From Kushneria phosphatilytica (lineage in GTDB: Bacteria > Pseudomonadota > Gammaproteobacteria > Pseudomonadales > Halomonadaceae), in assembly GCF_008247605.1 (NCBI RefSeq), contig NZ_CP043420.1:2790001-2854000 (forward strand): a stretch of 64,000 nt of DNA. Reading direction: 5' to 3'. Both the position numbers and the translations under genes were made by a program. Below, in pieces: positions 1 to 64,000 of this stretch. Each line of letters starts with the position of its first letter. Within the stretch, counting starts at the first letter, position 1. The notes under the pieces are model-generated. The model was given only the letters and a program-made list of their open reading frames with translations. It was not told the origin of the DNA and did not search any database.

Positions 1-408
1 CAATACATTCTCCTGGTCGTCGTGACGTGCACTGACGCCGAGCCGATGGAAGTCGAAGGCCACCTCGTTGAACGGAAAGGGAATGTGTTTGTCGGACTCC
101 AGAGCGATTCGATTTTCGATATCTTCATCGCTCATGTCGCGTGGGAGCGAGAGCACCTTGGTGATGGCCGCACTGGTCGGGATGGCGACGGCCGCACGTC
201 GGGTGCGGGGCTTCGCCTGCTCCATTGCCCGGCCAAGCGCCCTGACTACCGACTCCATGTCACGGATACGTCGCTCAATGACAGCGCCTTCTGCCAATGG
301 CTGGACCGACCAGGAGTCGATGCGAAAATGACCGCCCTGATGAGTCAGCTCCAGGAGCTTGACCGTCGCCGACGTGATATCGACCCCCAGCAAACTACTT
401 GTCGACAT
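1..408 (-). CDS. pilM: PilM, type IV pilus assembly ATPase (5' part only)
   Basis: PilM is a cytoplasmic actin-like ATPase that recruits PilN and connects the type IV pilus machine to the inner membrane. Read on the complement from the ATG at 408, 136 codons are visible before the gene runs off the window edge. The N-terminus carries the phosphate-1-like motif LLGVDITSATVKLLEL, followed by RRAAVAIPTS and the acidic/aromatic segment ESDKHIPFPFNEVAFDFHRL, all typical of the family. Head-to-head arrangement with a PBP1A gene is the usual place for the pilMNOPQ operon in Pseudomonas and relatives, so pilN should lie just outside the window. The C-terminal two thirds cannot be assessed. Confidence 0.9.
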   Translation of the reverse strand, partial: MSTSSLLGVDITSATVKLLELTHQGGHFRIDSWSVQPLAEGAVIERRIRDMESVVRALGRAMEQAKPRTRRAAVAIPTSAAITKVLSLPRDMSDEDIENRIALESDKHIPFPFNEVAFDFHRLGVSARHDDQENVL

Positions 409-640
409 CTTCCATGTCCGCACACTCAACTCTCCTGTATGGCTCCGTTGCTTCACGGATCGCGTTTGCCGAATCGCGCTGTATACGACATGGCGATACT
501 GGACACAGCCCCGGCTCAAAGGAAATACTCCTCCCTTTTATGCTGGTCCCCTCAGTGTCGGCTACTTATAATGCCCGACTCGTGAACGACCCCATCCAGC
601 GCGGCAACAGCGCCCGCCCATTCGACGGATCGCGTGTTAC
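409..640. promoter_or_regulatory. Divergent pilM/ponA promoter region
   Basis: This 232-base gap separates two divergent genes and must hold both promoters. Toward ponA a perfect -10 hexamer TATAAT is seen at 567-572, about 70 bases before the ATG; no good -35 lies 17 bases upstream of it. Toward pilM only weak AT-rich candidates are seen. No operator-like repeat stands out. Confidence 0.45.
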
Positions 641-3169
641 ATGACGTTCATCAAGCGCCTTGTGTTTCATATCTTCTGGTTTCTGGTGTCATTAACGGCA
701 GGCATTGTCATGGCTGTAGCCGGCGCCGCCATCTACTTTGGTCCCGGCTTACCGGATGTTCATCAGCTGCAGCACTATCAGCTCTCCATGCCGCTTCGGG
801 TCTACACGGCCGATCACAAGCTGATCGGCGAGTTCGGTGCCCAGCGCCGCAAGCTGGTCAAGGGGCAGGACATACCGCCACAGATGGCGCACGCCCTGAT
901 GGCGGCCGAAGATGCCAACTTCTACGATCATATCGGCGTATCGCCCAAGGGGCTGGCACGTGCGGCCCTGGAGCTGGCCTCCAGCGGCCATATCCAGTCC
1001 GGGGGCAGTACCATCACCATGCAGGTAGCGCGCAACTACCTGCTGACACTGGATCAGACCTTCACACGCAAGATCCGTGAAATCCTGCTGTCGTTGCAGA
1101 TGGAACAGATCCTCGACAAGCAGCAGATCCTCGAGCTTTACGTCAACAAGATCTATCTCGGTCAGGGTGCCTACGGCATCGGTGCGGCAGCCGAAACCTA
1201 TTTCGACAAACCGGTCGCGCAGCTCAGTCTGCCGCAGATGGCCACCATTGCCGGTCTGCCCAAGGCGCCCTCGAGTCTCAATCCGATCGCCAACCCCGAA
1301 CGCTCACTGATTCGGCGCAACTGGGTCCTGCTGCGCATGCATCAGCTGGGCTATATCGATAATGAGACCTATCATCAGGCCGTTCAGGCACCGATCGGCG
1401 TTCAGCATCATCACAGCGCACCGGAGGTCCAGGCCCCCTGGGTGGCGGAAATGGCACGCCAGTTCGCCGTGGAAAGATTCGGTGACGATGCCTATACCGG
1501 CAACTATCGCGTCATCACGACCATTAACAGCAAGCTGCAGCAGGACGCCCGACAGGCACTGGTTCAGGGGCTGATCGAATACGACACCCGCCATGGCTGG
1601 CGAGGCGCCGAGAAACAGGATATTCCCCCGGGACTGGCTGAGGCTCAGGACAAGGCCAGTCACAAGGGGCTGGAGGAAGAACTCTCCGAGTCGCCGGAAG
1701 TGGCGCAAACTGCCCGCCAGGCTGCGGAGCGCAGCAAGGCCACTGTCAGCGGTATCGAAGGCGACGTCAGCAACTGGGTACAGGTGCTGGATCGCACCCC
1801 ACAGCTTGGCCCCCTGCAGCCGGCCATCGTGGTCGATGCTCAGGGCAAGCAAATGCAGGTGCTGCTCAAGAACGATCAGGTAGTGACCATCGACTGGAAC
1901 GGGCTGAAATGGGCCCGTGCCTGGAAGAGCCCCAAATGGCGTGGGCCGGCTCCCGATTCGGCTGGCGATATTGCCCAGCGCGGCGACATGGTACGCGTCA
2001 TGAAGGAGAGTAACGGTGACTGGCGGCTGTCGCAGATTCCCGAGGCCGAAGGGGCCATCGTAGTGCTGGACCCACAGACCGGCGCGTTGCGGGCACTGCA
2101 GGGCGGCTTCAGCTTCCAGCGCAGCCAGTACAATCGAGCCACCCAGGCGCAGCGTCAGCCGGGTTCCAACTTCAAGCCGTTCATCTATCTGGCGGCACTG
2201 GAAAACGGCATGACACCGGCCACCATCATCAATGATGCACCGATCGTGCAGGAAGGCGTCGGCAATCAGGAAGACTGGCGCCCCGAGAACGCCGAGCGCA
2301 GCTTCGGCGGCCCTACCCGTCTTCGCGTGGGGCTCTATCGCTCGCTCAACCTGGTGACCATCCGTATTCTGCGTTCGGTCGGTCTGGACCATACTCTGGA
2401 CTTTCTGCAGCGCATGGGCTTCGATCGGGATCGTTTGCCACATGGCCTGTCACTCGCGCTCGGCAGTGCCAACCTGACGCCGCTGGAGGTCGCCCGGGGC
2501 TACGCTGAAATTGCCAATGGCGGCTTCCGGGTCAAGCCCTGGTTCATTTCGGAAGTGCACAAGGGTGACAGCGACGACAACCTGCTCCATACCCCTAATC
2601 CGCCCGCGGCCTGCCGCAGCTGCGATCCGATGGATTCAACCGTGACCATTGATGGCAATACCTATCCGGTTGCCGAGCGCATTGCCAGTCCGGAATCGGT
2701 TTATCTGCTGCACAGCATCATGCGTGATGTCATCGAAAAGGGTACCGGCCATGCCGCCCGTGCCCTGCATCGCAGTGACATCGTCGGCAAGACCGGCACC
2801 ACCAATGATCAGCGTGATGCCTGGTTCTCCGGCTTCAACGATTCTCTGGTCGCAACTGTCTGGGTCGGCAAGGATTCGAACAAGACCATTGCCGAGTATG
2901 GTTCCCAGGCAGCGCTACCGATCTGGATGAAGTTCATGGGCCCGGCGCTCAAGGGCACCCCCGAAGAGGAACCGCCACGCCCGGATGATATCGTCTCGGT
3001 ACGCATCGATCCGGATACGGGTAAACGCTTGCACGATAGCGACAGTGGGGGCATCACCGAAATCTTCCGCAAGGACAATCTGCCGCCCTATCAGGAACGG
3101 TCGGTTCAGCCCGAGCTGGAAGACGAAAGTGGCTCTCAGGGCACCGGCAGCTATGATGCCATCTTCTGA
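641..3169 (+). CDS. ponA: Penicillin-binding protein 1A, bifunctional transglycosylase/transpeptidase
   Basis: PBP1A polymerises and cross-links peptidoglycan in the periplasm while anchored in the inner membrane. The 842-residue length matches the family (about 850 in E. coli). A short cytoplasmic N-terminus leads into a membrane segment at about residues 9-33. The GT51 glycosyltransferase domain follows, with the catalytic-Glu motif AAEDANFYDH near residue 88 and GGSTITMQVARN. An OB-like insert follows, then the transpeptidase with the nucleophile S509-N-F-K512, the SLN triad near 567 and K717-T-G-T. All catalytic motifs are intact. It is monocistronic by appearance, divergent from pilM and followed by a hairpin. 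Confidence 0.97.
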   Translation: MTFIKRLVFHIFWFLVSLTAGIVMAVAGAAIYFGPGLPDVHQLQHYQLSMPLRVYTADHKLIGEFGAQRRKLVKGQDIPPQMAHALMAAEDANFYDHIGVSPKGLARAALELASSGHIQSGGSTITMQVARNYLLTLDQTFTRKIREILLSLQMEQILDKQQILELYVNKIYLGQGAYGIGAAAETYFDKPVAQLSLPQMATIAGLPKAPSSLNPIANPERSLIRRNWVLLRMHQLGYIDNETYHQAVQAPIGVQHHHSAPEVQAPWVAEMARQFAVERFGDDAYTGNYRVITTINSKLQQDARQALVQGLIEYDTRHGWRGAEKQDIPPGLAEAQDKASHKGLEEELSESPEVAQTARQAAERSKATVSGIEGDVSNWVQVLDRTPQLGPLQPAIVVDAQGKQMQVLLKNDQVVTIDWNGLKWARAWKSPKWRGPAPDSAGDIAQRGDMVRVMKESNGDWRLSQIPEAEGAIVVLDPQTGALRALQGGFSFQRSQYNRATQAQRQPGSNFKPFIYLAALENGMTPATIINDAPIVQEGVGNQEDWRPENAERSFGGPTRLRVGLYRSLNLVTIRILRSVGLDHTLDFLQRMGFDRDRLPHGLSLALGSANLTPLEVARGYAEIANGGFRVKPWFISEVHKGDSDDNLLHTPNPPAACRSCDPMDSTVTIDGNTYPVAERIASPESVYLLHSIMRDVIEKGTGHAARALHRSDIVGKTGTTNDQRDAWFSGFNDSLVATVWVGKDSNKTIAEYGSQAALPIWMKFMGPALKGTPEEEPPRPDDIVSVRIDPDTGKRLHDSDSGGITEIFRKDNLPPYQERSVQPELEDESGSQGTGSYDAIF

Positions 3170-3209
3170 TCGCTGCTGATGATACCGATGCTCATGATAC
3201 TGTCCACGC

Positions 3210-3231
3210 CCCGTCACCCTCGGGTGACGGG
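3210..3231 (+). terminator. Hairpin downstream of ponA
   Basis: A perfect inverted repeat CCCGTCACCC / GGGTGACGGG with a 2-base centre follows the ponA stop by about 40 bases. There is no clear T-run, so it is a GC-rich transcript-end hairpin rather than a textbook intrinsic terminator. Confidence 0.5.
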
Positions 3232-3252
3232 CTCACGACACCATTACGCGAC

Positions 3253-4059
3253 ATGAACGATTTTCTTCATCCCGGCAAGCGACTGCCACTGGTGGCCGCT
3301 TTGCTCTCAGCACTGTTGCTGGTTGTCTGGGGCTTCGGTCCAGGATCTCATCATGCCTACGCCGAATCCGGGGCCGAGTCCCTGTTTTATGCGCCACCCC
3401 CCGCCTCTGACCAGAACAATGGTTTCAGTGGTCATGCCGAACTCGGCTATACCGCGCTGAGTGGTAATACCAATACCGAAACCCTGCTGGCCAAGGGCAG
3501 ACTCTCCTGGTATACCGAGCAATGGACACATACCTTCCGGATGGAAACCAAAAGCGTGAGGGACAGCGGCAATACGAGTGCCGAACAGTACCTGGTCGGC
3601 CAGCGTGAACGCTACAACCTGTCCGCATCGAACTATCTGTTTGAACTGGCCAGATGGGAGAAGGAGCGCTTTTCCGGCTATGACAATCAGTTCACGACCA
3701 TTGTCGGCTATGGTCGCCAACTGCTCGATACCGAGCACCAGCAGTTCTCGATCGAAGGAGGCCCGGGCTATCGCTTCGATGACTTCGAAGGCGGTGGCAG
3801 CAAGCACAATGCGGTCGGCTACGGGGCCTTCGATTACGATTTCCAGCTGACCGATACGGCTACCTTTACCCAGCAGGCCTCGGTCGAGGCTGCTTCGGAC
3901 AACATTACCGCTCGCTCCTATACCGCCATTTCCGTTGCACTCAATTCCAGCCTGTCACTGCGCGTTTCCCACGAACTCAAAAGCAACTCCAATCCGCCAG
4001 ACGAAGCCGAGTCCCATACCGACCGCACCACCGCAGCGTCCATCGTTTACAACTTCTAA
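3253..4059 (+). CDS. DUF481 (YdiY-like) outer-membrane protein
   Basis: The protein has 268 residues with an N-terminal hydrophobic signal segment (about residues 11-28) and a mature part of alternating short beta-strand-like stretches. These include GHAELGYTALSGNTNTETL, the hallmark start of DUF481 proteins, and the chain ends in an aromatic YNF, as expected for a BAM-inserted beta-barrel. Family members such as E. coli YdiY are called salt- or acid-induced outer-membrane proteins, and their function is unknown. It stands alone between ponA and the convergent sensor kinase. The ATG used has no strong ribosome-binding site. Confidence 0.85.
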   Translation: MNDFLHPGKRLPLVAALLSALLLVVWGFGPGSHHAYAESGAESLFYAPPPASDQNNGFSGHAELGYTALSGNTNTETLLAKGRLSWYTEQWTHTFRMETKSVRDSGNTSAEQYLVGQRERYNLSASNYLFELARWEKERFSGYDNQFTTIVGYGRQLLDTEHQQFSIEGGPGYRFDDFEGGGSKHNAVGYGAFDYDFQLTDTATFTQQASVEAASDNITARSYTAISVALNSSLSLRVSHELKSNSNPPDEAESHTDRTTAASIVYNF

Positions 4060-4117
4060 GCCGCAGTTGGTGGCTGCCCGATAGCCTGCAGCCTCTCCCT
4101 CCGGCAACGCGCAATGC

Positions 4118-5536
4118 TCATGTCGATGACGCTACCGGGCCGTTATCCCTTTGACCTGAGGGGAAACAGAGCATGACCTGCAGACCGTCCGGATGCCGCG
4201 CCTCGGCTCGGACGTGGCCCCCATGAAGTTTCATGATGGCGGCGACGATGGCCAGACCAAGACCATTGGAATCTCCTCCACTCTGACGTGAGGCATCGCC
4301 CCGATAGAAGCGATCAAACAGCCGCTCGACCTGGGCGGGTTGCAGTCGATGGAGACTGCGATTTTCAACAATCAGGCAACAGTAGCGACGCTCTTTTTCA
4401 ATACGGATAATGATGTCGCTGGCCGGGCTACCATGGTGCACGGCATTGGCCACCAGATTACTCAGGGCTCGACGCAGCAGCATTGGATCGGCCCGGATAT
4501 CTCCTTCGACCCTGACCTGAAAGCAGAGTGAGCGCTCTTCGGCGAGATTTTCAAAATACTCCACTACCCGTCTGACTTCTTCCTCGAGTGACAGGCAACG
4601 AATCTCGATCACTTCCCGGGCATCGTCAGCACGCGCCAGAAACAGAATGTTCTCGACCAGTCGTGAGATACGCTCAAGCTCGGCCAGATTCGTGACCAGC
4701 AGGCTCTGATACTCCTCGACCGACCGGGAGTGGCTCAGCGCCACCTGGTGATGTCCCATCAGCGCATTGACGGGTGTGCGTATCTCATGCGCCAGATCGG
4801 CAGAAAACTGGGTCAGGCGCTCATAGCCATCCTCCAGCCGATCCAGCATCCCATTCACCGATTGCGTCAGTCGATCCAGCTCGGCCGGCGTATGTTCAAG
4901 CCCCAACCGCTGGGTCAGGGTCGTGGGGCGGATGTCGGCAGCCTGCCGGGCGAGTCGTCTCAATGGGCGCAAGCCCCGCTGCAGCGCCATGTATCCGAAC
5001 AGCGCCGTCGCCAGGAAGGCCGATAGCACTGCCTCCAGAATCCAGCGACGATAACTCGCCAGCAGGGCCATCTCCTTGTTGAGCAGGTGCCCGATGATCA
5101 GTTTGACCGGCTCCCCATCGATACTGACGCGAGCGGCCGCCACTCGCAGAGGCGTCCCATCCGCAGTTCGGCCGGTGCGCAGATCCGAACGGCTCGGTGT
5201 ACGTCCCTCCGCAATGACATCCAGCTCGGGGATCGACGCCTGGCGCGGATTGATATCAATCAATGGCGCATGGCCGGGACGCTGCAAAAGAAACACATCC
5301 TGCTCGTCTCCCAGCATGTTCTGAAACAGCTGCGGCCGGGAACGCAGGTCTTCGAGCCCCAGATCGGTATGCAACAGATTGCGATAACGGATCATTCGGG
5401 TCAGCACTCCGTTATCGGCACGCATCAGAATATCGGCTTTCACCGAATGGTAGAGAAATAACCCGGTGGCCCCGACGACAATCAGTGCGATCAGGGCGAA
5501 GACCAGTGTCATGCGCAGAATCAGGGAACGTCGCAC
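4118..5536 (-). CDS. Sensor histidine kinase, CusS/HprS-like
   Basis: This inner-membrane histidine kinase has 472 residues. The first transmembrane segment is at about 10-30, followed by a periplasmic sensor region of about 135 residues, a second transmembrane segment near 166-186 and a HAMP linker. The HisKA box [15 protein letters not shown] places the phospho-acceptor at His250. The ATPase domain has the N-box [10 protein letters not shown] and G-box [10 protein letters not shown]. This layout matches the heavy-metal sensor kinase family (CusS, CopS, HprS/YedV). Its start overlaps the end of the regulator gene by 16 bases, so the two are co-translated. The ligand cannot be read from sequence. 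The divergent molybdoenzyme operon favours an HprRS-like oxidative-stress role over copper sensing, but no metal-efflux gene is present to decide. Confidence 0.88.
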
Positions 5537-6204
5537 GTGCGAACCTCGCAGACATAACCGATACCTCGCACGGTATGGATCAGTCTTACCGGCCAGTCAT
5601 GATCGATCTTGGCGCGCAACCGCTTGACCGCGACATCAACAACATTGGTATCGCTGTCAAAATTCATGTCCCATACCTCAGAGGCGATCAGTGCCCGCGA
5701 GAGCACTTCTCCCTCACGACGCAGGAACAGATGCAGCAGTGCGAATTCCTTGTTGGTCAGGGGGATATTGTGCTGCTGCCGGGTCACGCGGCGACGCAGG
5801 ACATCCATCTCCAGATCGGCCAGATGAAAATGCTCGACTTCGCGTACCACCCCACGACGCAGGATGGTGCGAATACGCAGCAATAATTCGGTAAAGGAGA
5901 AGGGTTTGACCAGATAATCATCGGCCCCGAGTTCCAGACCCCGGATACGATCATCAAGCCGATCCCGGGCCGTCAGAAACAATACCGGGACATCCTGCTT
6001 GCCGCGCAACACTTCCAGAACCTGCCAGCCATCAATGCCCGGCAGCATGACGTCGAGCACGATCAGGTCGTAATGGTGCTCGAGTGCCATATGCAGGGCA
6101 TCGACGCCGTTATCGGCTTGATCCACCACATAGCCGGATTCTCCCAGCCCCTTGCTCAGATAGGCACCGGTACTGGCGTCATCTTCGACGATCAGCAGTT
6201 TCAT
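5521..6204 (-). CDS. OmpR-family response regulator, CusR/HprR-like
   Basis: The protein has 227 residues. The receiver domain starts MKLLIVEDD, has the phospho-acceptor Asp51 in [10 protein letters not shown] and a switch lysine in DDYLVKPF. The winged-helix DNA-binding domain contains [37 protein letters not shown] and [12 protein letters not shown], typical of the CusR/CopR/HprR group. The ATG at 6204 is preceded by GGGGGAGG at good spacing, so a longer upstream extension is not used. It is the first gene of a two-gene operon with the kinase and reads away from the cytochrome/molybdoenzyme unit. Its likely binding site is the inverted repeat at 6260-6277. Confidence 0.92.
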
Positions 6205-6259
6205 GATGACCTCCCCCACTCCTGAAGCTGCCATTGTAGCGACTCCCGAGCCACTGACG

Positions 6260-6277
6260 GATGACAATTCTGTCATC
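6260..6277. promoter_or_regulatory. Probable response-regulator operator (perfect inverted repeat)
   Basis: GATGACAATTCTGTCATC is a perfect 7-base inverted repeat around a 4-base centre (GATGACA-ATTC-TGTCATC). It lies in the divergent gap between the regulator gene and the secreted-protein/cytochrome/molybdoenzyme genes. Its architecture resembles the short palindromes bound by the CusR/HprR group. Binding by the neighbouring regulator is an inference from position and symmetry. Confidence 0.6.
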
Positions 6278-6348
6278 TGCAAGTCAGCTTCCCGTGCCTG
6301 CCGGCGAGCCACAATCGAAGGTGTCCACTCACCCAGGAGAGTTCCTTC

Positions 6349-6972
6349 ATGGTCAATCGTCTTGCCAGTGCCACACTCGGCCTGCTGCTGCTCGGCGGTA
6401 TCAGCCTGGCGCATGCCGATGCACAAAAGGTCGTCCATCCCATGCGTGGCACCATCAATCAGGTCAGTGCCAAGGCACTCGATATCACTACGGCGCGTGG
6501 TGACAAGCACCTGCATGTTCAGCTCACCGACCAGACGAAAGTGGCGGTAGTTACCAACGCTGATTTCAAGGACATCAAACCCGACAGCTATATCGGCTCT
6601 GCCGCTATTCCTCAGCCGGATGGCACGCTCAAGGCACTGGAAGTGCATGTCTTTGCGCCCAGCATGAAAGGCACCGGGGAAGGGCATTACGGCTGGGAGA
6701 ACGCCGATGGATCGATGGGCACCATGACCAATGGTTCGGTCGGCAGCTTCGTCAAATCCAGTGGCCGCACCCTGGTGGTTGACTACAACGGCCAGCAGAA
6801 AAAGCTGACCGTTCCCGAGAATGTGCCCATTGTTTCACTGGCCCCGGGAAGCCACAGCGATCTGAAAGCTGGCGAGAAACTGGTGTTGTTCCCCACTGCT
6901 GACAGTCAGAACGATGATCTTGTGGCTGATCGCATTTCAGTCGGTCGCGATGGTGTCGCGCCGCCAATGTAA
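6349..6972 (+). CDS. Secreted protein of unknown function, DUF5666-like
   Basis: The product has 207 residues with a clear Sec signal peptide (positive start, hydrophobic residues 8-20, cleavage after AHA). The mature chain appears to be two small beta-rich repeats. The first begins [17 protein letters not shown] and the second [16 protein letters not shown], each followed by a strand with a polar substrate or metal-tuning look ([20 protein letters not shown]). This resembles OB-like DUF5666 modules. I do not recognise a biochemical function. It is first in an apparent operon with a b-type cytochrome and a molybdopterin oxidoreductase, so a periplasmic accessory or substrate-side role is plausible. 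Confidence 0.75.
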
Positions 6973-7028
6973 TGCGCCCGTGACGGCACCCCGACAAACG
7001 GGGTGCCCGGGCTCCCGGAGACAATGAC

Positions 7029-7679
7029 ATGAACAATCCGATGTCATTCCCCGGCTATCGGCGGATTCATGCCGGGCCGGTACGCATGACCCATTGGCTC
7101 AATGCCGGCTGCATGCTGGGCATGTTCATGAGCGGCTGGGGTATTTACAACGCGTCGCCCCTGTTCGGTTTCACCTTTTCGCACAGCCTGACCCTGGGTG
7201 GCTGGCTGGGGGGGAATATCGCCTGGCATCTGGCGATCATGTGGGTGTTGGTCATCAACGGACTGGGTTACATCACCTGGGGGGTACTGAGCCGGCATTT
7301 TCGACATGATCTGCTGCCACTCTCACCGCGAGCGGTGATTACCGATCTGCGCGCGGCCCTGACCTTTCGACTGGCCCACCGTCTCGGTCACTACAACGCG
7401 GTGCAGAAGCTGCTCTACCTGGGGGTTATCGCACTGTGCGTACTGGTGGTGCTGTCAGGGCTGGCCATCTGGAAGCCGGTACAGTTCCACCCACTGACCG
7501 CCCTGCTGGGCGGTTTCGATACGGCGCGTTACGTGCACTTTTTTGCCATGGCCGGCATCGGCCTGTTCATTGCCATCCATCTGGTACTGGTGGCACTGGT
7601 CCCCCGCACCCTGTGGCCCATGATCAGCGGCCGCGCGCGCAGCCGTCAGCACGAGGATGATCACCATGAACCATCGTGA
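7029..7679 (+). CDS. Cytochrome b561-type membrane subunit
   Basis: The product is a 216-residue integral membrane protein with four or five hydrophobic helices and histidines placed as b-heme ligands. These are His14 and His22 in RIHAGPVRMTHWLNAG, a His in NIAWHLAIMWVLVI, and others in YVHFFAMAGIGLFIAIHLVL. It belongs to the bacterial cytochrome b561/Ni-hydrogenase cytochrome b family, which passes electrons between the quinone pool and periplasmic enzymes. The stop codon overlaps the start of the molybdopterin enzyme by 14 bases, so this is probably its membrane redox partner. It differs from the MsrQ type of heme subunit found with E. coli MsrP. Confidence 0.88.
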   Translation: MNNPMSFPGYRRIHAGPVRMTHWLNAGCMLGMFMSGWGIYNASPLFGFTFSHSLTLGGWLGGNIAWHLAIMWVLVINGLGYITWGVLSRHFRHDLLPLSPRAVITDLRAALTFRLAHRLGHYNAVQKLLYLGVIALCVLVVLSGLAIWKPVQFHPLTALLGGFDTARYVHFFAMAGIGLFIAIHLVLVALVPRTLWPMISGRARSRQHEDDHHEPS

Positions 7680-8439
7680 TTCACGCCGCTCACCGCCATC
7701 GCTGGAACCGGCGCAGCAGCGACAGCTGGTCGATGTCCAACGGCGTCTGCTGCTGCGTGGTTCCCTGTCACTGGGCGCGCTGGCAATGCTTTCGGGCTGC
7801 AACCTGCAGGATGGCGATAGCGTCGATCGTGTGCTGTGGTCGATGTCTCGCTTCAATGATCGGGTTCAGGCGTGGTTGTTCAGCGGCCAGCGGCTGGCCC
7901 CGACCTTCGCTGCCAGCGAGCTCACCGAACCGTTTCCCTTCAATGCCTTTTACCCGCAGTACAACGTGCCGATCGTCGGGGCATCGGACTATCGACTCGA
8001 AGTCTCCGGCATGGTGCAGGAGCGCAGGCCCTGGACACTGGACGCCCTACGCGCCCTGCCCCAGCGCGCCCAGATTACCCGACACATCTGCATTGAAGGC
8101 TGGAGCGCCATCGGGCAGTGGCGGGGGGTGCCACTGGGCGACTTCCTGAAACGGATCGGTGCCGATACCAGCGCGCGCTACGTCGGCTTTCAGTGCGCCG
8201 ATCGCTACTACACCAGTATCGACATGGCATCGGCACTTCATCCGCAAACCCTGCTGGCCCTTGAAACAGGGCGCAACCTCGAAGCCCTGCCGGATGAATA
8301 TGGCTTTCCACTGCGATTGCGCATTCCTACCAAACTCGGTTTCAAGAGTGCCAAGCATGTCACGGCCATCACTGTGACCAATACCTATCCCGGCGGTTAC
8401 TGGGAAGATCAGGGCTATAACTGGTTCAGCGGCGTCTGA
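7666..8439 (+). CDS. Molybdopterin-dependent oxidoreductase, sulfite-oxidase/MsrP fold, Tat lipoprotein
   Basis: The protein has 257 residues. The N-terminus carries twin arginines in QRRLLLRGSLSLGALAMLSGC, with a lipobox LSGC at about Cys45, so it is probably exported folded by Tat and lipid-anchored in the periplasm. The molybdopterin domain contains RHICIEGWSAIGQWRGVPL with the Mo-ligand Cys142. FGFPLRLRIP-like and NTYPGGYWEDQGYNWF segments close the fold. There is no MsrP-type long N-terminus, and no dimerisation domain follows. The start at 7666 has GAGG nine bases upstream; an in-frame ATG at 7657 is too close to it. The substrate is unknown: methionine sulfoxide, sulfite and other S/N-oxides are all possible. 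Confidence 0.88.
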   Translation: MNHRDSRRSPPSLEPAQQRQLVDVQRRLLLRGSLSLGALAMLSGCNLQDGDSVDRVLWSMSRFNDRVQAWLFSGQRLAPTFAASELTEPFPFNAFYPQYNVPIVGASDYRLEVSGMVQERRPWTLDALRALPQRAQITRHICIEGWSAIGQWRGVPLGDFLKRIGADTSARYVGFQCADRYYTSIDMASALHPQTLLALETGRNLEALPDEYGFPLRLRIPTKLGFKSAKHVTAITVTNTYPGGYWEDQGYNWFSGV

Positions 8440-8941
8440 CGCCGCTTCCCTTTTGTCATTGTCAGAACATCTCAGCGCCGGATTTAAAATCCGGCATTCG
8501 GAGATTTTACGAGATCAATTCAACCAGTAATTGATTCGTAACAACATTCCTGATTTATCCCCGAACATGCACCCGTTACTCTTTATAAAACCTGGATAGC
8601 ACTGAAAGAGATGGGAGTGATGGATTTCCTGAACATTCCGTTTCTGTCTGCATGCAGATATGTTTGAAAACTTCCCGACTCACTTTGGCGATCCATACCC
8701 CACCTGCCCTGAAGCCAAACCACCATGGATCATCGGTATATACAAAAAACCAGGAATGCCTTTTATTTGCCCTCCAATAATGCCGAAAAAAAACCCATAT
8801 AAAGTGACCGCAATGTCATCTCACGCACCCGAAATTATCATCAAACCGGTCACTACCAAACCTTATAATGGGAAGCACAACAGCAGAAATAATGACCCTG
8901 CCAAAGATCAGTTTCCGTCAACATTTAAAAGGAGTCTTGAA
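8440..8941. other. AT-richer 502-base intergenic region
   Basis: No convincing gene is seen here. The stretch is visibly richer in A and T than its neighbours (for example 8500-8600 and 8750-8940). It contains the palindromic hairpin at 8477-8495 after the molybdoenzyme. A perfect -10 hexamer TATAAT at 8864-8869 probably drives the small secreted protein that starts at 8942. An open frame continues upstream of that gene from 8660, but it lacks a ribosome-binding site and looks like chance. Confidence 0.6.
8477..8495 (+). terminator. Hairpin after the molybdoenzyme operon
   Basis: GCCGGATTT and AAATCCGGC form a near-perfect palindrome around a single A. It lies about 40 bases past the stop codon of the last operon gene. 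No long T-run follows, so its terminator role is inferred. Confidence 0.45.
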
Positions 8942-9337
8942 ATGACATTCCTGTCCTTGCGCGGTTTCGCCATTGCTACCTTGCTGAGTGCACTTACTCC
9001 CATTGCCGTACAGGCTTCGTCCGGTTATCCGGGCACTGGCGAGAGCGACGCCATGACAGAATTACGCGCTCGAATGATTGAGCCCATTCATGGCCAACCC
9101 ATGCCTATCCCGATGCCCCGGGCATCAAGTGCCGAACTTGCCGAACCGGGACAAAGTGATGCACTGGCCACTACCCAGGCAGCACTGGATCAGCCGCTGG
9201 CACTACCCAATCAATCGCTTGCCATGACCAGCTGGCAGGGCACCCCCCAATTTGCCATTAGCGGCGGAGAGAGTGCGGCCATGAGACAGCAACGACTTGA
9301 TCGTAGCCTCACACCCGAATTTCGCTATCGTCACTGA
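8942..9337 (+). CDS. Small secreted protein of unknown function
   Basis: The product has 131 residues. I do not recognise a family. It starts with a classic Sec signal peptide (MTFLSLRGFAIATLLSAL then VQA-SS). The mature chain of about 107 residues is low in complexity, rich in Ala, Pro, Met, Gln and Ser, and has a striking MP-repeat stretch (HGQPMPIPMPRA). No cysteine remains after cleavage. The ATG at 8942 is chosen because AAAAGGAG lies eight bases before it and the signal peptide begins exactly there. A TATAAT box lies 70 bases upstream and a strong terminator just downstream, so it looks like an independent, expressed gene. Confidence 0.7.
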   Translation: MTFLSLRGFAIATLLSALTPIAVQASSGYPGTGESDAMTELRARMIEPIHGQPMPIPMPRASSAELAEPGQSDALATTQAALDQPLALPNQSLAMTSWQGTPQFAISGGESAAMRQQRLDRSLTPEFRYRH

Positions 9338-9362
9338 GGCGGTCCGGTCTCACCTGAAGAAT

Positions 9363-9387
9363 AAAGCCCCTCGAGACGAGGGGCTTT
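9363..9387. terminator. Bidirectional intrinsic terminator
   Basis: AAAGCCCCTCG and CGAGGGGCTTT form an 11-base perfect stem with an AGA loop. The A/T ends allow use on both strands. It sits between the convergent small secreted-protein gene and the malic enzyme gene. Confidence 0.85.
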
Positions 9388-9406
9388 CCGAGGTATCGAT
9401 CGCGTC

Positions 9407-10687
9407 TCAGTGGTTTGTACCACCGTAGATGTCATCGACGCCTTGCAGGGGATAGTGCTCGGGATAGCCTCGGGTCGCCACGTTTGAGTCGATGGCCGCC
9501 TGTGCCACGGCACTGGACACCCGGCCCAGCAGGCGCGAGTCGACCGGGGTGGGGATAATATAACCTCGCCCGAACTCGAGACTGTCGAGCTCATAGGCTT
9601 CCAGCACCTCCCGGGTCACCGGCTCGCGGGCAATATTCCGGAGTGCGTGAACTGCCGCGATCTTCATCGCTTCGGTAATGTCGCTGGCGCGCACGTCCAG
9701 CGCACCCCGGAAGATGAACGGAAAACCGAGCACATTGTTGACCTGATTGGGGTAATCCGAACGCCCGGTCGCCATGATGACGTCATCACGTGCCGCGTGC
9801 GCCTCATCGGGGTGAATTTCGGGATCGGGATTGGAACAGGCAAACACGATCGGGTTGGCGCCCATGCGCTTGAGCTGTTCGGTGCTCAACAGATTCGGCC
9901 CGGACAGACCAATGAAAACATCGGCGCCTTCAATGGCGTCATCGAGCGTACGATGCTCGGTTTCGGTGGCAAACTGCGCCTTGTACGGATTGAGATCGCT
10001 GCGCCCGGAATGAATCACGCCCTTGCTGTCGAGCATATCGATCTGCTCGTTGCGCGCGCCCATTTCAATCAGCAGCTTCATGCAGGCGATCGCGGCAGAA
10101 CCGGCCCCCAGGCAAACAATATGCGCTGATTCAAGTGACTTGCCCGCGATTTCCAGCGCATTGAGCAACCCGGCGGCGGTAACAATCGCCGTACCATGCT
10201 GATCATCATGAAATACAGGAATACTGCAGCGCTGCTTGAGGGCATTCTCGATCTCGAAGCACTCCGGCGCCTTGATATCCTCGAGATTGATGCCCCCCCA
10301 GCTGTCGGCGATATGCGTAACGGTATCGATAAAGGCCTGCGGCTCGGCCACATCAACTTCGATATCGACGGCATTGATCCCGGCAAATCGTTTGAACAGT
10401 ACGCCCTTGCCTTCCATAACGGGCTTGCTGGCCAGCGCCCCCAGATTACCCAGCCCCAGAATGGCGCTGCCATTGGAGATGACAGCCACCAGATTGCCCT
10501 TGCCGGTATAGCGGTAGGCATTTTCGGGATCGCGGGCAATTTCCCGTACCGGTTCGGCCACACCGGGACTATAGGCAAGAGCCAGATGCTTCTGGCTGTG
10601 CGTCGGCTTGGTCAGTTCGACCGAGAGTTTTCCGGGAATAGGCCTGGCGTGATAATCCAGCGCTTCCTGCCTGCGTGAATCTGACAT
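9407..10687 (-). CDS. Malic enzyme, single-domain bacterial type
   Basis: It catalyses oxidative decarboxylation of malate to pyruvate with NAD(P). The protein has 426 residues. The N-terminal catalytic half contains KLSVELTKPTHSQKHLALAY and SPGVAEP, the metal-binding region GGINLEDIKAPECFEIE and FHDDQHGTAIV. The Rossmann half has IVCLGAGSAAIACMKLL. It lacks the phosphotransacetylase-like extension of E. coli MaeB, so it is the shorter type also found in pseudomonads. Coenzyme preference is not safely readable. It is monocistronic, divergent from priA and convergent with the small secreted-protein gene. Confidence 0.93.
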   Translation of the reverse strand: MSDSRRQEALDYHARPIPGKLSVELTKPTHSQKHLALAYSPGVAEPVREIARDPENAYRYTGKGNLVAVISNGSAILGLGNLGALASKPVMEGKGVLFKRFAGINAVDIEVDVAEPQAFIDTVTHIADSWGGINLEDIKAPECFEIENALKQRCSIPVFHDDQHGTAIVTAAGLLNALEIAGKSLESAHIVCLGAGSAAIACMKLLIEMGARNEQIDMLDSKGVIHSGRSDLNPYKAQFATETEHRTLDDAIEGADVFIGLSGPNLLSTEQLKRMGANPIVFACSNPDPEIHPDEAHAARDDVIMATGRSDYPNQVNNVLGFPFIFRGALDVRASDITEAMKIAAVHALRNIAREPVTREVLEAYELDSLEFGRGYIIPTPVDSRLLGRVSSAVAQAAIDSNVATRGYPEHYPLQGVDDIYGGTNH

Positions 10688-11034
10688 GGGTATCAGGCAC
10701 TCCTGATCAGAGATAATCCGATCAGCCTATAGAAAACCCACCCCTCCCACAACAATCGCAAGTACCTGTCATGAAAGGGTTTCATTTAAACCTTTACAGA
10801 TATTCGGCGAACCTTATGGCTAACCTTTTCACCATAAATCAGGGCTTATTGACCTGCCATTTTCTTTTTTCCAACGTCCTGAAGACCAGGTCGAATCAAC
10901 GCAGTTGTCCCTGATTCATCAGCCCATTGACATCACGAGCTTGCCAGTCGCTGCCCCGACGCCGAAGATGGGCACCCAATGGCGTCACCGCCTTGCCTCT
11001 TTTCATCCCTTGCGGCAGCTGCAGGAGAATTGCC
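10688..11034. promoter_or_regulatory. Divergent malic enzyme/priA gap
   Basis: This 347-base gap holds the promoters of both genes. Its AT-rich middle contains an interrupted inverted repeat at 10776-10797 (AAAGGgTTT / AAACCTTT), nested with TGAAAGGGTTTCA at 10774-10786, which could be an operator. No regulator can be named. An open frame running into priA from 10927 is not preferred as coding, because the TTG at 11035 has the only good ribosome-binding site. Confidence 0.4.
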
Positions 11035-13290
11035 TTGCCTCTTGACCGTGCCCCATCGGATAGCTCGACGACCCATCCGGCCATTCTGGTCGTGGCTGTC
11101 CCGACCCCGCTACGGCGCTGCTTCGATTACCTGCCCGGCCACGAGCGTCCCGAAAACGGCTGGTGCAGTGGCGTGCGCGTCCGGGTATCACTGGGGCGCC
11201 GTCAGGTCGTGGGCGTAGTGGTCGATTTTCGCATGGACAGCGACGTTGAGCGCCATCGCCTCAAACCCATCGAGGCCCTGCTCGATCAGACGCCGTTACC
11301 GGCAGACTGGCTCTGGTTGTGCCGATTTACTGCCCGCTATTACCAGCATTCGCTGGGCGATACGCTGGCCAATGCCATGCCGGTACTGCTGCGCCAGGGA
11401 CGTCCGCTCGAAGCACGCACCCGCACCCGCTGGTTCGTCACCGAGCGGGGACACACGACCCCCCCCGAACAACTCGGCCGCGCTCGCCGCCAGGCGGAAC
11501 TGCTCGCTGTGCTCCAGCAGCATCGGCAGGGGCTGGTTGCCTCGGCCATCACCGCCCAGGGGTTCGATCAGGCTCAGCTGCGCGGTCTGCGCGAGAAAGG
11601 GTTGATCGATGGCAAAAGCGAGTGGCTGGCCGCTCCCGACAGCCGCCATGGTCCTGTGCTGGCCGAGCCGGCACTGACCCTTAACCGGGAGCAGAGCGAT
11701 GCCCTGTCCGCCCTGCATGAGGGTCTGGATCGTTTTCATCCGGTGCTGCTACACGGCGTAACGGGTAGCGGCAAGACCGAAGTCTATCTGCAGCTGATCG
11801 AAGCCGTGCTTGAGCGGGGCCGTCAGGCCCTGATTCTGGTCCCGGAGATCGCCCTGACACCTCAGACACTGGAACGCTTTCGCCGTCGCTTCAGCGTCGC
11901 CGTGGTCACCCTCCACTCCGGCCTCAATGACAGCGAGCGGCTGGACGCCTGGGAGGCTGCCCGCGCCGGCCGGGCACGCATCATCATCGGCACCCGTTCT
12001 GCCATTTTCACACCGCTGGCAACGCCCGGGGTCATCATCATCGACGAGGAGCACGACAACTCATTCAAGCAGCATGAAGGGTTGCGCTATCACGCTCGCG
12101 ACCTGGCTGTGGTTCGCGCCCAGCATCATGGTATTCCGATCGTCATGGGGACCGCCACGCCGGCGCTGGAAACCCTGCATCATGCCCAGCGCGGTGACTA
12201 TCGCCATCTGCGTCTGACCCGGCGCGCCGGCAATGCCCAGCCCGCCATGATGCAGCTCGTCGATCTGCGCGGACGCCCATTGCGAGGAGGACTTGGCCCG
12301 CAGGCCATCAAGGCGATCGGCGAACAGCTCGATGCCGGACGACAGGTGCTGGTCTTCATCAACCGCCGAGGCTTTGCCCCCACACTGAGCTGTCATGAGT
12401 GCGGCTGGATCAGTGAATGCCGCCACTGCGATGCTCGCCTGACGCTGCATCGCCAGCCGCATCAACTGATCTGCCACCATTGCGACAGCCGGATGGCTGT
12501 TCCGGACGCCTGCCCGAGCTGTGGCAGTGCCGATCTGCGCCCACAGGGCGCTGGCACCGAGCGCACCGAGGAAACGCTGGCCGAGGCTTTCCCCGACACC
12601 CCGGTATTGCGCGTCGATCGCGATACCACTCGTCGTCGCGATGCACTTGAGCAGACACTGGCTCGGGTCCGCCGTGGCGAGTCCTGTCTGCTGGTAGGTA
12701 CTCAAATGCTGGCCAAGGGACATCACTTCCCGCACGTGACCCTGGTGGTCGTGGTCAACGCCGATGGTGGGCTCTACAGCGCCGATTTCCGTGCCATGGA
12801 GCACAGCGCAGCCCTGCTGACCCAGGTGGCCGGCCGAGCCGGGCGTGCCAGTCACCCGGGTCGGGTACTGATTCAGACACATCATCCGGATGACCCGGGG
12901 CTGCAGCTGCTGATCGAACAGGGATTCGATGCTCTGGCAACTCAACTGCTTGAAGAGCGCCGCATCGCTCGACTGCCACCCTATCGTTACATGGTCCTGA
13001 TTCGGGCCGAGGGGCAGAATGCCGAGACACTGCAAAGCGTACTGAGTGAAGGGACCGAGGCACTGCGAGGCTGGTTGCAGGAGCAATCAATGACAGTCGA
13101 GTGCCTGGGCCCGGTACCGGCACCAATGGAACGTCGTCAGACGCGCTGGCATGCCCAGGTCATGCTGACCGCCGAGCGCCGCAGCGCGCTGCACCGTGCT
13201 ACAGCCTGGCTCGATGAGTGGCTGAGCCGCCACCCCGACAGCCGCCGGCTGCGTTACTCGATCGATGTCGATCCTCAGGAAATGGCCTGA
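11035..13290 (+). CDS. priA: PriA, primosomal replication-restart helicase
   Basis: PriA is a 3'-to-5' helicase that recognises stalled forks and reloads the replisome. The protein has 751 residues from the TTG at 11035, which follows GCAGGAGA at good spacing and puts the conserved AVPTPLRRCFDYLPG near the N-terminus, as in other PriA proteins. Domains in order are the 3'-DNA-binding domain, Walker A GVTGSGKTEVYLQ, the DEEH box IIIDEEHDNSFKQHE, and the zinc-binding region with paired cysteines (CHECGWISECRHC, CHHC, CPSCG). The helicase C half follows with VGTQMLAKGHHFP and QVAGRAGRA. All eight zinc cysteines are present. Length and motifs are normal for the family (732 in E. coli). Confidence 0.95.
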   Translation: MPLDRAPSDSSTTHPAILVVAVPTPLRRCFDYLPGHERPENGWCSGVRVRVSLGRRQVVGVVVDFRMDSDVERHRLKPIEALLDQTPLPADWLWLCRFTARYYQHSLGDTLANAMPVLLRQGRPLEARTRTRWFVTERGHTTPPEQLGRARRQAELLAVLQQHRQGLVASAITAQGFDQAQLRGLREKGLIDGKSEWLAAPDSRHGPVLAEPALTLNREQSDALSALHEGLDRFHPVLLHGVTGSGKTEVYLQLIEAVLERGRQALILVPEIALTPQTLERFRRRFSVAVVTLHSGLNDSERLDAWEAARAGRARIIIGTRSAIFTPLATPGVIIIDEEHDNSFKQHEGLRYHARDLAVVRAQHHGIPIVMGTATPALETLHHAQRGDYRHLRLTRRAGNAQPAMMQLVDLRGRPLRGGLGPQAIKAIGEQLDAGRQVLVFINRRGFAPTLSCHECGWISECRHCDARLTLHRQPHQLICHHCDSRMAVPDACPSCGSADLRPQGAGTERTEETLAEAFPDTPVLRVDRDTTRRRDALEQTLARVRRGESCLLVGTQMLAKGHHFPHVTLVVVVNADGGLYSADFRAMEHSAALLTQVAGRAGRASHPGRVLIQTHHPDDPGLQLLIEQGFDALATQLLEERRIARLPPYRYMVLIRAEGQNAETLQSVLSEGTEALRGWLQEQSMTVECLGPVPAPMERRQTRWHAQVMLTAERRSALHRATAWLDEWLSRHPDSRRLRYSIDVDPQEMA

Positions 13291-13306
13291 CGACCGGGCG
13301 CCGATT

Positions 13307-13334
13307 TTGACACCGGGGCTGGTTGAACGATAAT
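13307..13334 (+). promoter_or_regulatory. Sigma-70 promoter of argS
   Basis: A perfect -35 TTGACA (13307-13312) and a -10 GATAAT (13329-13334) are separated by 16 bases in the 162-base gap between priA and argS. This predicts a leader of about 110 bases. Confidence 0.75.
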
Positions 13335-13452
13335 GGCGGGCCCACATCGGCCCCGGTCTGCTTTGAACGGACGCTCCCGGGTCGATCATCGAATACATGC
13401 ATGACTGTCCCCGCCCCGCGTGGGCCCGAGCCGCCATCGGAATGCCAGATCA

Positions 13453-15138
13453 ATGAAAGAGACCATTACCGCACTGCTGGAGACCGCGCTCGAGGCGCTC
13501 AAGGCTGACGGCACCCTGCCCGACGATATCCAGCCCGCCATCCGCATCGATGCCACACGGGATCGTGAACACGGCGACTATGCCACCAATCTGGCAATGA
13601 CCCTGGCCAAAAGCGCCGGCATGAAACCGCGCGAACTGGCCGAGCGTCTGGCGGCTGCACTGCCCACCAGCCCGGTATTGCGCGACATCGAGATTGCCGG
13701 CCCCGGTTTTATCAATTTTTTCGTCGACACCGGATCGGCGGCCGAGATATTGATGACCATCCTCGAAAACGGCGACGCCTATGGCCGCAGCAATGTCGGC
13801 GAGGGAGCTTTGGTGCAGGTCGAATTCGTCTCCGCCAATCCGACCGGCCCTCTGCATGTCGGCCACGGACGTGGCGCGGCCATCGGTGACAGCCTGTCCC
13901 GACTGCTTGAAGCTACCGGCCACCGGGTCACGCGCGAGTTCTACTACAACGATGCCGGCGCTCAGATCGACAACCTGACGCTATCGGTAGCTGCTCGGGT
14001 GCGTGGTATCGAGCCCGGCGACCCGAGCTGGCCGGCGGATGGTTATCGAGGCGACTACATCCGCGATGTGGCCGAGAGCTATCTGCGTGGAGAAACAGTG
14101 ACTGCCGATGACCGCCAGGTCACCGCCCGGGCTGATCCCGAGGATCATGAAGCCATTCGCGAGTTTGCCGTGGCTTATCTGCGCCATGAGCAGGATCTTG
14201 ATCTGCGCGCGTTTGGCGTAAGCTTTGATGTCTACTTCCTCGAATCCTCGCTCTATCGCGACGGCAAGGTCGAAGCGACCGCCAACCGTTTGATCGAGGG
14301 TGGTCACACCTATGAAGCCGATGGTGCCCTGTGGCTGCGTACCACTGCTTTCGGTGACGACAAGGATCGGGTGATGCGCAAGCGGGAAGGCGGCTATACC
14401 TATTTCCTGCCGGATGTCGCCTACCATCTCGACAAGTGGCAGCGAGGCTTCACCACGGTCATCAATGAACAGGGGGCCGATCACCACTCTACCGTGACTC
14501 GGGTACGCGCCGGCCTGCAGGCACTGAATGTCGGCATTCCCGAAGGCTATCCCGATTACGTGCTGCATCAGATGGTTCTGGTCACCCGTTCCGGCGAGGA
14601 GGTCAAACTCTCCAAGCGGGCCGGCAGCTATGTCACCCTGCGCGACCTGATCGAGGAAGTCGGACGGGATGCCACTCGTTATTTCCTGGTTGCTCGCCCG
14701 GCCACCTCGCAGATGACCTTCGATATTGACCTGGCGCGTTCGCAATCCAACGATAATCCGGTTTACTACGCCCAGTACGCTCATGCCCGCATGTGCAGTG
14801 TCATGGCACGTGCCGAACGTGATGGCCATCCCTTTGACGCCGACCTGGCCCGCACCAGCCTCGGTTATCTGGAAGAGCCGCGCGAGCGCGAGCTGATCAC
14901 TCGCCTGCAACTGTGGCCGGAAACGGTCGCTCGCGCTGCGCTGGCCCGTGAACCACACCAGATCGCAGTCTATCTGCAGGAATTGGCCGCAGAATTCCAC
15001 AGCTGTTACAACGCGGTCAGGGTCATGGTTGACGATGACGCCCTGCGCAATGCCCGACTGGCGCTGGGCCTGGCCGTGCGTCAGGTCATGCGCAACGGAC
15101 TTGAGCTACTGGGTGTCAGCGCCCCCGAGGAGATGTAA
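13453..15138 (+). CDS. argS: Arginyl-tRNA synthetase
   Basis: This class I synthetase charges tRNA-Arg. The 561 residues cover the N-terminal Add-1 domain ([16 protein letters not shown] onward), the HIGH signature as [12 protein letters not shown] within [17 protein letters not shown], a KMSKS-equivalent [12 protein letters not shown], and the C-terminal anticodon-binding domain with [10 protein letters not shown]. The start at 13453 matches family length and skips an 11-codon in-frame extension with no ribosome-binding site. The gene abuts the SPOR-protein gene with no gap, as in many gammaproteobacteria. Confidence 0.96.
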
Positions 15139-15879
15139 ATGGCAGGCGGTCGCTCCAACTCCCGCAACAGCTCCGGCAACCAGCGCAGTAACAGCCGCGG
15201 AGGTGCTTCGAAGCGCAATAACACGCGCACTCAGAGCAGCGACGGCTTCCATGTCCCGGGCTGGCTATGGGGGATCGTCGGGCTGATTGCCGGCTTTGCC
15301 GCGGCACAGTATTTCCATGACTCGGCCCCCCGACCGCAGCAGGGTCAGGTGGCTGCGGTTGTGGCACGTCAATCCAGCAGTACCGGTAATGACTCGGGTT
15401 CAACCCAACAAGGGAAATCCGCTCAGGGTCAGCAGCAGGCCGATCAACAGAAGAAGATGCCGACCTTCGAGTTCTACACGCTGCTGCCTGAATCGGAAGT
15501 CGTGGCGCCCACGGTGGATGCCTACAAGTCGACGCCTCGCCCAGGCACCCAGGCTGCCGCCGATGAAAAGGCGCGCAAGATCATGCAGGGCAATGAGAAG
15601 TCCGATCAGGCCGACGCCAATGGTGGCAGCAAGGAAGCCTTGCCAAGCTATGTACTACAGGCAGCCTCGTTCCGAGACAATACGGATGCCGAAAAGATGG
15701 CCCGCAAACTCAAGGACCTCAGCCTAAAGGCTCGGGTCAGCGAGGTCACGACAGCCGATGGGACGCACTGGTATCGCGTGCAGGTTGGCCCTTACAAGGA
15801 CACCCGGGAAATTTCCCGTGCCCGGGATCTGATGGAGACCCAGAAGATCGAACCGATGCTGATCCAGCTGCAGGGCTGA
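15139..15879 (+). CDS. ftsN: FtsN-like SPOR-domain cell-division protein
   Basis: The protein has 246 residues in the FtsN layout. A basic, Asn/Ser/Arg-rich cytoplasmic tail of about 36 residues leads to a single membrane helix (GWLWGIVGLIAGFAAAQYF). A long Gln/Ser/Ala-rich periplasmic linker follows. The C-terminal SPOR domain (about 165-246) starts YVLQAASFRDNTDAEKMARK and contains WYRVQVGPYKD. FtsN accumulates at the septum, binds denuded glycan strands through SPOR and activates the division machinery. The neighbourhood argS-ftsN-hslVU is the usual one and supports this name over other SPOR proteins. It starts directly after the argS stop, so it is probably co-transcribed. Confidence 0.85.
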   Translation: MAGGRSNSRNSSGNQRSNSRGGASKRNNTRTQSSDGFHVPGWLWGIVGLIAGFAAAQYFHDSAPRPQQGQVAAVVARQSSSTGNDSGSTQQGKSAQGQQQADQQKKMPTFEFYTLLPESEVVAPTVDAYKSTPRPGTQAAADEKARKIMQGNEKSDQADANGGSKEALPSYVLQAASFRDNTDAEKMARKLKDLSLKARVSEVTTADGTHWYRVQVGPYKDTREISRARDLMETQKIEPMLIQLQG

Positions 15880-15893
15880 TCGCTGGGGTCTCC

Positions 15894-15919
15894 GGGAGCG
15901 GGCATGGTAGCCCGCTCCC
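15894..15919 (+). terminator. Hairpin ending the argS-ftsN transcript
   Basis: GGGAGCGGGC and GCCCGCTCCC form a perfect 10-base stem with a 6-base loop, 15 bases past the stop codon. No uninterrupted T-run follows. Confidence 0.65.
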
Positions 15920-15964
15920 TCAGCCTTTACCTTCTCTTCTCATGGGTCATCATCACCCGGTGAC

Positions 15965-15995
15965 TTGATTTCCTCACCGCGCGTCCGCATCTAAT
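15965..15995 (+). promoter_or_regulatory. Candidate hslVU promoter
   Basis: TTGATT (15965-15970) and TCTAAT (15990-15995) are sigma-70-like, but the 19-base spacer is longer than ideal. The following CCCCAT resembles a sigma-32 -10 element, but no heat-shock -35 lies at the right distance. This is a weak call. Confidence 0.3.
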
Positions 15996-16071
15996 TTCCC
16001 CATCAGACAGTGGCGCCCGGCGTCGCAATCTTCCCCGGGGATACATTCCCCCGTCTACTGGAGACCCGTTC

Positions 16072-16593
16072 ATGACCACGATCGTATCCGTGCGCCGTGG
16101 CGAGCAGGTAGCCCTGGCCGGCGATGGTCAGGTTTCGCTGGGCAATACGGTAATGAAGGGCAATGCCAGCAAGGTACGCCGCTTTCACCGCGGCCAGGTA
16201 CTGGCCGGCTTCGCGGGTGGCACGGCAGATGCCTTTACCCTGTTTGAACGTTTCGAAGCTCAGCTCGAGAAGTACCAGGGGCATCTTGCCAAGGCTGCCG
16301 TCGAGCTCGCCAAGGAGTGGCGTACCGACCGCGCCCTGCGTCGACTGGAAGCGATGCTGGCCGTGGCTGATCGGCATTCATCACTGATCATCACCGGCAC
16401 CGGCGATGTGCTCGAGCCGGAGTACGGCATCATCACTATCGGCTCCGGCGGACAGTACGCCAACGCCGCGGCCCGAGCCCTGCTGGACAACACCGAGCTG
16501 TCCGCGCGCGAGATCACCGAGAAGAGCCTCAACATCGCCGCTGACATCTGCGTCTACACCAATCACACCGTGACACTCGAGGCACTGGATTGA
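16072..16593 (+). CDS. hslV: HslV, peptidase subunit of the HslUV protease
   Basis: This proteasome-like threonine protease subunit forms a double hexameric ring capped by HslU. The 173-residue chain starts MTTIVSV, so removal of Met exposes the catalytic Thr. [16 protein letters not shown] and [16 protein letters not shown] are family signatures. Only two bases separate its stop from the hslU start, so the pair is translationally linked. Confidence 0.97.
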
Positions 16594-16595
16594 TC

Positions 16596-17975
<1,380 letters not shown>

Positions 17976-18033
17976 GTCCCGACAGGCAGGTATACGCAAC
18001 TGGCACCCGCCTGATTCAACGCGTATTCTGGAT

Positions 18034-18060
18034 ACGGCGCCCTCTCGCGGCGCCGTTTTC
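18034..18060 (+). terminator. Intrinsic terminator after hslU
   Basis: ACGGCGCC and GGCGCCGT form an 8-base stem with a 7-base loop, followed by TTTTCTCTT. It sits about 60 bases after the hslU stop. Confidence 0.8.
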
Positions 18061-18107
18061 TCTTGTGCGACGGCGATCAGCTGTCAGCATGATTTCCCGG
18101 AGGTATC

Positions 18108-18503
18108 ATGAGCACTCCGATTCCCGTGAATGTGCACTATCACAAACACGATCGTGATCTCGAGCTGAGCTACGATGTGGCCGGGGAGCGTCTTCATTTT
18201 CGTCTCTCCGCTGAACTGCTCCGGGTGTTCTCTCCTTCCGCAGAGGTCCGCGGCCACAGTCCCGAGCAGGCCGTATTGCAGACCGGCAAAAAGGATGTCG
18301 GGCTGATGAACATCGAACCGGTCGGCAATTACGCTCTGAAGCTTTATTTCGATGATGGCCATAATAGTGGCCTCTACAGCTGGGCGTATCTGTGGGAGAT
18401 GTGTCAGCATCGCGAGCAGTGGTGGCAGGATTATCTGCGTCGTCTCGAAGAAGCAGGCGCTTCACGAGAGTCACTTGGTATTGCAGTGCGTCAGTTGCAC
18501 TAG
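18108..18503 (+). CDS. DUF971 (gamma-butyrobetaine hydroxylase N-terminal-like) protein
   Basis: This 131-residue stand-alone DUF971 protein contains [20 protein letters not shown] near the N-terminus and the family core [19 protein letters not shown] with [14 protein letters not shown]. In some multidomain proteins this fold binds zinc or assists iron-sulfur proteins, but its job as a free protein is unsettled. Small versions of this protein sit between hslVU and ubiE in many gammaproteobacteria, which is why the call is firm although the role is unknown. Confidence 0.85.
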
Positions 18504-18619
18504 CCCCCGGGCAGCCACTGACCACCCCGGGACAATTTCCCGGTGCGACGCTACAATGCTTCGCTGCTGAATCATTGCCGACTTTCGGCACAGCGACAAT
18601 CGAATCAGGGACACGGAAC

Positions 18620-19366
18620 ATGGACAGCAAGACTACGCATTTCGGCTATCAGGAAGTGCCCCTTGAGGAGAAGGCCGGCCGGGTCGCCGAAGTCTTCGAT
18701 AGCGTTGCCGCTCGCTATGATCTGATGAACGACCTGATGTCGCTGGGCATTCATCGTCTCTGGAAGCGGGTAGCGCTTGAGCGCTCGGGCGTTCGGCGAG
18801 GTCATCAGGTGCTCGATATCGCCGGTGGCACCGGCGATCTTACCGAGCAGTTCGTGCGTCGGGTCGGTCCGAAGGGACGCGTCGTGCTGGCTGATATCAA
18901 TGCCTCGATGCTAAAGGTCGGCCGTGATCGGCTGATCGACAAGGGCGCCGGTGCGCACGTGGAAGTGGTTCAGGCCAATGCCGAAGCGCTACCCTTCCCC
19001 GATAATACCTTTGACTGCATTACCATTGCCTTTGGCCTGCGTAATGTCACCGACAAGGCCCGGGCACTGGCTTCGATGACACGTGTGCTCAAACCGGGGG
19101 GACGCCTGCTGGTGCTGGAGTTTTCCAAACCCACCCATCCCGTCTTTGAGCGTATCTATGATCAGTACTCCTTCCATGTACTGCCGCGTCTGGGCAGTCT
19201 GATAGCCAACGATGCCGACTCATATCGTTATCTGGCAGAATCCATTCGCATGCATCCTGATCAGGACACGCTCAAGAGCATGATGGAAACGGCCGGGCTG
19301 GAACGTGTCGAGTACACCAACATGACCGGGGGTGTTGTCGCTCTGCATCGCGGTCTCAAGCTCTGA
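18620..19366 (+). CDS. ubiE: UbiE, ubiquinone/menaquinone C-methyltransferase
   Basis: This SAM-dependent methyltransferase methylates the quinone ring at carbon 2 (demethoxyubiquinol) or converts demethylmenaquinone to menaquinone. From the ATG at 18620 it is 248 residues, the usual length. It has [19 protein letters not shown], the SAM motif [16 protein letters not shown], and [20 protein letters not shown] with post motifs [15 protein letters not shown]. It starts the ubiE-ubiJ-ubiB block. An upstream in-frame extension overlaps the preceding gene and is rejected. Confidence 0.97.
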
Positions 19367-19394
19367 ACCGCTGCATGCCGGCTCATCTGCCTGT

Positions 19395-19424
19395 CGGACA
19401 TCGACAGTGCTTTTCCGATGTCCG
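19395..19424 (+). repeat. Inverted repeat between ubiE and ubiJ
   Basis: CGGACATCG and CGATGTCCG form a perfect 9-base stem with a 12-base loop, at once followed by a smaller GGGG/CCCC hairpin. Without a T-run it may be a processing or pausing hairpin within the ubi operon. Confidence 0.5.
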
Positions 19425-19532
19425 GGGGAATGCCCCCGATGATACGAATTACCTCAGGTTGACGATTTTCATGGACAAGCAGCCCCTGATGCCGCAGACC
19501 GGCCTGAATGCCCGCACAGGGTCGTGGCGCTG

Positions 19533-20171
19533 ATGTCACTGATCATGCCCCTGCTGCTCGCCAGCGCCGAACGCACGCTCAATCATCTGCTGGCGCGCGA
19601 TCCCGCCGCCCCTTCACGCCTGGCCAGACTGGCCGGCAGGCGATTGTTGCTGCGTGTCACCGCCCCATCATTCGAAGTACTGATTACTTTCCACAATGGT
19701 GGATTGGCGCTGACCCGACTACCGGATGCCTCCCCGGGCGATGCCGATGCCTGCGTCGAGATCGATGCAGATACCCTGGGCGCTCTCATGGGCGGTGCAT
19801 CCATCGATTCCTGTATGACCAACAATCGATTGATCGTCCATGGTGACCTGGGGCTGCTGGCGGCGACACGCGATCTGTTGATGGACCTGGATGTCGATTG
19901 GGAAGGTGCGCTGGCGGAATGGTTTGGCGATATGCCGGCCCATAGCCTTGCTACCGGCCTGCGACGCATCGGTCATTTCGGCGTGCGCTCGAGCCATTCG
20001 CTGGAGCAGGATCTGCGTGAGTATGTATTCGAGGAAGGACGCTGGCTGGCCGGACGCAATCAGCTCGACATTGCCCGTGAACATCTGACTGAACTGGAAA
20101 TCGCCACCGACCGTCTCGAAGCACGTCTGGAACGTCTCAGCCGCCGACTGCGGGAGGGATCGCACTCTTGA
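19533..20171 (+). CDS. ubiJ: UbiJ, ubiquinone biosynthesis accessory factor (SCP2 domain)
   Basis: UbiJ carries an SCP2-type lipid-binding domain and acts with UbiK in the soluble ubiquinone-synthesis complex. The protein has 212 residues. The N-terminal SCP2 fold includes the region [18 protein letters not shown], and [20 protein letters not shown] is a typical motif. The C-terminal helical part ends in a charged coiled coil ([20 protein letters not shown]). The ATG at 19533 is preferred because AGGG lies 11 bases upstream; a GTG at 19524 is only two bases from it. The gene lies between ubiE and ubiB and its stop overlaps the ubiB start. Confidence 0.9.
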
Positions 20172-21799
20172 ATCTGCTGTGGCGCCTGATACGCATTGGC
20201 TGGGTTATTACCCGTTATCGTCTGGATACGCTGGTGCCACTTGACCGGCTACCGGGTTATGGCCGGTGGTTGATGAAAATCGCGCCGATTCGGCTGTTCC
20301 CCACACGTCAGCGTAGCGACGGTGAACGACTGCGACTGGCGCTGGAAAACCTCGGGCCAATCTTCGTCAAATTCGGTCAGATGCTGTCGACCCGTCGTGA
20401 TCTGATGCCGCCGGATATCGCCGTCGAGCTCAAGCGTCTGCAGGATCAGGTCCCTCCCTTCTCCAGCGACCAGGCGCGCCGAAGTGTCGAAGAAGCGCTT
20501 GGCGCCTCCGTTGACGAAAGCTTTGCCCATTTCGATACCGACCCTCTGGCCTCGGCATCGATCGCTCAGGTCCACGCCGCCCAGCTTCATTCCGGGGAGC
20601 AGGTGGTGGTCAAGATCATTCGTCCGGGCATCGATGGCGTAATGCGCAGCGATATTGCCCTGCTGTACACCTTCGCAAGACTGTTGCTGAAGGTATGGCC
20701 CGATGCCCGACGACTACGCCCGGTGGAAGTAGTCAAGGACTACGAGGCGACCCTGTTCGACGAACTCGATCTGCAGAAGGAGGCCGCCAACACTTCGCAG
20801 CTCAAGCGCAATTTCCAGCACTCCCCGCTTTTGTATGTCCCGGCGATCCATTGGCCTTTGACCCGCCGCAGCGTGATGGTCCAGGAGCGTATCACCGGTA
20901 TCCCGGTCGCCGATATCGATGCGCTGATCGAACGTGGCGTCGACCTGCGCGTGCTGGCAGAGCGTGGTGTGGAGATCTTTTTTACCCAGGTCTTCCGCGA
21001 CAATTTCTTCCATGCCGACATGCATCCGGGCAACATCTTCGTCAACGCCGATAACCCCCGCGATCCCAGCTACGTGGCCATCGACTGCGGGATTGTCGGC
21101 AGCCTGACCCGTGAAGATCAGGATTATCTGGCGCGTAACATCATTGCCTTCTTCCGCCAGGATTATTACGAAGTGGCGATGCTGCATATCGAATCCGGTT
21201 GGGTCGGAGAAGGCACGCGCGCCAATGAATTTGCAGCTGCCATTCGCTCGGTCTGCGAGCCGATTCTGGAAAAACCGCTCAAGGACATTTCCTTCGGCCA
21301 GGTGTTGATGGGGCTGTTTCAGACAGCGCGTCGTTTCAACATGGAGGTTCAGCCTCAGCTGGTGCTGTTGCAGAAAACCCTGCTGAACATCGAGGGGCTG
21401 GGGCGCACGCTCTACCCCGAGCTGGATCTGTGGCATACCGCCAAGCCCTATCTGGAACGCTGGATGCATGAACGCGCTGGCCCAAAGGGATTCTGGGAAG
21501 AGCTCAAGAAACAGGCACCCGAACTGGTGCAACGGGTGCCCCAGTTACCAGTACTTGCCCATCAGGCAATGTCACAGATCGAGACCGAGCGTCGCCAGCG
21601 TCGCGAGCAGACCGCCGCCCTGAGTACGCTGCGAGACACGCTCAACGGTCTGCGTCGGGGCACTCATCGATTCCGACTGGGACTGATGTTCATTGCACTG
21701 GCATTTGTCTGGCAGCCGCTCTGGGGATGGCTGAGCCACCAGCCCTGGCCAGTACTGGTGGCTGCCGGCATCGGCCTGGTATTGATTGTCTGGCGCTGA
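20168..21799 (+). CDS. ubiB: UbiB, atypical kinase/ATPase for ubiquinone synthesis
   Basis: UbiB is an ABC1/ADCK-family protein anchored in the inner membrane that assists coenzyme Q precursor handling. The protein has 543 residues. It has the KxGQ motif in [13 protein letters not shown], the Ala-rich loop [13 protein letters not shown], and the catalytic-type [13 protein letters not shown] and [11 protein letters not shown]. Two C-terminal membrane helices (about 495-540) close the chain. The start is a TTG that overlaps the ubiJ TGA by four bases, with GGGAGGG upstream. The conserved first residues [19 protein letters not shown] begin immediately, supporting TTG. Confidence 0.95.
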
Positions 21800-21903
21800 A
21801 CCGTTTGCCGAACAACGAAGGTCCGGAAGTGCATCGACAGCCGGCCAGGCTGGGTGTTATAAGCGATTCAACGACGCCCGTCAGGCGTCAGGGGAAGAAC
21901 AGC

Positions 21904-22245
21904 ATGAGCAGCGATATACTCGATCAGCTGGCCGAAGTGCTCGCCAGCCGCCGCCACGGTGATGCTGACAGCTCTTATGTGGCCGGGCTGCACCAGCGAG
22001 GGCTCAACAGGATTCTCGAGAAGGTCGGTGAAGAGTCTACCGAAACCCTGCTGGCGGCACGTGACGCCGAATCGGGAGGTGAGGCCGAGCGTCAGGCGCT
22101 GATCAACGAGACCGCCGATCTGTGGTTTCACAGTCTGGTCATGCTGTCACACCTCGATATCGATCATCGGGCAGTACTCGAAGAACTGGCGCGCCGTTTC
22201 GGTGTGTCCGGACTCGACGAAAAGGCCGCCCGCAACGCTTCCTGA
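21904..22245 (+). CDS. hisE: HisE, phosphoribosyl-ATP pyrophosphatase
   Basis: HisE hydrolyses phosphoribosyl-ATP to phosphoribosyl-AMP, the second step of histidine synthesis. The protein has 113 residues with the MazG-like helical signature [20 protein letters not shown] and [17 protein letters not shown]. The ATG at 21904 has AGGGGAAGA upstream. In pseudomonads hisI, the next-step enzyme, sits directly before hisE; here there is no hisI between ubiB and hisE, so HisI must be encoded elsewhere. It is followed by tatA after 50 bases. Confidence 0.95.
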
Positions 22246-22295
22246 TCCCGCTTTCACGCGGAACACGATCAATTGAGTGGTAATGGAGAACGCTT

Positions 22296-22589
22296 ATGTT
22301 GGGTGGCATCAGTATCTGGCAGCTTCTGATCGTACTGGGCATCATCATTCTGATCTTCGGTACCAAGAAACTGCGCAATATTGGCGGTGACCTCGGCGGC
22401 GCCATCAAGGGCTTCAAGCAGGCCGTCAACGATGGCGAGGATGAGGCCGACAAAAAACAGAACGTCCAGACACGTCAGGTCGAAGACCAGACGACACAGG
22501 GGAGCGTTCATGAAACGCCGGCAGAGAAGCGGGAGAACGTGACAACGCACGCTCCTGACGATCATGACAAAGAGTCCCGGAACTCATAA
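22296..22589 (+). CDS. tatA: TatA, twin-arginine translocase pore subunit
   Basis: TatA oligomerises to form the pathway for folded Tat substrates. The 97 residues begin with the single membrane helix ([20 protein letters not shown]), the [20 protein letters not shown] hinge and amphipathic helix, and a charged soluble tail. It is first of tatABC, with three bases between tatA and tatB. Confidence 0.95.
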
Positions 22590-22592
22590 GCG

Positions 22593-23021
22593 ATGTTTGA
22601 CGTCAGCTTTCTGGAACTGGCGGTCATTGCAGTCATTGCGTTGATCGTGCTTGGTCCCGAGCGGCTTCCTACTGCCGCCCGGGCTGCCGGTCTCTGGATC
22701 GGACGCATTCGTCGCACCATTGGCAATGTTCAGCGGGAAATTTCCAGCCAGCTTGAAACCGAAGAGCTGCAGCGTCAGATGAAACAGAAGCGCGACCGGG
22801 TCGATCAGGGGCTGTCGAAGGTGCGTCGTGAAGTTGAAGGGCTGGGCGACAACTCGCGCCAATCCGATCCTTCTACACCTCGTGATGAAAAGGACGAGGC
22901 CGCCAGCGACGCGTCGAGCCAGCACGCTTCGCCAGAAGATACCGGCCCGATCTCTTCTGCCACCGACGATAATCGGGCTACTGCCGCCCCGGACGCCGAC
23001 AGGAACGATACCCCCCGATGA
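22593..23021 (+). CDS. tatB: TatB, twin-arginine translocase receptor subunit
   Basis: TatB partners TatC in recognising twin-arginine signal peptides. The 142 residues start MFDVSFLELAVIAVIALIVL, then GPERLPTAARAAGLWIGRIR, the TatB-specific Glu/Pro hinge. A long charged and disordered tail follows. The stop overlaps the tatC ATG in an ATGA. Confidence 0.95.
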   Translation: MFDVSFLELAVIAVIALIVLGPERLPTAARAAGLWIGRIRRTIGNVQREISSQLETEELQRQMKQKRDRVDQGLSKVRREVEGLGDNSRQSDPSTPRDEKDEAASDASSQHASPEDTGPISSATDDNRATAAPDADRNDTPR

Positions 23022-23800
23022 GTCAGTCGCAGGATCCCGACGAACAGCAAACGCCACTGGTCGAGCATCTGATTGAGCTGCGCTCACGTCTGCTCAAGGC
23101 CATTATTGCCGTGGTCGTCGTGTTTGCAGCGCTGTATGCCTTCTCCAATCAGCTCTACGAGTTCGTGGCGCATCCATTGATGGCGCTGTTGCCCGAAGGG
23201 TCGCAGATGATTGCCACGGAAGTGGCCTCCCCCTTCCTGGCGCCGTTCAAGCTGACACTGATCGTGGCCCTGTTCGTGGCCATCCCCTTCGTGCTCTATC
23301 AGGCCTGGGCGTTCATCGCGCCGGGGCTTTACGTGCACGAGAAGCGGCTGGCGATTCCGATTCTGGCCTCCAGCGTGGCACTGTTTTACTGCGGCGCTGC
23401 TTTTGCCTATTACGTCGTCTTTCCGCTGTTGTTCAAGTTTTTCACCAACACCGCGCCCGAGGGTGTTCAGGTGATGACCGATATCAACGCCTATCTCTCC
23501 TTTGTGCTGAAGCTGTTCTTCGCCTTCGGCCTGGCATTCGAGATCCCGGTCGCCACCTTCCTGCTGATCCTGACCGGTGCGGTGACAGTCCAGTCTCTCT
23601 CCAGCAAGCGCCCGTATGTCGTCATCGGCTGCTTTGTCGTAGGCATGCTACTGACACCTCCCGATATTATCTCGCAGACGCTACTGGCAGGCCCGATGTG
23701 GCTACTGTTCGAGGTCGGCATCCTGTTCGGACGGCTGGTCCGTCACCCACGTGGTGGCCGTGATGAAAGTCGCCAGGAACAGGACGATGATAGCGCCTGA
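23018..23800 (+). CDS. tatC: TatC, twin-arginine translocase core receptor
   Basis: TatC is the polytopic inner-membrane receptor for the Tat signal peptide. The 260 residues have six predicted helices. The conserved N-terminal LVEHLIELRSRLLKAI, the FVAIPFVLYQAWAFIAPGLY loop and PLLFKFFTNTAPEGVQVMTD are present. The C-terminus is charged. Apparent clients in this window are PhoX and the molybdopterin enzyme. Confidence 0.97.
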   Translation: MSQSQDPDEQQTPLVEHLIELRSRLLKAIIAVVVVFAALYAFSNQLYEFVAHPLMALLPEGSQMIATEVASPFLAPFKLTLIVALFVAIPFVLYQAWAFIAPGLYVHEKRLAIPILASSVALFYCGAAFAYYVVFPLLFKFFTNTAPEGVQVMTDINAYLSFVLKLFFAFGLAFEIPVATFLLILTGAVTVQSLSSKRPYVVIGCFVVGMLLTPPDIISQTLLAGPMWLLFEVGILFGRLVRHPRGGRDESRQEQDDDSA

Positions 23801-23831
23801 CAAACAGCTGCCGATCAGACGCCAGTTGGCA

Positions 23832-25643
<1,812 letters not shown>

Positions 25644-25650
25644 CCGGCCG

Positions 25651-25695
25651 TGCATGAGCCGGAGAGTGTCATCAGTTCGTCATCCGGCTCATGCA
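25651..25695. repeat. Long inverted repeat between hemB and ppk1
   Basis: TGCATGAGCCGGA (25651-25663) and TCCGGCTCATGCA (25683-25695) form a perfect 13-base stem around a 19-base loop. It may end the hemB transcript although no T-run follows. The loop plus the first base of the right arm reads GTGTCATCAGTTCGTCAT (25666-25683), two half sites with the 11-base period of a PhoB box. Confidence 0.6.
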
Positions 25696-25770
25696 GACTG
25701 ACCGCCTCGTTGTGCGCCCGGAATTAATCCGGGGGCAGGCTTATCGCCAGATCAATGGAGAGACAGCGTC

Positions 25771-27963
25771 ATGGCAGCCAGTTCGGCCAATGAAACGGAT
25801 TATCAGGGCGAAGCCGGGGAAAGCACCACGACGGGGCTGCGCATCAATCGCAGCAAGACCGGGGTACGCGCTTCGACGCCATCTGACAATATTCCCGAGC
25901 TTGATGATCCGCGGCTGTACTTCAATCGCGAACTCTCCACCCTGCAGTTTCATATCCGTGTCCTGGAACAGGCGCTCGACGAGAGCCACCCCCTGCTGGA
26001 CCGACTGATGTTCCTGCTGATTTTTTCCTCGAATCTCGATGAGTTCTTCGAGATTCGTGTGGCCGGGCTCAAGCACCGGATTGCATTCGGTCACGAGGAA
26101 CCCAGTGTCGATGGCCACTCCCCCTCATCGGTCTTTGCCGAAATCGCACGCCTGGCGCACGAGCAGGTCGAGCGCCAGTACCATATTCTCAACAATCACC
26201 TGATACCGGCGCTCGCAGATCAGGGCATTCATTTTCTGCGCCGTACTCAATGGACCAAAGCGCAGCAGGCGTGGGTGCATGAATATTTCGACGATGAGAT
26301 CATGCCAGTGGTCAGTCCCATCGGGCTCGATCCCTCTCATCCGTTTCCACGACTGGTCAACAAGAGCCTCAACTTCATTGTCGAACTCGAGGGGCACGAT
26401 GCCTTCGGCCGCACCGGTGGCATGGCCATCATTCCCGCGCCGCGCTCGTTGCCACGCCTGATCCGCGTACCCGACTCGCTGGGTCGCGAAGGATGTCAGG
26501 AATATGTCTTTCTCTCGTCAATGATTCATGCGCATGCCAGCAAGCTGTTCCCCGGCATGACCATCCGTGGCTGCTACCAGTTCCGCCTCACGCGCAACGC
26601 TGATCTCAGCGTGGACACCGAAGATGTTTCCGACCTGGCCTCGGCGCTCAAGGGGGAACTGCTGGCCAGACGCTATGGCGATGGTGTGCGCCTGGAGGTC
26701 GCCAACAACTGCCCCGAGCATCTCAGTGACTTCCTGCTCGCTCAGTTTCGGCTGGATCGTCGTGATCTCTATCTGGTCGACGGACCGGTCAATCTCAGCC
26801 GCCTGATGTCGATGATCGGTGACAGCGATCGCCATGACCTGCGCTATACCCCCTTCACGCCGGGCCTGCCGAAGGTTCTGAAAAGCGATGAAAGCCTGTT
26901 CGATATCATTACTCGCGAGGATGTCCTGCTGCTGCACCCGTGGGAGTCGTTCAGTGTTATCGAGAACTGGCTCGCAGAAGCGGCACGCGATCCCAATGTA
27001 CTGGCCATCAAGCAGACGCTCTATCGCACCGGAGCCGACTCGGGCGTAGTCAATGCCCTGGTCGATGCGGCACGTAACGGCAAGGAGGTCACGGTCGTTA
27101 TCGAACTGCGTGCACGCTTTGATGAGGCCGACAACATCGCACTGGCATCACGGTTGCAGGAAGCCGGTGCCAATGTCATCTATGGGGTGATGGCCTACAA
27201 GACCCACGCCAAGATGCTGCATATCGTGCGTCGTGAATCCGGCCAGATCCGACACTACGCCCACATGGGCACCGGCAACTATCATGCCAAGACAGCACGA
27301 CTGTATACCGATTACAGCCTGATGACGGCACGCGAAGCGCTCTGTGAAGATGTGCATCACGTCTTTCAGCAGCTTTCGGGAATGGGCGAACCCCGCCATA
27401 CCGAGCACATTCTGCATGCGCCCTTTATTCTGCACAGCCGCCTGATCGAGATGATTGATCGTGAGGCGCGCAATGCGCACAAGGGGCGCAAGAGCCACCT
27501 CATCATCAAGTGCAACTCGCTGACCGAGCCACAGCTGATCCGAGCGCTTTATCGGGCCTCGCAGGCCGGAGTGCAGTGCGATCTGATCATTCGTGGCACC
27601 TGTTGCCTGCGACCCGGCGTTGCCGGCGTATCGGAAAACATCACGGTGCGTTCGATCGTGGGCCGTTTCCTCGAACATACCCGGGTCTATCACTTTCATA
27701 ATGCCGGGAAGCCGGAGACCTGGTGTTCGAGTGCCGATTTCATGGAGCGCAACATGTTCAATCGGGTCGAGACCTGCTTTCCCCTGCTGGATCGACGTAT
27801 CGCCAAACGCGTTCGCAAGGATCTCGATACCTACATGCTGGATAACTGTCAAAGCTGGCAGTTACAGAGCGATGGGCATTACGAGAAACGCCAACCGGGT
27901 GAAGGAGAAGCGGCCATCAGCGCCCAGGAGACCCTGCTCTACGCTTACTCGGCCCGCGCCTGA
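25771..27963 (+). CDS. ppk1: Polyphosphate kinase 1
   Basis: PPK1 makes long-chain polyphosphate reversibly from ATP. The protein has 730 residues. The N domain begins after a disordered 50-residue extension with LYFNRELSTLQFHIRVLEQA and FSSNLDEFFEIRVAGLK. The phospholipase-D-like C domains carry ANVIYGVMAYKTHAKMLHIV with the autophosphorylated His, HMGTGNYHAKTARLYTDY, and HTRVYHFHNAG with the second His. Length and motifs are complete. It lies next to the phosphatase gene phoX (convergent), and ppx is 9 kb away. Confidence 0.97.
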   Translation: MAASSANETDYQGEAGESTTTGLRINRSKTGVRASTPSDNIPELDDPRLYFNRELSTLQFHIRVLEQALDESHPLLDRLMFLLIFSSNLDEFFEIRVAGLKHRIAFGHEEPSVDGHSPSSVFAEIARLAHEQVERQYHILNNHLIPALADQGIHFLRRTQWTKAQQAWVHEYFDDEIMPVVSPIGLDPSHPFPRLVNKSLNFIVELEGHDAFGRTGGMAIIPAPRSLPRLIRVPDSLGREGCQEYVFLSSMIHAHASKLFPGMTIRGCYQFRLTRNADLSVDTEDVSDLASALKGELLARRYGDGVRLEVANNCPEHLSDFLLAQFRLDRRDLYLVDGPVNLSRLMSMIGDSDRHDLRYTPFTPGLPKVLKSDESLFDIITREDVLLLHPWESFSVIENWLAEAARDPNVLAIKQTLYRTGADSGVVNALVDAARNGKEVTVVIELRARFDEADNIALASRLQEAGANVIYGVMAYKTHAKMLHIVRRESGQIRHYAHMGTGNYHAKTARLYTDYSLMTAREALCEDVHHVFQQLSGMGEPRHTEHILHAPFILHSRLIEMIDREARNAHKGRKSHLIIKCNSLTEPQLIRALYRASQAGVQCDLIIRGTCCLRPGVAGVSENITVRSIVGRFLEHTRVYHFHNAGKPETWCSSADFMERNMFNRVETCFPLLDRRIAKRVRKDLDTYMLDNCQSWQLQSDGHYEKRQPGEGEAAISAQETLLYAYSARA

Positions 27964-28074
27964 AGACATGGGGCGGGCAAAACGCCCAGCCCCTGTCTCG
28001 CAACACTTTTTCAATCCATCCGGGCACATTCGCCTGACAGCCCACGCTGCTCGGTAGCGCTTGACAGTGCTCAT

Positions 28075-28102
28075 CACCTGCCACCCGGCCGGGTGGCAGG
28101 TG
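28075..28102. terminator. 28-base perfect palindrome shared by convergent ppk1 and phoX
   Basis: CACCTGCCACCCGG at 28075-28088 is followed directly by its exact reverse complement at 28089-28102. It lies between the two convergent stop codons. It can fold into a hairpin in either transcript, so a bidirectional terminator role is likely although no T-run exists. Confidence 0.6.
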
Positions 28103-28112
28103 TCTGACGGCC

Positions 28113-30245
28113 CTAAACGCCGACCGGTCCACCATCTTCCTTCTGGATCACTACTGTCGCAGCCCGAGGACGCACCTGCCCCTTGGTCACCTGTGTGGCA
28201 TCGTCACTGGCCGGCCAGTTGCCCGGATGCTGAATGTTGATGAACAGCGCCGTTCGATCCGGCGTCGCAAAGATCCCGGTCACCTCACAGGCATTGGGGC
28301 CCACGGCAAATCGCCTGAGCTGCTGGCCTGTCTGACGGGTGTCGCCGCGCGCCAGGGCCCCCGGCACGATCGCCAGTACCTGGTCATTGGTGGCCTGAGC
28401 CACGGCATTGTCGCGCCCCTTGTCGATGCCATTGTCGGTTTCGATCCAGAGGATACCTTCACCATTCTCCCCGCGCTCATCGAACCAGAGTCCATCGGGG
28501 CTGGCGAACTCATTGGCCTCGGTCAATCCGGAGCGATTGATCTCATTACCTGCGCCGGCCGGAGCACCGAACAGGAAGACTTCCCACTCAAAGCGATTCG
28601 CCCTGTCCGTTTCACGCCAGCGCATGACCTGCCCGAAATTGTTGTCCGGGCGCGGATTGGCAGCATTGACCGGCGCCGTATCAAAACCGGCACCGAGGGC
28701 TCCGAGCCCGGCAGCGCCATCGGTAAAGGTCGGCTCGGTGTCCTGGGCGGTACGATCCGAGTTATTGGTCAATGACATGTAGACATCGCCGGAGCCCGGA
28801 TCGACGGTTCCCCACTCGGGTCGGTCCATGGGCGTCGCGCCCAGCAGATCGGCGGCATCGCAGGTATTGATAATGATGCCGGCCTGATCGCCGAACACCT
28901 CTCCCAGGGTGCGCTCGCCATTGGGGCCACCCCCGGGGATCTCACTCTCCGGCGTCAGGGCCAGCCAGTCGCCGCTGCCATCCTCGTTGAAACGCGCTAC
29001 ATGAAGCGTCCCTTCATCCAGATAGCTGGCACCGATGCTCTGACGGTCGTAGTGCTCGCCCGGACGGTTGGCATCACGCGCATCCCAGCGCTTTTTCGAG
29101 ACAAACTTGTAGATGTACTCGTTGCGAGCGTCATGACCGGTATAAAAGGCCAGTGGCTCGCCTTCGACGACCCGTCCGGGCCAGCAGCCCTCATGCCGGA
29201 AACGTCCCAGAGCGGTCCGCTTGTAAGCCCGGCTATCGCTGTCGTAGGGATCAATTTCCACCACATAACCGAAAGCCCGCGCTTCGTTGCGATAATCCTC
29301 CCGGGCACTGGCGCCACGAGGCGTATTGTCGAAGCGGCTGAACTCACCCTCCTGCCCCTGTTCAGCGGTCTCCCAGCCATAGCGCCCGCGCCCGGTGGGC
29401 ATCCCGAGGCGCTTCTGATCGGCCGTTCGCTCACCGCTGTTGGTAAAGACCTCGGGCCAGTTTTCCTCGCAGGTCAGATAGGTCCCCCAGGGCGTATGGC
29501 CACAGGCACAGTTGTTGTTGGTACCACGCACCCGAGTGCCATCCGGCGACCAGGCGGTCATCACCATCTCGCTGCCACGGACCGGACCGGCCAGTTCCAT
29601 GGACGTCGCCGAGGTAAACCGCCGATTGTGTCGATCCCCGGTGACCGGCGCCCAGTGTCCATCGGCATCGCGTCGAATGCGTACCACGCTGACACCATGG
29701 GCATTGATCTCGGTACGGACTTCATCAGCCGGCCGCGCCCCCTGTTTGGGGTTGGTGGCACCATTGCTCGGTGCCCACAGGGCGCTCTGATCGATGTACT
29801 CGTGATTGACGACCAGCAGGAAATCGCTCGAGGCCTGTTCAGGGTCCAGAGGGAAATGGTACATGCCATCGTGGTGCATGCCCGTTGCCCGGGCCTGAAG
29901 CTCGGGTGTCAGTGAGAGATCGGGCGACCAGGCGGTGCCGTCAGTGGTCAGCGGTGTCCCCCAGGGGATCAGGACCTGAGCGCGATAGCCCGGTGGTACC
30001 ACCACGGCATCGGTCATCGAACCGGGAATCGATTCGAAACCCAGACTCAGCGATTGCCCGCTGGCCGCCGCGGTTGCTGCACGCACGGCACCTGGCAGGC
30101 CAAAACCGGCGAACAGGGTTGCCGCAGCAACGCCAAGGCCTCCCTGCATGACCCGGCGGCGGGACATGCGGCGATCCAGAATGGTGGAAAACGGCGTGTT
30201 CCGACTGAGATTATGGTTATCGTGATTCTCGATTTCGGCACTCAT
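28113..30245 (-). CDS. phoX: PhoX-family (DUF839) alkaline phosphatase, Tat-exported
   Basis: PhoX is a periplasmic Ca/Fe-dependent phosphomonoesterase. The protein has 710 residues from the ATG at 30245 (GGGGAG upstream). After about 26 residues a Tat signal appears: MSRRRVMQGGLGVAAATLFAG with cleavage near VRA-AT. Family landmarks are FLLVVNHEYIDQSALW, NNNCACGHTPWGTYLTCEEN with the metal-ligand Cys/Glu region, RHEGCWPGRVVEGEPLAFYT and LYMSLTNNS-like VYMSLTNNSDRTA. It shares a palindrome with ppk1. Proteins annotated DUF839 are diverse, so phosphatase activity is inferred from family. Confidence 0.88.
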   Translation of the reverse strand: MSAEIENHDNHNLSRNTPFSTILDRRMSRRRVMQGGLGVAAATLFAGFGLPGAVRAATAAASGQSLSLGFESIPGSMTDAVVVPPGYRAQVLIPWGTPLTTDGTAWSPDLSLTPELQARATGMHHDGMYHFPLDPEQASSDFLLVVNHEYIDQSALWAPSNGATNPKQGARPADEVRTEINAHGVSVVRIRRDADGHWAPVTGDRHNRRFTSATSMELAGPVRGSEMVMTAWSPDGTRVRGTNNNCACGHTPWGTYLTCEENWPEVFTNSGERTADQKRLGMPTGRGRYGWETAEQGQEGEFSRFDNTPRGASAREDYRNEARAFGYVVEIDPYDSDSRAYKRTALGRFRHEGCWPGRVVEGEPLAFYTGHDARNEYIYKFVSKKRWDARDANRPGEHYDRQSIGASYLDEGTLHVARFNEDGSGDWLALTPESEIPGGGPNGERTLGEVFGDQAGIIINTCDAADLLGATPMDRPEWGTVDPGSGDVYMSLTNNSDRTAQDTEPTFTDGAAGLGALGAGFDTAPVNAANPRPDNNFGQVMRWRETDRANRFEWEVFLFGAPAGAGNEINRSGLTEANEFASPDGLWFDERGENGEGILWIETDNGIDKGRDNAVAQATNDQVLAIVPGALARGDTRQTGQQLRRFAVGPNACEVTGIFATPDRTALFINIQHPGNWPASDDATQVTKGQVRPRAATVVIQKEDGGPVGV

Positions 30246-30307
30246 GGGTACTCCCCGGCGATAGTGTGGATAACACGGTCCTGATCCACCTACGCTAGGC
30301 GCGAGGC

Positions 30308-30325
30308 ATGACATTCTGGTGACGC
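30308..30325 (-). promoter_or_regulatory. Candidate Pho box upstream of phoX
   Basis: On the minus strand GCGTCAC-CAGA-ATGTCAT gives two 7-base half sites with a 4-base spacer, comparable to CTGTCAT-N4-CTGTCAC. It lies 63 bases before the phoX start. Four and six positions per half match the consensus, so it is suggestive only. Confidence 0.4.
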
Positions 30326-30368
30326 CGCCATGCCGAGCCGGGTGCTCACCGCTCGGCATGGCCATGTC

Positions 30369-31463
30369 TCAGGCCGGTACTCCCGCCGTTGTCGAGCCGC
30401 TCAACGATGCTTTCGCCAAGCGTTCTGCGGCATCCAGCAGCACGCTTCGGGTCTGGGCCCAACCCAGGCAGCCATCGGTGATCGATACGCCATGCTGGAG
30501 TTCGTCACTCAACGCCTGTCGACCGGCTTCCAGATGGCTCTCGATCATGACACCCGTCAGCGCCTGCTGCCCTGCCAGACGCTGCTCGATCACCTGCTCG
30601 AGCACTTCGGGTTGACGAAAGGGATCCTTGCCGCAATTGGCATGCGAACAGTCGACCATCAGCGAGGGGCGATGGCCGGCCAACTCGAGCGCCCGACAGG
30701 CTGCTTCGACACTTTGAGCGTCACAATTGGGTCCCTGGCGACCTCCCCGTAGTACCGGATGGGTATCGGGGTTGCCGGCTGTCTCGATCACTGCCGGGCC
30801 GCCCTGCTCATCGACACCGAAGAATCGATGACCGTGCGCGCTGGCGGTCATGGCATCCAGCGCCACACCCAGGCCACCATCAGTGCCGTTCTTGAAGCCC
30901 AGCGGAGCCGGAAAACCACTGGCCAGTTCCCGATGTACTTGTGACTCCGTCGTACGTGCCCCGATTGCCGCCCAGCTCACCAGGTCATCGATGTAGGCCG
31001 CTGTCATCGGCTGAAGCAGTTCGGTGGCAATCGGCACGCCGAGCGCAGCAATATCGCGCATCAGTCGTCGTGCACGCCACAGTCCGGCCGCCATGTCATC
31101 GCGACCGTCGAGATCAGGATCGTACGCAAACCCCTTCCATCCCACCGTCGTCCGCGGCTTTTCGATATAGACGCGCATCACCAGCAGTAATTGCTCGCCG
31201 ACCTGGTCGTTCAGATCCTTCAGATGATGGGCATACTCCATCGCCGCATGTTCATCGTGAATCGAACAGGGCCCCGTGACGACCAGCAGACGGGTGTCGC
31301 TACCATGAATGATGCGACGAATGGCATGCCGTTGCCGGGCGATTTCACGAGTGGTGGCAGTCGTTAGCGGTAGCTCGCGCTTCAATTCAGCACTGGAGGG
31401 CAAGGCTGCCCGGGCAGTACGAGCGGAACAGGTGGATTCAACGGGAGTAGCAAGAGTCGACAT
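30369..31463 (-). CDS. aroF: DAHP synthase, class I (3-deoxy-7-phosphoheptulonate synthase)
   Basis: It condenses phosphoenolpyruvate and erythrose 4-phosphate, the first step of aromatic amino acid synthesis. The protein has 364 residues. The E. coli AroFGH-type barrel includes RLLVVTGPCSIHDEHAAMEY, MRVYIEKPRTTVGWKG, GARTTESQVHRELASGFPAP and PSLMVDCSHANCGKDP, so the metal-binding Cys and the substrate lysine/arginines are present. Which amino acid inhibits it is not readable, so the aroF symbol marks class rather than isozyme. GGAG lies seven bases before the ATG. The 400 bases upstream hold two aromatic-rich leader ORFs, a terminator and a hairpin. Confidence 0.95.
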   Translation of the reverse strand: MSTLATPVESTCSARTARAALPSSAELKRELPLTTATTREIARQRHAIRRIIHGSDTRLLVVTGPCSIHDEHAAMEYAHHLKDLNDQVGEQLLLVMRVYIEKPRTTVGWKGFAYDPDLDGRDDMAAGLWRARRLMRDIAALGVPIATELLQPMTAAYIDDLVSWAAIGARTTESQVHRELASGFPAPLGFKNGTDGGLGVALDAMTASAHGHRFFGVDEQGGPAVIETAGNPDTHPVLRGGRQGPNCDAQSVEAACRALELAGHRPSLMVDCSHANCGKDPFRQPEVLEQVIEQRLAGQQALTGVMIESHLEAGRQALSDELQHGVSITDGCLGWAQTRSVLLDAAERLAKASLSGSTTAGVPA

Positions 31464-31484
31464 CAGGGCGCTCCGATATGTCAG

Positions 31485-31512
31485 GCGCCGTTGTGATTCA
31501 GCACAACGACGC
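31485..31512 (-). promoter_or_regulatory. Leader hairpin overlapping the stop of leader ORF 2
   Basis: On the minus strand GCGTCGTTGTG pairs with CACAACGGCGC (11 pairs, one G-U) around a 6-base loop that contains the TGA of the second leader ORF. It sits about ten bases before the DAHP synthase ribosome-binding site. A ribosome ending the leader would melt it. Confidence 0.55.
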
Positions 31513-31620
31513 GAGGATTCGTGGTTGCAGTGGACAGGCAGGGCTTACGCGCCCGAAAGAGCGCCAGGTGACAAACGACCAGCGAAACAGGCGGTTGAAG
31601 GCTGGGTTGTAATAACGCAT
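31498..31620 (-). CDS. Leader ORF 2 of the DAHP synthase gene, aromatic-rich peptide
   Basis: It encodes 40 residues. The first 22 are extraordinarily aromatic, beginning MRYYNPAFNRLFRW and continuing SFVTWRSF: two Tyr, four Phe and two Trp. GGAG lies nine bases before the ATG. Codons 19-21 include GGCGCTC, exactly complementary to GAGCGCC across the DAHP synthase ribosome-binding site (31467-31473). A ribosome stalled on the aromatic codons could mask this anti-ribosome-site and expose the enzyme's start. This points to translational control; a free functional peptide is also possible. Not seen as a named family. Confidence 0.6.
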   Translation of the reverse strand: MRYYNPAFNRLFRWSFVTWRSFGRVSPACPLQPRILASLC

Positions 31621-31657
31621 GGCTCTCGCTCCGTAATGGCCTTGAAGGGCGTGATAC

Positions 31658-31695
31658 AAAAAACCCCCGGTGGCTGGCTGCCGACCGGGGGTTTT
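31658..31695 (-). terminator. Strong intrinsic terminator/attenuator in the DAHP synthase leader
   Basis: On the minus strand AAAACCCCCGGT and ACCGGGGGTTTT form a 12-base stem with a 12-base loop, ending in TTTTTT. It lies between leader ORF 1 and leader ORF 2, 195 bases before the enzyme gene, where a transcriptional attenuator would be expected. The plus-strand T-run is shorter (TTTT), so it mainly works on the minus strand. Confidence 0.85.
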
Positions 31696-31740
31696 CCTTG
31701 AGGTGGGCAGCCTGATCGCTTTCAGGCACACCCGATTGAC

Positions 31741-31860
31741 TCAGGCGTGCCTGATACCAAACCAATAGCTGCCAAAATAACCGACATGATCCGTACACGC
31801 CGCCCATCGCCTGCCAGTAGAGGCCAGGGATTCGGGATGGGTAGCTGAATGTTGCGACAT
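31741..31860 (-). CDS. Leader ORF 1 upstream of the attenuator
   Basis: It encodes 39 residues with an aromatic cluster close to the end: GYFGSYWFG, that is Tyr28, Phe29, Tyr32, Trp33 and Phe34, plus Trp19. AGGA lies 11 bases before the ATG. The stop codon is 45 bases before the terminator stem. RNA between them can form competing stems: 31744-31753 with 31723-31732 (ten pairs), and 31722-31727 with 31710-31715 (six pairs). A third pairing is 31706-31712 with 31676-31682 in the terminator loop (seven pairs). This is the layout of an amino-acid attenuator of the trp/phe kind. Confidence 0.6.
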   Translation of the reverse strand: MSQHSATHPESLASTGRRWAACTDHVGYFGSYWFGIRHA

Positions 31861-31948
31861 GATCATGTTCCTGCTGCGAAATTCACGTTCATTACTGCGT
31901 GCTCAAGGCATTCAAAACTTGAGGATGCCATTACCGTCACTGAAAGTA

Positions 31949-32095
31949 TTACAGCTCATGCCAGAGGAACAAACCCGGCAGGGCTGCCAGCAGCGCCACC
32001 ATGACCAGCGCCACGACCATCAGTACGGCAAGCAGTTTCTCGTGGCGCTCACAGCGCCGGTGAAGACGGCGAAACAGGGACATTCGTGAACTCAT
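31949..32095 (-). CDS. Small single-span membrane protein
   Basis: It encodes 48 residues: a basic N-terminus with RRLHRRCERHEK, then one hydrophobic helix of about 25 residues (LLAVLMVVALVMVALLAALP) and a short LFLWHEL tail. GGAG lies nine bases before the ATG at 32095. The positive-inside rule puts the N-terminus in the cytoplasm. No family is recognised. It lies between folM and the aromatic leader on the same strand. Its stop is 88 bases before leader ORF 1, so it might share that transcript. Confidence 0.6.
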   Translation of the reverse strand: MSSRMSLFRRLHRRCERHEKLLAVLMVVALVMVALLAALPGLFLWHEL

Positions 32096-32172
32096 GAGTT
32101 CATCTCCGTTTGATACATCCATGCTTCTTCAGCAGTCACCGAGCACTGCCCGAGCGTTACCTGTTATTACCT

Positions 32173-32886
32173 TTACTGCACATGACGCCCGCCGTCAACG
32201 GGTAGAACGGCACCAGTCATGTAAGCATTGTCCAACAGGTAGCGTACACTCTGCCAGATCACACCGGGCCCGGGCGGTGTCGGCATCAATGATCCGCTCC
32301 GAAGCGGCACCGATCCCCCGGACACCTCACTCTCGTCGTGCATGATGGCTGCCGGCGCGATGGCATTGACCTTGATGTCGGCACCAAACAGTGCGGCAAA
32401 TGATCGTGTCAGGCTTTCCAGGCCAGCCTTGGTCGCGGCATAGGCGACGTGCCGGCTTGCCCCTCGGGTTGCGACGAAATCGGTCATGTGGATGATATCG
32501 CGCATCGGCTCGCTACAGGCCATCAGCAGTGACTGCACATGCAGATTGATCAGGTAGGGGGCCTGCATGTGGAGATGAAACATGCGCTCGAAGGCGGCAC
32601 CGGCCTGCTCATCGAAGCGGTCGGCTTCCCTGAGCGAAGCATTGTGAATCACGGCTCTCAGCCGCGGAGTATGCGCCTTCAGAGCATCAATAAACGCCAT
32701 GATGCCGGCTTCGCTGGAGAAATCTGCTGGTAGCGCCGTGACACCACGACGACGCAGCGCTGCTACCGCTTCGCGCTCACGCCGGTAGGTGATAATGACC
32801 GGATGACCATCATCCTGCAGTCGTTCGGCACAGTAGCGCCCCAGCCGCTGGGCACCTCCGGTAATCAGAATCGGGGCCTGACTCAT
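32173..32886 (-). CDS. folM: FolM-like dihydromonapterin/dihydrofolate reductase (SDR)
   Basis: This 237-residue short-chain dehydrogenase uses the FolM-style cofactor motif ITGGAQRLGRYCAERL and the catalytic YAATKAGLESLTRSF. Like E. coli FolM it contains AVIHNASLREAD, RDIIHMTDFVATRGASRHVA and the C-terminal LPVDGGRHVQ. FolM reduces dihydromonapterin to tetrahydromonapterin, the cofactor of phenylalanine hydroxylase in some bacteria. Its start overlaps the flavin-reductase stop by four bases. The gene ends 77 bases before the small membrane protein gene. Confidence 0.88.
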   Translation of the reverse strand: MSQAPILITGGAQRLGRYCAERLQDDGHPVIITYRREREAVAALRRRGVTALPADFSSEAGIMAFIDALKAHTPRLRAVIHNASLREADRFDEQAGAAFERMFHLHMQAPYLINLHVQSLLMACSEPMRDIIHMTDFVATRGASRHVAYAATKAGLESLTRSFAALFGADIKVNAIAPAAIMHDESEVSGGSVPLRSGSLMPTPPGPGVIWQSVRYLLDNAYMTGAVLPVDGGRHVQ

Positions 32887-33614
32887 GCCTGACCACCCTG
32901 ATCGGGCTGACGGGGCGCATAGCTGAAGACATCAGAGAAGACGCGCTCGGTCAGCGGCTCCAGCGCTTCGAGTGTATCTACCACGGCATAGACCATGCCG
33001 GGTGATCCGGCGATGAAGATGTTCGCTTCTCGCGTACTGCCGACCCGCTCATGCAGGGCACGGTCGATACGCTCCACGACCCCATCGAAATCCTCTTCGC
33101 CCGGCAGTTCCACAACTGGCGTAAAACGTACGTTCGGATAAGTCTCGACCCATTGGCGCGCCAGCGATTCGAGATAGAGTTCGTCACGTCGGCGACCAGC
33201 CCACCAGAGGTGGATATCGTGATCCGGATCGTGGGCCAGTGCCGCCTCAATGATCGACTTCATCTGGGCAAAACCGGTGCCGGCCGCAATCAGCAGCAGG
33301 GGCCGTGGATCTCCAAGCTCGAAGCTGCACTCTCCACCCGGCAGCCGCGCACGAATCGTCTCACCGACTCGCAATCGCTTGAACAGGGCGCAGGAGTTCT
33401 CGCTGGCGGCCACATATTGCACATGCAATTCGAGCATGCCCTCACGATCAGGCGGATTGGCAATGGAATACGGCAGCCAGGCACGACCACTATCGAGTTC
33501 CAGATATTGACCCGGTGCATGTATCACCGAGGGTTGGTTGCTGCGCATGAAGACGCGGTATACATCGCCGCTCAGGGTTTCGATGGTTTCGATTCGACAC
33601 GTGACCGTGTTCAC
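32883..33614 (-). CDS. fre: NAD(P)H-flavin reductase, Fre/LuxG family
   Basis: The 243-residue enzyme reduces free flavins with NAD(P)H. The flavin-binding barrel has GQYLELDSGRAWLPYSIANP with the RxYS-like motif as LPYSIAN. The nucleotide domain has LLLIAAGTGFAQMKSIIEAA and the C-terminal NIFIAGSPGMVYAVVDTL. No ferredoxin domain is attached. The start is GTG at 33614, preceded by GGAGG at seven bases. In gammaproteobacteria fre is often next to ubiD, as here; reduced flavin may also serve prenyl-FMN synthesis for UbiD. Confidence 0.9.
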   Translation of the reverse strand: MNTVTCRIETIETLSGDVYRVFMRSNQPSVIHAPGQYLELDSGRAWLPYSIANPPDREGMLELHVQYVAASENSCALFKRLRVGETIRARLPGGECSFELGDPRPLLLIAAGTGFAQMKSIIEAALAHDPDHDIHLWWAGRRRDELYLESLARQWVETYPNVRFTPVVELPGEEDFDGVVERIDRALHERVGSTREANIFIAGSPGMVYAVVDTLEALEPLTERVFSDVFSYAPRQPDQGGQA

Positions 33615-33648
33615 CCGGCAACCTCCGTCGCTCTCACTGCTGTTCCTC

Positions 33649-35133
33649 TCATGAACGCTGCTCCGGGTTCGTCAAGCCCAACTCCTCCCAGCGTGCGCTG
33701 ACCCGCTCACGCACCGTCTCATCCATCATGATCGGCCGGCCCCATTCACGATCGGTTTCCCCGGGCCACTTGTCAGTCGCGTCCAGGCCCATCTTCGATC
33801 CCAGACCACTGACCGGAGACGCAAAATCAAGATAATCGATCGGCGAATTATCGACCATGACCGTGTCGCGACTCGGATCCATGCGGGTCGTCACCGCCCA
33901 GATCACATCCTTCCAGTCACGTGCATTGATATCGGCATCGGTCACGATGACGAACTTGGTGTACATGAACTGCCGCAGGAAACTCCACACCCCCATCATT
34001 ACCCGCTTGGCATGGCCCGGATACTGCTTGTTCATGGTCACCACGGCCAGCCGGTAGGAGCACCCCTCCGGTGGCAGATAGAAATCGACGATTTCCGGAA
34101 ACTGTCGCCGCAGGATAGGCACAAACACTTCATTAAGCGCCACACCCAGTACTGCCGGCTCGTCCGGAGGCCGCCCCGTATAGGTGGAATGATAGATGGG
34201 ATCACGGCGGTGGGTGATGCGCTCGACGGTAAACACCGGGAAAGTGTCCACCTCGTTGTAGTAACCGGTGTGATCCCCAAAAGGCCCTTCAGGCGCCATG
34301 TCATCAGGGTAGATAAACCCCTCGAGAATGATCTCGCTGGAGGCGGGCACTTCCAGCTCGGCATGACCACAGCTCACCAGTTCGGTTTTCGAACCCCGCA
34401 GCAGACCCGCAAAGGCGTACTCCGACAGCGTATCCGGCACCGGCGTCACCGCCCCCAGAATCGTCGCCGGGTCGGCACCGAGTGCCACGGCAATCGGGAA
34501 CGGCTCACCGGGATGCGTTTCGCACCAGTCACGAAAGTCCAGTGCCCCACCGCGATGAGAGAGCCAGCGCATGATCAGCCTATTGCGGCCGATTTTCTGC
34601 TGACGATAGATCCCCAGATTCTGGCGCTCCTTGTGTGGCCCCTTCGTCACCACCAGCGGCCAGGTCACCAGCGGCCCGGCGTCTCCCGGCCAGCAGTGCT
34701 GAATCGGCAGACGGTCGAGATCGACCTCCTCTCCTTCGAGCACCACTTCCTGGCAGGCCGCCTTTTTCACCCGACGCGGCCCCATGCTCATGACCTGGCG
34801 GAAAATCGGCATCTTCTGCCAGGCATCACGAAAACCCTTCGGCGGCTCCGGCTCCTTGAGAAAGGCCAGTAGTTCACCCACTTCACGCAGCGCCTCGACG
34901 CTATCCTGCCCCATCCCCAGTGCCACACGCCGAGGTGTCCCGAACAGGTTACCCAGCAGCGGCATATCGCTGCCCTTCACATTCTCGAACAGCAACGCCG
35001 GGCCACCCTCACGCAGAACCCGATCGCAGATCTCGGTAATTTCCAGATGAGGATCGACCTCGGCGGTAACCCGCTTCAGCTCACCCATCTCCTCGAGCCG
35101 GGTGATGAACTCCCGCAGATCGCGATACTGCAT
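33649..35133 (-). CDS. ubiD: UbiD, 3-octaprenyl-4-hydroxybenzoate decarboxylase
   Basis: UbiD is a prenylated-FMN decarboxylase of ubiquinone synthesis. From the ATG at 35133 (AGGA upstream) it has 494 residues, the standard length. Visible blocks are [40 protein letters not shown] with an Arg of the E-R-E triad, [35 protein letters not shown] with an acidic member, and [20 protein letters not shown]. The helper ubiX is not in this window. Confidence 0.96.
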
Positions 35134-35259
35134 GATTGGTCCTGTCCAGAAATGCAAAGGGGCAGCATAGCATGCCGCCCCGGTAGCTGTTGCCAGCACT
35201 CTTCCCGTGTATTTTCGAACCAGGAAAGCCCGTTAAACATCACGAGCACACACATCTCA

Positions 35260-35344
35260 GGCGCGAATGGAGCGCAGGAACCGGAGCATACTGAAGTATG
35301 TGCAGGTTTCGAGCACCGCTCGCGCCCGGGATGTGGAGCGCAGC
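35260..35344. repeat. REP-like nested inverted repeat after rho
   Basis: Outer arms GGCGCGA (35260-35266) and TCGCGCC (35320-35326) enclose an apex hairpin CATAC-TGAA-GTATG (35287-35300), with GAACC/GGTTT pairing between. A 10-base direct repeat TGGAGCGCAG occurs at 35268-35277 and again at 35334-35343. The second copy ends eight bases from the rho stop. It resembles extragenic palindromic repeats, but no second copy was found in this window. Confidence 0.5.
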
Positions 35345-35350
35345 AGTTTT

Positions 35351-36610
35351 CTACCGCCGTTTCATGGCCTCGAAGAACTCCAGATTGGTCTTGGTATCCT
35401 TGAGTCGATCGATCATGAACTCGGTTGCTGCCACGTCCTCCATTGGATTGAGCAGCTTGCGCAGAATCCACATACGCTGGATCTCGTCCTCGGAGCAGAG
35501 CAGATCTTCACGCCGGGTGCCGGAGCGGCGGATATTGAGCGCCGGGAAGACTCGCTTTTCGGCCAGCTTGCGATCGAGATGGACTTCCATGTTACCGGTG
35601 CCCTTGAACTCCTCGAAGATCACTTCGTCCATCTTCGAGCCGGTGTCCACCAGCGCCGTGGCCAGGATCGTCAGGCTGCCGCCCTCCTCGATGTTTCGTG
35701 CAGCGCCAAAGAATCGCTTGGGCTTCTCCAGCGCGTGAGCATCGACACCACCGGTCAGCACCTTGCCGGAAGAAGGCACGACGGTATTGTAGGCACGGGC
35801 CAGGCGCGTAATGGAGTCAAGCAGTACCACTACATCCTTCTTGTGCTCGACCAGCCGCTTGGCCTTCTCGATCACCATCTCGGCTACCTGAACATGGCGT
35901 GCCGGCGGCTCATCGAAAGTGGACGCTACTACCTCGCCACGCACCGTACGCGTCATCTCGGTCACTTCCTCGGGCCGCTCATCGATCAGCAGCACGATCA
36001 TGTAACACTCGGGATTGTTGCGCGTAATGGAGTTGGCGATGTTCTGCAGGATCATCGTCTTGCCGGCCTTGGGCGGCGAAACGATCAGACCACGCTGGCC
36101 CTTGCCGATCGGTGAAGTGAGATCGATGACCCGCGAGGTAATGTCCTCGGTCGCGCCATTACCGATCTCCATGGTCAGGCGTTCCTGCGGGAAGAGCGGC
36201 GTCAGGTTCTCGAACAGAATCTTGTGACGGGCGTTTTCAGGACGCTCGAAATTGATCTGACTGACCTTCAGCAGCGCGAAATAGCGCTCCCCCTCCTTGG
36301 GCGGGCGAATCTTGCCGGAGATGGAATCACCCTTGCGCAGATTGAAACGCCGAATCTGCGAGGGAGAGACATAGATATCATCCGGACCGGCCAGGTAGGA
36401 GCTGTCGGCACTGCGCAGGAAACCGAAGCCATCCTGCAGGATTTCCAGCACGCCATCACCGTAGATGTCTTCACCGCTTTTGGCGTGCTTCTTGAGAATG
36501 GCGAAAATGATGTCCTGCTTGCGCGAGCGGGCAAGGTTGTCGATACCCATTTCCTGGGCAACTTCCAGCAGCTCGGGGACAGACTTTTGCTTGAGTTCGG
36601 TAAGATTCAT
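35351..36610 (-). CDS. rho: Transcription termination factor Rho
   Basis: Rho is the hexameric RNA helicase that ends untranslated transcription. From the ATG at 36610 it is 419 residues, the same as E. coli. The N-terminal domain starts [18 protein letters not shown] and the primary RNA site has [20 protein letters not shown]. Walker A is [12 protein letters not shown], Walker [16 protein letters not shown], and the Q/R-loop region contains [20 protein letters not shown]. The gene usually follows trxA; here no thioredoxin gene lies upstream. Confidence 0.98.
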
Positions 36611-37201
36611 CGGCTTTGTTCGGAATCGCTCTTGTCGATATGACAACGGCAGTGCTGCCAGGAACAGGCGGCGGCTGGCGAATCGGGGACCCGCCGGCGA
36701 ATTAAGGTGCCCACTGAACGGAAGCACTCGACAGGCGGGCTCGATCAGACGGGCTCATGAGTAGAGCACGACTATTACGAGTCTCGTGTTGAGGAAGGTC
36801 ACCCTGGATTGAAACCTGATACTTCGTTTCGCCTGAACGCTTTTCGGTTCGACCGACACGTATACAGTGGAATGCCTGATCGAATGAAAAGGAAGATGCG
36901 GGCTGACCGGCGCAGGGGGGACCACATGAACCATGCGGTCAGAAGCCTTCTGAAGCAGGCGAACATCGTGATGGTAGATCAGCCATATTGTACAATGCAA
37001 CCCCTGATAAAAATTTGATGATCAGATGCGCTATCCCGATCGTTCCGCCTACGGTAACGCAGAGCAAGATGCGCGCCACGAGCCGGGCCGGTTTCGGCCG
37101 GTGAGTCACTCTGGCAGGGCAATTGACAACTTCCGGGCGGCTGCGCACTCTGCCAGTCATGAAAGAACGGACTCTCACTCACTGAAAGGTATATTCAGCC
37201 C
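36611..37201. promoter_or_regulatory. Long rho leader / ppx upstream region
   Basis: This 591-base gap between divergent rho and ppx has no credible gene. Short open frames on both strands lack ribosome-binding sites and family features. The palindrome ATTGTACAAT (36987-36996) offers a -10-like TACAAT to both strands, with TG just before it on the rho side. That would give rho an unusually long leader of about 370 bases, consistent with autoregulation of rho by its own leader in E. coli. thioredoxin (trxA), expected here by synteny, is absent. Confidence 0.4.
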
Positions 37202-38719
37202 ATGGTGGCGTCATCCCCGCATCCTACGCCCCGGCGACTGGCAGCAGTCGACCTGGGCTCCAACAGTTTTCATCTGCTGATCGCCGATTATGTCGATGGT
37301 CGCCTGCGTGTCCTCGACCGGCGTAGCGACAAGGTCCAGTTGGCGGCCGGGCTCGATGACGAAGGATATCTCGGTGAGGAGGCCATCGAACGCGCCCTGG
37401 CCTGTCTTGAGCGTTTCAGCACACTGCTTTCCGGTATTGCTGCACGCGACATGCGTATTGTTGGCACCAATGCCCTGCGCAGCGCCAGCAACAGTGATCA
37501 GTTCATTGACCAGGCACAACAACGGCTTGGTCATACCATCGAAATCATCGCCGGCCGCGAGGAAGCTCGCCTGATCTATCTGGGCGCAGCGCATGCCCTG
37601 GCGGAAGTCCACGGACGTCGACTGATCGTCGATATCGGCGGAGGATCAACCGAGCTCATTATCGGTGAGGATTTCGATCCGCTGGCGCTGGAGAGCCTTA
37701 CCATGGGGTGCGTCTCCTATACCCGACGCTTCTTCGGCGATGGTCGGATCAGCGAGCAGAGCATGCGCCGCGCCGAGAAGGAGGCGCTTTCCGAGCTCGG
37801 CAACATCCAGCAGCCCTATCGGCGGCTCGGCTGGGAGGATCCCATCGGCACTTCAGGAACCATCAAGGCCATTGCGGCTGTCATCGAAGCCGACGATCCC
37901 AACAGCCGCGGCATGATCACCCGCAAGGGGCTCGGCAAACTCCGCCAGCGCCTGGTGGACTGCGCCTCGCTGGAGCAGGTCCGCATGAAGGGGCTCAAGG
38001 ACGATCGGGCTCGTATTTTTCCTGCCGGTGTCGCCATCCTGAGCGCGGTTTTCGAAGCGCTCGATATTGACCGCATGCGTTACGCCAGTGGCGCTCTGCG
38101 CGACGGCGTACTGCTTGATTTCATCGGCCGCGACACCCCGCATGACTCACGGCGACTGAGCGTATCGCAGCTGGAAAATCGCTTCAGCGTTGATGCCCGT
38201 CAGGCTGACAACGTATCGCAAACGGTCAATCAGCTGTTCGAACAACTGCGCACGCCCTGGGGGCTGGAGGAAGAGCACGCTACCTTTTTGCACTGGGGGG
38301 CCCGCCTGCATGAGCTCGGCCTGACCATCGCCCACAGCCATTTTCATAAACATGGCGCTTATCTGGTCGAACACAGCGATCTGGCAGGTTTTTCAACCCC
38401 CGAGCAGCGATTGCTGGCCTGGTTGGTACGAGCCCATCGAAGACGCTTTCCCACCAGAGAACTGGAACGTTTCCCGAAAGCCGAACGTTGCAGGGCCGCA
38501 CGACTGGCACGGCTGCTACGACTGGCGGTAGTGCTCAATCACGGCCGCCCTGACACGCCACCGCCGTCGGTCACCCTGAGCGCCGAAGACGAGCGCCTGC
38601 ATCTGACGCTCGATGCCAGCCGTTACAGCGCGCTCGTGATTGATGACCTCGGCCGTGAACAGTCCTTCCAGAAGAGCGGTGGTTTCGAACTTGAGGTGAC
38701 CGTCACCGGAACGGAATGA
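37202..38719 (+). CDS. ppx: Exopolyphosphatase, Ppx/GppA family
   Basis: Ppx releases orthophosphate from polyphosphate ends and opposes PPK1. The protein has 505 residues. The ASKHA N-terminal domain carries LAAVDLGSNSFHLLIADY and IVDIGGGSTELIIGEDF. The catalytic Glu lies in NALRSASN and AGREEARLIYLGA neighbourhoods. The C-terminal HD-like part has HWGARLHELGLTIAHSHFHK. The length and position next to rho favour Ppx over GppA, but the two are not separable by sequence alone. It is convergent with tilS, only six bases apart. Confidence 0.92.
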   Translation: MVASSPHPTPRRLAAVDLGSNSFHLLIADYVDGRLRVLDRRSDKVQLAAGLDDEGYLGEEAIERALACLERFSTLLSGIAARDMRIVGTNALRSASNSDQFIDQAQQRLGHTIEIIAGREEARLIYLGAAHALAEVHGRRLIVDIGGGSTELIIGEDFDPLALESLTMGCVSYTRRFFGDGRISEQSMRRAEKEALSELGNIQQPYRRLGWEDPIGTSGTIKAIAAVIEADDPNSRGMITRKGLGKLRQRLVDCASLEQVRMKGLKDDRARIFPAGVAILSAVFEALDIDRMRYASGALRDGVLLDFIGRDTPHDSRRLSVSQLENRFSVDARQADNVSQTVNQLFEQLRTPWGLEEEHATFLHWGARLHELGLTIAHSHFHKHGAYLVEHSDLAGFSTPEQRLLAWLVRAHRRRFPTRELERFPKAERCRAARLARLLRLAVVLNHGRPDTPPPSVTLSAEDERLHLTLDASRYSALVIDDLGREQSFQKSGGFELEVTVTGTE

Positions 38720-38725
38720 GATCGC

Positions 38726-40015
38726 TCAGGTGCCAGCCCGCAACAGCCGCCAACCATCTGCCGCCAGCGCCAGGTCGGCTCCGATCAGCGCAACGGCTTC
38801 GTCGCCCTGCCAGGCGATAACCAGTCGATCCCGTCGCCAGGGGGGGACTGCTGCCTCCTGAAGGAGCTGCTTGACGCGCCGATGGCGGCCACCATATTGC
38901 AACCGCTCTCCTCCCCGGCGCGGCTTCAGGCGAACGCTCACCGGTTTTCCATCTTCTCGCACCAGTCGCCAGTACAATGCACCCACCGGAGTATCGAGGC
39001 CAACCTCACCCTGCCAACAGCACTGCCACTCACCCGACATGGTGTCAGTCGGTGTCTGAAGATAGAGCGCGCCCCGCCACACCCGGGCTTCGGCACCGGG
39101 CCAGCCCACGTGCACCCTGCCATCGCGGCGAGCTTCGGCACACTGATCCAGCAATGTTTCCAGTCGAGCCCGGGGCGGCAGTGGTAGCCCCAGCCGACCC
39201 AGACAACTGCGAATCAACAGCCGCTGACGCGCCCGCGACAACTCAAGCAAAGGCACCAGCGGCAAGCGACCGGGATCATGGCCAAGGCGCTCGAGATCGA
39301 TTGCAGCCAACTCACCCAGCAATTCACCGGCCTCACGCAGATGATTGGCGCTATCTACCAGCTGCGCCTCTGCCGTCCAGCGTTCGTTCAGTGCCGGCAT
39401 CACCCGGTGCCGAACATGATTGCGGTCGAACCGCTCATCCTGATTGGTTGGGTCTTCCCGCCATGGCAGATCATGCTGTCTGGCATAGTCGGCAATCTCC
39501 GTGCTACCTGCCGCCAGTAGCGGTCGCATCAGCAGACCCCGTCCCAGCGAGCGCTGATATGGCATACCGGCGAGACCAGCGACCCCGGCCCCACGCATCA
39601 ACCGCAATAGCAGAGTTTCTGCCTGATCACCGCGATGATGGGCCATCCAGAGTACATCGCCACATGCCAGTTGCTCGGTAAAGGCCGCATAACGCGCCCG
39701 GCGAGCCCCAGCCTCGAGGCCATCAAATGCGTCAACCGTAACCGGTATCACGCGTAACGGTATGGCCCACTGGTGACAGAGGGTACGGCAGAAGTGCACG
39801 AATTCGATTGCGGCAGGCTGAAGTGCGTGATCGATATGAAGGGCTGCAAGAGAGGGTCGTCGCTCTGGGGCGAGACGCTGTCGGGCGCAAAGCGCCAGGT
39901 GCAACAGCACCACGCTGTCTCGCCCACCGGAAAGAGCGACATGCAGGGTTGCCCCGGCCGGTACTTCGCCCAGCGCCCTATCCACGGCGCGCTCCAGAGC
40001 GATGCTTCCGGCCAT
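38726..40015 (-). CDS. tilS: TilS, tRNA(Ile) lysidine synthetase
   Basis: TilS converts C34 of tRNA-Ile(CAU) to lysidine so that it reads AUA. The protein has 429 residues from the ATG at 40015 (a TTG six bases upstream is in frame). The PP-loop reads LHVALSGGRDSVVLLHLAL. HHRGDQAETLLLRLMRGAG and DPTNQDERFDRNHVRH are diagnostic. The C-terminal substrate-binding domain contains RLKPRRGGERLQYGGRHRRV. It lies 12 bases after accA, the usual partner. Confidence 0.93.
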   Translation of the reverse strand: MAGSIALERAVDRALGEVPAGATLHVALSGGRDSVVLLHLALCARQRLAPERRPSLAALHIDHALQPAAIEFVHFCRTLCHQWAIPLRVIPVTVDAFDGLEAGARRARYAAFTEQLACGDVLWMAHHRGDQAETLLLRLMRGAGVAGLAGMPYQRSLGRGLLMRPLLAAGSTEIADYARQHDLPWREDPTNQDERFDRNHVRHRVMPALNERWTAEAQLVDSANHLREAGELLGELAAIDLERLGHDPGRLPLVPLLELSRARQRLLIRSCLGRLGLPLPPRARLETLLDQCAEARRDGRVHVGWPGAEARVWRGALYLQTPTDTMSGEWQCCWQGEVGLDTPVGALYWRLVREDGKPVSVRLKPRRGGERLQYGGRHRRVKQLLQEAAVPPWRRDRLVIAWQGDEAVALIGADLALAADGWRLLRAGT

Positions 40016-40026
40016 GGGCAAAAGAC

Positions 40027-40980
40027 CTACTCGAAGGCGCCGTAGCTCATCAGACGATTGTAACGACGCTCGATCAGCGCCTCCTCGTCATGAGCGTCAA
40101 GGCGCTCGAGAGAAGCCAGCAGCGCCTTGCGAATGCGATCGGCAGTCTCCTGGACATGGCGATGGGCGCCGCCCAGCGGCTCATCAATCAGGGAATCGAC
40201 GAAACCGAGCTCCTTCAGCCGGGTGGCCGTAATCCCCATGGCCTGAGCGGCCTCTGAGGCCTTGTCGGCACTCTTCCAGAGAATCGAGGCACACCCTTCG
40301 GGAGAGATCACCGAGTAGGTGGAATACTGCAGCATGGCCAGTTCATCACAAACGCCGATGGCCAGCGCCCCACCGGAACCACCCTCGCCAATGACGGTGG
40401 AGAGAATGGGTGTTTTCAACCGCGACATGACAGCCAGATTGTGAGCAATAGCCTCGCTCTGCCCACGCTCCTCGGCATCAATACCGGGGTAGGCGCCGGG
40501 CGTATCAATAAAGGTCAGTACCGGGATCTGGAAGCGCTCGGCCATCTCCATCAGGCGGCATGCCTTGCGATATCCTTCAGGACGGGGCATGCCGAAGTTG
40601 CGACGCACCTTGTCCTTGACGCTGCGCCCCTTCTGGTGACCGATCACCATGACCGGACGCCCTTCCAGTCGGGCAATACCACCGACCAGTGCAGCATCAT
40701 CAGCAAAATGACGATCACCATGCAGCTCATCGAAATCGGTGAAGATGGCGTCGATATAGTCCAGCGTATAGGGCCGCTGGGGGTGACGCGAGAGCTGGGA
40801 GACCTGCCAGGGGGTCAGGTCACGGAAGATCTGCTCGGTCAGCTTGCGACTCTTGTCCTCCAGCTTGGCGATCTCGTCGTGGATGCTGATCTGGCTATCA
40901 TTGCCCACCAGACGCAATTCCTCGATTTTCGCCTCAAGCTCGGCGACCGGCTGTTCAAAGTCCAGATAATTCGGATTCAT
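40027..40980 (-). CDS. accA: Acetyl-CoA carboxylase carboxyltransferase subunit alpha
   Basis: AccA with AccD transfers the carboxyl group from biotin to acetyl-CoA, the first committed step of fatty-acid synthesis. The 317 residues contain [20 protein letters not shown] at the start, [20 protein letters not shown], and [20 protein letters not shown] with [12 protein letters not shown] forming the oxyanion region. Length equals the family norm. It lies downstream of dnaE as in E. coli. Confidence 0.97.
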
Positions 40981-41094
40981 AGGGCAGCTTCACAGGGCTC
41001 TTGTCATCTCGGACCGCCTGGGCCCGGAGCGCAGGGGCCAATAAATGGCGCATTATCGCATGGCACATGATGCGTGCAACCGCACCATGGTGGT

Positions 41095-44000
41095 TCAGGT
41101 CTGGCGATAGGCCAGGGTCACGTCGGGATGTCCCTCCACTTCCGCCAGCGCCATCAGCAGATCATCGCAGGGCAGCACCCGCCAGTCATTGCCCAGTTCA
41201 AAGCAACCACTGGCCTGCTCATTGCGGTAGTTCAGCCTTACGGGAAGGCCACTCTCATCCAGATGACGCGATAATTGCTCACGCAGGCCGGAAGAGAAAC
41301 GACCATTGAGGCGACTGCCATCGATACTGAGCTCGATGGCCTCGCCAAAGCGGGCTCTGGCGGCTGCCATGGGCGTCACTTCCTTGCCACGCAAACGCAG
41401 TCCGCCGGAATAGTCATCGAGACTGACCTCGCCTTCCAGGATAATGACCTGATCGGGTGCCAGCTGATGGCGCACCTGATCATAAAGCTCTCCGAACAGC
41501 GAGGCTTCGATACGTCCGGTACGATCATCCAGTGTCACGAAAGCAATGGTATCGCCACGCTTCGATTTCATGGTACGCATCGCCACGATCAGTCCGGCAA
41601 CCCGCTGTGGCTCCCGGGCAGGTTTGAGATCGACGATACGCGTCGATACAAAACGCTTGAGTTCAGCCTCGTACTCATCGATCGGGTGACCGGTCAGGTA
41701 GAGTCCGAGCGTCTCCTTCTCGCCTGCCAGTCGATCACGATCCGACCAGTCCCGCACGCTGCGGTAATCAGCGTAACAGTCGCTGTCATCGGAAGCCGAA
41801 GTTGTATCAAAAGCCTCACCGAACATGTCGATCATACCGAGACTGGCATTGGCATGACTCTGGGAAGCCGCTCGCAGGGCGTCCTCCAGCGCACCAGCCA
41901 ATACCGCCCGTGAAGGCCCGAGCTGATCCAGCGCACCGGAACGAATCAATGCTTCGATGGTGCGCTTGTTGATTCTGCCGGCATCGATACGACGACAGAA
42001 ATCGAACAGATCACGGAAGGGGCCGCCCGCTTCGCGAGCCTCGACGATCGCCCCGATCGGTCCTTCGCCGACACCGCGAATGGCACCCAGCCCATAAACC
42101 ACGTGATTCTGTTCATCAACACTGAAACGGTAGGCGCCGATGTTGACGTTGGGCGGCGTTACCGTCAGTCCCATGCGTCGGCACTCTTCAATCAGCGGCA
42201 CCGCCTTGTCGAGATTATCCATCTCGGTTGAAAGCACCGCCGCCATGAACGGTGCCGGATAGTGCGCTTTCAGCCAGGCAGTCTGATAGGAGACCAGGCC
42301 ATAGGCGGCCGAGTGTGATTTATTGAAGCCGTAGCCGGCGAACTTCTCCACCAGATCGAAGAGGTTGCCAGCCAGATCCTCGTCGATGCCGTTTTCCTTG
42401 CACCCATCCAGAAAACCGACACGCTGCTTGGCCATTTCCTCGGGCTTCTTCTTGCCCATGGCACGGCGCAGCATATCGGCCTGCCCCAGGCTGTAACCCG
42501 CCAGCACCTGGGCGATCTGCATCACCTGCTCCTGATAGAGGATGACGCCGTAGGTGGGCTCCAGGACCGATTTCAGCCATTCATGCTGGTAATCCGGGTG
42601 TGGATAAGCGAGTTCGGCACGGCCATGCTTGCGGTTGATAAAGTCATCCACCATGCCGGATTGCAGCGGCCCGGGGCGGAACAGCGCCACAAGGGCAATC
42701 ATGTCCTCCAGCGAGTCCGGCTGGAGCCGCTTGATCAGCTCCTTCATGCCGCGCGATTCAAGCTGGAAGACCGCCGTGGTTTCGGCTTTCTTGAGCATCT
42801 CGAAGGTGGGCACATCATCGAGCGGAATAGTGCCGATATCCAGCGGGCCCTGCCCTTCCCTGGCGCGTACGTCATCGACCATTTCCAGCGCCCAGTCGAT
42901 AATGGTCAGCGTGCGCAGACCAAGGAAGTCGAACTTGACCAGCCCGGCCTCCTCGATATCGTTCTTGTCGAACTGCACCATCAGGCCACTGCCATCATCA
43001 TCACAAAGCAGTGGCGCGAAATCGGTGAGTTTCGTCGGCGCGATCACCACCCCGCCGGCGTGCTTGCCGGTACCACGGGTGATACCTTCCAACCTGAGCG
43101 CCATGTCCCAGATTTCCTGGGCATCCTCATCCGCTTCAAGAAATTCGCGCAGCGCACTCTCCTGGCCGTACGCCTTCTCCAGGGTCATGCCAACTTCGAA
43201 GGGAATCAGCTTGGAGAGCTTGTCCCCCAGCGAGTACGGCTTGCCCTGGGCGCGCGCCACATCCCGCACCACAGCCTTGGCGGCCATGGTGCCGAAGGTT
43301 ACGATCTGGGAAACGGCATCACGACCGTAACGGTCGGCAACATAATCGATTACCCGGTCGCGTTTCTCCATGCAGAAGTCAACGTCGAAGTCGGGCATCG
43401 AGACACGCTCGGGATTGAGAAAGCGCTCGAACAGCAGATCATATTCCAGTGGATCGAGATCGGTAATCTCCAGCGCATAGGCCACCAGTGACCCAGCCCC
43501 CGAGCCACGACCGGGTCCAACCGGGACATCGTTGTCCTTGGCCCAGCGGATAAAGTCCATCACGATCAGGAAGTAACCGGGAAACCCCATCCGGTTGATG
43601 ATATCGAGCTCGAAGTCGAGTCGCTCACGATAGGACGGTTCATGTTCGGCGCGCTCACGCCCGGGGTAGATCGGATGCGACCCCTCGAACAGGACTTCCA
43701 GTCGTTTTATCAGACCATCGTGGGCAAGCTCACGGAAGAACTGCTCCATCGATTGCCCTTCCGGTACCGGGTATTCCGGCAGAAAGATCTCGCCCAGACG
43801 AACGTCGACGTTACAGCGAGCCGCGATCATGACCGTATTTTCGATCGCCTCGGGGATGTCGGAGAACAGCTCCGCCATTTCCTCGCCACTACGGAAATAC
43901 TGATCTTCGCTATAGCGCCGCTCGCGCCTTGGGTCATCGAGTGCCCGACCTTCGCCGATTGCCACCCGGGTCTCATGGGCCCAGTAGTCCTCGCGGTCGA

Positions 44001-44622
44001 GAAAGCGTACATCATTGGTCGCCACTACCGGCGTATCGGTCGCTGCCGCCAGAGCCACGCTGGCATGCAGGCACTCTTCATCAAGCGCACGTCCGGTACG
44101 CTGCAGTTCGAGATAGAAGCGATCCGGGAAGAAACGCTGCCACTCTTTCAACAGCGACTCGGCGGTTTCCCGGTGTTCAGCCAGCAGGAATCGACCGATT
44201 TCCCCTTCCCGGGCACCCGAGAGCGCAATCAGACCATCACTGCGCTCAAGTACCCATTCCTTGCGCAGCACCGCGCGACCCTGGACCTGCCCTTCCTGCC
44301 AACCCCGTGAAATCAGTTCGGTGAGATTACGATAACCGTCATTGTTCATCGCCAGCAGCGTCAACCGCCAGGGATGTGCCTCATCGAAAGGGTTTTGCAG
44401 CCAGACATCACTGCCAATAATCGGCTTGAGGCCGGCTGCCCGCGCGCTCTTGTAGGATTTGACCAAAGCAAAAAGATTGGTCTCATCGGTAATCGCCAGG
44501 GCTGGCTGACCGACTTCGCTGGCCCGGGCGATCAACGGCTTGAGCCGGATCAGCCCATCAGCAAGGGAGTATTCACTGTGCAGGCGCAGATGGACAAAAG
44601 GTGTTGTCATGGTACCACTCAT
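41095..44622 (-). CDS. dnaE: DNA polymerase III alpha subunit
   Basis: This replicative polymerase has 1175 residues (1160 in E. coli). The N-terminal PHP domain starts FVHLRLHSEYSLADGLIRLK. The polymerase core has GPGRGSGAGSLVAYALEITD and the catalytic aspartates in SMPDFDVDFCMEKRD near residue 410. The tau-binding OB domain follows with RIEASLFGELYDQV. The ATG at 44622 is used; an alternative at 44610 would drop four residues. A gap of 29 bases separates it from rnhB. Confidence 0.97.
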   Translation of the reverse strand: MSGTMTTPFVHLRLHSEYSLADGLIRLKPLIARASEVGQPALAITDETNLFALVKSYKSARAAGLKPIIGSDVWLQNPFDEAHPWRLTLLAMNNDGYRNLTELISRGWQEGQVQGRAVLRKEWVLERSDGLIALSGAREGEIGRFLLAEHRETAESLLKEWQRFFPDRFYLELQRTGRALDEECLHASVALAAATDTPVVATNDVRFLDREDYWAHETRVAIGEGRALDDPRRERRYSEDQYFRSGEEMAELFSDIPEAIENTVMIAARCNVDVRLGEIFLPEYPVPEGQSMEQFFRELAHDGLIKRLEVLFEGSHPIYPGRERAEHEPSYRERLDFELDIINRMGFPGYFLIVMDFIRWAKDNDVPVGPGRGSGAGSLVAYALEITDLDPLEYDLLFERFLNPERVSMPDFDVDFCMEKRDRVIDYVADRYGRDAVSQIVTFGTMAAKAVVRDVARAQGKPYSLGDKLSKLIPFEVGMTLEKAYGQESALREFLEADEDAQEIWDMALRLEGITRGTGKHAGGVVIAPTKLTDFAPLLCDDDGSGLMVQFDKNDIEEAGLVKFDFLGLRTLTIIDWALEMVDDVRAREGQGPLDIGTIPLDDVPTFEMLKKAETTAVFQLESRGMKELIKRLQPDSLEDMIALVALFRPGPLQSGMVDDFINRKHGRAELAYPHPDYQHEWLKSVLEPTYGVILYQEQVMQIAQVLAGYSLGQADMLRRAMGKKKPEEMAKQRVGFLDGCKENGIDEDLAGNLFDLVEKFAGYGFNKSHSAAYGLVSYQTAWLKAHYPAPFMAAVLSTEMDNLDKAVPLIEECRRMGLTVTPPNVNIGAYRFSVDEQNHVVYGLGAIRGVGEGPIGAIVEAREAGGPFRDLFDFCRRIDAGRINKRTIEALIRSGALDQLGPSRAVLAGALEDALRAASQSHANASLGMIDMFGEAFDTTSASDDSDCYADYRSVRDWSDRDRLAGEKETLGLYLTGHPIDEYEAELKRFVSTRIVDLKPAREPQRVAGLIVAMRTMKSKRGDTIAFVTLDDRTGRIEASLFGELYDQVRHQLAPDQVIILEGEVSLDDYSGGLRLRGKEVTPMAAARARFGEAIELSIDGSRLNGRFSSGLREQLSRHLDESGLPVRLNYRNEQASGCFELGNDWRVLPCDDLLMALAEVEGHPDVTLAYRQT

Positions 44623-44651
44623 GGTTCACCGCTCGGCCCGGAAAGGCCCCG

Positions 44652-45332
44652 TCAGGGTCCATCCGTGGCAGCCGAGCCAATGGTCGTGTTCGCGGTCGAC
44701 GTCAGGACGCGATGCTGAAGACGCCGTACCGGTGCAAAGGAGCAGCGATGTTCGGCCAGTGGCCCCAGCCGCTCGAGTGCCTCGAGATGTGCCCGGGTCG
44801 GATAGCCCTTGTGGGCTGCGAAACCATACTCCGGATAACGAGCATCGAGGGCTACCATCTGGGCATCGCGGGCCACCTTGGCGACAATCGAGGCCGCAGC
44901 GATCGATTCGACCCGGGCATCCCCGCGGACCACAGCCTCTCCCGGAACATGATGCCCCGGTAGGCGATGACCGTCCACCAACAGGTATTCGGGCGAGACC
45001 GACAAGCCATCGATCGCACGACGCATCGCCAGATGAGTCGCATGATGGATGTTGAGCGTATCAATCTCGGTGCTCGACGCTTCGCCCAGCGACACTGCCA
45101 GCGCCTGCTCGCGGATCAGTCGATCCAGCTCGTTACGACGCGCAGCACTCAGTTTCTTGGAGTCCGCCAAACCGGTAATCGGCCGTTGCGGATCCAGCAT
45201 GACAGCTGCAGCGACCACCGACCCTACCAGCGGGCCGCGTCCGACCTCATCCACGCCGGCAACTTTCCAGCCCTTGTAAGCGATGACCACGGGGGGATCA
45301 TCATCCACTCGCCTGCGGCGGGTGCCTGTCAT
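44652..45332 (-). CDS. rnhB: Ribonuclease HII
   Basis: RNase HII nicks at single ribonucleotides in DNA and starts their repair. The 226-residue chain has the catalytic pair Asp28-Glu29 in [14 protein letters not shown], the substrate-reading region [33 protein letters not shown] and the [13 protein letters not shown] motif. The last 20 residues are Thr/Ala-rich and variable. The start overlaps the lpxB stop by four bases. Confidence 0.95.
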
Positions 45333-46510
45333 GTCGTATCTTCCTGATGCCTGTTGGACAAGGAGGTGCCATTTTCGGGGCGCACCATGGTCAGAACCGC
45401 CTCTGCTGCCCGGGCACTGGCATTGCGCTGCAAGGTCCGGTGCATGGCAACAAAACGCTGGCGTAACGCCTGACTGCTATCGGGATCAGCCAGCCAGCCC
45501 AACAGCGCTTCACTGATCGCCTCGGGCGTGGCCTGCTGCTGAATCAGCTCCGGTACCAGCGTTTCGCGCGCAATCAGGTTGGGCAGTGAAATCCAGGGGG
45601 TTTTGACCATGTAGCGAGCGATGCGATGTGTCATGGGCGCCATGCGATAGGCCACGACCATCGGCCGATGGCAGAGCATCGCCTCCAGTGCCGATGTTCC
45701 GGAAGTCAGCAGGACGGCATCACTGGCTGTCATCGCCATCCAGGCCTGACCATCGATCAGCCGGATACCGTGCTCAGCCACGCCCAGCGCTTCAAGCTCC
45801 GTGCGGCGTGCCGGCGTAGCGGCCGGCATGATCACCTCAAGCTCGGGCAGCTGCCGACGCAGTTGCGCCACAGCGGCCAGGAAGGTTTCACCGAGATAAC
45901 GGATTTCACTGCCACGCGACCCCGGCAGTACGGCCAGCAGCGGCGAATCGGACGCAGGATCGAGTCCCAGGTGGTGACGAGCTGCCGCCCGGTCATCGGC
46001 CAACGGCATCTCCTCAGCCAGCGGATGACCGACAAAGGTGACCGGCACCTCGTGCTCACGGTAGAAATCCGCCTCGAAGGGAAGCAGGGTCAACATGCGA
46101 TCGACCGCTTTCCGAATCGTTTTGATCCTGCCCTGACGCCATGCCCAGACCGAGGGGCTGACGTAATGTACGGTGGTCACGCCCTGCTGACGCAACTGAC
46201 GCTCCAGACCCAGATTGAAATCCGGCGCATCAATACCGATCATTACATCTGCTCGCCAGGACAGCGCCTCACGACGGAGCTGTCGGCGAACATCAATGAG
46301 TCCCGGCAAGTGCCGCAACACCTCCACCAGCCCCATGATGGACAGGGTTTCCAGCGGATAGAGACTCTCCAGCCCCTGCGCGATCATGCGCGGTCCGCCG
46401 ATACCACGAAATTCGATGGTTCCGTGACGACGGCGGAGTTCCTGCATCAGCGTAGCGCCCAGCAGATCACCGGAGAGCTCGCCGGCTACCATGAATACCC
46501 GCAGGCTCAT
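45329..46510 (-). CDS. lpxB: LpxB, lipid A disaccharide synthase
   Basis: LpxB joins UDP-2,3-diacylglucosamine and lipid X to form the lipid A disaccharide. The 393-residue GT19 protein begins [20 protein letters not shown]. It has [58 protein letters not shown] and [20 protein letters not shown], all hallmarks. It sits between lpxA and rnhB in standard order. Confidence 0.97.
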
Positions 46511-46523
46511 GTCCGATCTCCGG

Positions 46524-47291
46524 CTAGCGTGTCAGGCCCCGTTTGGCAGCCTTCAACGAATCAACGAACTGCTGCATCGTCGGCGACAATGACTGCTGGT
46601 CGAACTCTTCAAGCACCTCGGCAAGGGTACGGCGACTGCGAAAAACCTCACGGTAGGCGCGACGCAGCTCGCTGATACTCTCGCTTTCAAAGCCACGACG
46701 CTTGAGACCTTCAGCGTTGAGCCCGTGAGTCCGCGCCGGATTGCCGGTCACCATGACGAAGGCGGCGATGTCCTTGGTAACAATCGAACCGCCACCACAC
46801 ATGGAGTGGGCGCCGACATGGCAGAACTGATGCACGGCAGCCAGACCACCAAGAATGACATGATCACCCAGAGTGACATGGCCTCCCAGAGTCGCCTGAT
46901 TGGCCATGATGACATGATCGCCGATGACGCAATCATGCGCCACATGCGCATATGCCATGAACCAGCCATGATCTCCAATGGTGGTCTCACCCCGATCCTG
47001 AATGGTGCCCCGGTGCACGGTCACACCTTCACGGAAGACATTATTATCTCCGACGACCAGGCGGGTCGGTTCACCGTGGTACTTCTTGTCCTGACACTCT
47101 TCGCCCAGCGAGGCAAACTGGAACACTCGATTGTTGCAGCCCAGCGTCGTCGGCCCCTTGATGACGACATGAGAACCGATAACACAACCACTCCCGATCT
47201 CGACATCGGCACCGATCACGGAAAACGGCCCCACCTCGACATCGTCAGCCAGTCGTGCGCCGGGATCGATGATGGCGGTTGGATGAATCAA
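46524..47291 (-). CDS. lpxA: LpxA, UDP-N-acetylglucosamine acyltransferase
   Basis: LpxA adds the first 3-hydroxyacyl chain to UDP-GlcNAc. The 255 residues form a left-handed beta helix of hexapeptide repeats (for example [19 protein letters not shown]), with the catalytic His in [20 protein letters not shown]. The start is a TTG at 47291, overlapping the fabZ TGA by four bases; the conserved [11 protein letters not shown] follows immediately, so the TTG is well supported. Confidence 0.96.
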
Positions 47292-47731
47292 GCGACCTTC
47301 CTCTCGGCACAGATGATATCGGCCTCACAGACGACCTCACCTTCGACGTGCGCCCGGCATGCGAATTTCCAGATCCCACGCCGTGCCTTGAGCATTCGCG
47401 CTTCAAGCGTCAGGCGATCACCCGGAAAAACCGGCCGTTTGAAGCGTACATTGTCGCTCCCGACATAATAATAGATGTAACCGTCGGCCGGTCGCTTGTC
47501 GACGGTCTTGAAACCCAGGATACCGGCCGCCTGAGCCAGTGCCTCGATGATCAGAACGCCCGGCATGATGGGATGCCCGGGAAAGTGGCCGTTGAAGAAA
47601 TGCTCGTTGTAACTGACATTCTTCCAGGCCGTAATGCATTCACCCAGCTCAATCTCGGCCACCCTGTCGACCAGCAGAAACGGATAACGGTGGGGGAGAT
47701 ATTCCTGGATCTCGTTGATGTCCATGACCAT
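47288..47731 (-). CDS. fabZ: FabZ, 3-hydroxyacyl-ACP dehydratase
   Basis: FabZ dehydrates 3-hydroxyacyl-ACP in fatty-acid elongation and competes with LpxA for hydroxyacyl chains. The hot-dog fold has [13 protein letters not shown], the catalytic His in [16 protein letters not shown] and Glu in [11 protein letters not shown]. From the ATG at 47731, GAGG lies ten bases upstream and the length is 147 residues. A second ATG at 47725 is possible. A longer in-frame extension to 47815 runs through a hairpin and is rejected. Confidence 0.95.
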
Positions 47732-47757
47732 TGGCACGCAACCTCTGAAATAACGAA

Positions 47758-47780
47758 ATGCCTGCCGGACTGGCAGGCAT
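47758..47780 (-). repeat. Hairpin between lpxD and fabZ
   Basis: ATGCCTGCC and GGCAGGCAT form a perfect 9-base stem with a 5-base loop in the lpxD-fabZ gap. No T-run follows; a processing or pausing site is possible. Confidence 0.5.
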
Positions 47781-47854
47781 GCGATGGGCGACCGCAAGGG
47801 TCGGCCATTGTACACGGGTCTCGAGGCGTCGGCAGCCGCCGCCTGTCGAAGACG

Positions 47855-48904
47855 CTACTGCGACGTTCCCCTGTCCCTGTCACGCTCCAGCCGAGTCAGG
47901 CGACGCGCCATCTGATCGAGCTGCTTGAAGCGCACAGCGTTACGACGCCATAAATCATTGGGCATCGAACCGGTTCCCGAAGAGTAAACACCGGGCTCAT
48001 GAATGGAGTTGGTGACCAGGCTCATGCCGGTAATCTGAACACCATCACAGAGTTCGAGATGACCGGCCAGACCGACCCCGCCACCCAGTTGGCAGTGCCG
48101 CCCCACTCGGGTGGAACCGGCAATACCGACACAGCCGGCCAGCGCGCAGTGCTCACCGATGTGCACGTTATGTGCAATCTGCACCTGGGAATCGATTTTC
48201 ACGCCATCTCCGATGACGGTATCACCCAGCGCGCCACGATCGATGCTCGAGCAACTGCCGATCTCGACATCATCACCGACCACTACGCCACCGATCTGAG
48301 CAATCTTGTGCCAGGCCGAGCCGTCATGGGCGAACCCGAAACCGTCCCCACCAACCACGGCACCACTGTGGATAATCGCCCGTTGTCCGACAATCACGCC
48401 GTGGTACAGCGTGACATTGGCGTGCAGCAGCGAATCAGAGCCGATCGAACAGGCTTCACCGACCGAGCAACCGGCACCGATGACGGTACGCTCACCGATG
48501 ACGGCGTGCTCGCCAATCACGACATTGGGACCGATCGAGACGTCCTTTCCCAGCACCGCGCTTTCCGCAACGCAGGCGCTGGCATGAACACCAGGACGAT
48601 GGCCGGCCAGTGGAGGCGCAAACAGATGGGAAAGGTGCGCATAACCAAGGTAGGGATTGTCGAGCGCCAGCGCTGATACCGGACACTCCGATACCAGATC
48701 GGGAGGAAGCAGCACGGCTGCTGCCCGGGTTTCTCCCAGAAAGCGCTGATAAGCACGATTGGCGAGAAAGGCGATATCGTCGGGTCCGGCATCGCTGAGC
48801 GTGGCCAGCCCACTGACCCGCTGCGCACCATCACCGTGCAGGGTTGCCCCCAGCGTTCGGGTCAGCTCCTCGAGGGTATAGGTCTGGCTAGTCATCATCT
48901 TCAT
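47855..48904 (-). CDS. lpxD: LpxD, UDP-3-O-acylglucosamine N-acyltransferase
   Basis: LpxD adds the N-linked hydroxyacyl chain in lipid A synthesis. The 349 residues have an N-terminal uridine-binding domain (TLEELTRTLGATLHGDG; FLANRAYQRFLGETRAAAVL), many hexapeptide repeats and the catalytic-His region GGDGFGFAHDGSAWHKIAQI. The C-terminal helix extension is charged. The ATG at 48904 lacks a strong ribosome-binding site, and an ATG nine bases inside is an alternative. Confidence 0.95.
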   Translation of the reverse strand: MKMMTSQTYTLEELTRTLGATLHGDGAQRVSGLATLSDAGPDDIAFLANRAYQRFLGETRAAAVLLPPDLVSECPVSALALDNPYLGYAHLSHLFAPPLAGHRPGVHASACVAESAVLGKDVSIGPNVVIGEHAVIGERTVIGAGCSVGEACSIGSDSLLHANVTLYHGVIVGQRAIIHSGAVVGGDGFGFAHDGSAWHKIAQIGGVVVGDDVEIGSCSSIDRGALGDTVIGDGVKIDSQVQIAHNVHIGEHCALAGCVGIAGSTRVGRHCQLGGGVGLAGHLELCDGVQITGMSLVTNSIHEPGVYSSGTGSMPNDLWRRNAVRFKQLDQMARRLTRLERDRDRGTSQ

Positions 48905-48925
48905 TGGGTGGAAGGCAACGCCACC

Positions 48926-49429
48926 TTACTGGAGCGAATTGAAGGTGTTGGTAACTTCCTTGGTCAGATCGAGCGAGTCATCCGAATAGATGACACTCTG
49001 ACGATCCACCAGCACCTGAACGTGATGACGCTGCACCACCTGCTCGATGGCCTTGTCCAGCTTGGGCTTGGCCTGCTTGAGGAAAGACTGCTCGGCCTGC
49101 TGACGCTGCTGTTCGAGCTGCTGGCGTTGCTGCTGGAACTGGGTGCCCTTCTGGCGCAGCTGCTGCGCCAGATTCTGACGCTCATTGTCTGACATGACAT
49201 CGCCATTCTGCTGCAAGCGCTTCTGAAGCTGCTGAACCTGTTGGCCCAGTTGTTTGACCTGCTGCGGTTTATTACCCAGCTGATTCTTGAGCTGATTCAT
49301 CGAATGCTGCGCGGCCGTGGTATTCATCAGGGCCTCACGCCAGTCGAGCACAGCGACATCGGCAGCCTGAGCGGCCATGGAAAGAGTTCCCAGAATGCTG
49401 GCCAAACAGAGGGCTGCAATCTTGCGCAT
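48926..49429 (-). CDS. skp: Skp/OmpH periplasmic chaperone
   Basis: Skp holds unfolded outer-membrane proteins in the periplasm for BamA. The 167 residues start with a Sec signal (MRKIAALCLASILGTLSMAA, cleavage after QAA). The mature chain begins DVAVLDWREALMNTTAAQ and is dominated by very Gln-rich coiled coils (for example QKGTQFQQQRQQLEQQRQQA), as expected for the tentacles. It closes with VVQRHHVQVLVDRQSVIY. It lies directly downstream of bamA. Confidence 0.93.
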   Translation of the reverse strand: MRKIAALCLASILGTLSMAAQAADVAVLDWREALMNTTAAQHSMNQLKNQLGNKPQQVKQLGQQVQQLQKRLQQNGDVMSDNERQNLAQQLRQKGTQFQQQRQQLEQQRQQAEQSFLKQAKPKLDKAIEQVVQRHHVQVLVDRQSVIYSDDSLDLTKEVTNTFNSLQ

Positions 49430-49461
49430 ATCAAAGCTCCTTGTGGTTCAATGCTTTTCGA

Positions 49462-49480
49462 CCGGACACGTAGTGTCCGG
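49462..49480 (-). repeat. Hairpin between bamA and skp
   Basis: CCGGACAC and GTGTCCGG form an 8-base stem with a GTA loop in the 59-base gap. It has no T-run, so it may tune expression of skp relative to bamA. Confidence 0.5.
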
Positions 49481-49488
49481 CACTGCCA

Positions 49489-51831
49489 TCAGAATGTCTG
49501 GCCCAGCGAGAACTGGAAGAACTGGGTATCGTCACCGTTCTTGTCCTTGATCGGCTTGGCCACCGAGAAGGTCAACGGTCCCACCGGAGTCAGCCAGGAA
49601 AGCCCGATACCTGCCGAGACCCGCAGATCATTGAGATCGACACCGGACGAACACTGAGAGTTGTAACCATCCTCGACCGGCAGACAATCCGACAGGTAGG
49701 TGTTACCGGAGTCGATAAAGAACGATGTCTGTACCTGACGATGATCCTCGATGAACGGTGTCGGGAAGATCAGCTCAGCCGACCCCTCCAGCAGGATGTT
49801 GCCGCCGAGGGTATCATCATCACCGTCGGCTCGCTCGGTTGTCGGCTGGCCCAGGGTATTGCTCTCAAAGCCACGTACCGATCCCAGCCCGCCGGAATAG
49901 AAGTTCTCGAAGAACGGATAGGTATCGGTTTTGCCATAACTGTCGGCATAACCCAGTTCGGTACGGAACTTGAGCGCCCACTCTTCGGTTTGGATCGGGA
50001 ACAGCTTCTGCCCCTGATAACGCAGCTTGTAATATTCGGCGTCGCTGCCCGGTCCGGTTACCTCGGCACTTGCCTTCTGATAGCTGCCTGCAGTCGGCAG
50101 AATACCGCGGTTGAGGTTGTTGCGGGTCCAGGCAGTGGTCAGCTTGTAGTTGTTGAAGGTCTTTCCTTCGTCATCCACATAGCGGGCAATCTCCGAGGGA
50201 GAGTCATCGTAGTCCTTGACCGTCAGGTGTTCGCCGCCCAGACCGAAATTCAGTCGCGACAGCTCACTGATCGGATACCCGAAATTGACCCCGCCACCCA
50301 CGGCATCGGTGGAATAGGTCGAGATATCGGCATCCTTGTAGTCCGTCGAGCGGTAGTAGAGGTTGAAACCGCGGGAGATGCCATCAAGTGTCCAGTAGGG
50401 ATTGGTATAACTGAAGTTCAGATTGGTGTAGTAATCACTCTTCTGCGCACCGATATCAACCCGGTTACCGGTCCCCAGGAAGTTGCGCTGAGAAAGCGAA
50501 GCCCCATAGATCAGCCCCTCTGACTGGGCATAGCCGAGACTGGCAGAAATACTGCCGGAGGGCTGTTCCTGTACGTTATAGGTCACATCAAGCTGGTCGG
50601 GCTCGCCCGCGACACGCTGGGTATTAACGTCCACCTGCTTGAAGAAGCCGAGACGCTGCAGGCGCTGCTGAGAGGTCTTGATATCATCGGTCGATGCCGG
50701 AGCACCCTCGAGCTGCACCATCTCGCGGCGCAGCACCTCATCGGCGGTAGTGGTATTGCCCTTGAAGTTGATGCGACGAACATAGGCACGGCGCCCGGGC
50801 TGAACATTGAAGTCTACATCCACGGTATCGCCATCACTGTTGATCTTCGGGACGGCATTGACCTGAGCAAAGGCAAAACCACGCGCCCCCAGCGCCTTGC
50901 GCAGGGCCTCACTGGAAGCTGTCAGCTTCGACTGTGAGAAGATATCCCCGGATTCGGCAGTGACCAGCGAGCGCGCCTTGTCCTTATCCATCTTCAGATC
51001 ACCGGAAAAACCGATGTCACCGATCCGGTAACGCTTGCCCTCGTCGACATTGACCGTCACGTAAATGGTCGACTTGTCGGGGCTGATCGACACCTGAGTA
51101 GAGTCAATCGTGAAATTCACATAGCCCCGATCCAGATAGTACGAGCGCAGTCGATCCAGATCGCCCTGGAGCTTTTCACGAGAGTACTGATCACTTGAGA
51201 ACCAGCCGAAAAACCAGCCGGGCTTGTCTTCGAGCTCGAACTGATCACGCAGGGTATCGTCGCTGAAGGCCTGGTTACCGACAATATTGATCTGACGAAT
51301 CCTCGCCACCGCCCCTTCGTTGATATTGATATCAACCTGTACGCGGTTACGGCTGAGTTGCTCGACCTTCGTGTTGATGCGAGCGCTGTAACGCCCCTGC
51401 TGCTGATAAACCTGCTCCAGCTGACGCTGCATCTCTTCCAGGGTAGAGCGCTGTAGTACCTGCCCCTCGGACAGGCCGGCATCGCGCAGCCCCTTGCGCA
51501 GATCATCCTCGGAGATCTTGGAGTTGCCATTGATCTCGATTTTCGCAATCGAGGGCCGCTCCCTGACATCGACCACCAGCACATTGCCATCCCGGCCGAG
51601 GCTGACATCATCGAACAGACCGGTGCTGAACAGCGATTTGCCTACTCGGGAGAGCGCATCGTCATTAACGGTATCGGAGGCAGAAATCGGCATCGCATTA
51701 AAGACGGTGCCCGCTGAAACGCGTTGCAGCCCCTCGACGCGAATATCCGAAACCTTGAAGGGAGAAATAGCGAATGCCGCCTGTGAAGGAGCCAGCAAAC
51801 ACACCATCAGACCAATGGTTTTAATCTTCAT
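49489..51831 (-). CDS. bamA: BamA, outer-membrane protein assembly factor
   Basis: BamA inserts beta-barrel proteins into the outer membrane. The 780 residues have a signal peptide (MKIKTIGLMVCLLAPSQAAF), five POTRA domains starting at VSDIRVEGLQRVSAGTVFN, and a 16-strand barrel. The barrel contains the substrate-rim motif region GGLGSVRGFESNTLGQP (loop 6 VRGF) and ends in the C-terminal Phe of FQFSLGQTF. All hallmarks are complete. It lies between rseP and skp. Confidence 0.97.
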   Translation of the reverse strand: MKIKTIGLMVCLLAPSQAAFAISPFKVSDIRVEGLQRVSAGTVFNAMPISASDTVNDDALSRVGKSLFSTGLFDDVSLGRDGNVLVVDVRERPSIAKIEINGNSKISEDDLRKGLRDAGLSEGQVLQRSTLEEMQRQLEQVYQQQGRYSARINTKVEQLSRNRVQVDININEGAVARIRQINIVGNQAFSDDTLRDQFELEDKPGWFFGWFSSDQYSREKLQGDLDRLRSYYLDRGYVNFTIDSTQVSISPDKSTIYVTVNVDEGKRYRIGDIGFSGDLKMDKDKARSLVTAESGDIFSQSKLTASSEALRKALGARGFAFAQVNAVPKINSDGDTVDVDFNVQPGRRAYVRRINFKGNTTTADEVLRREMVQLEGAPASTDDIKTSQQRLQRLGFFKQVDVNTQRVAGEPDQLDVTYNVQEQPSGSISASLGYAQSEGLIYGASLSQRNFLGTGNRVDIGAQKSDYYTNLNFSYTNPYWTLDGISRGFNLYYRSTDYKDADISTYSTDAVGGGVNFGYPISELSRLNFGLGGEHLTVKDYDDSPSEIARYVDDEGKTFNNYKLTTAWTRNNLNRGILPTAGSYQKASAEVTGPGSDAEYYKLRYQGQKLFPIQTEEWALKFRTELGYADSYGKTDTYPFFENFYSGGLGSVRGFESNTLGQPTTERADGDDDTLGGNILLEGSAELIFPTPFIEDHRQVQTSFFIDSGNTYLSDCLPVEDGYNSQCSSGVDLNDLRVSAGIGLSWLTPVGPLTFSVAKPIKDKNGDDTQFFQFSLGQTF

Positions 51832-52068
51832 GCCGTCATTTCGCTTTTACTGAATTCCGCCCGCTCGGGGCCCGCTTCTCGTGCCGATAGCAACGCGCGA
51901 TCCGGCTGGCGTCGTTGTATTCGGATACCCGCCATGTCACCGCTGAAAGCCTGCTGGGATACGACAGGTAACACGCGCTCATCGAAGGGGTCGAGATCGT
52001 GAACACGCACCTTATACACATCGCCGCCATCCTGACAAGCACCGCCGCCTTTCGCCCGTAATCCCACG
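51832..52068 (-). other. Gap between rseP and bamA with an unassigned open frame
   Basis: A 237-base gap. One minus-strand frame is open from a GTG at 52067 (two bases after the rseP stop) to a TGA that overlaps the bamA ATG, encoding 79 residues that match no family I know. A second frame of 68 codons overlaps it. Neither has a good ribosome-binding site, so I do not call a gene. Confidence 0.3.
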
Positions 52069-53418
52069 CTAGAGTCTCATCAGGTCGAAATAGAAGGCCA
52101 TGATCATCAACGCAGCCACCAGCGCCGCGCCGATTCTGAGCCCCATGGCCTGTGCTCGGTCCGACAGCGGACGCCCTCGCACAGCCTCAATGGCGTAAAA
52201 CAACAGATGCCCGCCGTCCAGCACCGGGATGGGAAGCAGATTCAACACGCCCAGGCTGATCGACAGATAGGCCAGAAAGCCGATAAAGGTCTCCAGACCG
52301 GAACGCGCCGATTCGCCCGCAACCCGGGCGATGGTGATCGGGCCGGAAAGATTCGAAGGAGAAATCAGACCGGTCAGCATCTTCCGGATCGACCCCACGG
52401 TCAGCGCCGTCATCGAGGCCGTACGATGCAACGCACGTCCGACCGCTTCCAGTGGGCCATAGCGCAACTCCCGTCGATACTGCGCCGGCCACTGCCCCGG
52501 TTCAGCAGCTGCACCGATATAGCCGACACTGCGGCCATCATCGAGCTGATGAGGGCGAGGCTTCAGCGTCACCGGACGGGTTTGACCATTACGGCTTACC
52601 TGTAGCTCAAGCGTCCGGTTGGCCGAGGCCTGCACCTGGTTCACCAGCTCCGACCAGTCATCGATATGAACACCGCCGATCGAAATGATCCGATCCCCGG
52701 CCTGTAGCCCGGCAGCGGCCGCTGCCCCCTCCGGCAGCACTCGACCGATAACCGGAGGCGTTGCCGGGCGCCATGGTACAAATCCCAGCGTTTCCAAGGG
52801 CCGTGGCGGGTCCTGCTGCGCCATATAGCTTGAGACATTCAGGGTATGCTGTTGTAGTGCACCCCCCTCATTGCGAGTCTCGAAATGCAATCGATCACGA
52901 CCAATGGCGCCAATCAGGGCAAGATTGACCTCTTCCCAGGAGCGGGTACGCTCCCCCTCTATACGGACAATCTCCTGACCACGTTCAAGCCCACCCCCGG
53001 CGGCCGGCGAATCAGGTGACACCGCCCCTACCATGGGAGTTACCGTGGTCGTCCCCACCATGAACATCAGCCAGTAGGCCACCAGCGCCAGCAAAAAATT
53101 GGCCAGTGGACCGGCAGACACCACGGCGATACGTTTCCAGACCGATTGACGATTGAAGGCAAGATGCTGCTCAGCGGGATCAACAGGAGCTTCGCGCTCA
53201 TCAAGCATCCTGACGTAGCCACCCAGCGGAATCGCCGCGAGCGCAAATTCCGTACCATGCCGATCAACGCGCATCAGCAGCGGCCGCCCGAAGCCAACCG
53301 AAAAACGCAGCACCCGGATGCCACAGCGACGAGCAACCCAGAAATGGCCAAACTCGTGGATGGTGATCAGGACCCCCAGCACCACGATAACGGCCAGGAT
53401 ATTCTGGAGAATACCCAT
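52069..53418 (-). CDS. rseP: RseP, site-2 intramembrane protease
   Basis: RseP cuts anti-sigma-E (RseA) within the membrane and also clears signal-peptide remnants. The 449 residues have the zinc motif His21-Glu22-x-x-His25 in ITIHEFGHFWVARRCGI. Two tandem PDZ domains follow (about 120-300, with GAAAAAGLQAGDRIISIGG in the second). The third metal ligand region is NLLPIPVLDGGHLL. The ATG at 53418 forms a TGATG with the dxr stop; a GTG three bases upstream is also possible. Confidence 0.95.
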   Translation of the reverse strand: MGILQNILAVIVVLGVLITIHEFGHFWVARRCGIRVLRFSVGFGRPLLMRVDRHGTEFALAAIPLGGYVRMLDEREAPVDPAEQHLAFNRQSVWKRIAVVSAGPLANFLLALVAYWLMFMVGTTTVTPMVGAVSPDSPAAGGGLERGQEIVRIEGERTRSWEEVNLALIGAIGRDRLHFETRNEGGALQQHTLNVSSYMAQQDPPRPLETLGFVPWRPATPPVIGRVLPEGAAAAAGLQAGDRIISIGGVHIDDWSELVNQVQASANRTLELQVSRNGQTRPVTLKPRPHQLDDGRSVGYIGAAAEPGQWPAQYRRELRYGPLEAVGRALHRTASMTALTVGSIRKMLTGLISPSNLSGPITIARVAGESARSGLETFIGFLAYLSISLGVLNLLPIPVLDGGHLLFYAIEAVRGRPLSDRAQAMGLRIGAALVAALMIMAFYFDLMRL

Positions 53419-54602
53419 CACCCGCTCCGCTCCCGGCGCTCGAGCTCGACAGTCGCCATGTCACGAGCTTGACGATCCATGTCAAGAATATGTTCAAGGC
53501 TGTCAGCCGGTACGTGCGCCAGCTGTTCGAGCACCCGCTCCACTATTATCGGGATGGTCATGAAGGGAATACGCTCGGCCAGAAAGGCAGCCACCGCTAC
53601 TTCATTGGCGGCATTCAATGCGGCTGGCGCTGTACCACCGATCATCATCGCCTCGCGCGCCAGCCTCAGGCAGGGGAAACGAGTCACATCCGGTGCTTCG
53701 AAATCGAGCCTACCGGTGGCAAACAGATCCAGCGGCGCTACCCCTGTTTCGATCCGCTCCGGCCATGCCAGACCATGAGCAATCGGTGTCCGCATGTCCG
53801 GGTTGCCCATCTGGGCGATGACCGAGCCATCTATGTAGGCTGCCATGGAGTGAATCACGCTTTGTGGATGCACCACCACCTCGACCTGCTCGTGTGTAGC
53901 ATCGAACAGCCAGCACGCCTCGATCAGCTCAAGTCCCTTGTTCATCAGAGAGGCACTATCCACCGAGATCTTGCGCCCCATCGACCAGTTGGGGTGGGCA
54001 CAGGCCTGATCCGGTGTTACCCGAGCCAGTCGAGTCATATCCCATTCACGAAAAGGACCGCCGGAAGCAGTCAGGAGAAGGCGATTGACACCGCAGCGGG
54101 AGAGGCCACCACGGTGATGATGAGGCAGGCACTGGAAGATGGCATTGTGCTCGGAGTCGATCGGAAGCAGGACCGCACCGCTTTCGGCCACCTCACGCAT
54201 GAATAGCGCCCCGCTCATGACCAACGCTTCCTTGTTGGCCAACAATACCCGTCGTCCGGCGCGCACGGCCGCCAGGGTCGGCGTCAGCGCCGCAGCACCA
54301 ACGATGGCCGACATGACGATATCGGCGGCTGCGGCCACTTCACACAGCGCGGTTTCTCCATAAGCGACCCGGGTAGGCAAATCGCTATCGGCCAGCGCCC
54401 GGGTCAGCCAGTGCGCATCCTCGGCGCCTGATAACACAGCCACTTCGGGGCGGTGCACGCGACACAGCTCCAATAGTGCCTGACAGCTGCTCTGGGCGGT
54501 AAGTGCATGAACGCGATAGCGTTCAGGGTGGCGGGCAATGACATCAAGGGTACTGGTACCGATCGAACCAGTGGCACCCAGTACTGTAACGGTCTGCGTC
54601 AT
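53418..54602 (-). CDS. dxr: Dxr (IspC), 1-deoxy-D-xylulose 5-phosphate reductoisomerase
   Basis: Dxr makes 2-C-methyl-D-erythritol 4-phosphate, the second step of non-mevalonate isoprenoid synthesis. From the ATG at 54602 (GGAG seven bases upstream) it has 394 residues. The NADPH motif is [15 protein letters not shown], the flexible loop region [14 protein letters not shown], and the metal/substrate region [13 protein letters not shown] and [20 protein letters not shown]. It lies between cdsA and rseP. Confidence 0.97.
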
Positions 54603-54629
54603 GATGGGCTCCAGAGGCCGCAAGCGACA

Positions 54630-55427
54630 TCAGCCAACCCAGGGGGCCAGCAAGGCGAACAGCGGGATCGCAGCGGTAAGACTGTCGATGCGATCGAGCA
54701 GTCCACCATGACCCGGCAACAGCTGTCCGGAATCCTTGATGCCACGATGGCGCTTGAGCATGCTTTCACACAGATCTCCCAGAACCGAGGCAGCAGTAAC
54801 GATTGCTGTCACGACCAGCAGCACCACACCACGCATGATGCCGAAATCCTGCCACCAGGCCATCAGCAGTGCCAGTACTGCCGACCCCGCCAGCGCGCCG
54901 TAGACACCTGCCCAGGACTTGCCGGGACTGACCCGGGGAGCCAGTTTGCGATTACCAAAGGCTCGCCCGGCAAAGTAGGCAGCAATATCGGCGCCCCAGA
55001 CGACAAACAGTACATAAAGCAGCCAGATCGGCTGCTCACGCAACACTAGAAAACCGATCCAGCATGGCAGCAGAATCCAGACCCCCATGGCCAGGCGCAT
55101 GCCAACACTTTCCCACTGATCGGTCGCCTGCGGATAGCGGATAACCCAGTAAAGACAGACCAGCCAACCCAACAGCCCCACCCATAAGGGCCAACTCTGA
55201 AAAGCGATACCACTCGACCATGCCAGCGCCATGGCGGATAACATGGACAGGGCAAACAATGCCTTGTCGCGAGGCGCTTCACGTCCGGCGAGATTCGACC
55301 ATTCCCAGGCGGCAGCCACCACCAGCAAGCCGATGAAAGCGGCGTACCAGCCACCGCTGAGCAAAAACAGCAGTACCAGTGACGCCGGTCCGATCACCAG
55401 CGCAGTCAGAACCCGTTGCTTAAGCAC
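54630..55427 (-). CDS. cdsA: CdsA, phosphatidate cytidylyltransferase
   Basis: CdsA makes CDP-diacylglycerol, the precursor of all phospholipids. The 265-residue membrane protein has about seven hydrophobic helices and the CDP-DAG signature in SMLKRHRGIKDSGQLLPGH followed by GGLLDRIDSL. The start is a GTG at 55427 that overlaps the uppS stop by eight bases; the conserved LKQRVLTALVIGP follows at once. Confidence 0.95.
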   Translation of the reverse strand: MLKQRVLTALVIGPASLVLLFLLSGGWYAAFIGLLVVAAAWEWSNLAGREAPRDKALFALSMLSAMALAWSSGIAFQSWPLWVGLLGWLVCLYWVIRYPQATDQWESVGMRLAMGVWILLPCWIGFLVLREQPIWLLYVLFVVWGADIAAYFAGRAFGNRKLAPRVSPGKSWAGVYGALAGSAVLALLMAWWQDFGIMRGVVLLVVTAIVTAASVLGDLCESMLKRHRGIKDSGQLLPGHGGLLDRIDSLTAAIPLFALLAPWVG

Positions 55428-56190
55428 CCTGCTGCACCTCGACCTGTTCGTCCGTCATGCCGAAGCGGCGCTTGCGCCTGGCAAAGGTATCCAGCGCCTC
55501 ATCAAAGGCGTCGGCCCCAAAATCCGGCCAGTACAGGGACGAGAAATAGAACTCGGCATAGGCCAGCTGCCATAGCAGAAAATTACTGATGCGCTGTTCA
55601 CCACTGGTGCGAATGCAAAGATCCACATCCGGAACACCATTATGCCGGATCTCGCTGTCCAGCAGTGTCTCATCAATATCACGAGCACCAATTTCGCCGG
55701 ACTCGATACGCTCACCCAGGCGCCGGGCCGCACCAGCAATATCCCAGCGTCCACCATAATTGGCCGCCACGATCAGATGCAGACCGGTGTTCCCCTGCGT
55801 CAGACGCTCGGCACGATCGATCGCGCGGTTGAGCGAATGAGGCAACCGGGAGCGCTCCCCAACGATGGAAATACGAATATTGTTCTTGTGCAGACGCGCC
55901 ACTTCACGGCGCAGTACCAGCACAAACAGCTCCATCAGCGCGCCAACTTCCTGAGCCGGACGCTTCCAGTTCTCGCTGGAAAAGGCGAACAGGGTGATGG
56001 CCTCGAGCTCCCGCTCAACGGCACGCTGAATGACCGCACGTACCGACTCGACGCCGGCATGATGGCCGCGAATGCCGGACAACCCATGGGCCCTTGCCCA
56101 GCGATTGTTGCCATCCATGATGATCGCCACATGACGGAGTCCGGAGTGTGGCGGGTTGGGCAAAGACGTATCGGGCATGAGTACTCGCAT
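55420..56190 (-). CDS. uppS: UppS (IspU), undecaprenyl diphosphate synthase
   Basis: UppS adds cis-isoprenes to make the C55 carrier lipid for peptidoglycan and LPS. The 256 residues hold the catalytic Asp in VAIIMDGNNRWARAHG, LFAFSSENWKRP, and DLCIRTSGEQRISNFLLWQ. It begins at ATG 56190; a second ATG at 56178 may be the true start because the ribosome-binding site is unclear. The order frr-uppS-cdsA is standard. Confidence 0.96.
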   Translation of the reverse strand: MRVLMPDTSLPNPPHSGLRHVAIIMDGNNRWARAHGLSGIRGHHAGVESVRAVIQRAVERELEAITLFAFSSENWKRPAQEVGALMELFVLVLRREVARLHKNNIRISIVGERSRLPHSLNRAIDRAERLTQGNTGLHLIVAANYGGRWDIAGAARRLGERIESGEIGARDIDETLLDSEIRHNGVPDVDLCIRTSGEQRISNFLLWQLAYAEFYFSSLYWPDFGADAFDEALDTFARRKRRFGMTDEQVEVQQGA

Positions 56191-56238
56191 CGGTACGCGA
56201 TCATCCGCATCGCATACATCGGTCGGGATCCGGCAGTG

Positions 56239-56796
56239 TCAGACCTGCATCAGGTCCTTTTCCTTCTGCTCAAGCAACTGATCGATATCGGCAATCGCCC
56301 GATCGGTCAGCTTCTGAATGGCTTCCTCGGCCTGACGCTCCTCGTCTTCCGAGATATCCTTCTGCTTGAGCAGCGCCTTGACATCATTGTTGGCATCACG
56401 ACGCACATTACGCACTGCCACACGTCCCTGCTCGGCCTCCTGACGCGCCTGACGGATATACCCCTTGCGCGTCTCCTCGGTGAGCGGCGGCATGGGCACA
56501 CGAATGACCGTACCGGCGGTATTGGGATTGAGTCCAAGGTCAGCCATCAGAATGGCCTTTTCAATCCTGGGCACCATCGATTTTTCCCATGGCACTACAG
56601 TAAGCGTGCGGGCATCCTCGACATTGACGTTGGCTGCCTGACTGATGGGCAGCTCGGTGCCGTAATAGTCGACGCGAACCGCATCAAGCACGCTGGGGTG
56701 CGCACGACCGGTCCGAATCTTGGAAAACGCCGATTGGAGCGCTTCTACACTCTTGCGCATACGCGCTTCGGCGTCCTGCTGGATATCGTTGATCAC
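56239..56796 (-). CDS. frr: Ribosome recycling factor
   Basis: RRF with EF-G splits post-termination ribosomes. Read from the GTG at 56796 the protein is 185 residues, exactly the E. coli length, starting [24 protein letters not shown] lies nine bases before this GTG. A TTG at 56805 would add three residues. Landmarks are [17 protein letters not shown] and [19 protein letters not shown]. Confidence 0.96.
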
Positions 56797-56813
56797 GATG
56801 TTCAACCTCTGAC

Positions 56814-57563
56814 TTATTGATCTTCATCCCTGGCCACGTCGATCAGCGTGCCTTCACGGCCGCCCACCACCAGATTCAGCAGTGCACCAGGGCGCGTCAT
56901 GTCGAAGACGCGGACCGGCATGTCATGGTCACGTACCAGACAGATTGCGGTCAAATCCATTACACCCAGCTTCTGTGATAACACCTGATCGTAATCCAGA
57001 TGCTCGTATTTCACCGCATCGGGATGATTGACCGGGTCCTTGTCGTAGACGCCGTCTACCTTGGTCGCCTTGAGCACCACATCGGCATCGATCTCGATAC
57101 CTCGCAGACAGGCGGCACTATCGGTGGTAAAGAACGGATTACCGGTACCGGCAGAGAAGATCACGACATCACCCGATGTCAGGTAGCGGATGGCGGTGCG
57201 GCGATCATAGTGCTCGACCACGCCACTCATCTGAATGGCTGACATGACACGCGAACGGATACTGGAGCGCTCAAGCGCATCGCGCATGGCGAGTGCGTTC
57301 ATCACGGTCGCCAGCATCCCCATATGATCACCGGTCACCCGCTCCATGCCGGCGGCGTGCAAAGCCGCCCCGCGGAACAGGTTGCCACCACCGATCACGA
57401 TGCCCACCTGGACCCCGATGCCAACCAGCTGACCGATTTCCAGCGCCATGCGATCCAGCACCTTGGGATCGATGCCGAAATCATGATCGCCCGTCAGGGC
57501 CTCGCCGGAAAGTTTGAGCAGGATACGCTTGTACTTGACGCTACGATCTGGGGCGGGGGGCAT
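56814..57563 (-). CDS. pyrH: PyrH, uridylate kinase
   Basis: PyrH phosphorylates UMP to UDP as a GTP-regulated hexamer. The 249 residues include [54 protein letters not shown] and [16 protein letters not shown] [20 protein letters not shown]. The ATG has GGAGAG upstream. Two strong hairpins lie between tsf and this gene. Confidence 0.97.
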
Positions 57564-57628
57564 GACTCATCTCTCCTGAACGGGACGTGCTCTGACAGTA
57601 TTACAGCCGCGCGGGCAGGCGGCACATA

Positions 57629-57660
57629 CACATTGGCGTGCGCAAGCGCACGCCAATGTG
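57629..57660 (-). repeat. 14-base-pair hairpin between tsf and pyrH
   Basis: CACATTGGCGTGCG and CGCACGCCAATGTG are perfect complements around a CAAG loop. No T-run follows on the minus strand, so readthrough, pausing or RNA processing is more likely than simple termination. Confidence 0.7.
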
Positions 57661-57668
57661 GAGTCGCT

Positions 57669-57702
57669 GATTTCGCGACGAGGACTATCATATCGCGAAA
57701 TC
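57669..57702 (-). repeat. Second hairpin between tsf and pyrH
   Basis: GATTTCGCGA and TCGCGAAATC form a perfect 10-base stem with a 14-base loop. An outer GTCGC/GCGAC pair (57663-57667 with 57709-57713) could extend it to the last base before the tsf stop codon. Confidence 0.6.
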
Positions 57703-57713
57703 AACACGGCGAC

Positions 57714-58583
57714 TTAGCTGCGTCGCGCCTGCTCCATGACTTCCTTGGCAAAGTCGACTTCTTCCTTCTCGATGCCCTCGCCGACCTCAAAGCGCACAAA
57801 GCTTGCCACTTCACCGCCGGACTGCTTGACGTAATCCGCAACGGTGAGGTTCTGATCCTTGACGAAAGGCTGGTTGATCAGGCTGTTCTCGGAGAGATAC
57901 TTCTTGAGACGACCCTGCACCATCTTTTCGGCGATTTCGGCGGGTTTTCCTGCCATATCCGGCTGCGCCAGAATGATCGCCTTTTCCTTGTCGAGCTCTT
58001 CCTGGGGCATCTTCTCGGGATGCGAGACGGAAGGATTGATGGCAGCCACGTGCATGGCCACATCACGGGCCGCTTCAACGGTACCGCCCGTCAGCACCAC
58101 GATGGCGCCGATGCGATCGCCATGCACATAGGCACCGACCACACCGCCGGCAGGCGCTTCAACCACCGAGGCACGACGCACGGTGACATTCTCGCCGATC
58201 TTCTGCACCAGCTGAACACGAGCCTCTTCCAGCTCGCCATCCATCAGGGCAGCCACATCTTCACTGCGAGTATCCAGCACCTTGTTGACGACTTCATTGG
58301 CGAAGCTGCGGAAGTTGTCATCACGCGCCACAAAGTCGGTCTCGGAATTGACCTCGAGCATCACGGCGGTCTGGCCGTCATCGGAGACGCGCGTCAGGAT
58401 GGCGCCTTCGGCGGCCACACGGCCGGCCTTCTTGGCGGATTTGAGGCCGGCGTTCTTGCGCAGGTTTTCGATTGCCTGCTCGATGTCGCCATCGGCTTCG
58501 CCAAGTGCCTTCTTGCACTCCATCATGCCGAGCCCGGTGCGCTCGCGCAGTTCCTTGACCAGAGATGCGCTGATAGCTGCCAT
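57714..58583 (-). CDS. tsf: Elongation factor Ts
   Basis: EF-Ts recharges EF-Tu with GTP. The 289 residues begin [20 protein letters not shown] and [19 protein letters not shown], with the EF-Tu contact motif [20 protein letters not shown] and the C-terminal [18 protein letters not shown]. It is the second gene after rpsB, with an internal terminator-like hairpin between them. Confidence 0.98.
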
Positions 58584-58686
58584 GTCATGAACCTCTGTTG
58601 GATCGGGTAAGTACCGAATGTGCGCTCGTGTGCGCATTCGGCTGCATGTTCTGTTGCTCGCCACCGGCGAGCAGGGTCATGTCTCC

Positions 58687-58711
58687 AAAAAAGGGGGCCG
58701 CAGCCCCCTTT
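58687..58711 (-). terminator. Intrinsic terminator/attenuator between rpsB and tsf
   Basis: On the minus strand AAAGGGGGC and GCCCCCTTT form a 9-base stem with a 4-base loop, ending in TTTTTT. It is 45 bases after the rpsB stop and would reduce tsf relative to rpsB, as in E. coli. Confidence 0.85.
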
Positions 58712-58756
58712 CCTGTCGCGGGACCAGCGCATGCCGCGACTGATCCCGATGACCGC

Positions 58757-59515
58757 TTACTCGGAAGCAGTCTGTTCGGAGGCAGTGTCCTGGGGCGCTT
58801 CACCGCCTTCTTCAACCTCGACGAACTCGTCCGGGTTACCTTCCTTCGCCTTCGCGCAGGCATCCGCCACGGCAGACACGTAAATCTGAATGGCACGAAT
58901 GGAGTCGTCATTACCCGGAATGATGTAATCCACGCCATCCGGATCGGAGTTGGAATCGACCACACCAATGACCGGAATGCCCAGCTTGTTGGCTTCGTTG
59001 ATGGCAATGCGCTCGTGATCCACATCAATCACGAACAATGCATCGGGCAGACCGCCCATGTCCTTGATCCCGCCGATGGAACGCTCGAGCTTCTCCTGCT
59101 CGCGGGTCACCATCAGGACTTCCTTCTTGGTCAGCTTCTCGAAGGTGCCATCTTCATGCATCGTCTCGATGTCACGCAGACGCTTGATCGACTGACGGAT
59201 CGTCTTGAAGTTGGTCAGCATGCCCCCGAGCCAGCGATGATTGACATACGGCTGACTGACACGGCTTGCCTGCTCGCGCACGATCTTGCTGGCGGCGCGT
59301 TTGGTGCCAACAAACAGAATCTTGTTGTTGTTGGCAGCCATCCGCTCGACCACCTTCAGGGTGTCGTTCAGCGCCGGCAGGGTGTGCTCGAGGTTGATGA
59401 TGTGAATCTTGTTGCGTGCACCAAAGATGTACTTGCCCATCTTCGGGTTCCAGTAACGGGTCTGGTGACCGAAGTGAGCGCCTGCCTTGAGCAGGTCACG
59501 CATGGTAACGGACAT
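58757..59515 (-). CDS. rpsB: 30S ribosomal protein S2
   Basis: S2 binds the head/body junction of the small subunit together with S1. From the ATG at 59515 (CAGGAGAG upstream) it is 252 residues. It has [53 protein letters not shown] and [20 protein letters not shown]. The C-terminal tail is acidic. It is the first gene of the long minus-strand cluster. Confidence 0.98.
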
Positions 59516-59675
59516 GAAAACTCTCCTGAGTCGGGTTAGGCCTCCACGCATCCCATGGGTCCGACCGCATTGGCGGCACCCGGGACCATGTGTCGATGCG
59601 TGTGTGGGTTCACGTTTTATCGCGTCTCCTGCAACGGCCGGCTGGCAAGATTGCAGGAAATCGCGCGGCTTTATA
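59516..59675 (-). promoter_or_regulatory. rpsB leader and promoter
   Basis: On the minus strand TGGTATAAA gives an extended -10 (TATAAA at 59670-59675) with a poor -35. The leader of about 150 bases before rpsB can form GC-rich hairpins, as in the S2 autoregulatory leader of gammaproteobacteria. Binding of S2 is inferred from the family. Confidence 0.5.
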
Positions 59676-59779
59676 CCATATCAGGCCTGCAAGATGAAGC
59701 CGCCACCTGCTCGAACGCTATCCCCAGGGCCCGCCATCATCCCCGACAGGCTGCCTGCAACCCATGACTATCGAGTGAC

Positions 59780-60577
59780 ATGAACATCCCCATTTATACT
59801 GCCGAAGACATCGAAGGCCTGCGCATCGCCGGCCGCCTGGCCGCCAGCGTACTGGAGATGATCGAGTCGTATATCGAACCCGGCATCTCCACCGGTGAGC
59901 TTGATCGCATCTGCCAGAATTACATCGAGCAAGAGCTCAACTGTACCTCGGCAACCATCGGCTATCACGGCTACCGGCACGCCACCTGCATCTCGCTCAA
60001 CCATGTGGTGTGTCACGGCATCCCCGATTTCGACAAGAAAATCAAAAAGGGAGACATCTTCAATATTGATGTCACGCTGATCAAAAACGGTTACTACGGT
60101 GACACCAGTCGCATGTTCGTAGTTGGCGAGAACATCAAGGGCGAGCGACTTACCCGCATTACCCAGCAGTGCCTCTATGAAGCCATGAAGATCATGGGGC
60201 CGGGTGTCTGGCTCTCGGAGATCGGCCGCACGATTCAGCACCATGCCGAGTCCAATGGTTACAGCGTGGTGCGTGACTTCTGCGGTCACGGCATTGGCAC
60301 CCAGTTTCATCATGACCCACAGGTACTGCATTATGACGGTTATGACCGGAACAACGATGCCCGCCTCGAGCCCGGTATGTGTCTGACCATCGAGCCCATG
60401 ATCAATGCCGGCAAGTGGCAAACCCGGGTATTACGCGATGGATGGACGGCCGTGACCCGTGACAAGAGCCTGTCGGCCCAGTGGGAACACATGATGGTCG
60501 TTACCGACAACGGGATCGAAGTCATGACCGAACGTCACGACGAGGACTTATCCTTCCTGACACCGCACAAGAGCTGA
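59780..60577 (+). CDS. map: Methionine aminopeptidase, type I
   Basis: Map removes initiator Met from new proteins. The 265 residues have the dimetal ligands in FNIDVTLIKNGYYGDTSRMF (two Asp), the His of GHGIGTQFHHDPQVLH, the Glu of LTIEPMINAGK and the last Glu in SLSAQWEHMMVVTDNG. It diverges from rpsB, as in E. coli, and is followed by glnD after 44 bases. Confidence 0.96.
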   Translation: MNIPIYTAEDIEGLRIAGRLAASVLEMIESYIEPGISTGELDRICQNYIEQELNCTSATIGYHGYRHATCISLNHVVCHGIPDFDKKIKKGDIFNIDVTLIKNGYYGDTSRMFVVGENIKGERLTRITQQCLYEAMKIMGPGVWLSEIGRTIQHHAESNGYSVVRDFCGHGIGTQFHHDPQVLHYDGYDRNNDARLEPGMCLTIEPMINAGKWQTRVLRDGWTAVTRDKSLSAQWEHMMVVTDNGIEVMTERHDEDLSFLTPHKS

Positions 60578-60621
60578 GCCGATAGCCCAACGGGCGCGGC
60601 CCTGTCGCATCGGGAGCACGC

Positions 60622-63315
60622 ATGCTGCTGCATCATTACCGTTTCACGCCCGATGAGTCGCTGCTTGATGTGGCAGCCCTGCGCCACGAACTAAAGGCGG
60701 GTGACTCGTCCATTGAGCCGCTGCGACACTCTCTTGCTGATATCCGCGAGCGACTGGATGCACGCTTTCGCAACGGCGCCGATATCCGCGATCTGATCTT
60801 CGGTAGGGCCTGGTGCATTGATCAGCTGCTGAGTCTGATCTGGGAGCGCATCGACTGGCCGACAGACAATATCGCGCTGCTGGCCGTCGGCGGCTATGGC
60901 CGTGGCGAATTACATCCCCACTCCGACATCGACCTGCTGATACTGCTGGAAGAGAGCGACGATACCCGCTGGCATGAAGCCCTTTCCGCCTTCATCACCC
61001 TGCTGTGGGATATCGGACTGGAGATCGGCCATAGCGTTCGTACCCTCGACGAGTGCGAACGCGAAGCCCGAAACGACGTCACTGTCATCACCAACCTGCT
61101 CGAAACCCGCACTATTGCCGGCCCGAAACGTTTGCGCGATCGCATGCAAACGCTGACTTCACCGCACAGGATGTGGTCGGATGTCGACTTTTTCGAAGCC
61201 AAGTGGCAGGAGCAGCTCGCTCGCCATGAGCGCTTCAACAATTCCGAGCACCACCTCGAACCCAACATCAAGAGTTCACCGGGCGGGCTGCGTGACATCC
61301 AGACCGTCAGCTGGATTGCCAAGCGCCATTTCGGCGCACGCGCCATCGAGGAGACGGTGGCGCAGGGATTCATTACTGACAATGAGTTGCGCATCATCAG
61401 TCAGGGTCGCGCCTTTCTGTGGCAGATTCGCTATGCCCTGCACCTGCTGGCCGGACGCGCGGAAGATCGATTGTTATTCGATCAGCAACGCGCGATCGCC
61501 GAACTGCTGGGCTATCGTGACACGCCCGAGCGGCTGGCCGTGGAACAGTTCATGCGCCGCTACTATCGCATTGTTACCGCCCTGTCCGAGCTCAACGACA
61601 TGCTGCTGCAGCACTTCGAGGAAGCCATCCTGCAGCAGGGACAACAGCAAGGCACCGTGCAGATTCTCAATCGCCGCTTCGAGGTCATCGGTGGCGACAT
61701 CCGCATTCGTCATCCGGCCGTGTTCAAGCGCCGCCCCTCCGCCCTGCTGGAAATTTTCCTGTTAATGGCCCAACACCCCGGAATCGAGGGTGTGCGCGCC
61801 GAAACCATTCGTGCCATCCGCGATCATCGCCACCTGATTGACGATGCCTTTCGGCGCGACCTGCGTCATCGCAGCCTGTTCATGGAGCTACTGCGCTCCG
61901 GCGGCAACGTGCCTCGCCAACTGGGGCTGATGGCGCGCTACGGGGTACTGGGCAAGTACCTGCCCAGCTTCGGACGCATCATCGGGCTGATGCAGCACGA
62001 CCTTTTTCATGTCTATACCGTCGATGCACACACGCTGCGTCTACTCAGCGTGATCCAGCAGTTTCGCAGTACGGATGGCGAGGAGCACTATCCCCTGTGT
62101 GCCCAGCTTACTCATCAGTTGCCTCGGCTTGAGGTATTGTGGATTGCCGGACTGCTGCACGATATCGGCAAGGGACGTGGAGGCGACCACTCGCTGATCG
62201 GTGCCGAGGAAGCACAGATCTTCTGTGAGCAGCATGGGTTATCTCGCCGCGACACTCATCTGGTGTGCTGGCTGATCGAGCACCATTTGCTGATGTCTAC
62301 CACTGCACAGAAGCGCGATATCGCCGATCCTGATGTTATTCGCGAATTTGCCGCCACCATGCACGACGAGCTGCATCTCGATTATCTCTACGTCCTGACC
62401 GTCGCCGACATCAATGCCACCAATGCCTCGCTCTGGAATGGCTGGCGCGCTGCCCTGCTGCGTCAGCTGCATGGCGAAACCCGGCGAGTATTGCGCCGCG
62501 GGCTGGAAAACCCACCCGATCGTGGCCTATGGATCGAAGAAACACGCGACGAGGCTCGCGCCCTGCTACTCGGCATGGGCAGCGATCCTCAGGCGGTTGA
62601 GTCGCTGTGGCAGACCCTGGGTGACGATTACTTTCTCTACTACAGCGCCAGCGAGATTGCCTGGCACACCCAGGGGATTCTGCGCGCCGGTGACAATGTC
62701 AATCCTCTGGTTTTGATCAGCGCCCCCACCGACGACATGACCGAAGGGGGCACCAAGGTGTTCATCCACACCCGAGCCGTCAACAACCTGTTCGCCGCCA
62801 CGGCCGCCGCCATGGAACAGCTCGGACTCTCGATTCACGATGCCCGCATCGCCACCTCCAGCAACGAGTGGACGCTGAACACCTTCATCATACTGGACGA
62901 GCATGGCGAGCCCATTCGGGAACGTGGGCAATTGGCCGCCATCCATTACCATCTGGTCGAAGAGCTCGACGACCCCGACGACTATCCACGTATCGTGTCA
63001 CGCCACACGCCGCGCCAGCTCAAGCACTTCAGGGTTCCGACTCGTGTCACCATCGAGCAGGACGACACCAACGCTCGTACCATGCTCGAAGTCATTGCCG
63101 CCGACCGGCCCGGGCTCCTTGCCCGGGTAGGCAGGATTTTCATGGAGTGTGGTGTTTCGTTGACCGCGGCCAAGATCGCCACGCTCGGAGAGCGGGTCGA
63201 GGACGTCTTCTTCATTACCGACACCGAAGGCCAACCGCTGACCGATCCGGCGCAGCAGCACCAGCTCCATGCGCGACTGTGTGAAGTACTGGATGCCCAG
63301 GCCGGCGTCACCTGA
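60622..63315 (+). CDS. glnD: GlnD, bifunctional uridylyltransferase/uridylyl-removing enzyme
   Basis: GlnD senses glutamine and adds or removes UMP on PII proteins to set nitrogen status. The 897 residues have the nucleotidyltransferase motif GGYGRGELHPHSDIDLL near residue 95, a central region with SPGGLRDIQTVSWIAKRHFG, and the HD hydrolase motif LLHDIGKGRGGDHSLIGAEE near 515. Two C-terminal ACT domains follow (about 710-790 and 815-897). All catalytic motifs are intact. It is the second gene of map-glnD. Confidence 0.96.
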   Translation: MLLHHYRFTPDESLLDVAALRHELKAGDSSIEPLRHSLADIRERLDARFRNGADIRDLIFGRAWCIDQLLSLIWERIDWPTDNIALLAVGGYGRGELHPHSDIDLLILLEESDDTRWHEALSAFITLLWDIGLEIGHSVRTLDECEREARNDVTVITNLLETRTIAGPKRLRDRMQTLTSPHRMWSDVDFFEAKWQEQLARHERFNNSEHHLEPNIKSSPGGLRDIQTVSWIAKRHFGARAIEETVAQGFITDNELRIISQGRAFLWQIRYALHLLAGRAEDRLLFDQQRAIAELLGYRDTPERLAVEQFMRRYYRIVTALSELNDMLLQHFEEAILQQGQQQGTVQILNRRFEVIGGDIRIRHPAVFKRRPSALLEIFLLMAQHPGIEGVRAETIRAIRDHRHLIDDAFRRDLRHRSLFMELLRSGGNVPRQLGLMARYGVLGKYLPSFGRIIGLMQHDLFHVYTVDAHTLRLLSVIQQFRSTDGEEHYPLCAQLTHQLPRLEVLWIAGLLHDIGKGRGGDHSLIGAEEAQIFCEQHGLSRRDTHLVCWLIEHHLLMSTTAQKRDIADPDVIREFAATMHDELHLDYLYVLTVADINATNASLWNGWRAALLRQLHGETRRVLRRGLENPPDRGLWIEETRDEARALLLGMGSDPQAVESLWQTLGDDYFLYYSASEIAWHTQGILRAGDNVNPLVLISAPTDDMTEGGTKVFIHTRAVNNLFAATAAAMEQLGLSIHDARIATSSNEWTLNTFIILDEHGEPIRERGQLAAIHYHLVEELDDPDDYPRIVSRHTPRQLKHFRVPTRVTIEQDDTNARTMLEVIAADRPGLLARVGRIFMECGVSLTAAKIATLGERVEDVFFITDTEGQPLTDPAQQHQLHARLCEVLDAQAGVT

Positions 63316-63402
63316 TAGCGCACCGGCGTTTGAGCCGCCCAGGTGAACCCGCCTATAATCGCCCTCTTGTCCATTTTTCAGCCCACATTATCGGATTGAG
63401 CA

Positions 63403-63762
63403 ATGCTGACACTCTACGGTCTGCACAACTGCGATAGCTGCCGCCGAGCGCAGCGCGCGCTGGAAGCGGCCGGATGCACGGTCGATTTCGTCGATCTGAA
63501 GCAGCGAAGTGCGGAGCAGGGCCTCGATGACGCCCTGCTCGACCGTCTGCTGGAAGGCGCTGACTGGCGCACCCTGCTCAATCGTCGAAGTCGCACCTGG
63601 CGCGAACTCGGAGAGGAAGAGCGCAGCGATCTGGATGAAGACAGTGCCCGGGCGCTGATGAAAAGTCGACCAACGCTGATCAAGCGACCGGTAGTGGATG
63701 ACGGCACGACCCTGATCATCGGTCATGACCCGGATGGCTGGCGTAGCCTGATCGATCAGTGA
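63403..63762 (+). CDS. ArsC/Spx-family reductase-like protein (YffB type)
   Basis: The 119-residue protein has a thioredoxin-like fold starting LTLYGLHNCDSCRRAQRALE with a CxxC (Cys10, Cys13), then the conserved RPTLIKRPVVDDGTTLIIGH. Related proteins are arsenate reductases, Spx or YffB; this one resembles the YffB type found beside dapD in pseudomonads. The substrate is not known. In Pseudomonas dapC lies between glnD and this gene; here it is absent. Confidence 0.85.
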   Translation: MLTLYGLHNCDSCRRAQRALEAAGCTVDFVDLKQRSAEQGLDDALLDRLLEGADWRTLLNRRSRTWRELGEEERSDLDEDSARALMKSRPTLIKRPVVDDGTTLIIGHDPDGWRSLIDQ

Positions 63763-63810
63763 ACAGCTGCCAGAGTCCCCTGCCCACCACCGTATCAATG
63801 GAGCACCCCC

Positions 63811-64000
63811 ATGCTGAGTCTTGCACTGGGTATTGGCCATCAGAACAGCCGCGGCGAGTGGCTGGATGTCTATTATCCTGCCCCGCTACACCAGCCTGAC
63901 AGCGCGCTGGTCGAGGCGGCGCGACAAAGTCTTGAAGCGCCTGCCGGCAACACCGCCGTCAGCTTTCTGCCCGAGCACTGCACTGCGCTGGCCGATGCCC
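63811..64000 (+). CDS. dapD: DapD, tetrahydrodipicolinate N-succinyltransferase (5' part)
   Basis: DapD succinylates tetrahydrodipicolinate in lysine and diaminopimelate synthesis. Only the first 63 codons are visible: MLSLALGIGHQNSRGEWLDV and YYPAPLHQPDSALVEAAR, which match the start of the Pseudomonas-type DapD. GGAG lies ten bases before the ATG. The hexapeptide repeat domain and active site are outside the window. Confidence 0.8.
   Translation, partial: MLSLALGIGHQNSRGEWLDVYYPAPLHQPDSALVEAARQSLEAPAGNTAVSFLPEHCTALADA

Follow-up and report, generated by a model that had tools for sequence, protein, structure and literature searches.

The DAHP synthase genes of E. coli are controlled by TyrR and TrpR. 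The locus described here raises the question of whether the corresponding gene of Kushneria phosphatilytica is controlled instead by ribosomes that read a leader peptide. We analyzed a 64,000-nucleotide stretch of the genome (the window, to which all coordinates refer), in which the regulated gene, an aroF-type DAHP synthase gene (3-deoxy-7-phosphoheptulonate synthase), lies on the minus strand at 30369–31463 (NCBIfam TIGR00034, 428.6 bits; NF009395, 495.1 bits). Toward aroF, a folM-like dihydromonapterin reductase gene is followed by a 57-codon ORF, a first leader ORF (leader 1), a terminator and a second short ORF (leader 2); the attenuator element is present in a single copy in the genome. 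The 57-aa ORF (31949–32122), just upstream of leader 1, encodes a peptide with a hydrophobic C-terminal half and gave no match in NCBIfam; other small hydrophobic ORFs occupy a similar place upstream of the leader in loci L091, L145 and L152. Elsewhere in the window, a t44 RNA (RF00127, 79 bits) was detected at 59535–59624 on the minus strand.

Leader 1 (31741–31866, minus strand, ...HVGYFGSYWFGIRHA) can start at ATG 31866, which gives 41 codons, or at ATG 31860, which gives 39, and terminates in GYFGSYWFGIRHA before the stop codon at 31741–31743. Its aromatic control codons are UAU UUU and then UAU UGG UUU. The segments of the switch lie on the same strand. Segment A (GGCAGC, 31768–31773) lies over the aromatic codons and, in the minimum free energy (MFE) fold of the window, is the partner of segment D when no ribosome is present. 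Segment B (GGCACGCC, 31744–31751) is made of the last leader 1 codons and segment C (GGTGTGCC, 31725–31732) follows the stop codon and pairs with B, while segment D (AGGCTGCC, 31706–31713) is the 5' arm of the antiterminator and segment E (GGCAGCC, 31676–31682), at the terminator apex, is the target of D. An alternative pairing of C is provided by an extension, GCCTGA (31722–31727), with TCAGGC (31710–31715) of D. The intrinsic terminator (31658–31691) consists of CCCCCGGT (31684–31691) and ACCGGGGG (31664–31671) followed by six T (31658–31663). With RNAfold, the energies in the window were −25.5 kcal/mol for the terminator and −19.5 kcal/mol for D:E, and the leader folded at −103.6 kcal/mol, far below its shuffles (−75.1 ± 5.2; z −5.5; 0/200 as good).

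An earlier note on this DNA had described a 39-codon minus-strand ORF with an aromatic cluster at its C-terminus, a strong terminator and three competing stems. All of these were recovered: the ORF with 39 codons from ATG 31860, the terminator with its stem at 31664–31691 and the T tract behind it, and the stems B:C (31744–31753 with 31723–31732), C:D (31722–31727 with 31710–31715) and D:E (31706–31712 with 31676–31682). A simple promoter and terminator scan of the region did not list the leader 1 terminator, because its loops were limited to 3–8 nt and the lower stem here encloses 12 nt. As to promoters, TTGCCA or TTGTCA with TAGGAT before leader 1 scored 9 or more in 21% of 165 loci (duplicates included) versus 1% of shuffles, and in the window this conserved-promoter search gave no good match (best 6 of 12).

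The earlier note had proposed a comparison of the regions upstream of DAHP synthase genes in related genomes. For this comparison, relatives were picked by their AroF protein and not by the leader. The loci comprised 80 from named genome contigs (one of them, L076, without upstream DNA), those of 10/10 genomes of the window's genus and 81 further loci of the family; of the 132 family genomes with an AroF match at 1e-120, 91 were covered. The resulting 170 loci included 11 pairs of identical sequence, mostly one genome sampled twice; removal by exact identity left 159 distinct upstream regions from Halomonadaceae and Pseudomonadaceae, in which close relatives are kept. An aromatic leader in the same place as leader 1 was recognized in 159/159 of these, 154 by an automatic criterion that also demands a G run after the stop codon and 5 by eye (YWFSH-stop), and the stems covary, as described below. 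The criterion picked up 0/159 reverse strands and 4/1590 base shuffles. It also picked up 0/10 upstream regions of the other DAHP synthase (about 50% identical), before which no leader was found in 10/10 congeners. Adjacent Tyr-Trp-Phe codons were present in 151/159 distinct regions, and in three loci of one other genus (L142, L145 and L152) leader 1 reads GYWRWF instead of YWF. Leader 1 typically ends in FYFGYWFSHWRA-stop in Pseudomonas and in GYWYWFSxGVPA in Halomonas. The aromatic fraction was 0.387 in the 7 codons before YWF versus 0.036 earlier in the leader (n = 156, with duplicates); over the whole of leader 1 the codon-position signal was weak (116/148/161, with duplicates). Pfam and NCBIfam gave no match at E 0.1 for any of the 9 leader peptides tried.

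Downstream of leader 1, a script detected a GC-rich stem of 7 or more pairs in 157/159 regions, and in the remaining two it was seen by eye. Among the 157 scored regions, 139 have 4 or more T in 8 after the stem and 18 have 3 or fewer; 16 of these 18 are of a Salinicola type, namely L005, L009, L012, L053 and 12 of 14 further loci of the same genus. Leader 2 is absent from all 18 Salinicola-type regions. Termination in the regions with poor T tracts is doubtful, and the Salinicola-type switch may work differently. The AroF of the window is 83% identical to that of one congener (genome G008, locus L084) and only 60–62% to those of the other eight, to which it is no closer than to Salinicola or Pseudomonas; this divergence may result from rapid change or from transfer, even though the leader is of the kind seen in the genus.

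We also built a covariance model of the leader 1 element (R1) and searched with it without reference to aroF (E 0.001, strict filters). R1 matched 28/194 genomes sampled from the order and 6/274 from the class, at 32 distinct places. Of the 20 places inspected, 17 lay before an AroF-like gene, including some in other families with leaders such as FFWWFGYGFYFSQSRGRP. The other three matches (L211, L213 and L214) had no AroF downstream and were set aside as false.

The competing stems were examined by permutation and by alignment. In Halomonadaceae, none of 2000 permuted pairings equaled the native B:C, C:D and D:E duplexes in strength (unique pairs n = 29, 29 and 22–26; L068, in which no D was recognized, was left out), and control combinations were not exceptional (C:E 1767, B:E 1581, B:D 804 and spacer:E 1887 of 2000). 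On an alignment of 53 sequences, 93.1% of cells pair and double changes occur at 7/15 pairs, a level reached by 2/500 shuffles, while slid controls paired in at most 46.4%; the number of further pair types did not clearly exceed the shuffles (41/500). By stem, 92.4% of cells are paired in B:C, with changes on both sides at 5/8 pairs, 93.8% in D:E (double changes at 2/7 pairs), 88.1% in C:D (1/4) and 99.5% in the terminator stem. The permutations and shuffles leave relatedness in, and the control combinations answer it only partly. The B:C pairing is kept while the codons of B change from Arg-His-Ala in the window to Gly-Val-Pro in Halomonas. The Pseudomonas D:E helix is interrupted by mismatches, usually one or two per row and more in L052, and its permutation test was weaker (43/2000 for D, 10/2000 for a longer D); Pseudomonas C:D was not significant in this test (362/2000). 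The assignment of segment B is based on covariation of B:C, that of D on D:E covariation and the permutation test, those of C and E on covariation, permutation and folding, and that of the terminator on sequence, energy and alignment.

Folding with the ribosome placed at different positions pointed the same way. The leading edge of a ribosome lies 12 nt downstream of its A site; with the Trp codon in the A site it ends just before B, so that the geometry fits. Placing the ribosome at Trp rather than at the stop codon raised the predicted D:E pairing in 122/125 distinct parsed loci (means 0.79 and 0.33; 32/165 loci, duplicates included, did not parse). Ahead of the synthesis of E, D was paired upstream with a probability of 0.22 when the ribosome was stalled versus 0.88 when it was at the stop, the latter being higher in 128/132 loci (with duplicates). 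The equilibrium switch of the window itself is weak, with P(D:E) of 0.87 stalled and 0.85 at the stop; the order of synthesis must therefore do the work there, and before E is transcribed D is paired upstream at 0.40 stalled versus 0.69 at the stop.

These data suggest the following mechanism, which draws on covariation and anatomy. A ribosome stalled at the aromatic codons of leader 1 would let B pair with C, which would leave D free to pair with the terminator apex E, and RNA polymerase would read into aroF. When Tyr, Trp and Phe are plentiful, a ribosome at the stop codon would mask B, C:D would form and so would the terminator; in the case of no translation, A would sequester D and the terminator would likewise form. 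Binding at the apex would block the terminator in that E holds the bases closing the upper stem, and a seven-pair D:E helix in so small a loop would leave the lower stem little room. The earlier note had left the exact switch open, as D does not overlap the 5' arm of the terminator; this point is now largely resolved, since D attacks the apex (GGCRRCC) and D:E itself covaries. Its reading of peptide-directed attenuation is borne out by the conservation of the leader in all distinct regions and by the covariation of the stems. Its term "classic-looking" calls for a qualification, in that the register is his-type and not that of the four-segment trp attenuators, and in that another leader ORF lies beyond the terminator.

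Leader 1 displays the features of an attenuator: an ORF of end-product codons, which we infer to be translated and to depend on this for its function, a terminator before the gene and mutually exclusive stems. The closest known system is the his operon of E. coli and Salmonella, a his-type leader-peptide attenuator whose D segment attacks the 5' arm of the terminator. The likeness lies in the control codons within a short ORF and in the alternation of B:C plus D:E (read-through) with C:D plus the terminator. In contrast, the aroF leader would sense three amino acids through its Tyr-Trp-Phe triad, precedes a DAHP synthase gene and directs D at the apex rather than at the 5' arm; the Rfam His_leader model (RF00514) scored 21.1 bits against the window, below its cutoff of 49. 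The enterobacterial pheA and trp attenuators likewise have aromatic control codons and a terminator before a biosynthetic gene, but they sense a single amino acid, use the four-segment register and precede other genes. Judged by its sequence, leader 1 is thus a deeply conserved, covarying aromatic attenuator with a his-type register and a three-residue sensor, and we put the probability that it acts as a ribosome-mediated transcription attenuator sensing Tyr, Trp and Phe together at roughly 0.88.

Transcripts that read through would then reach leader 2, which most likely senses the same amino acids again and would adjust the translation of aroF. This aromatic-rich ORF (31498–31620, minus strand, 40 codons, MRYYNPAFNRLFRWSFVTWRSFGRVSPACPLQPRILASLC) begins with MRYYNPAFNRLFRWSFVTWRSFGRVSP, lies between the terminator and aroF and was absent from the earlier note; its counterpart in G008 begins with MRYYSYFSGFPFHWRSAARR. 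Its ribosome-binding site, GGAG (31629–31632), lies eight bases before the ATG, and in the window 34 nt separate the end of leader 2 from aroF. A leader ORF that has its own ribosome-binding site and immediately precedes the gene is also what characterizes an erm-type translational attenuator. Leader 2 is present in some form in 139/159 distinct regions. A nucleotide-motif form was found in 134/159 distinct upstream regions, the window excluded, in which the invariance of the motif is by construction; among Trp-Arg-Phe leaders found by peptide, independently of that motif, the codons CGA UUU occur in 110/111 (with duplicates). By our reading of the sequences, the window, G008 and three further loci (L133, L170 and L178) carry an aromatic-rich ORF in this place without the exact motif. 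In 20/159 regions leader 2 was not seen, namely 18 of Salinicola type together with L142 and L152, while L145, of the same genus as these two, keeps it; leader 2 is dispensable, because it is missing in these 20 regions.

The coding pattern of leader 2 differs between its parts. The aromatic fraction is 0.274 before WRF, 0.072 in base shuffles and 0.006 after WRF (n = 141, with duplicates). Its N-terminal part shows a third-position excess (75/72/119) and single changes of which 81 are synonymous and 100 non-synonymous, compared with 16 to 38 in a spacer control; in the tail the codon-position signal is weak (81/107/110; all of these counts include duplicates). Two internal motifs are separated by a multiple of 3 nt in 95/97 cases, many of them close relatives, and on these in-frame distances translation probably continues to the end of the ORF.

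Halomonadaceae have, 8 nt after the UUU codon of leader 2, a pseudoknot formed by CGGUCGG with CCGACCG and GCCACC with GGUGGC. In an alignment of 44 distinct pseudoknot-form sequences chosen out of 75, 99.0% of cells were paired and double changes occurred at 5/14 pairs (reached by 6/500 shuffles); slid controls paired in at most 53.1%. The same two helices are possible in 37 Pseudomonas long-form loci, with 6–8/8 and 6/6 pairs and one mismatch in 34 of them. A model of the Halomonadaceae form (R2) matched 67/121 sampled genomes of the family, once each, and 0/10 in the genus of the window, the window included. In the sample of the order it matched 2/145 genomes, both within the family, and it did not pick up the Pseudomonas form.

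For the window, the MFE fold offers a candidate translational hairpin (31467–31565, minus strand) between GGCGCTC (31559–31565, inside leader 2) and GAGCGCC (31467–31473), the latter overlapping the aroF Shine-Dalgarno GGAG (31471–31474); the fold was not significant (z −1.56). In Halomonadaceae, the b/linker/a' segment of the pseudoknot is complementary to the Shine-Dalgarno region in a permutation test (2/2000; ACCUCCG core 64/2000), and loop 3, which is outside the model, scored similarly (4/2000). These observations are suggestive at most of sequestration of the aroF Shine-Dalgarno by leader 2. Programmed frameshifting on CGA UUU A, ahead of the pseudoknot, was considered and rejected on two grounds. 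A ribosome shifted into the −1 frame would typically reach a stop after two codons (10th to 90th percentile, 72 loci), and leader 2 and aroF stand in no constant frame to each other (66/40/35 of 141, with duplicates).

We infer that leader 2 is probably a second, translation-level sensor. Ribosomes stalled at its Tyr, Trp and Phe codons would not disrupt the pseudoknot and would keep the start of aroF accessible, and ribosomes running through it would cover that start or release the anti-Shine-Dalgarno ACCUCCG. The complete two-stage reading goes further. In it, leader 1 (Tyr-Trp-Phe) sets termination, and leader 2 (Tyr...Trp-Arg(CGA)-Phe) stalls the ribosome before the pseudoknot or another structure and sets aroF translation; the arrangement is ancestral to Pseudomonadaceae and Halomonadaceae, with stage two lost in Salinicola and a few others. 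We hold it tentatively, at a little under even odds. Leader 2 might instead be an ordinary upstream ORF that couples its translation to that of aroF or protects from Rho, or might encode a small functional protein, which we regard as possible, if rather doubtful. Its stop codon lies within 12 nt of the aroF start or overlaps it in 50/65 distinct Halomonadaceae, as simple coupling, itself possible, would have it, and 85 protein clusters, named hypothetical or uncharacterized, match the Pseudomonas leader 2 peptide. However, coupling does not need aromatic residues confined to the part before WRF, and the tail varies between groups, being much shorter in 21 Pseudomonas short-form loci.

A sensor at leader 2 would form one half of a two-leader arrangement. 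Two leader ORFs before one gene are also known from ermB and from the Salmonella mgtC leader (mgtM and mgtP), with other signals. To our knowledge, in neither of these is a terminator that responds to amino acids followed by a further leader ORF. The two leader peptides of ermB are described in PMC8274638 as translational attenuation.

Leader 1 has a counterpart in Rfam. In Pseudomonas loci, RF00627, "Pseudomonas sRNA P15", begins some 14 codons ahead of the leader 1 stop, runs as far as the terminator and scored 126, 113.2, 110.5, 100.2 and 91 bits in five of them (L029, L004, L035, L067 and L013). It reached 70.6 bits in L200 (family f43 of the order), above the gathering cutoff of 70. The full model scored 24.7 bits (E 0.0048) against the window, which is thus not a member by Rfam score, and 26.3–31.1 bits against four Halomonadaceae loci (L082, L063, L005 and L085), also below the cutoff. 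By position and anatomy, RF00627 is the same element as the window leader, and P15 is therefore most likely the terminated aroF leader. At L029 2613–2730 and in other Pseudomonas loci, P15 is typed as a gene, yet it covers the last part of what looks like a coding ORF together with the attenuator; the typing looks wrong.

That same typing would fit a trans-acting small RNA, in which the leader ORF is incidental, and a terminated leader would indeed look like a stable short RNA. We consider this very unlikely as the main role of leader 1, given that 17 of the 20 inspected places from the aroF-blind R1 search lie before an AroF-like gene and the other three look false, that an aromatic ORF is present with its control codons concentrated just before the stems, and that coding segment B keeps its pairing with C through the change of its three residues. 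A secondary trans role of the leader 1 RNA is conceivable, as reported for S. meliloti peTrpL. Equally improbable is a metabolite-binding riboswitch in place of a ribosome sensor. A 2008 paper suggested from synteny that P15 may be a riboswitch (PMC2527527), and the pseudoknot of leader 2 has a compact, strongly conserved form. The conserved bases of leader 1 are nevertheless the YWF codons, the competing arms and the terminator, with no other conserved core seen, and codon patterns together with indels that keep the frame support a coding nature of leader 2; a ligand for its pseudoknot could still exist. Chance, that is, an aromatic-looking ORF before an ordinary terminator, is already refuted by the universal conservation with near-empty controls and by covariation, even though short ORFs are plentiful (the six frames of 7 kb hold 88 with at least 25 aa).

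The attenuator as such was absent from the libraries searched, and our literature search found no paper describing this aroF attenuator or calling P15 an attenuator. Panina 2001, Vitreschak 2004 and Merino & Yanofsky 2005 may contain predictions of such an attenuator. The available main text of PMC2965389 mentions neither DAHP nor aroF, and the available text of PMC3460626 does not mention P15.

Read as a ribosome-mediated attenuator, leader 1 would turn P15, an "sRNA" of unknown role, into a readable cis-acting switch, and it offers a testable mechanism for the control of entry into the aromatic pathway in Pseudomonas and Halomonas, unlike the repressor control of E. coli. Genomes with two leaders and with one provide a natural comparison for what a second, translation-level sensor adds. 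For engineers of aromatic products in Pseudomonas and Halomonas, the leader would be a specific target for deregulation.
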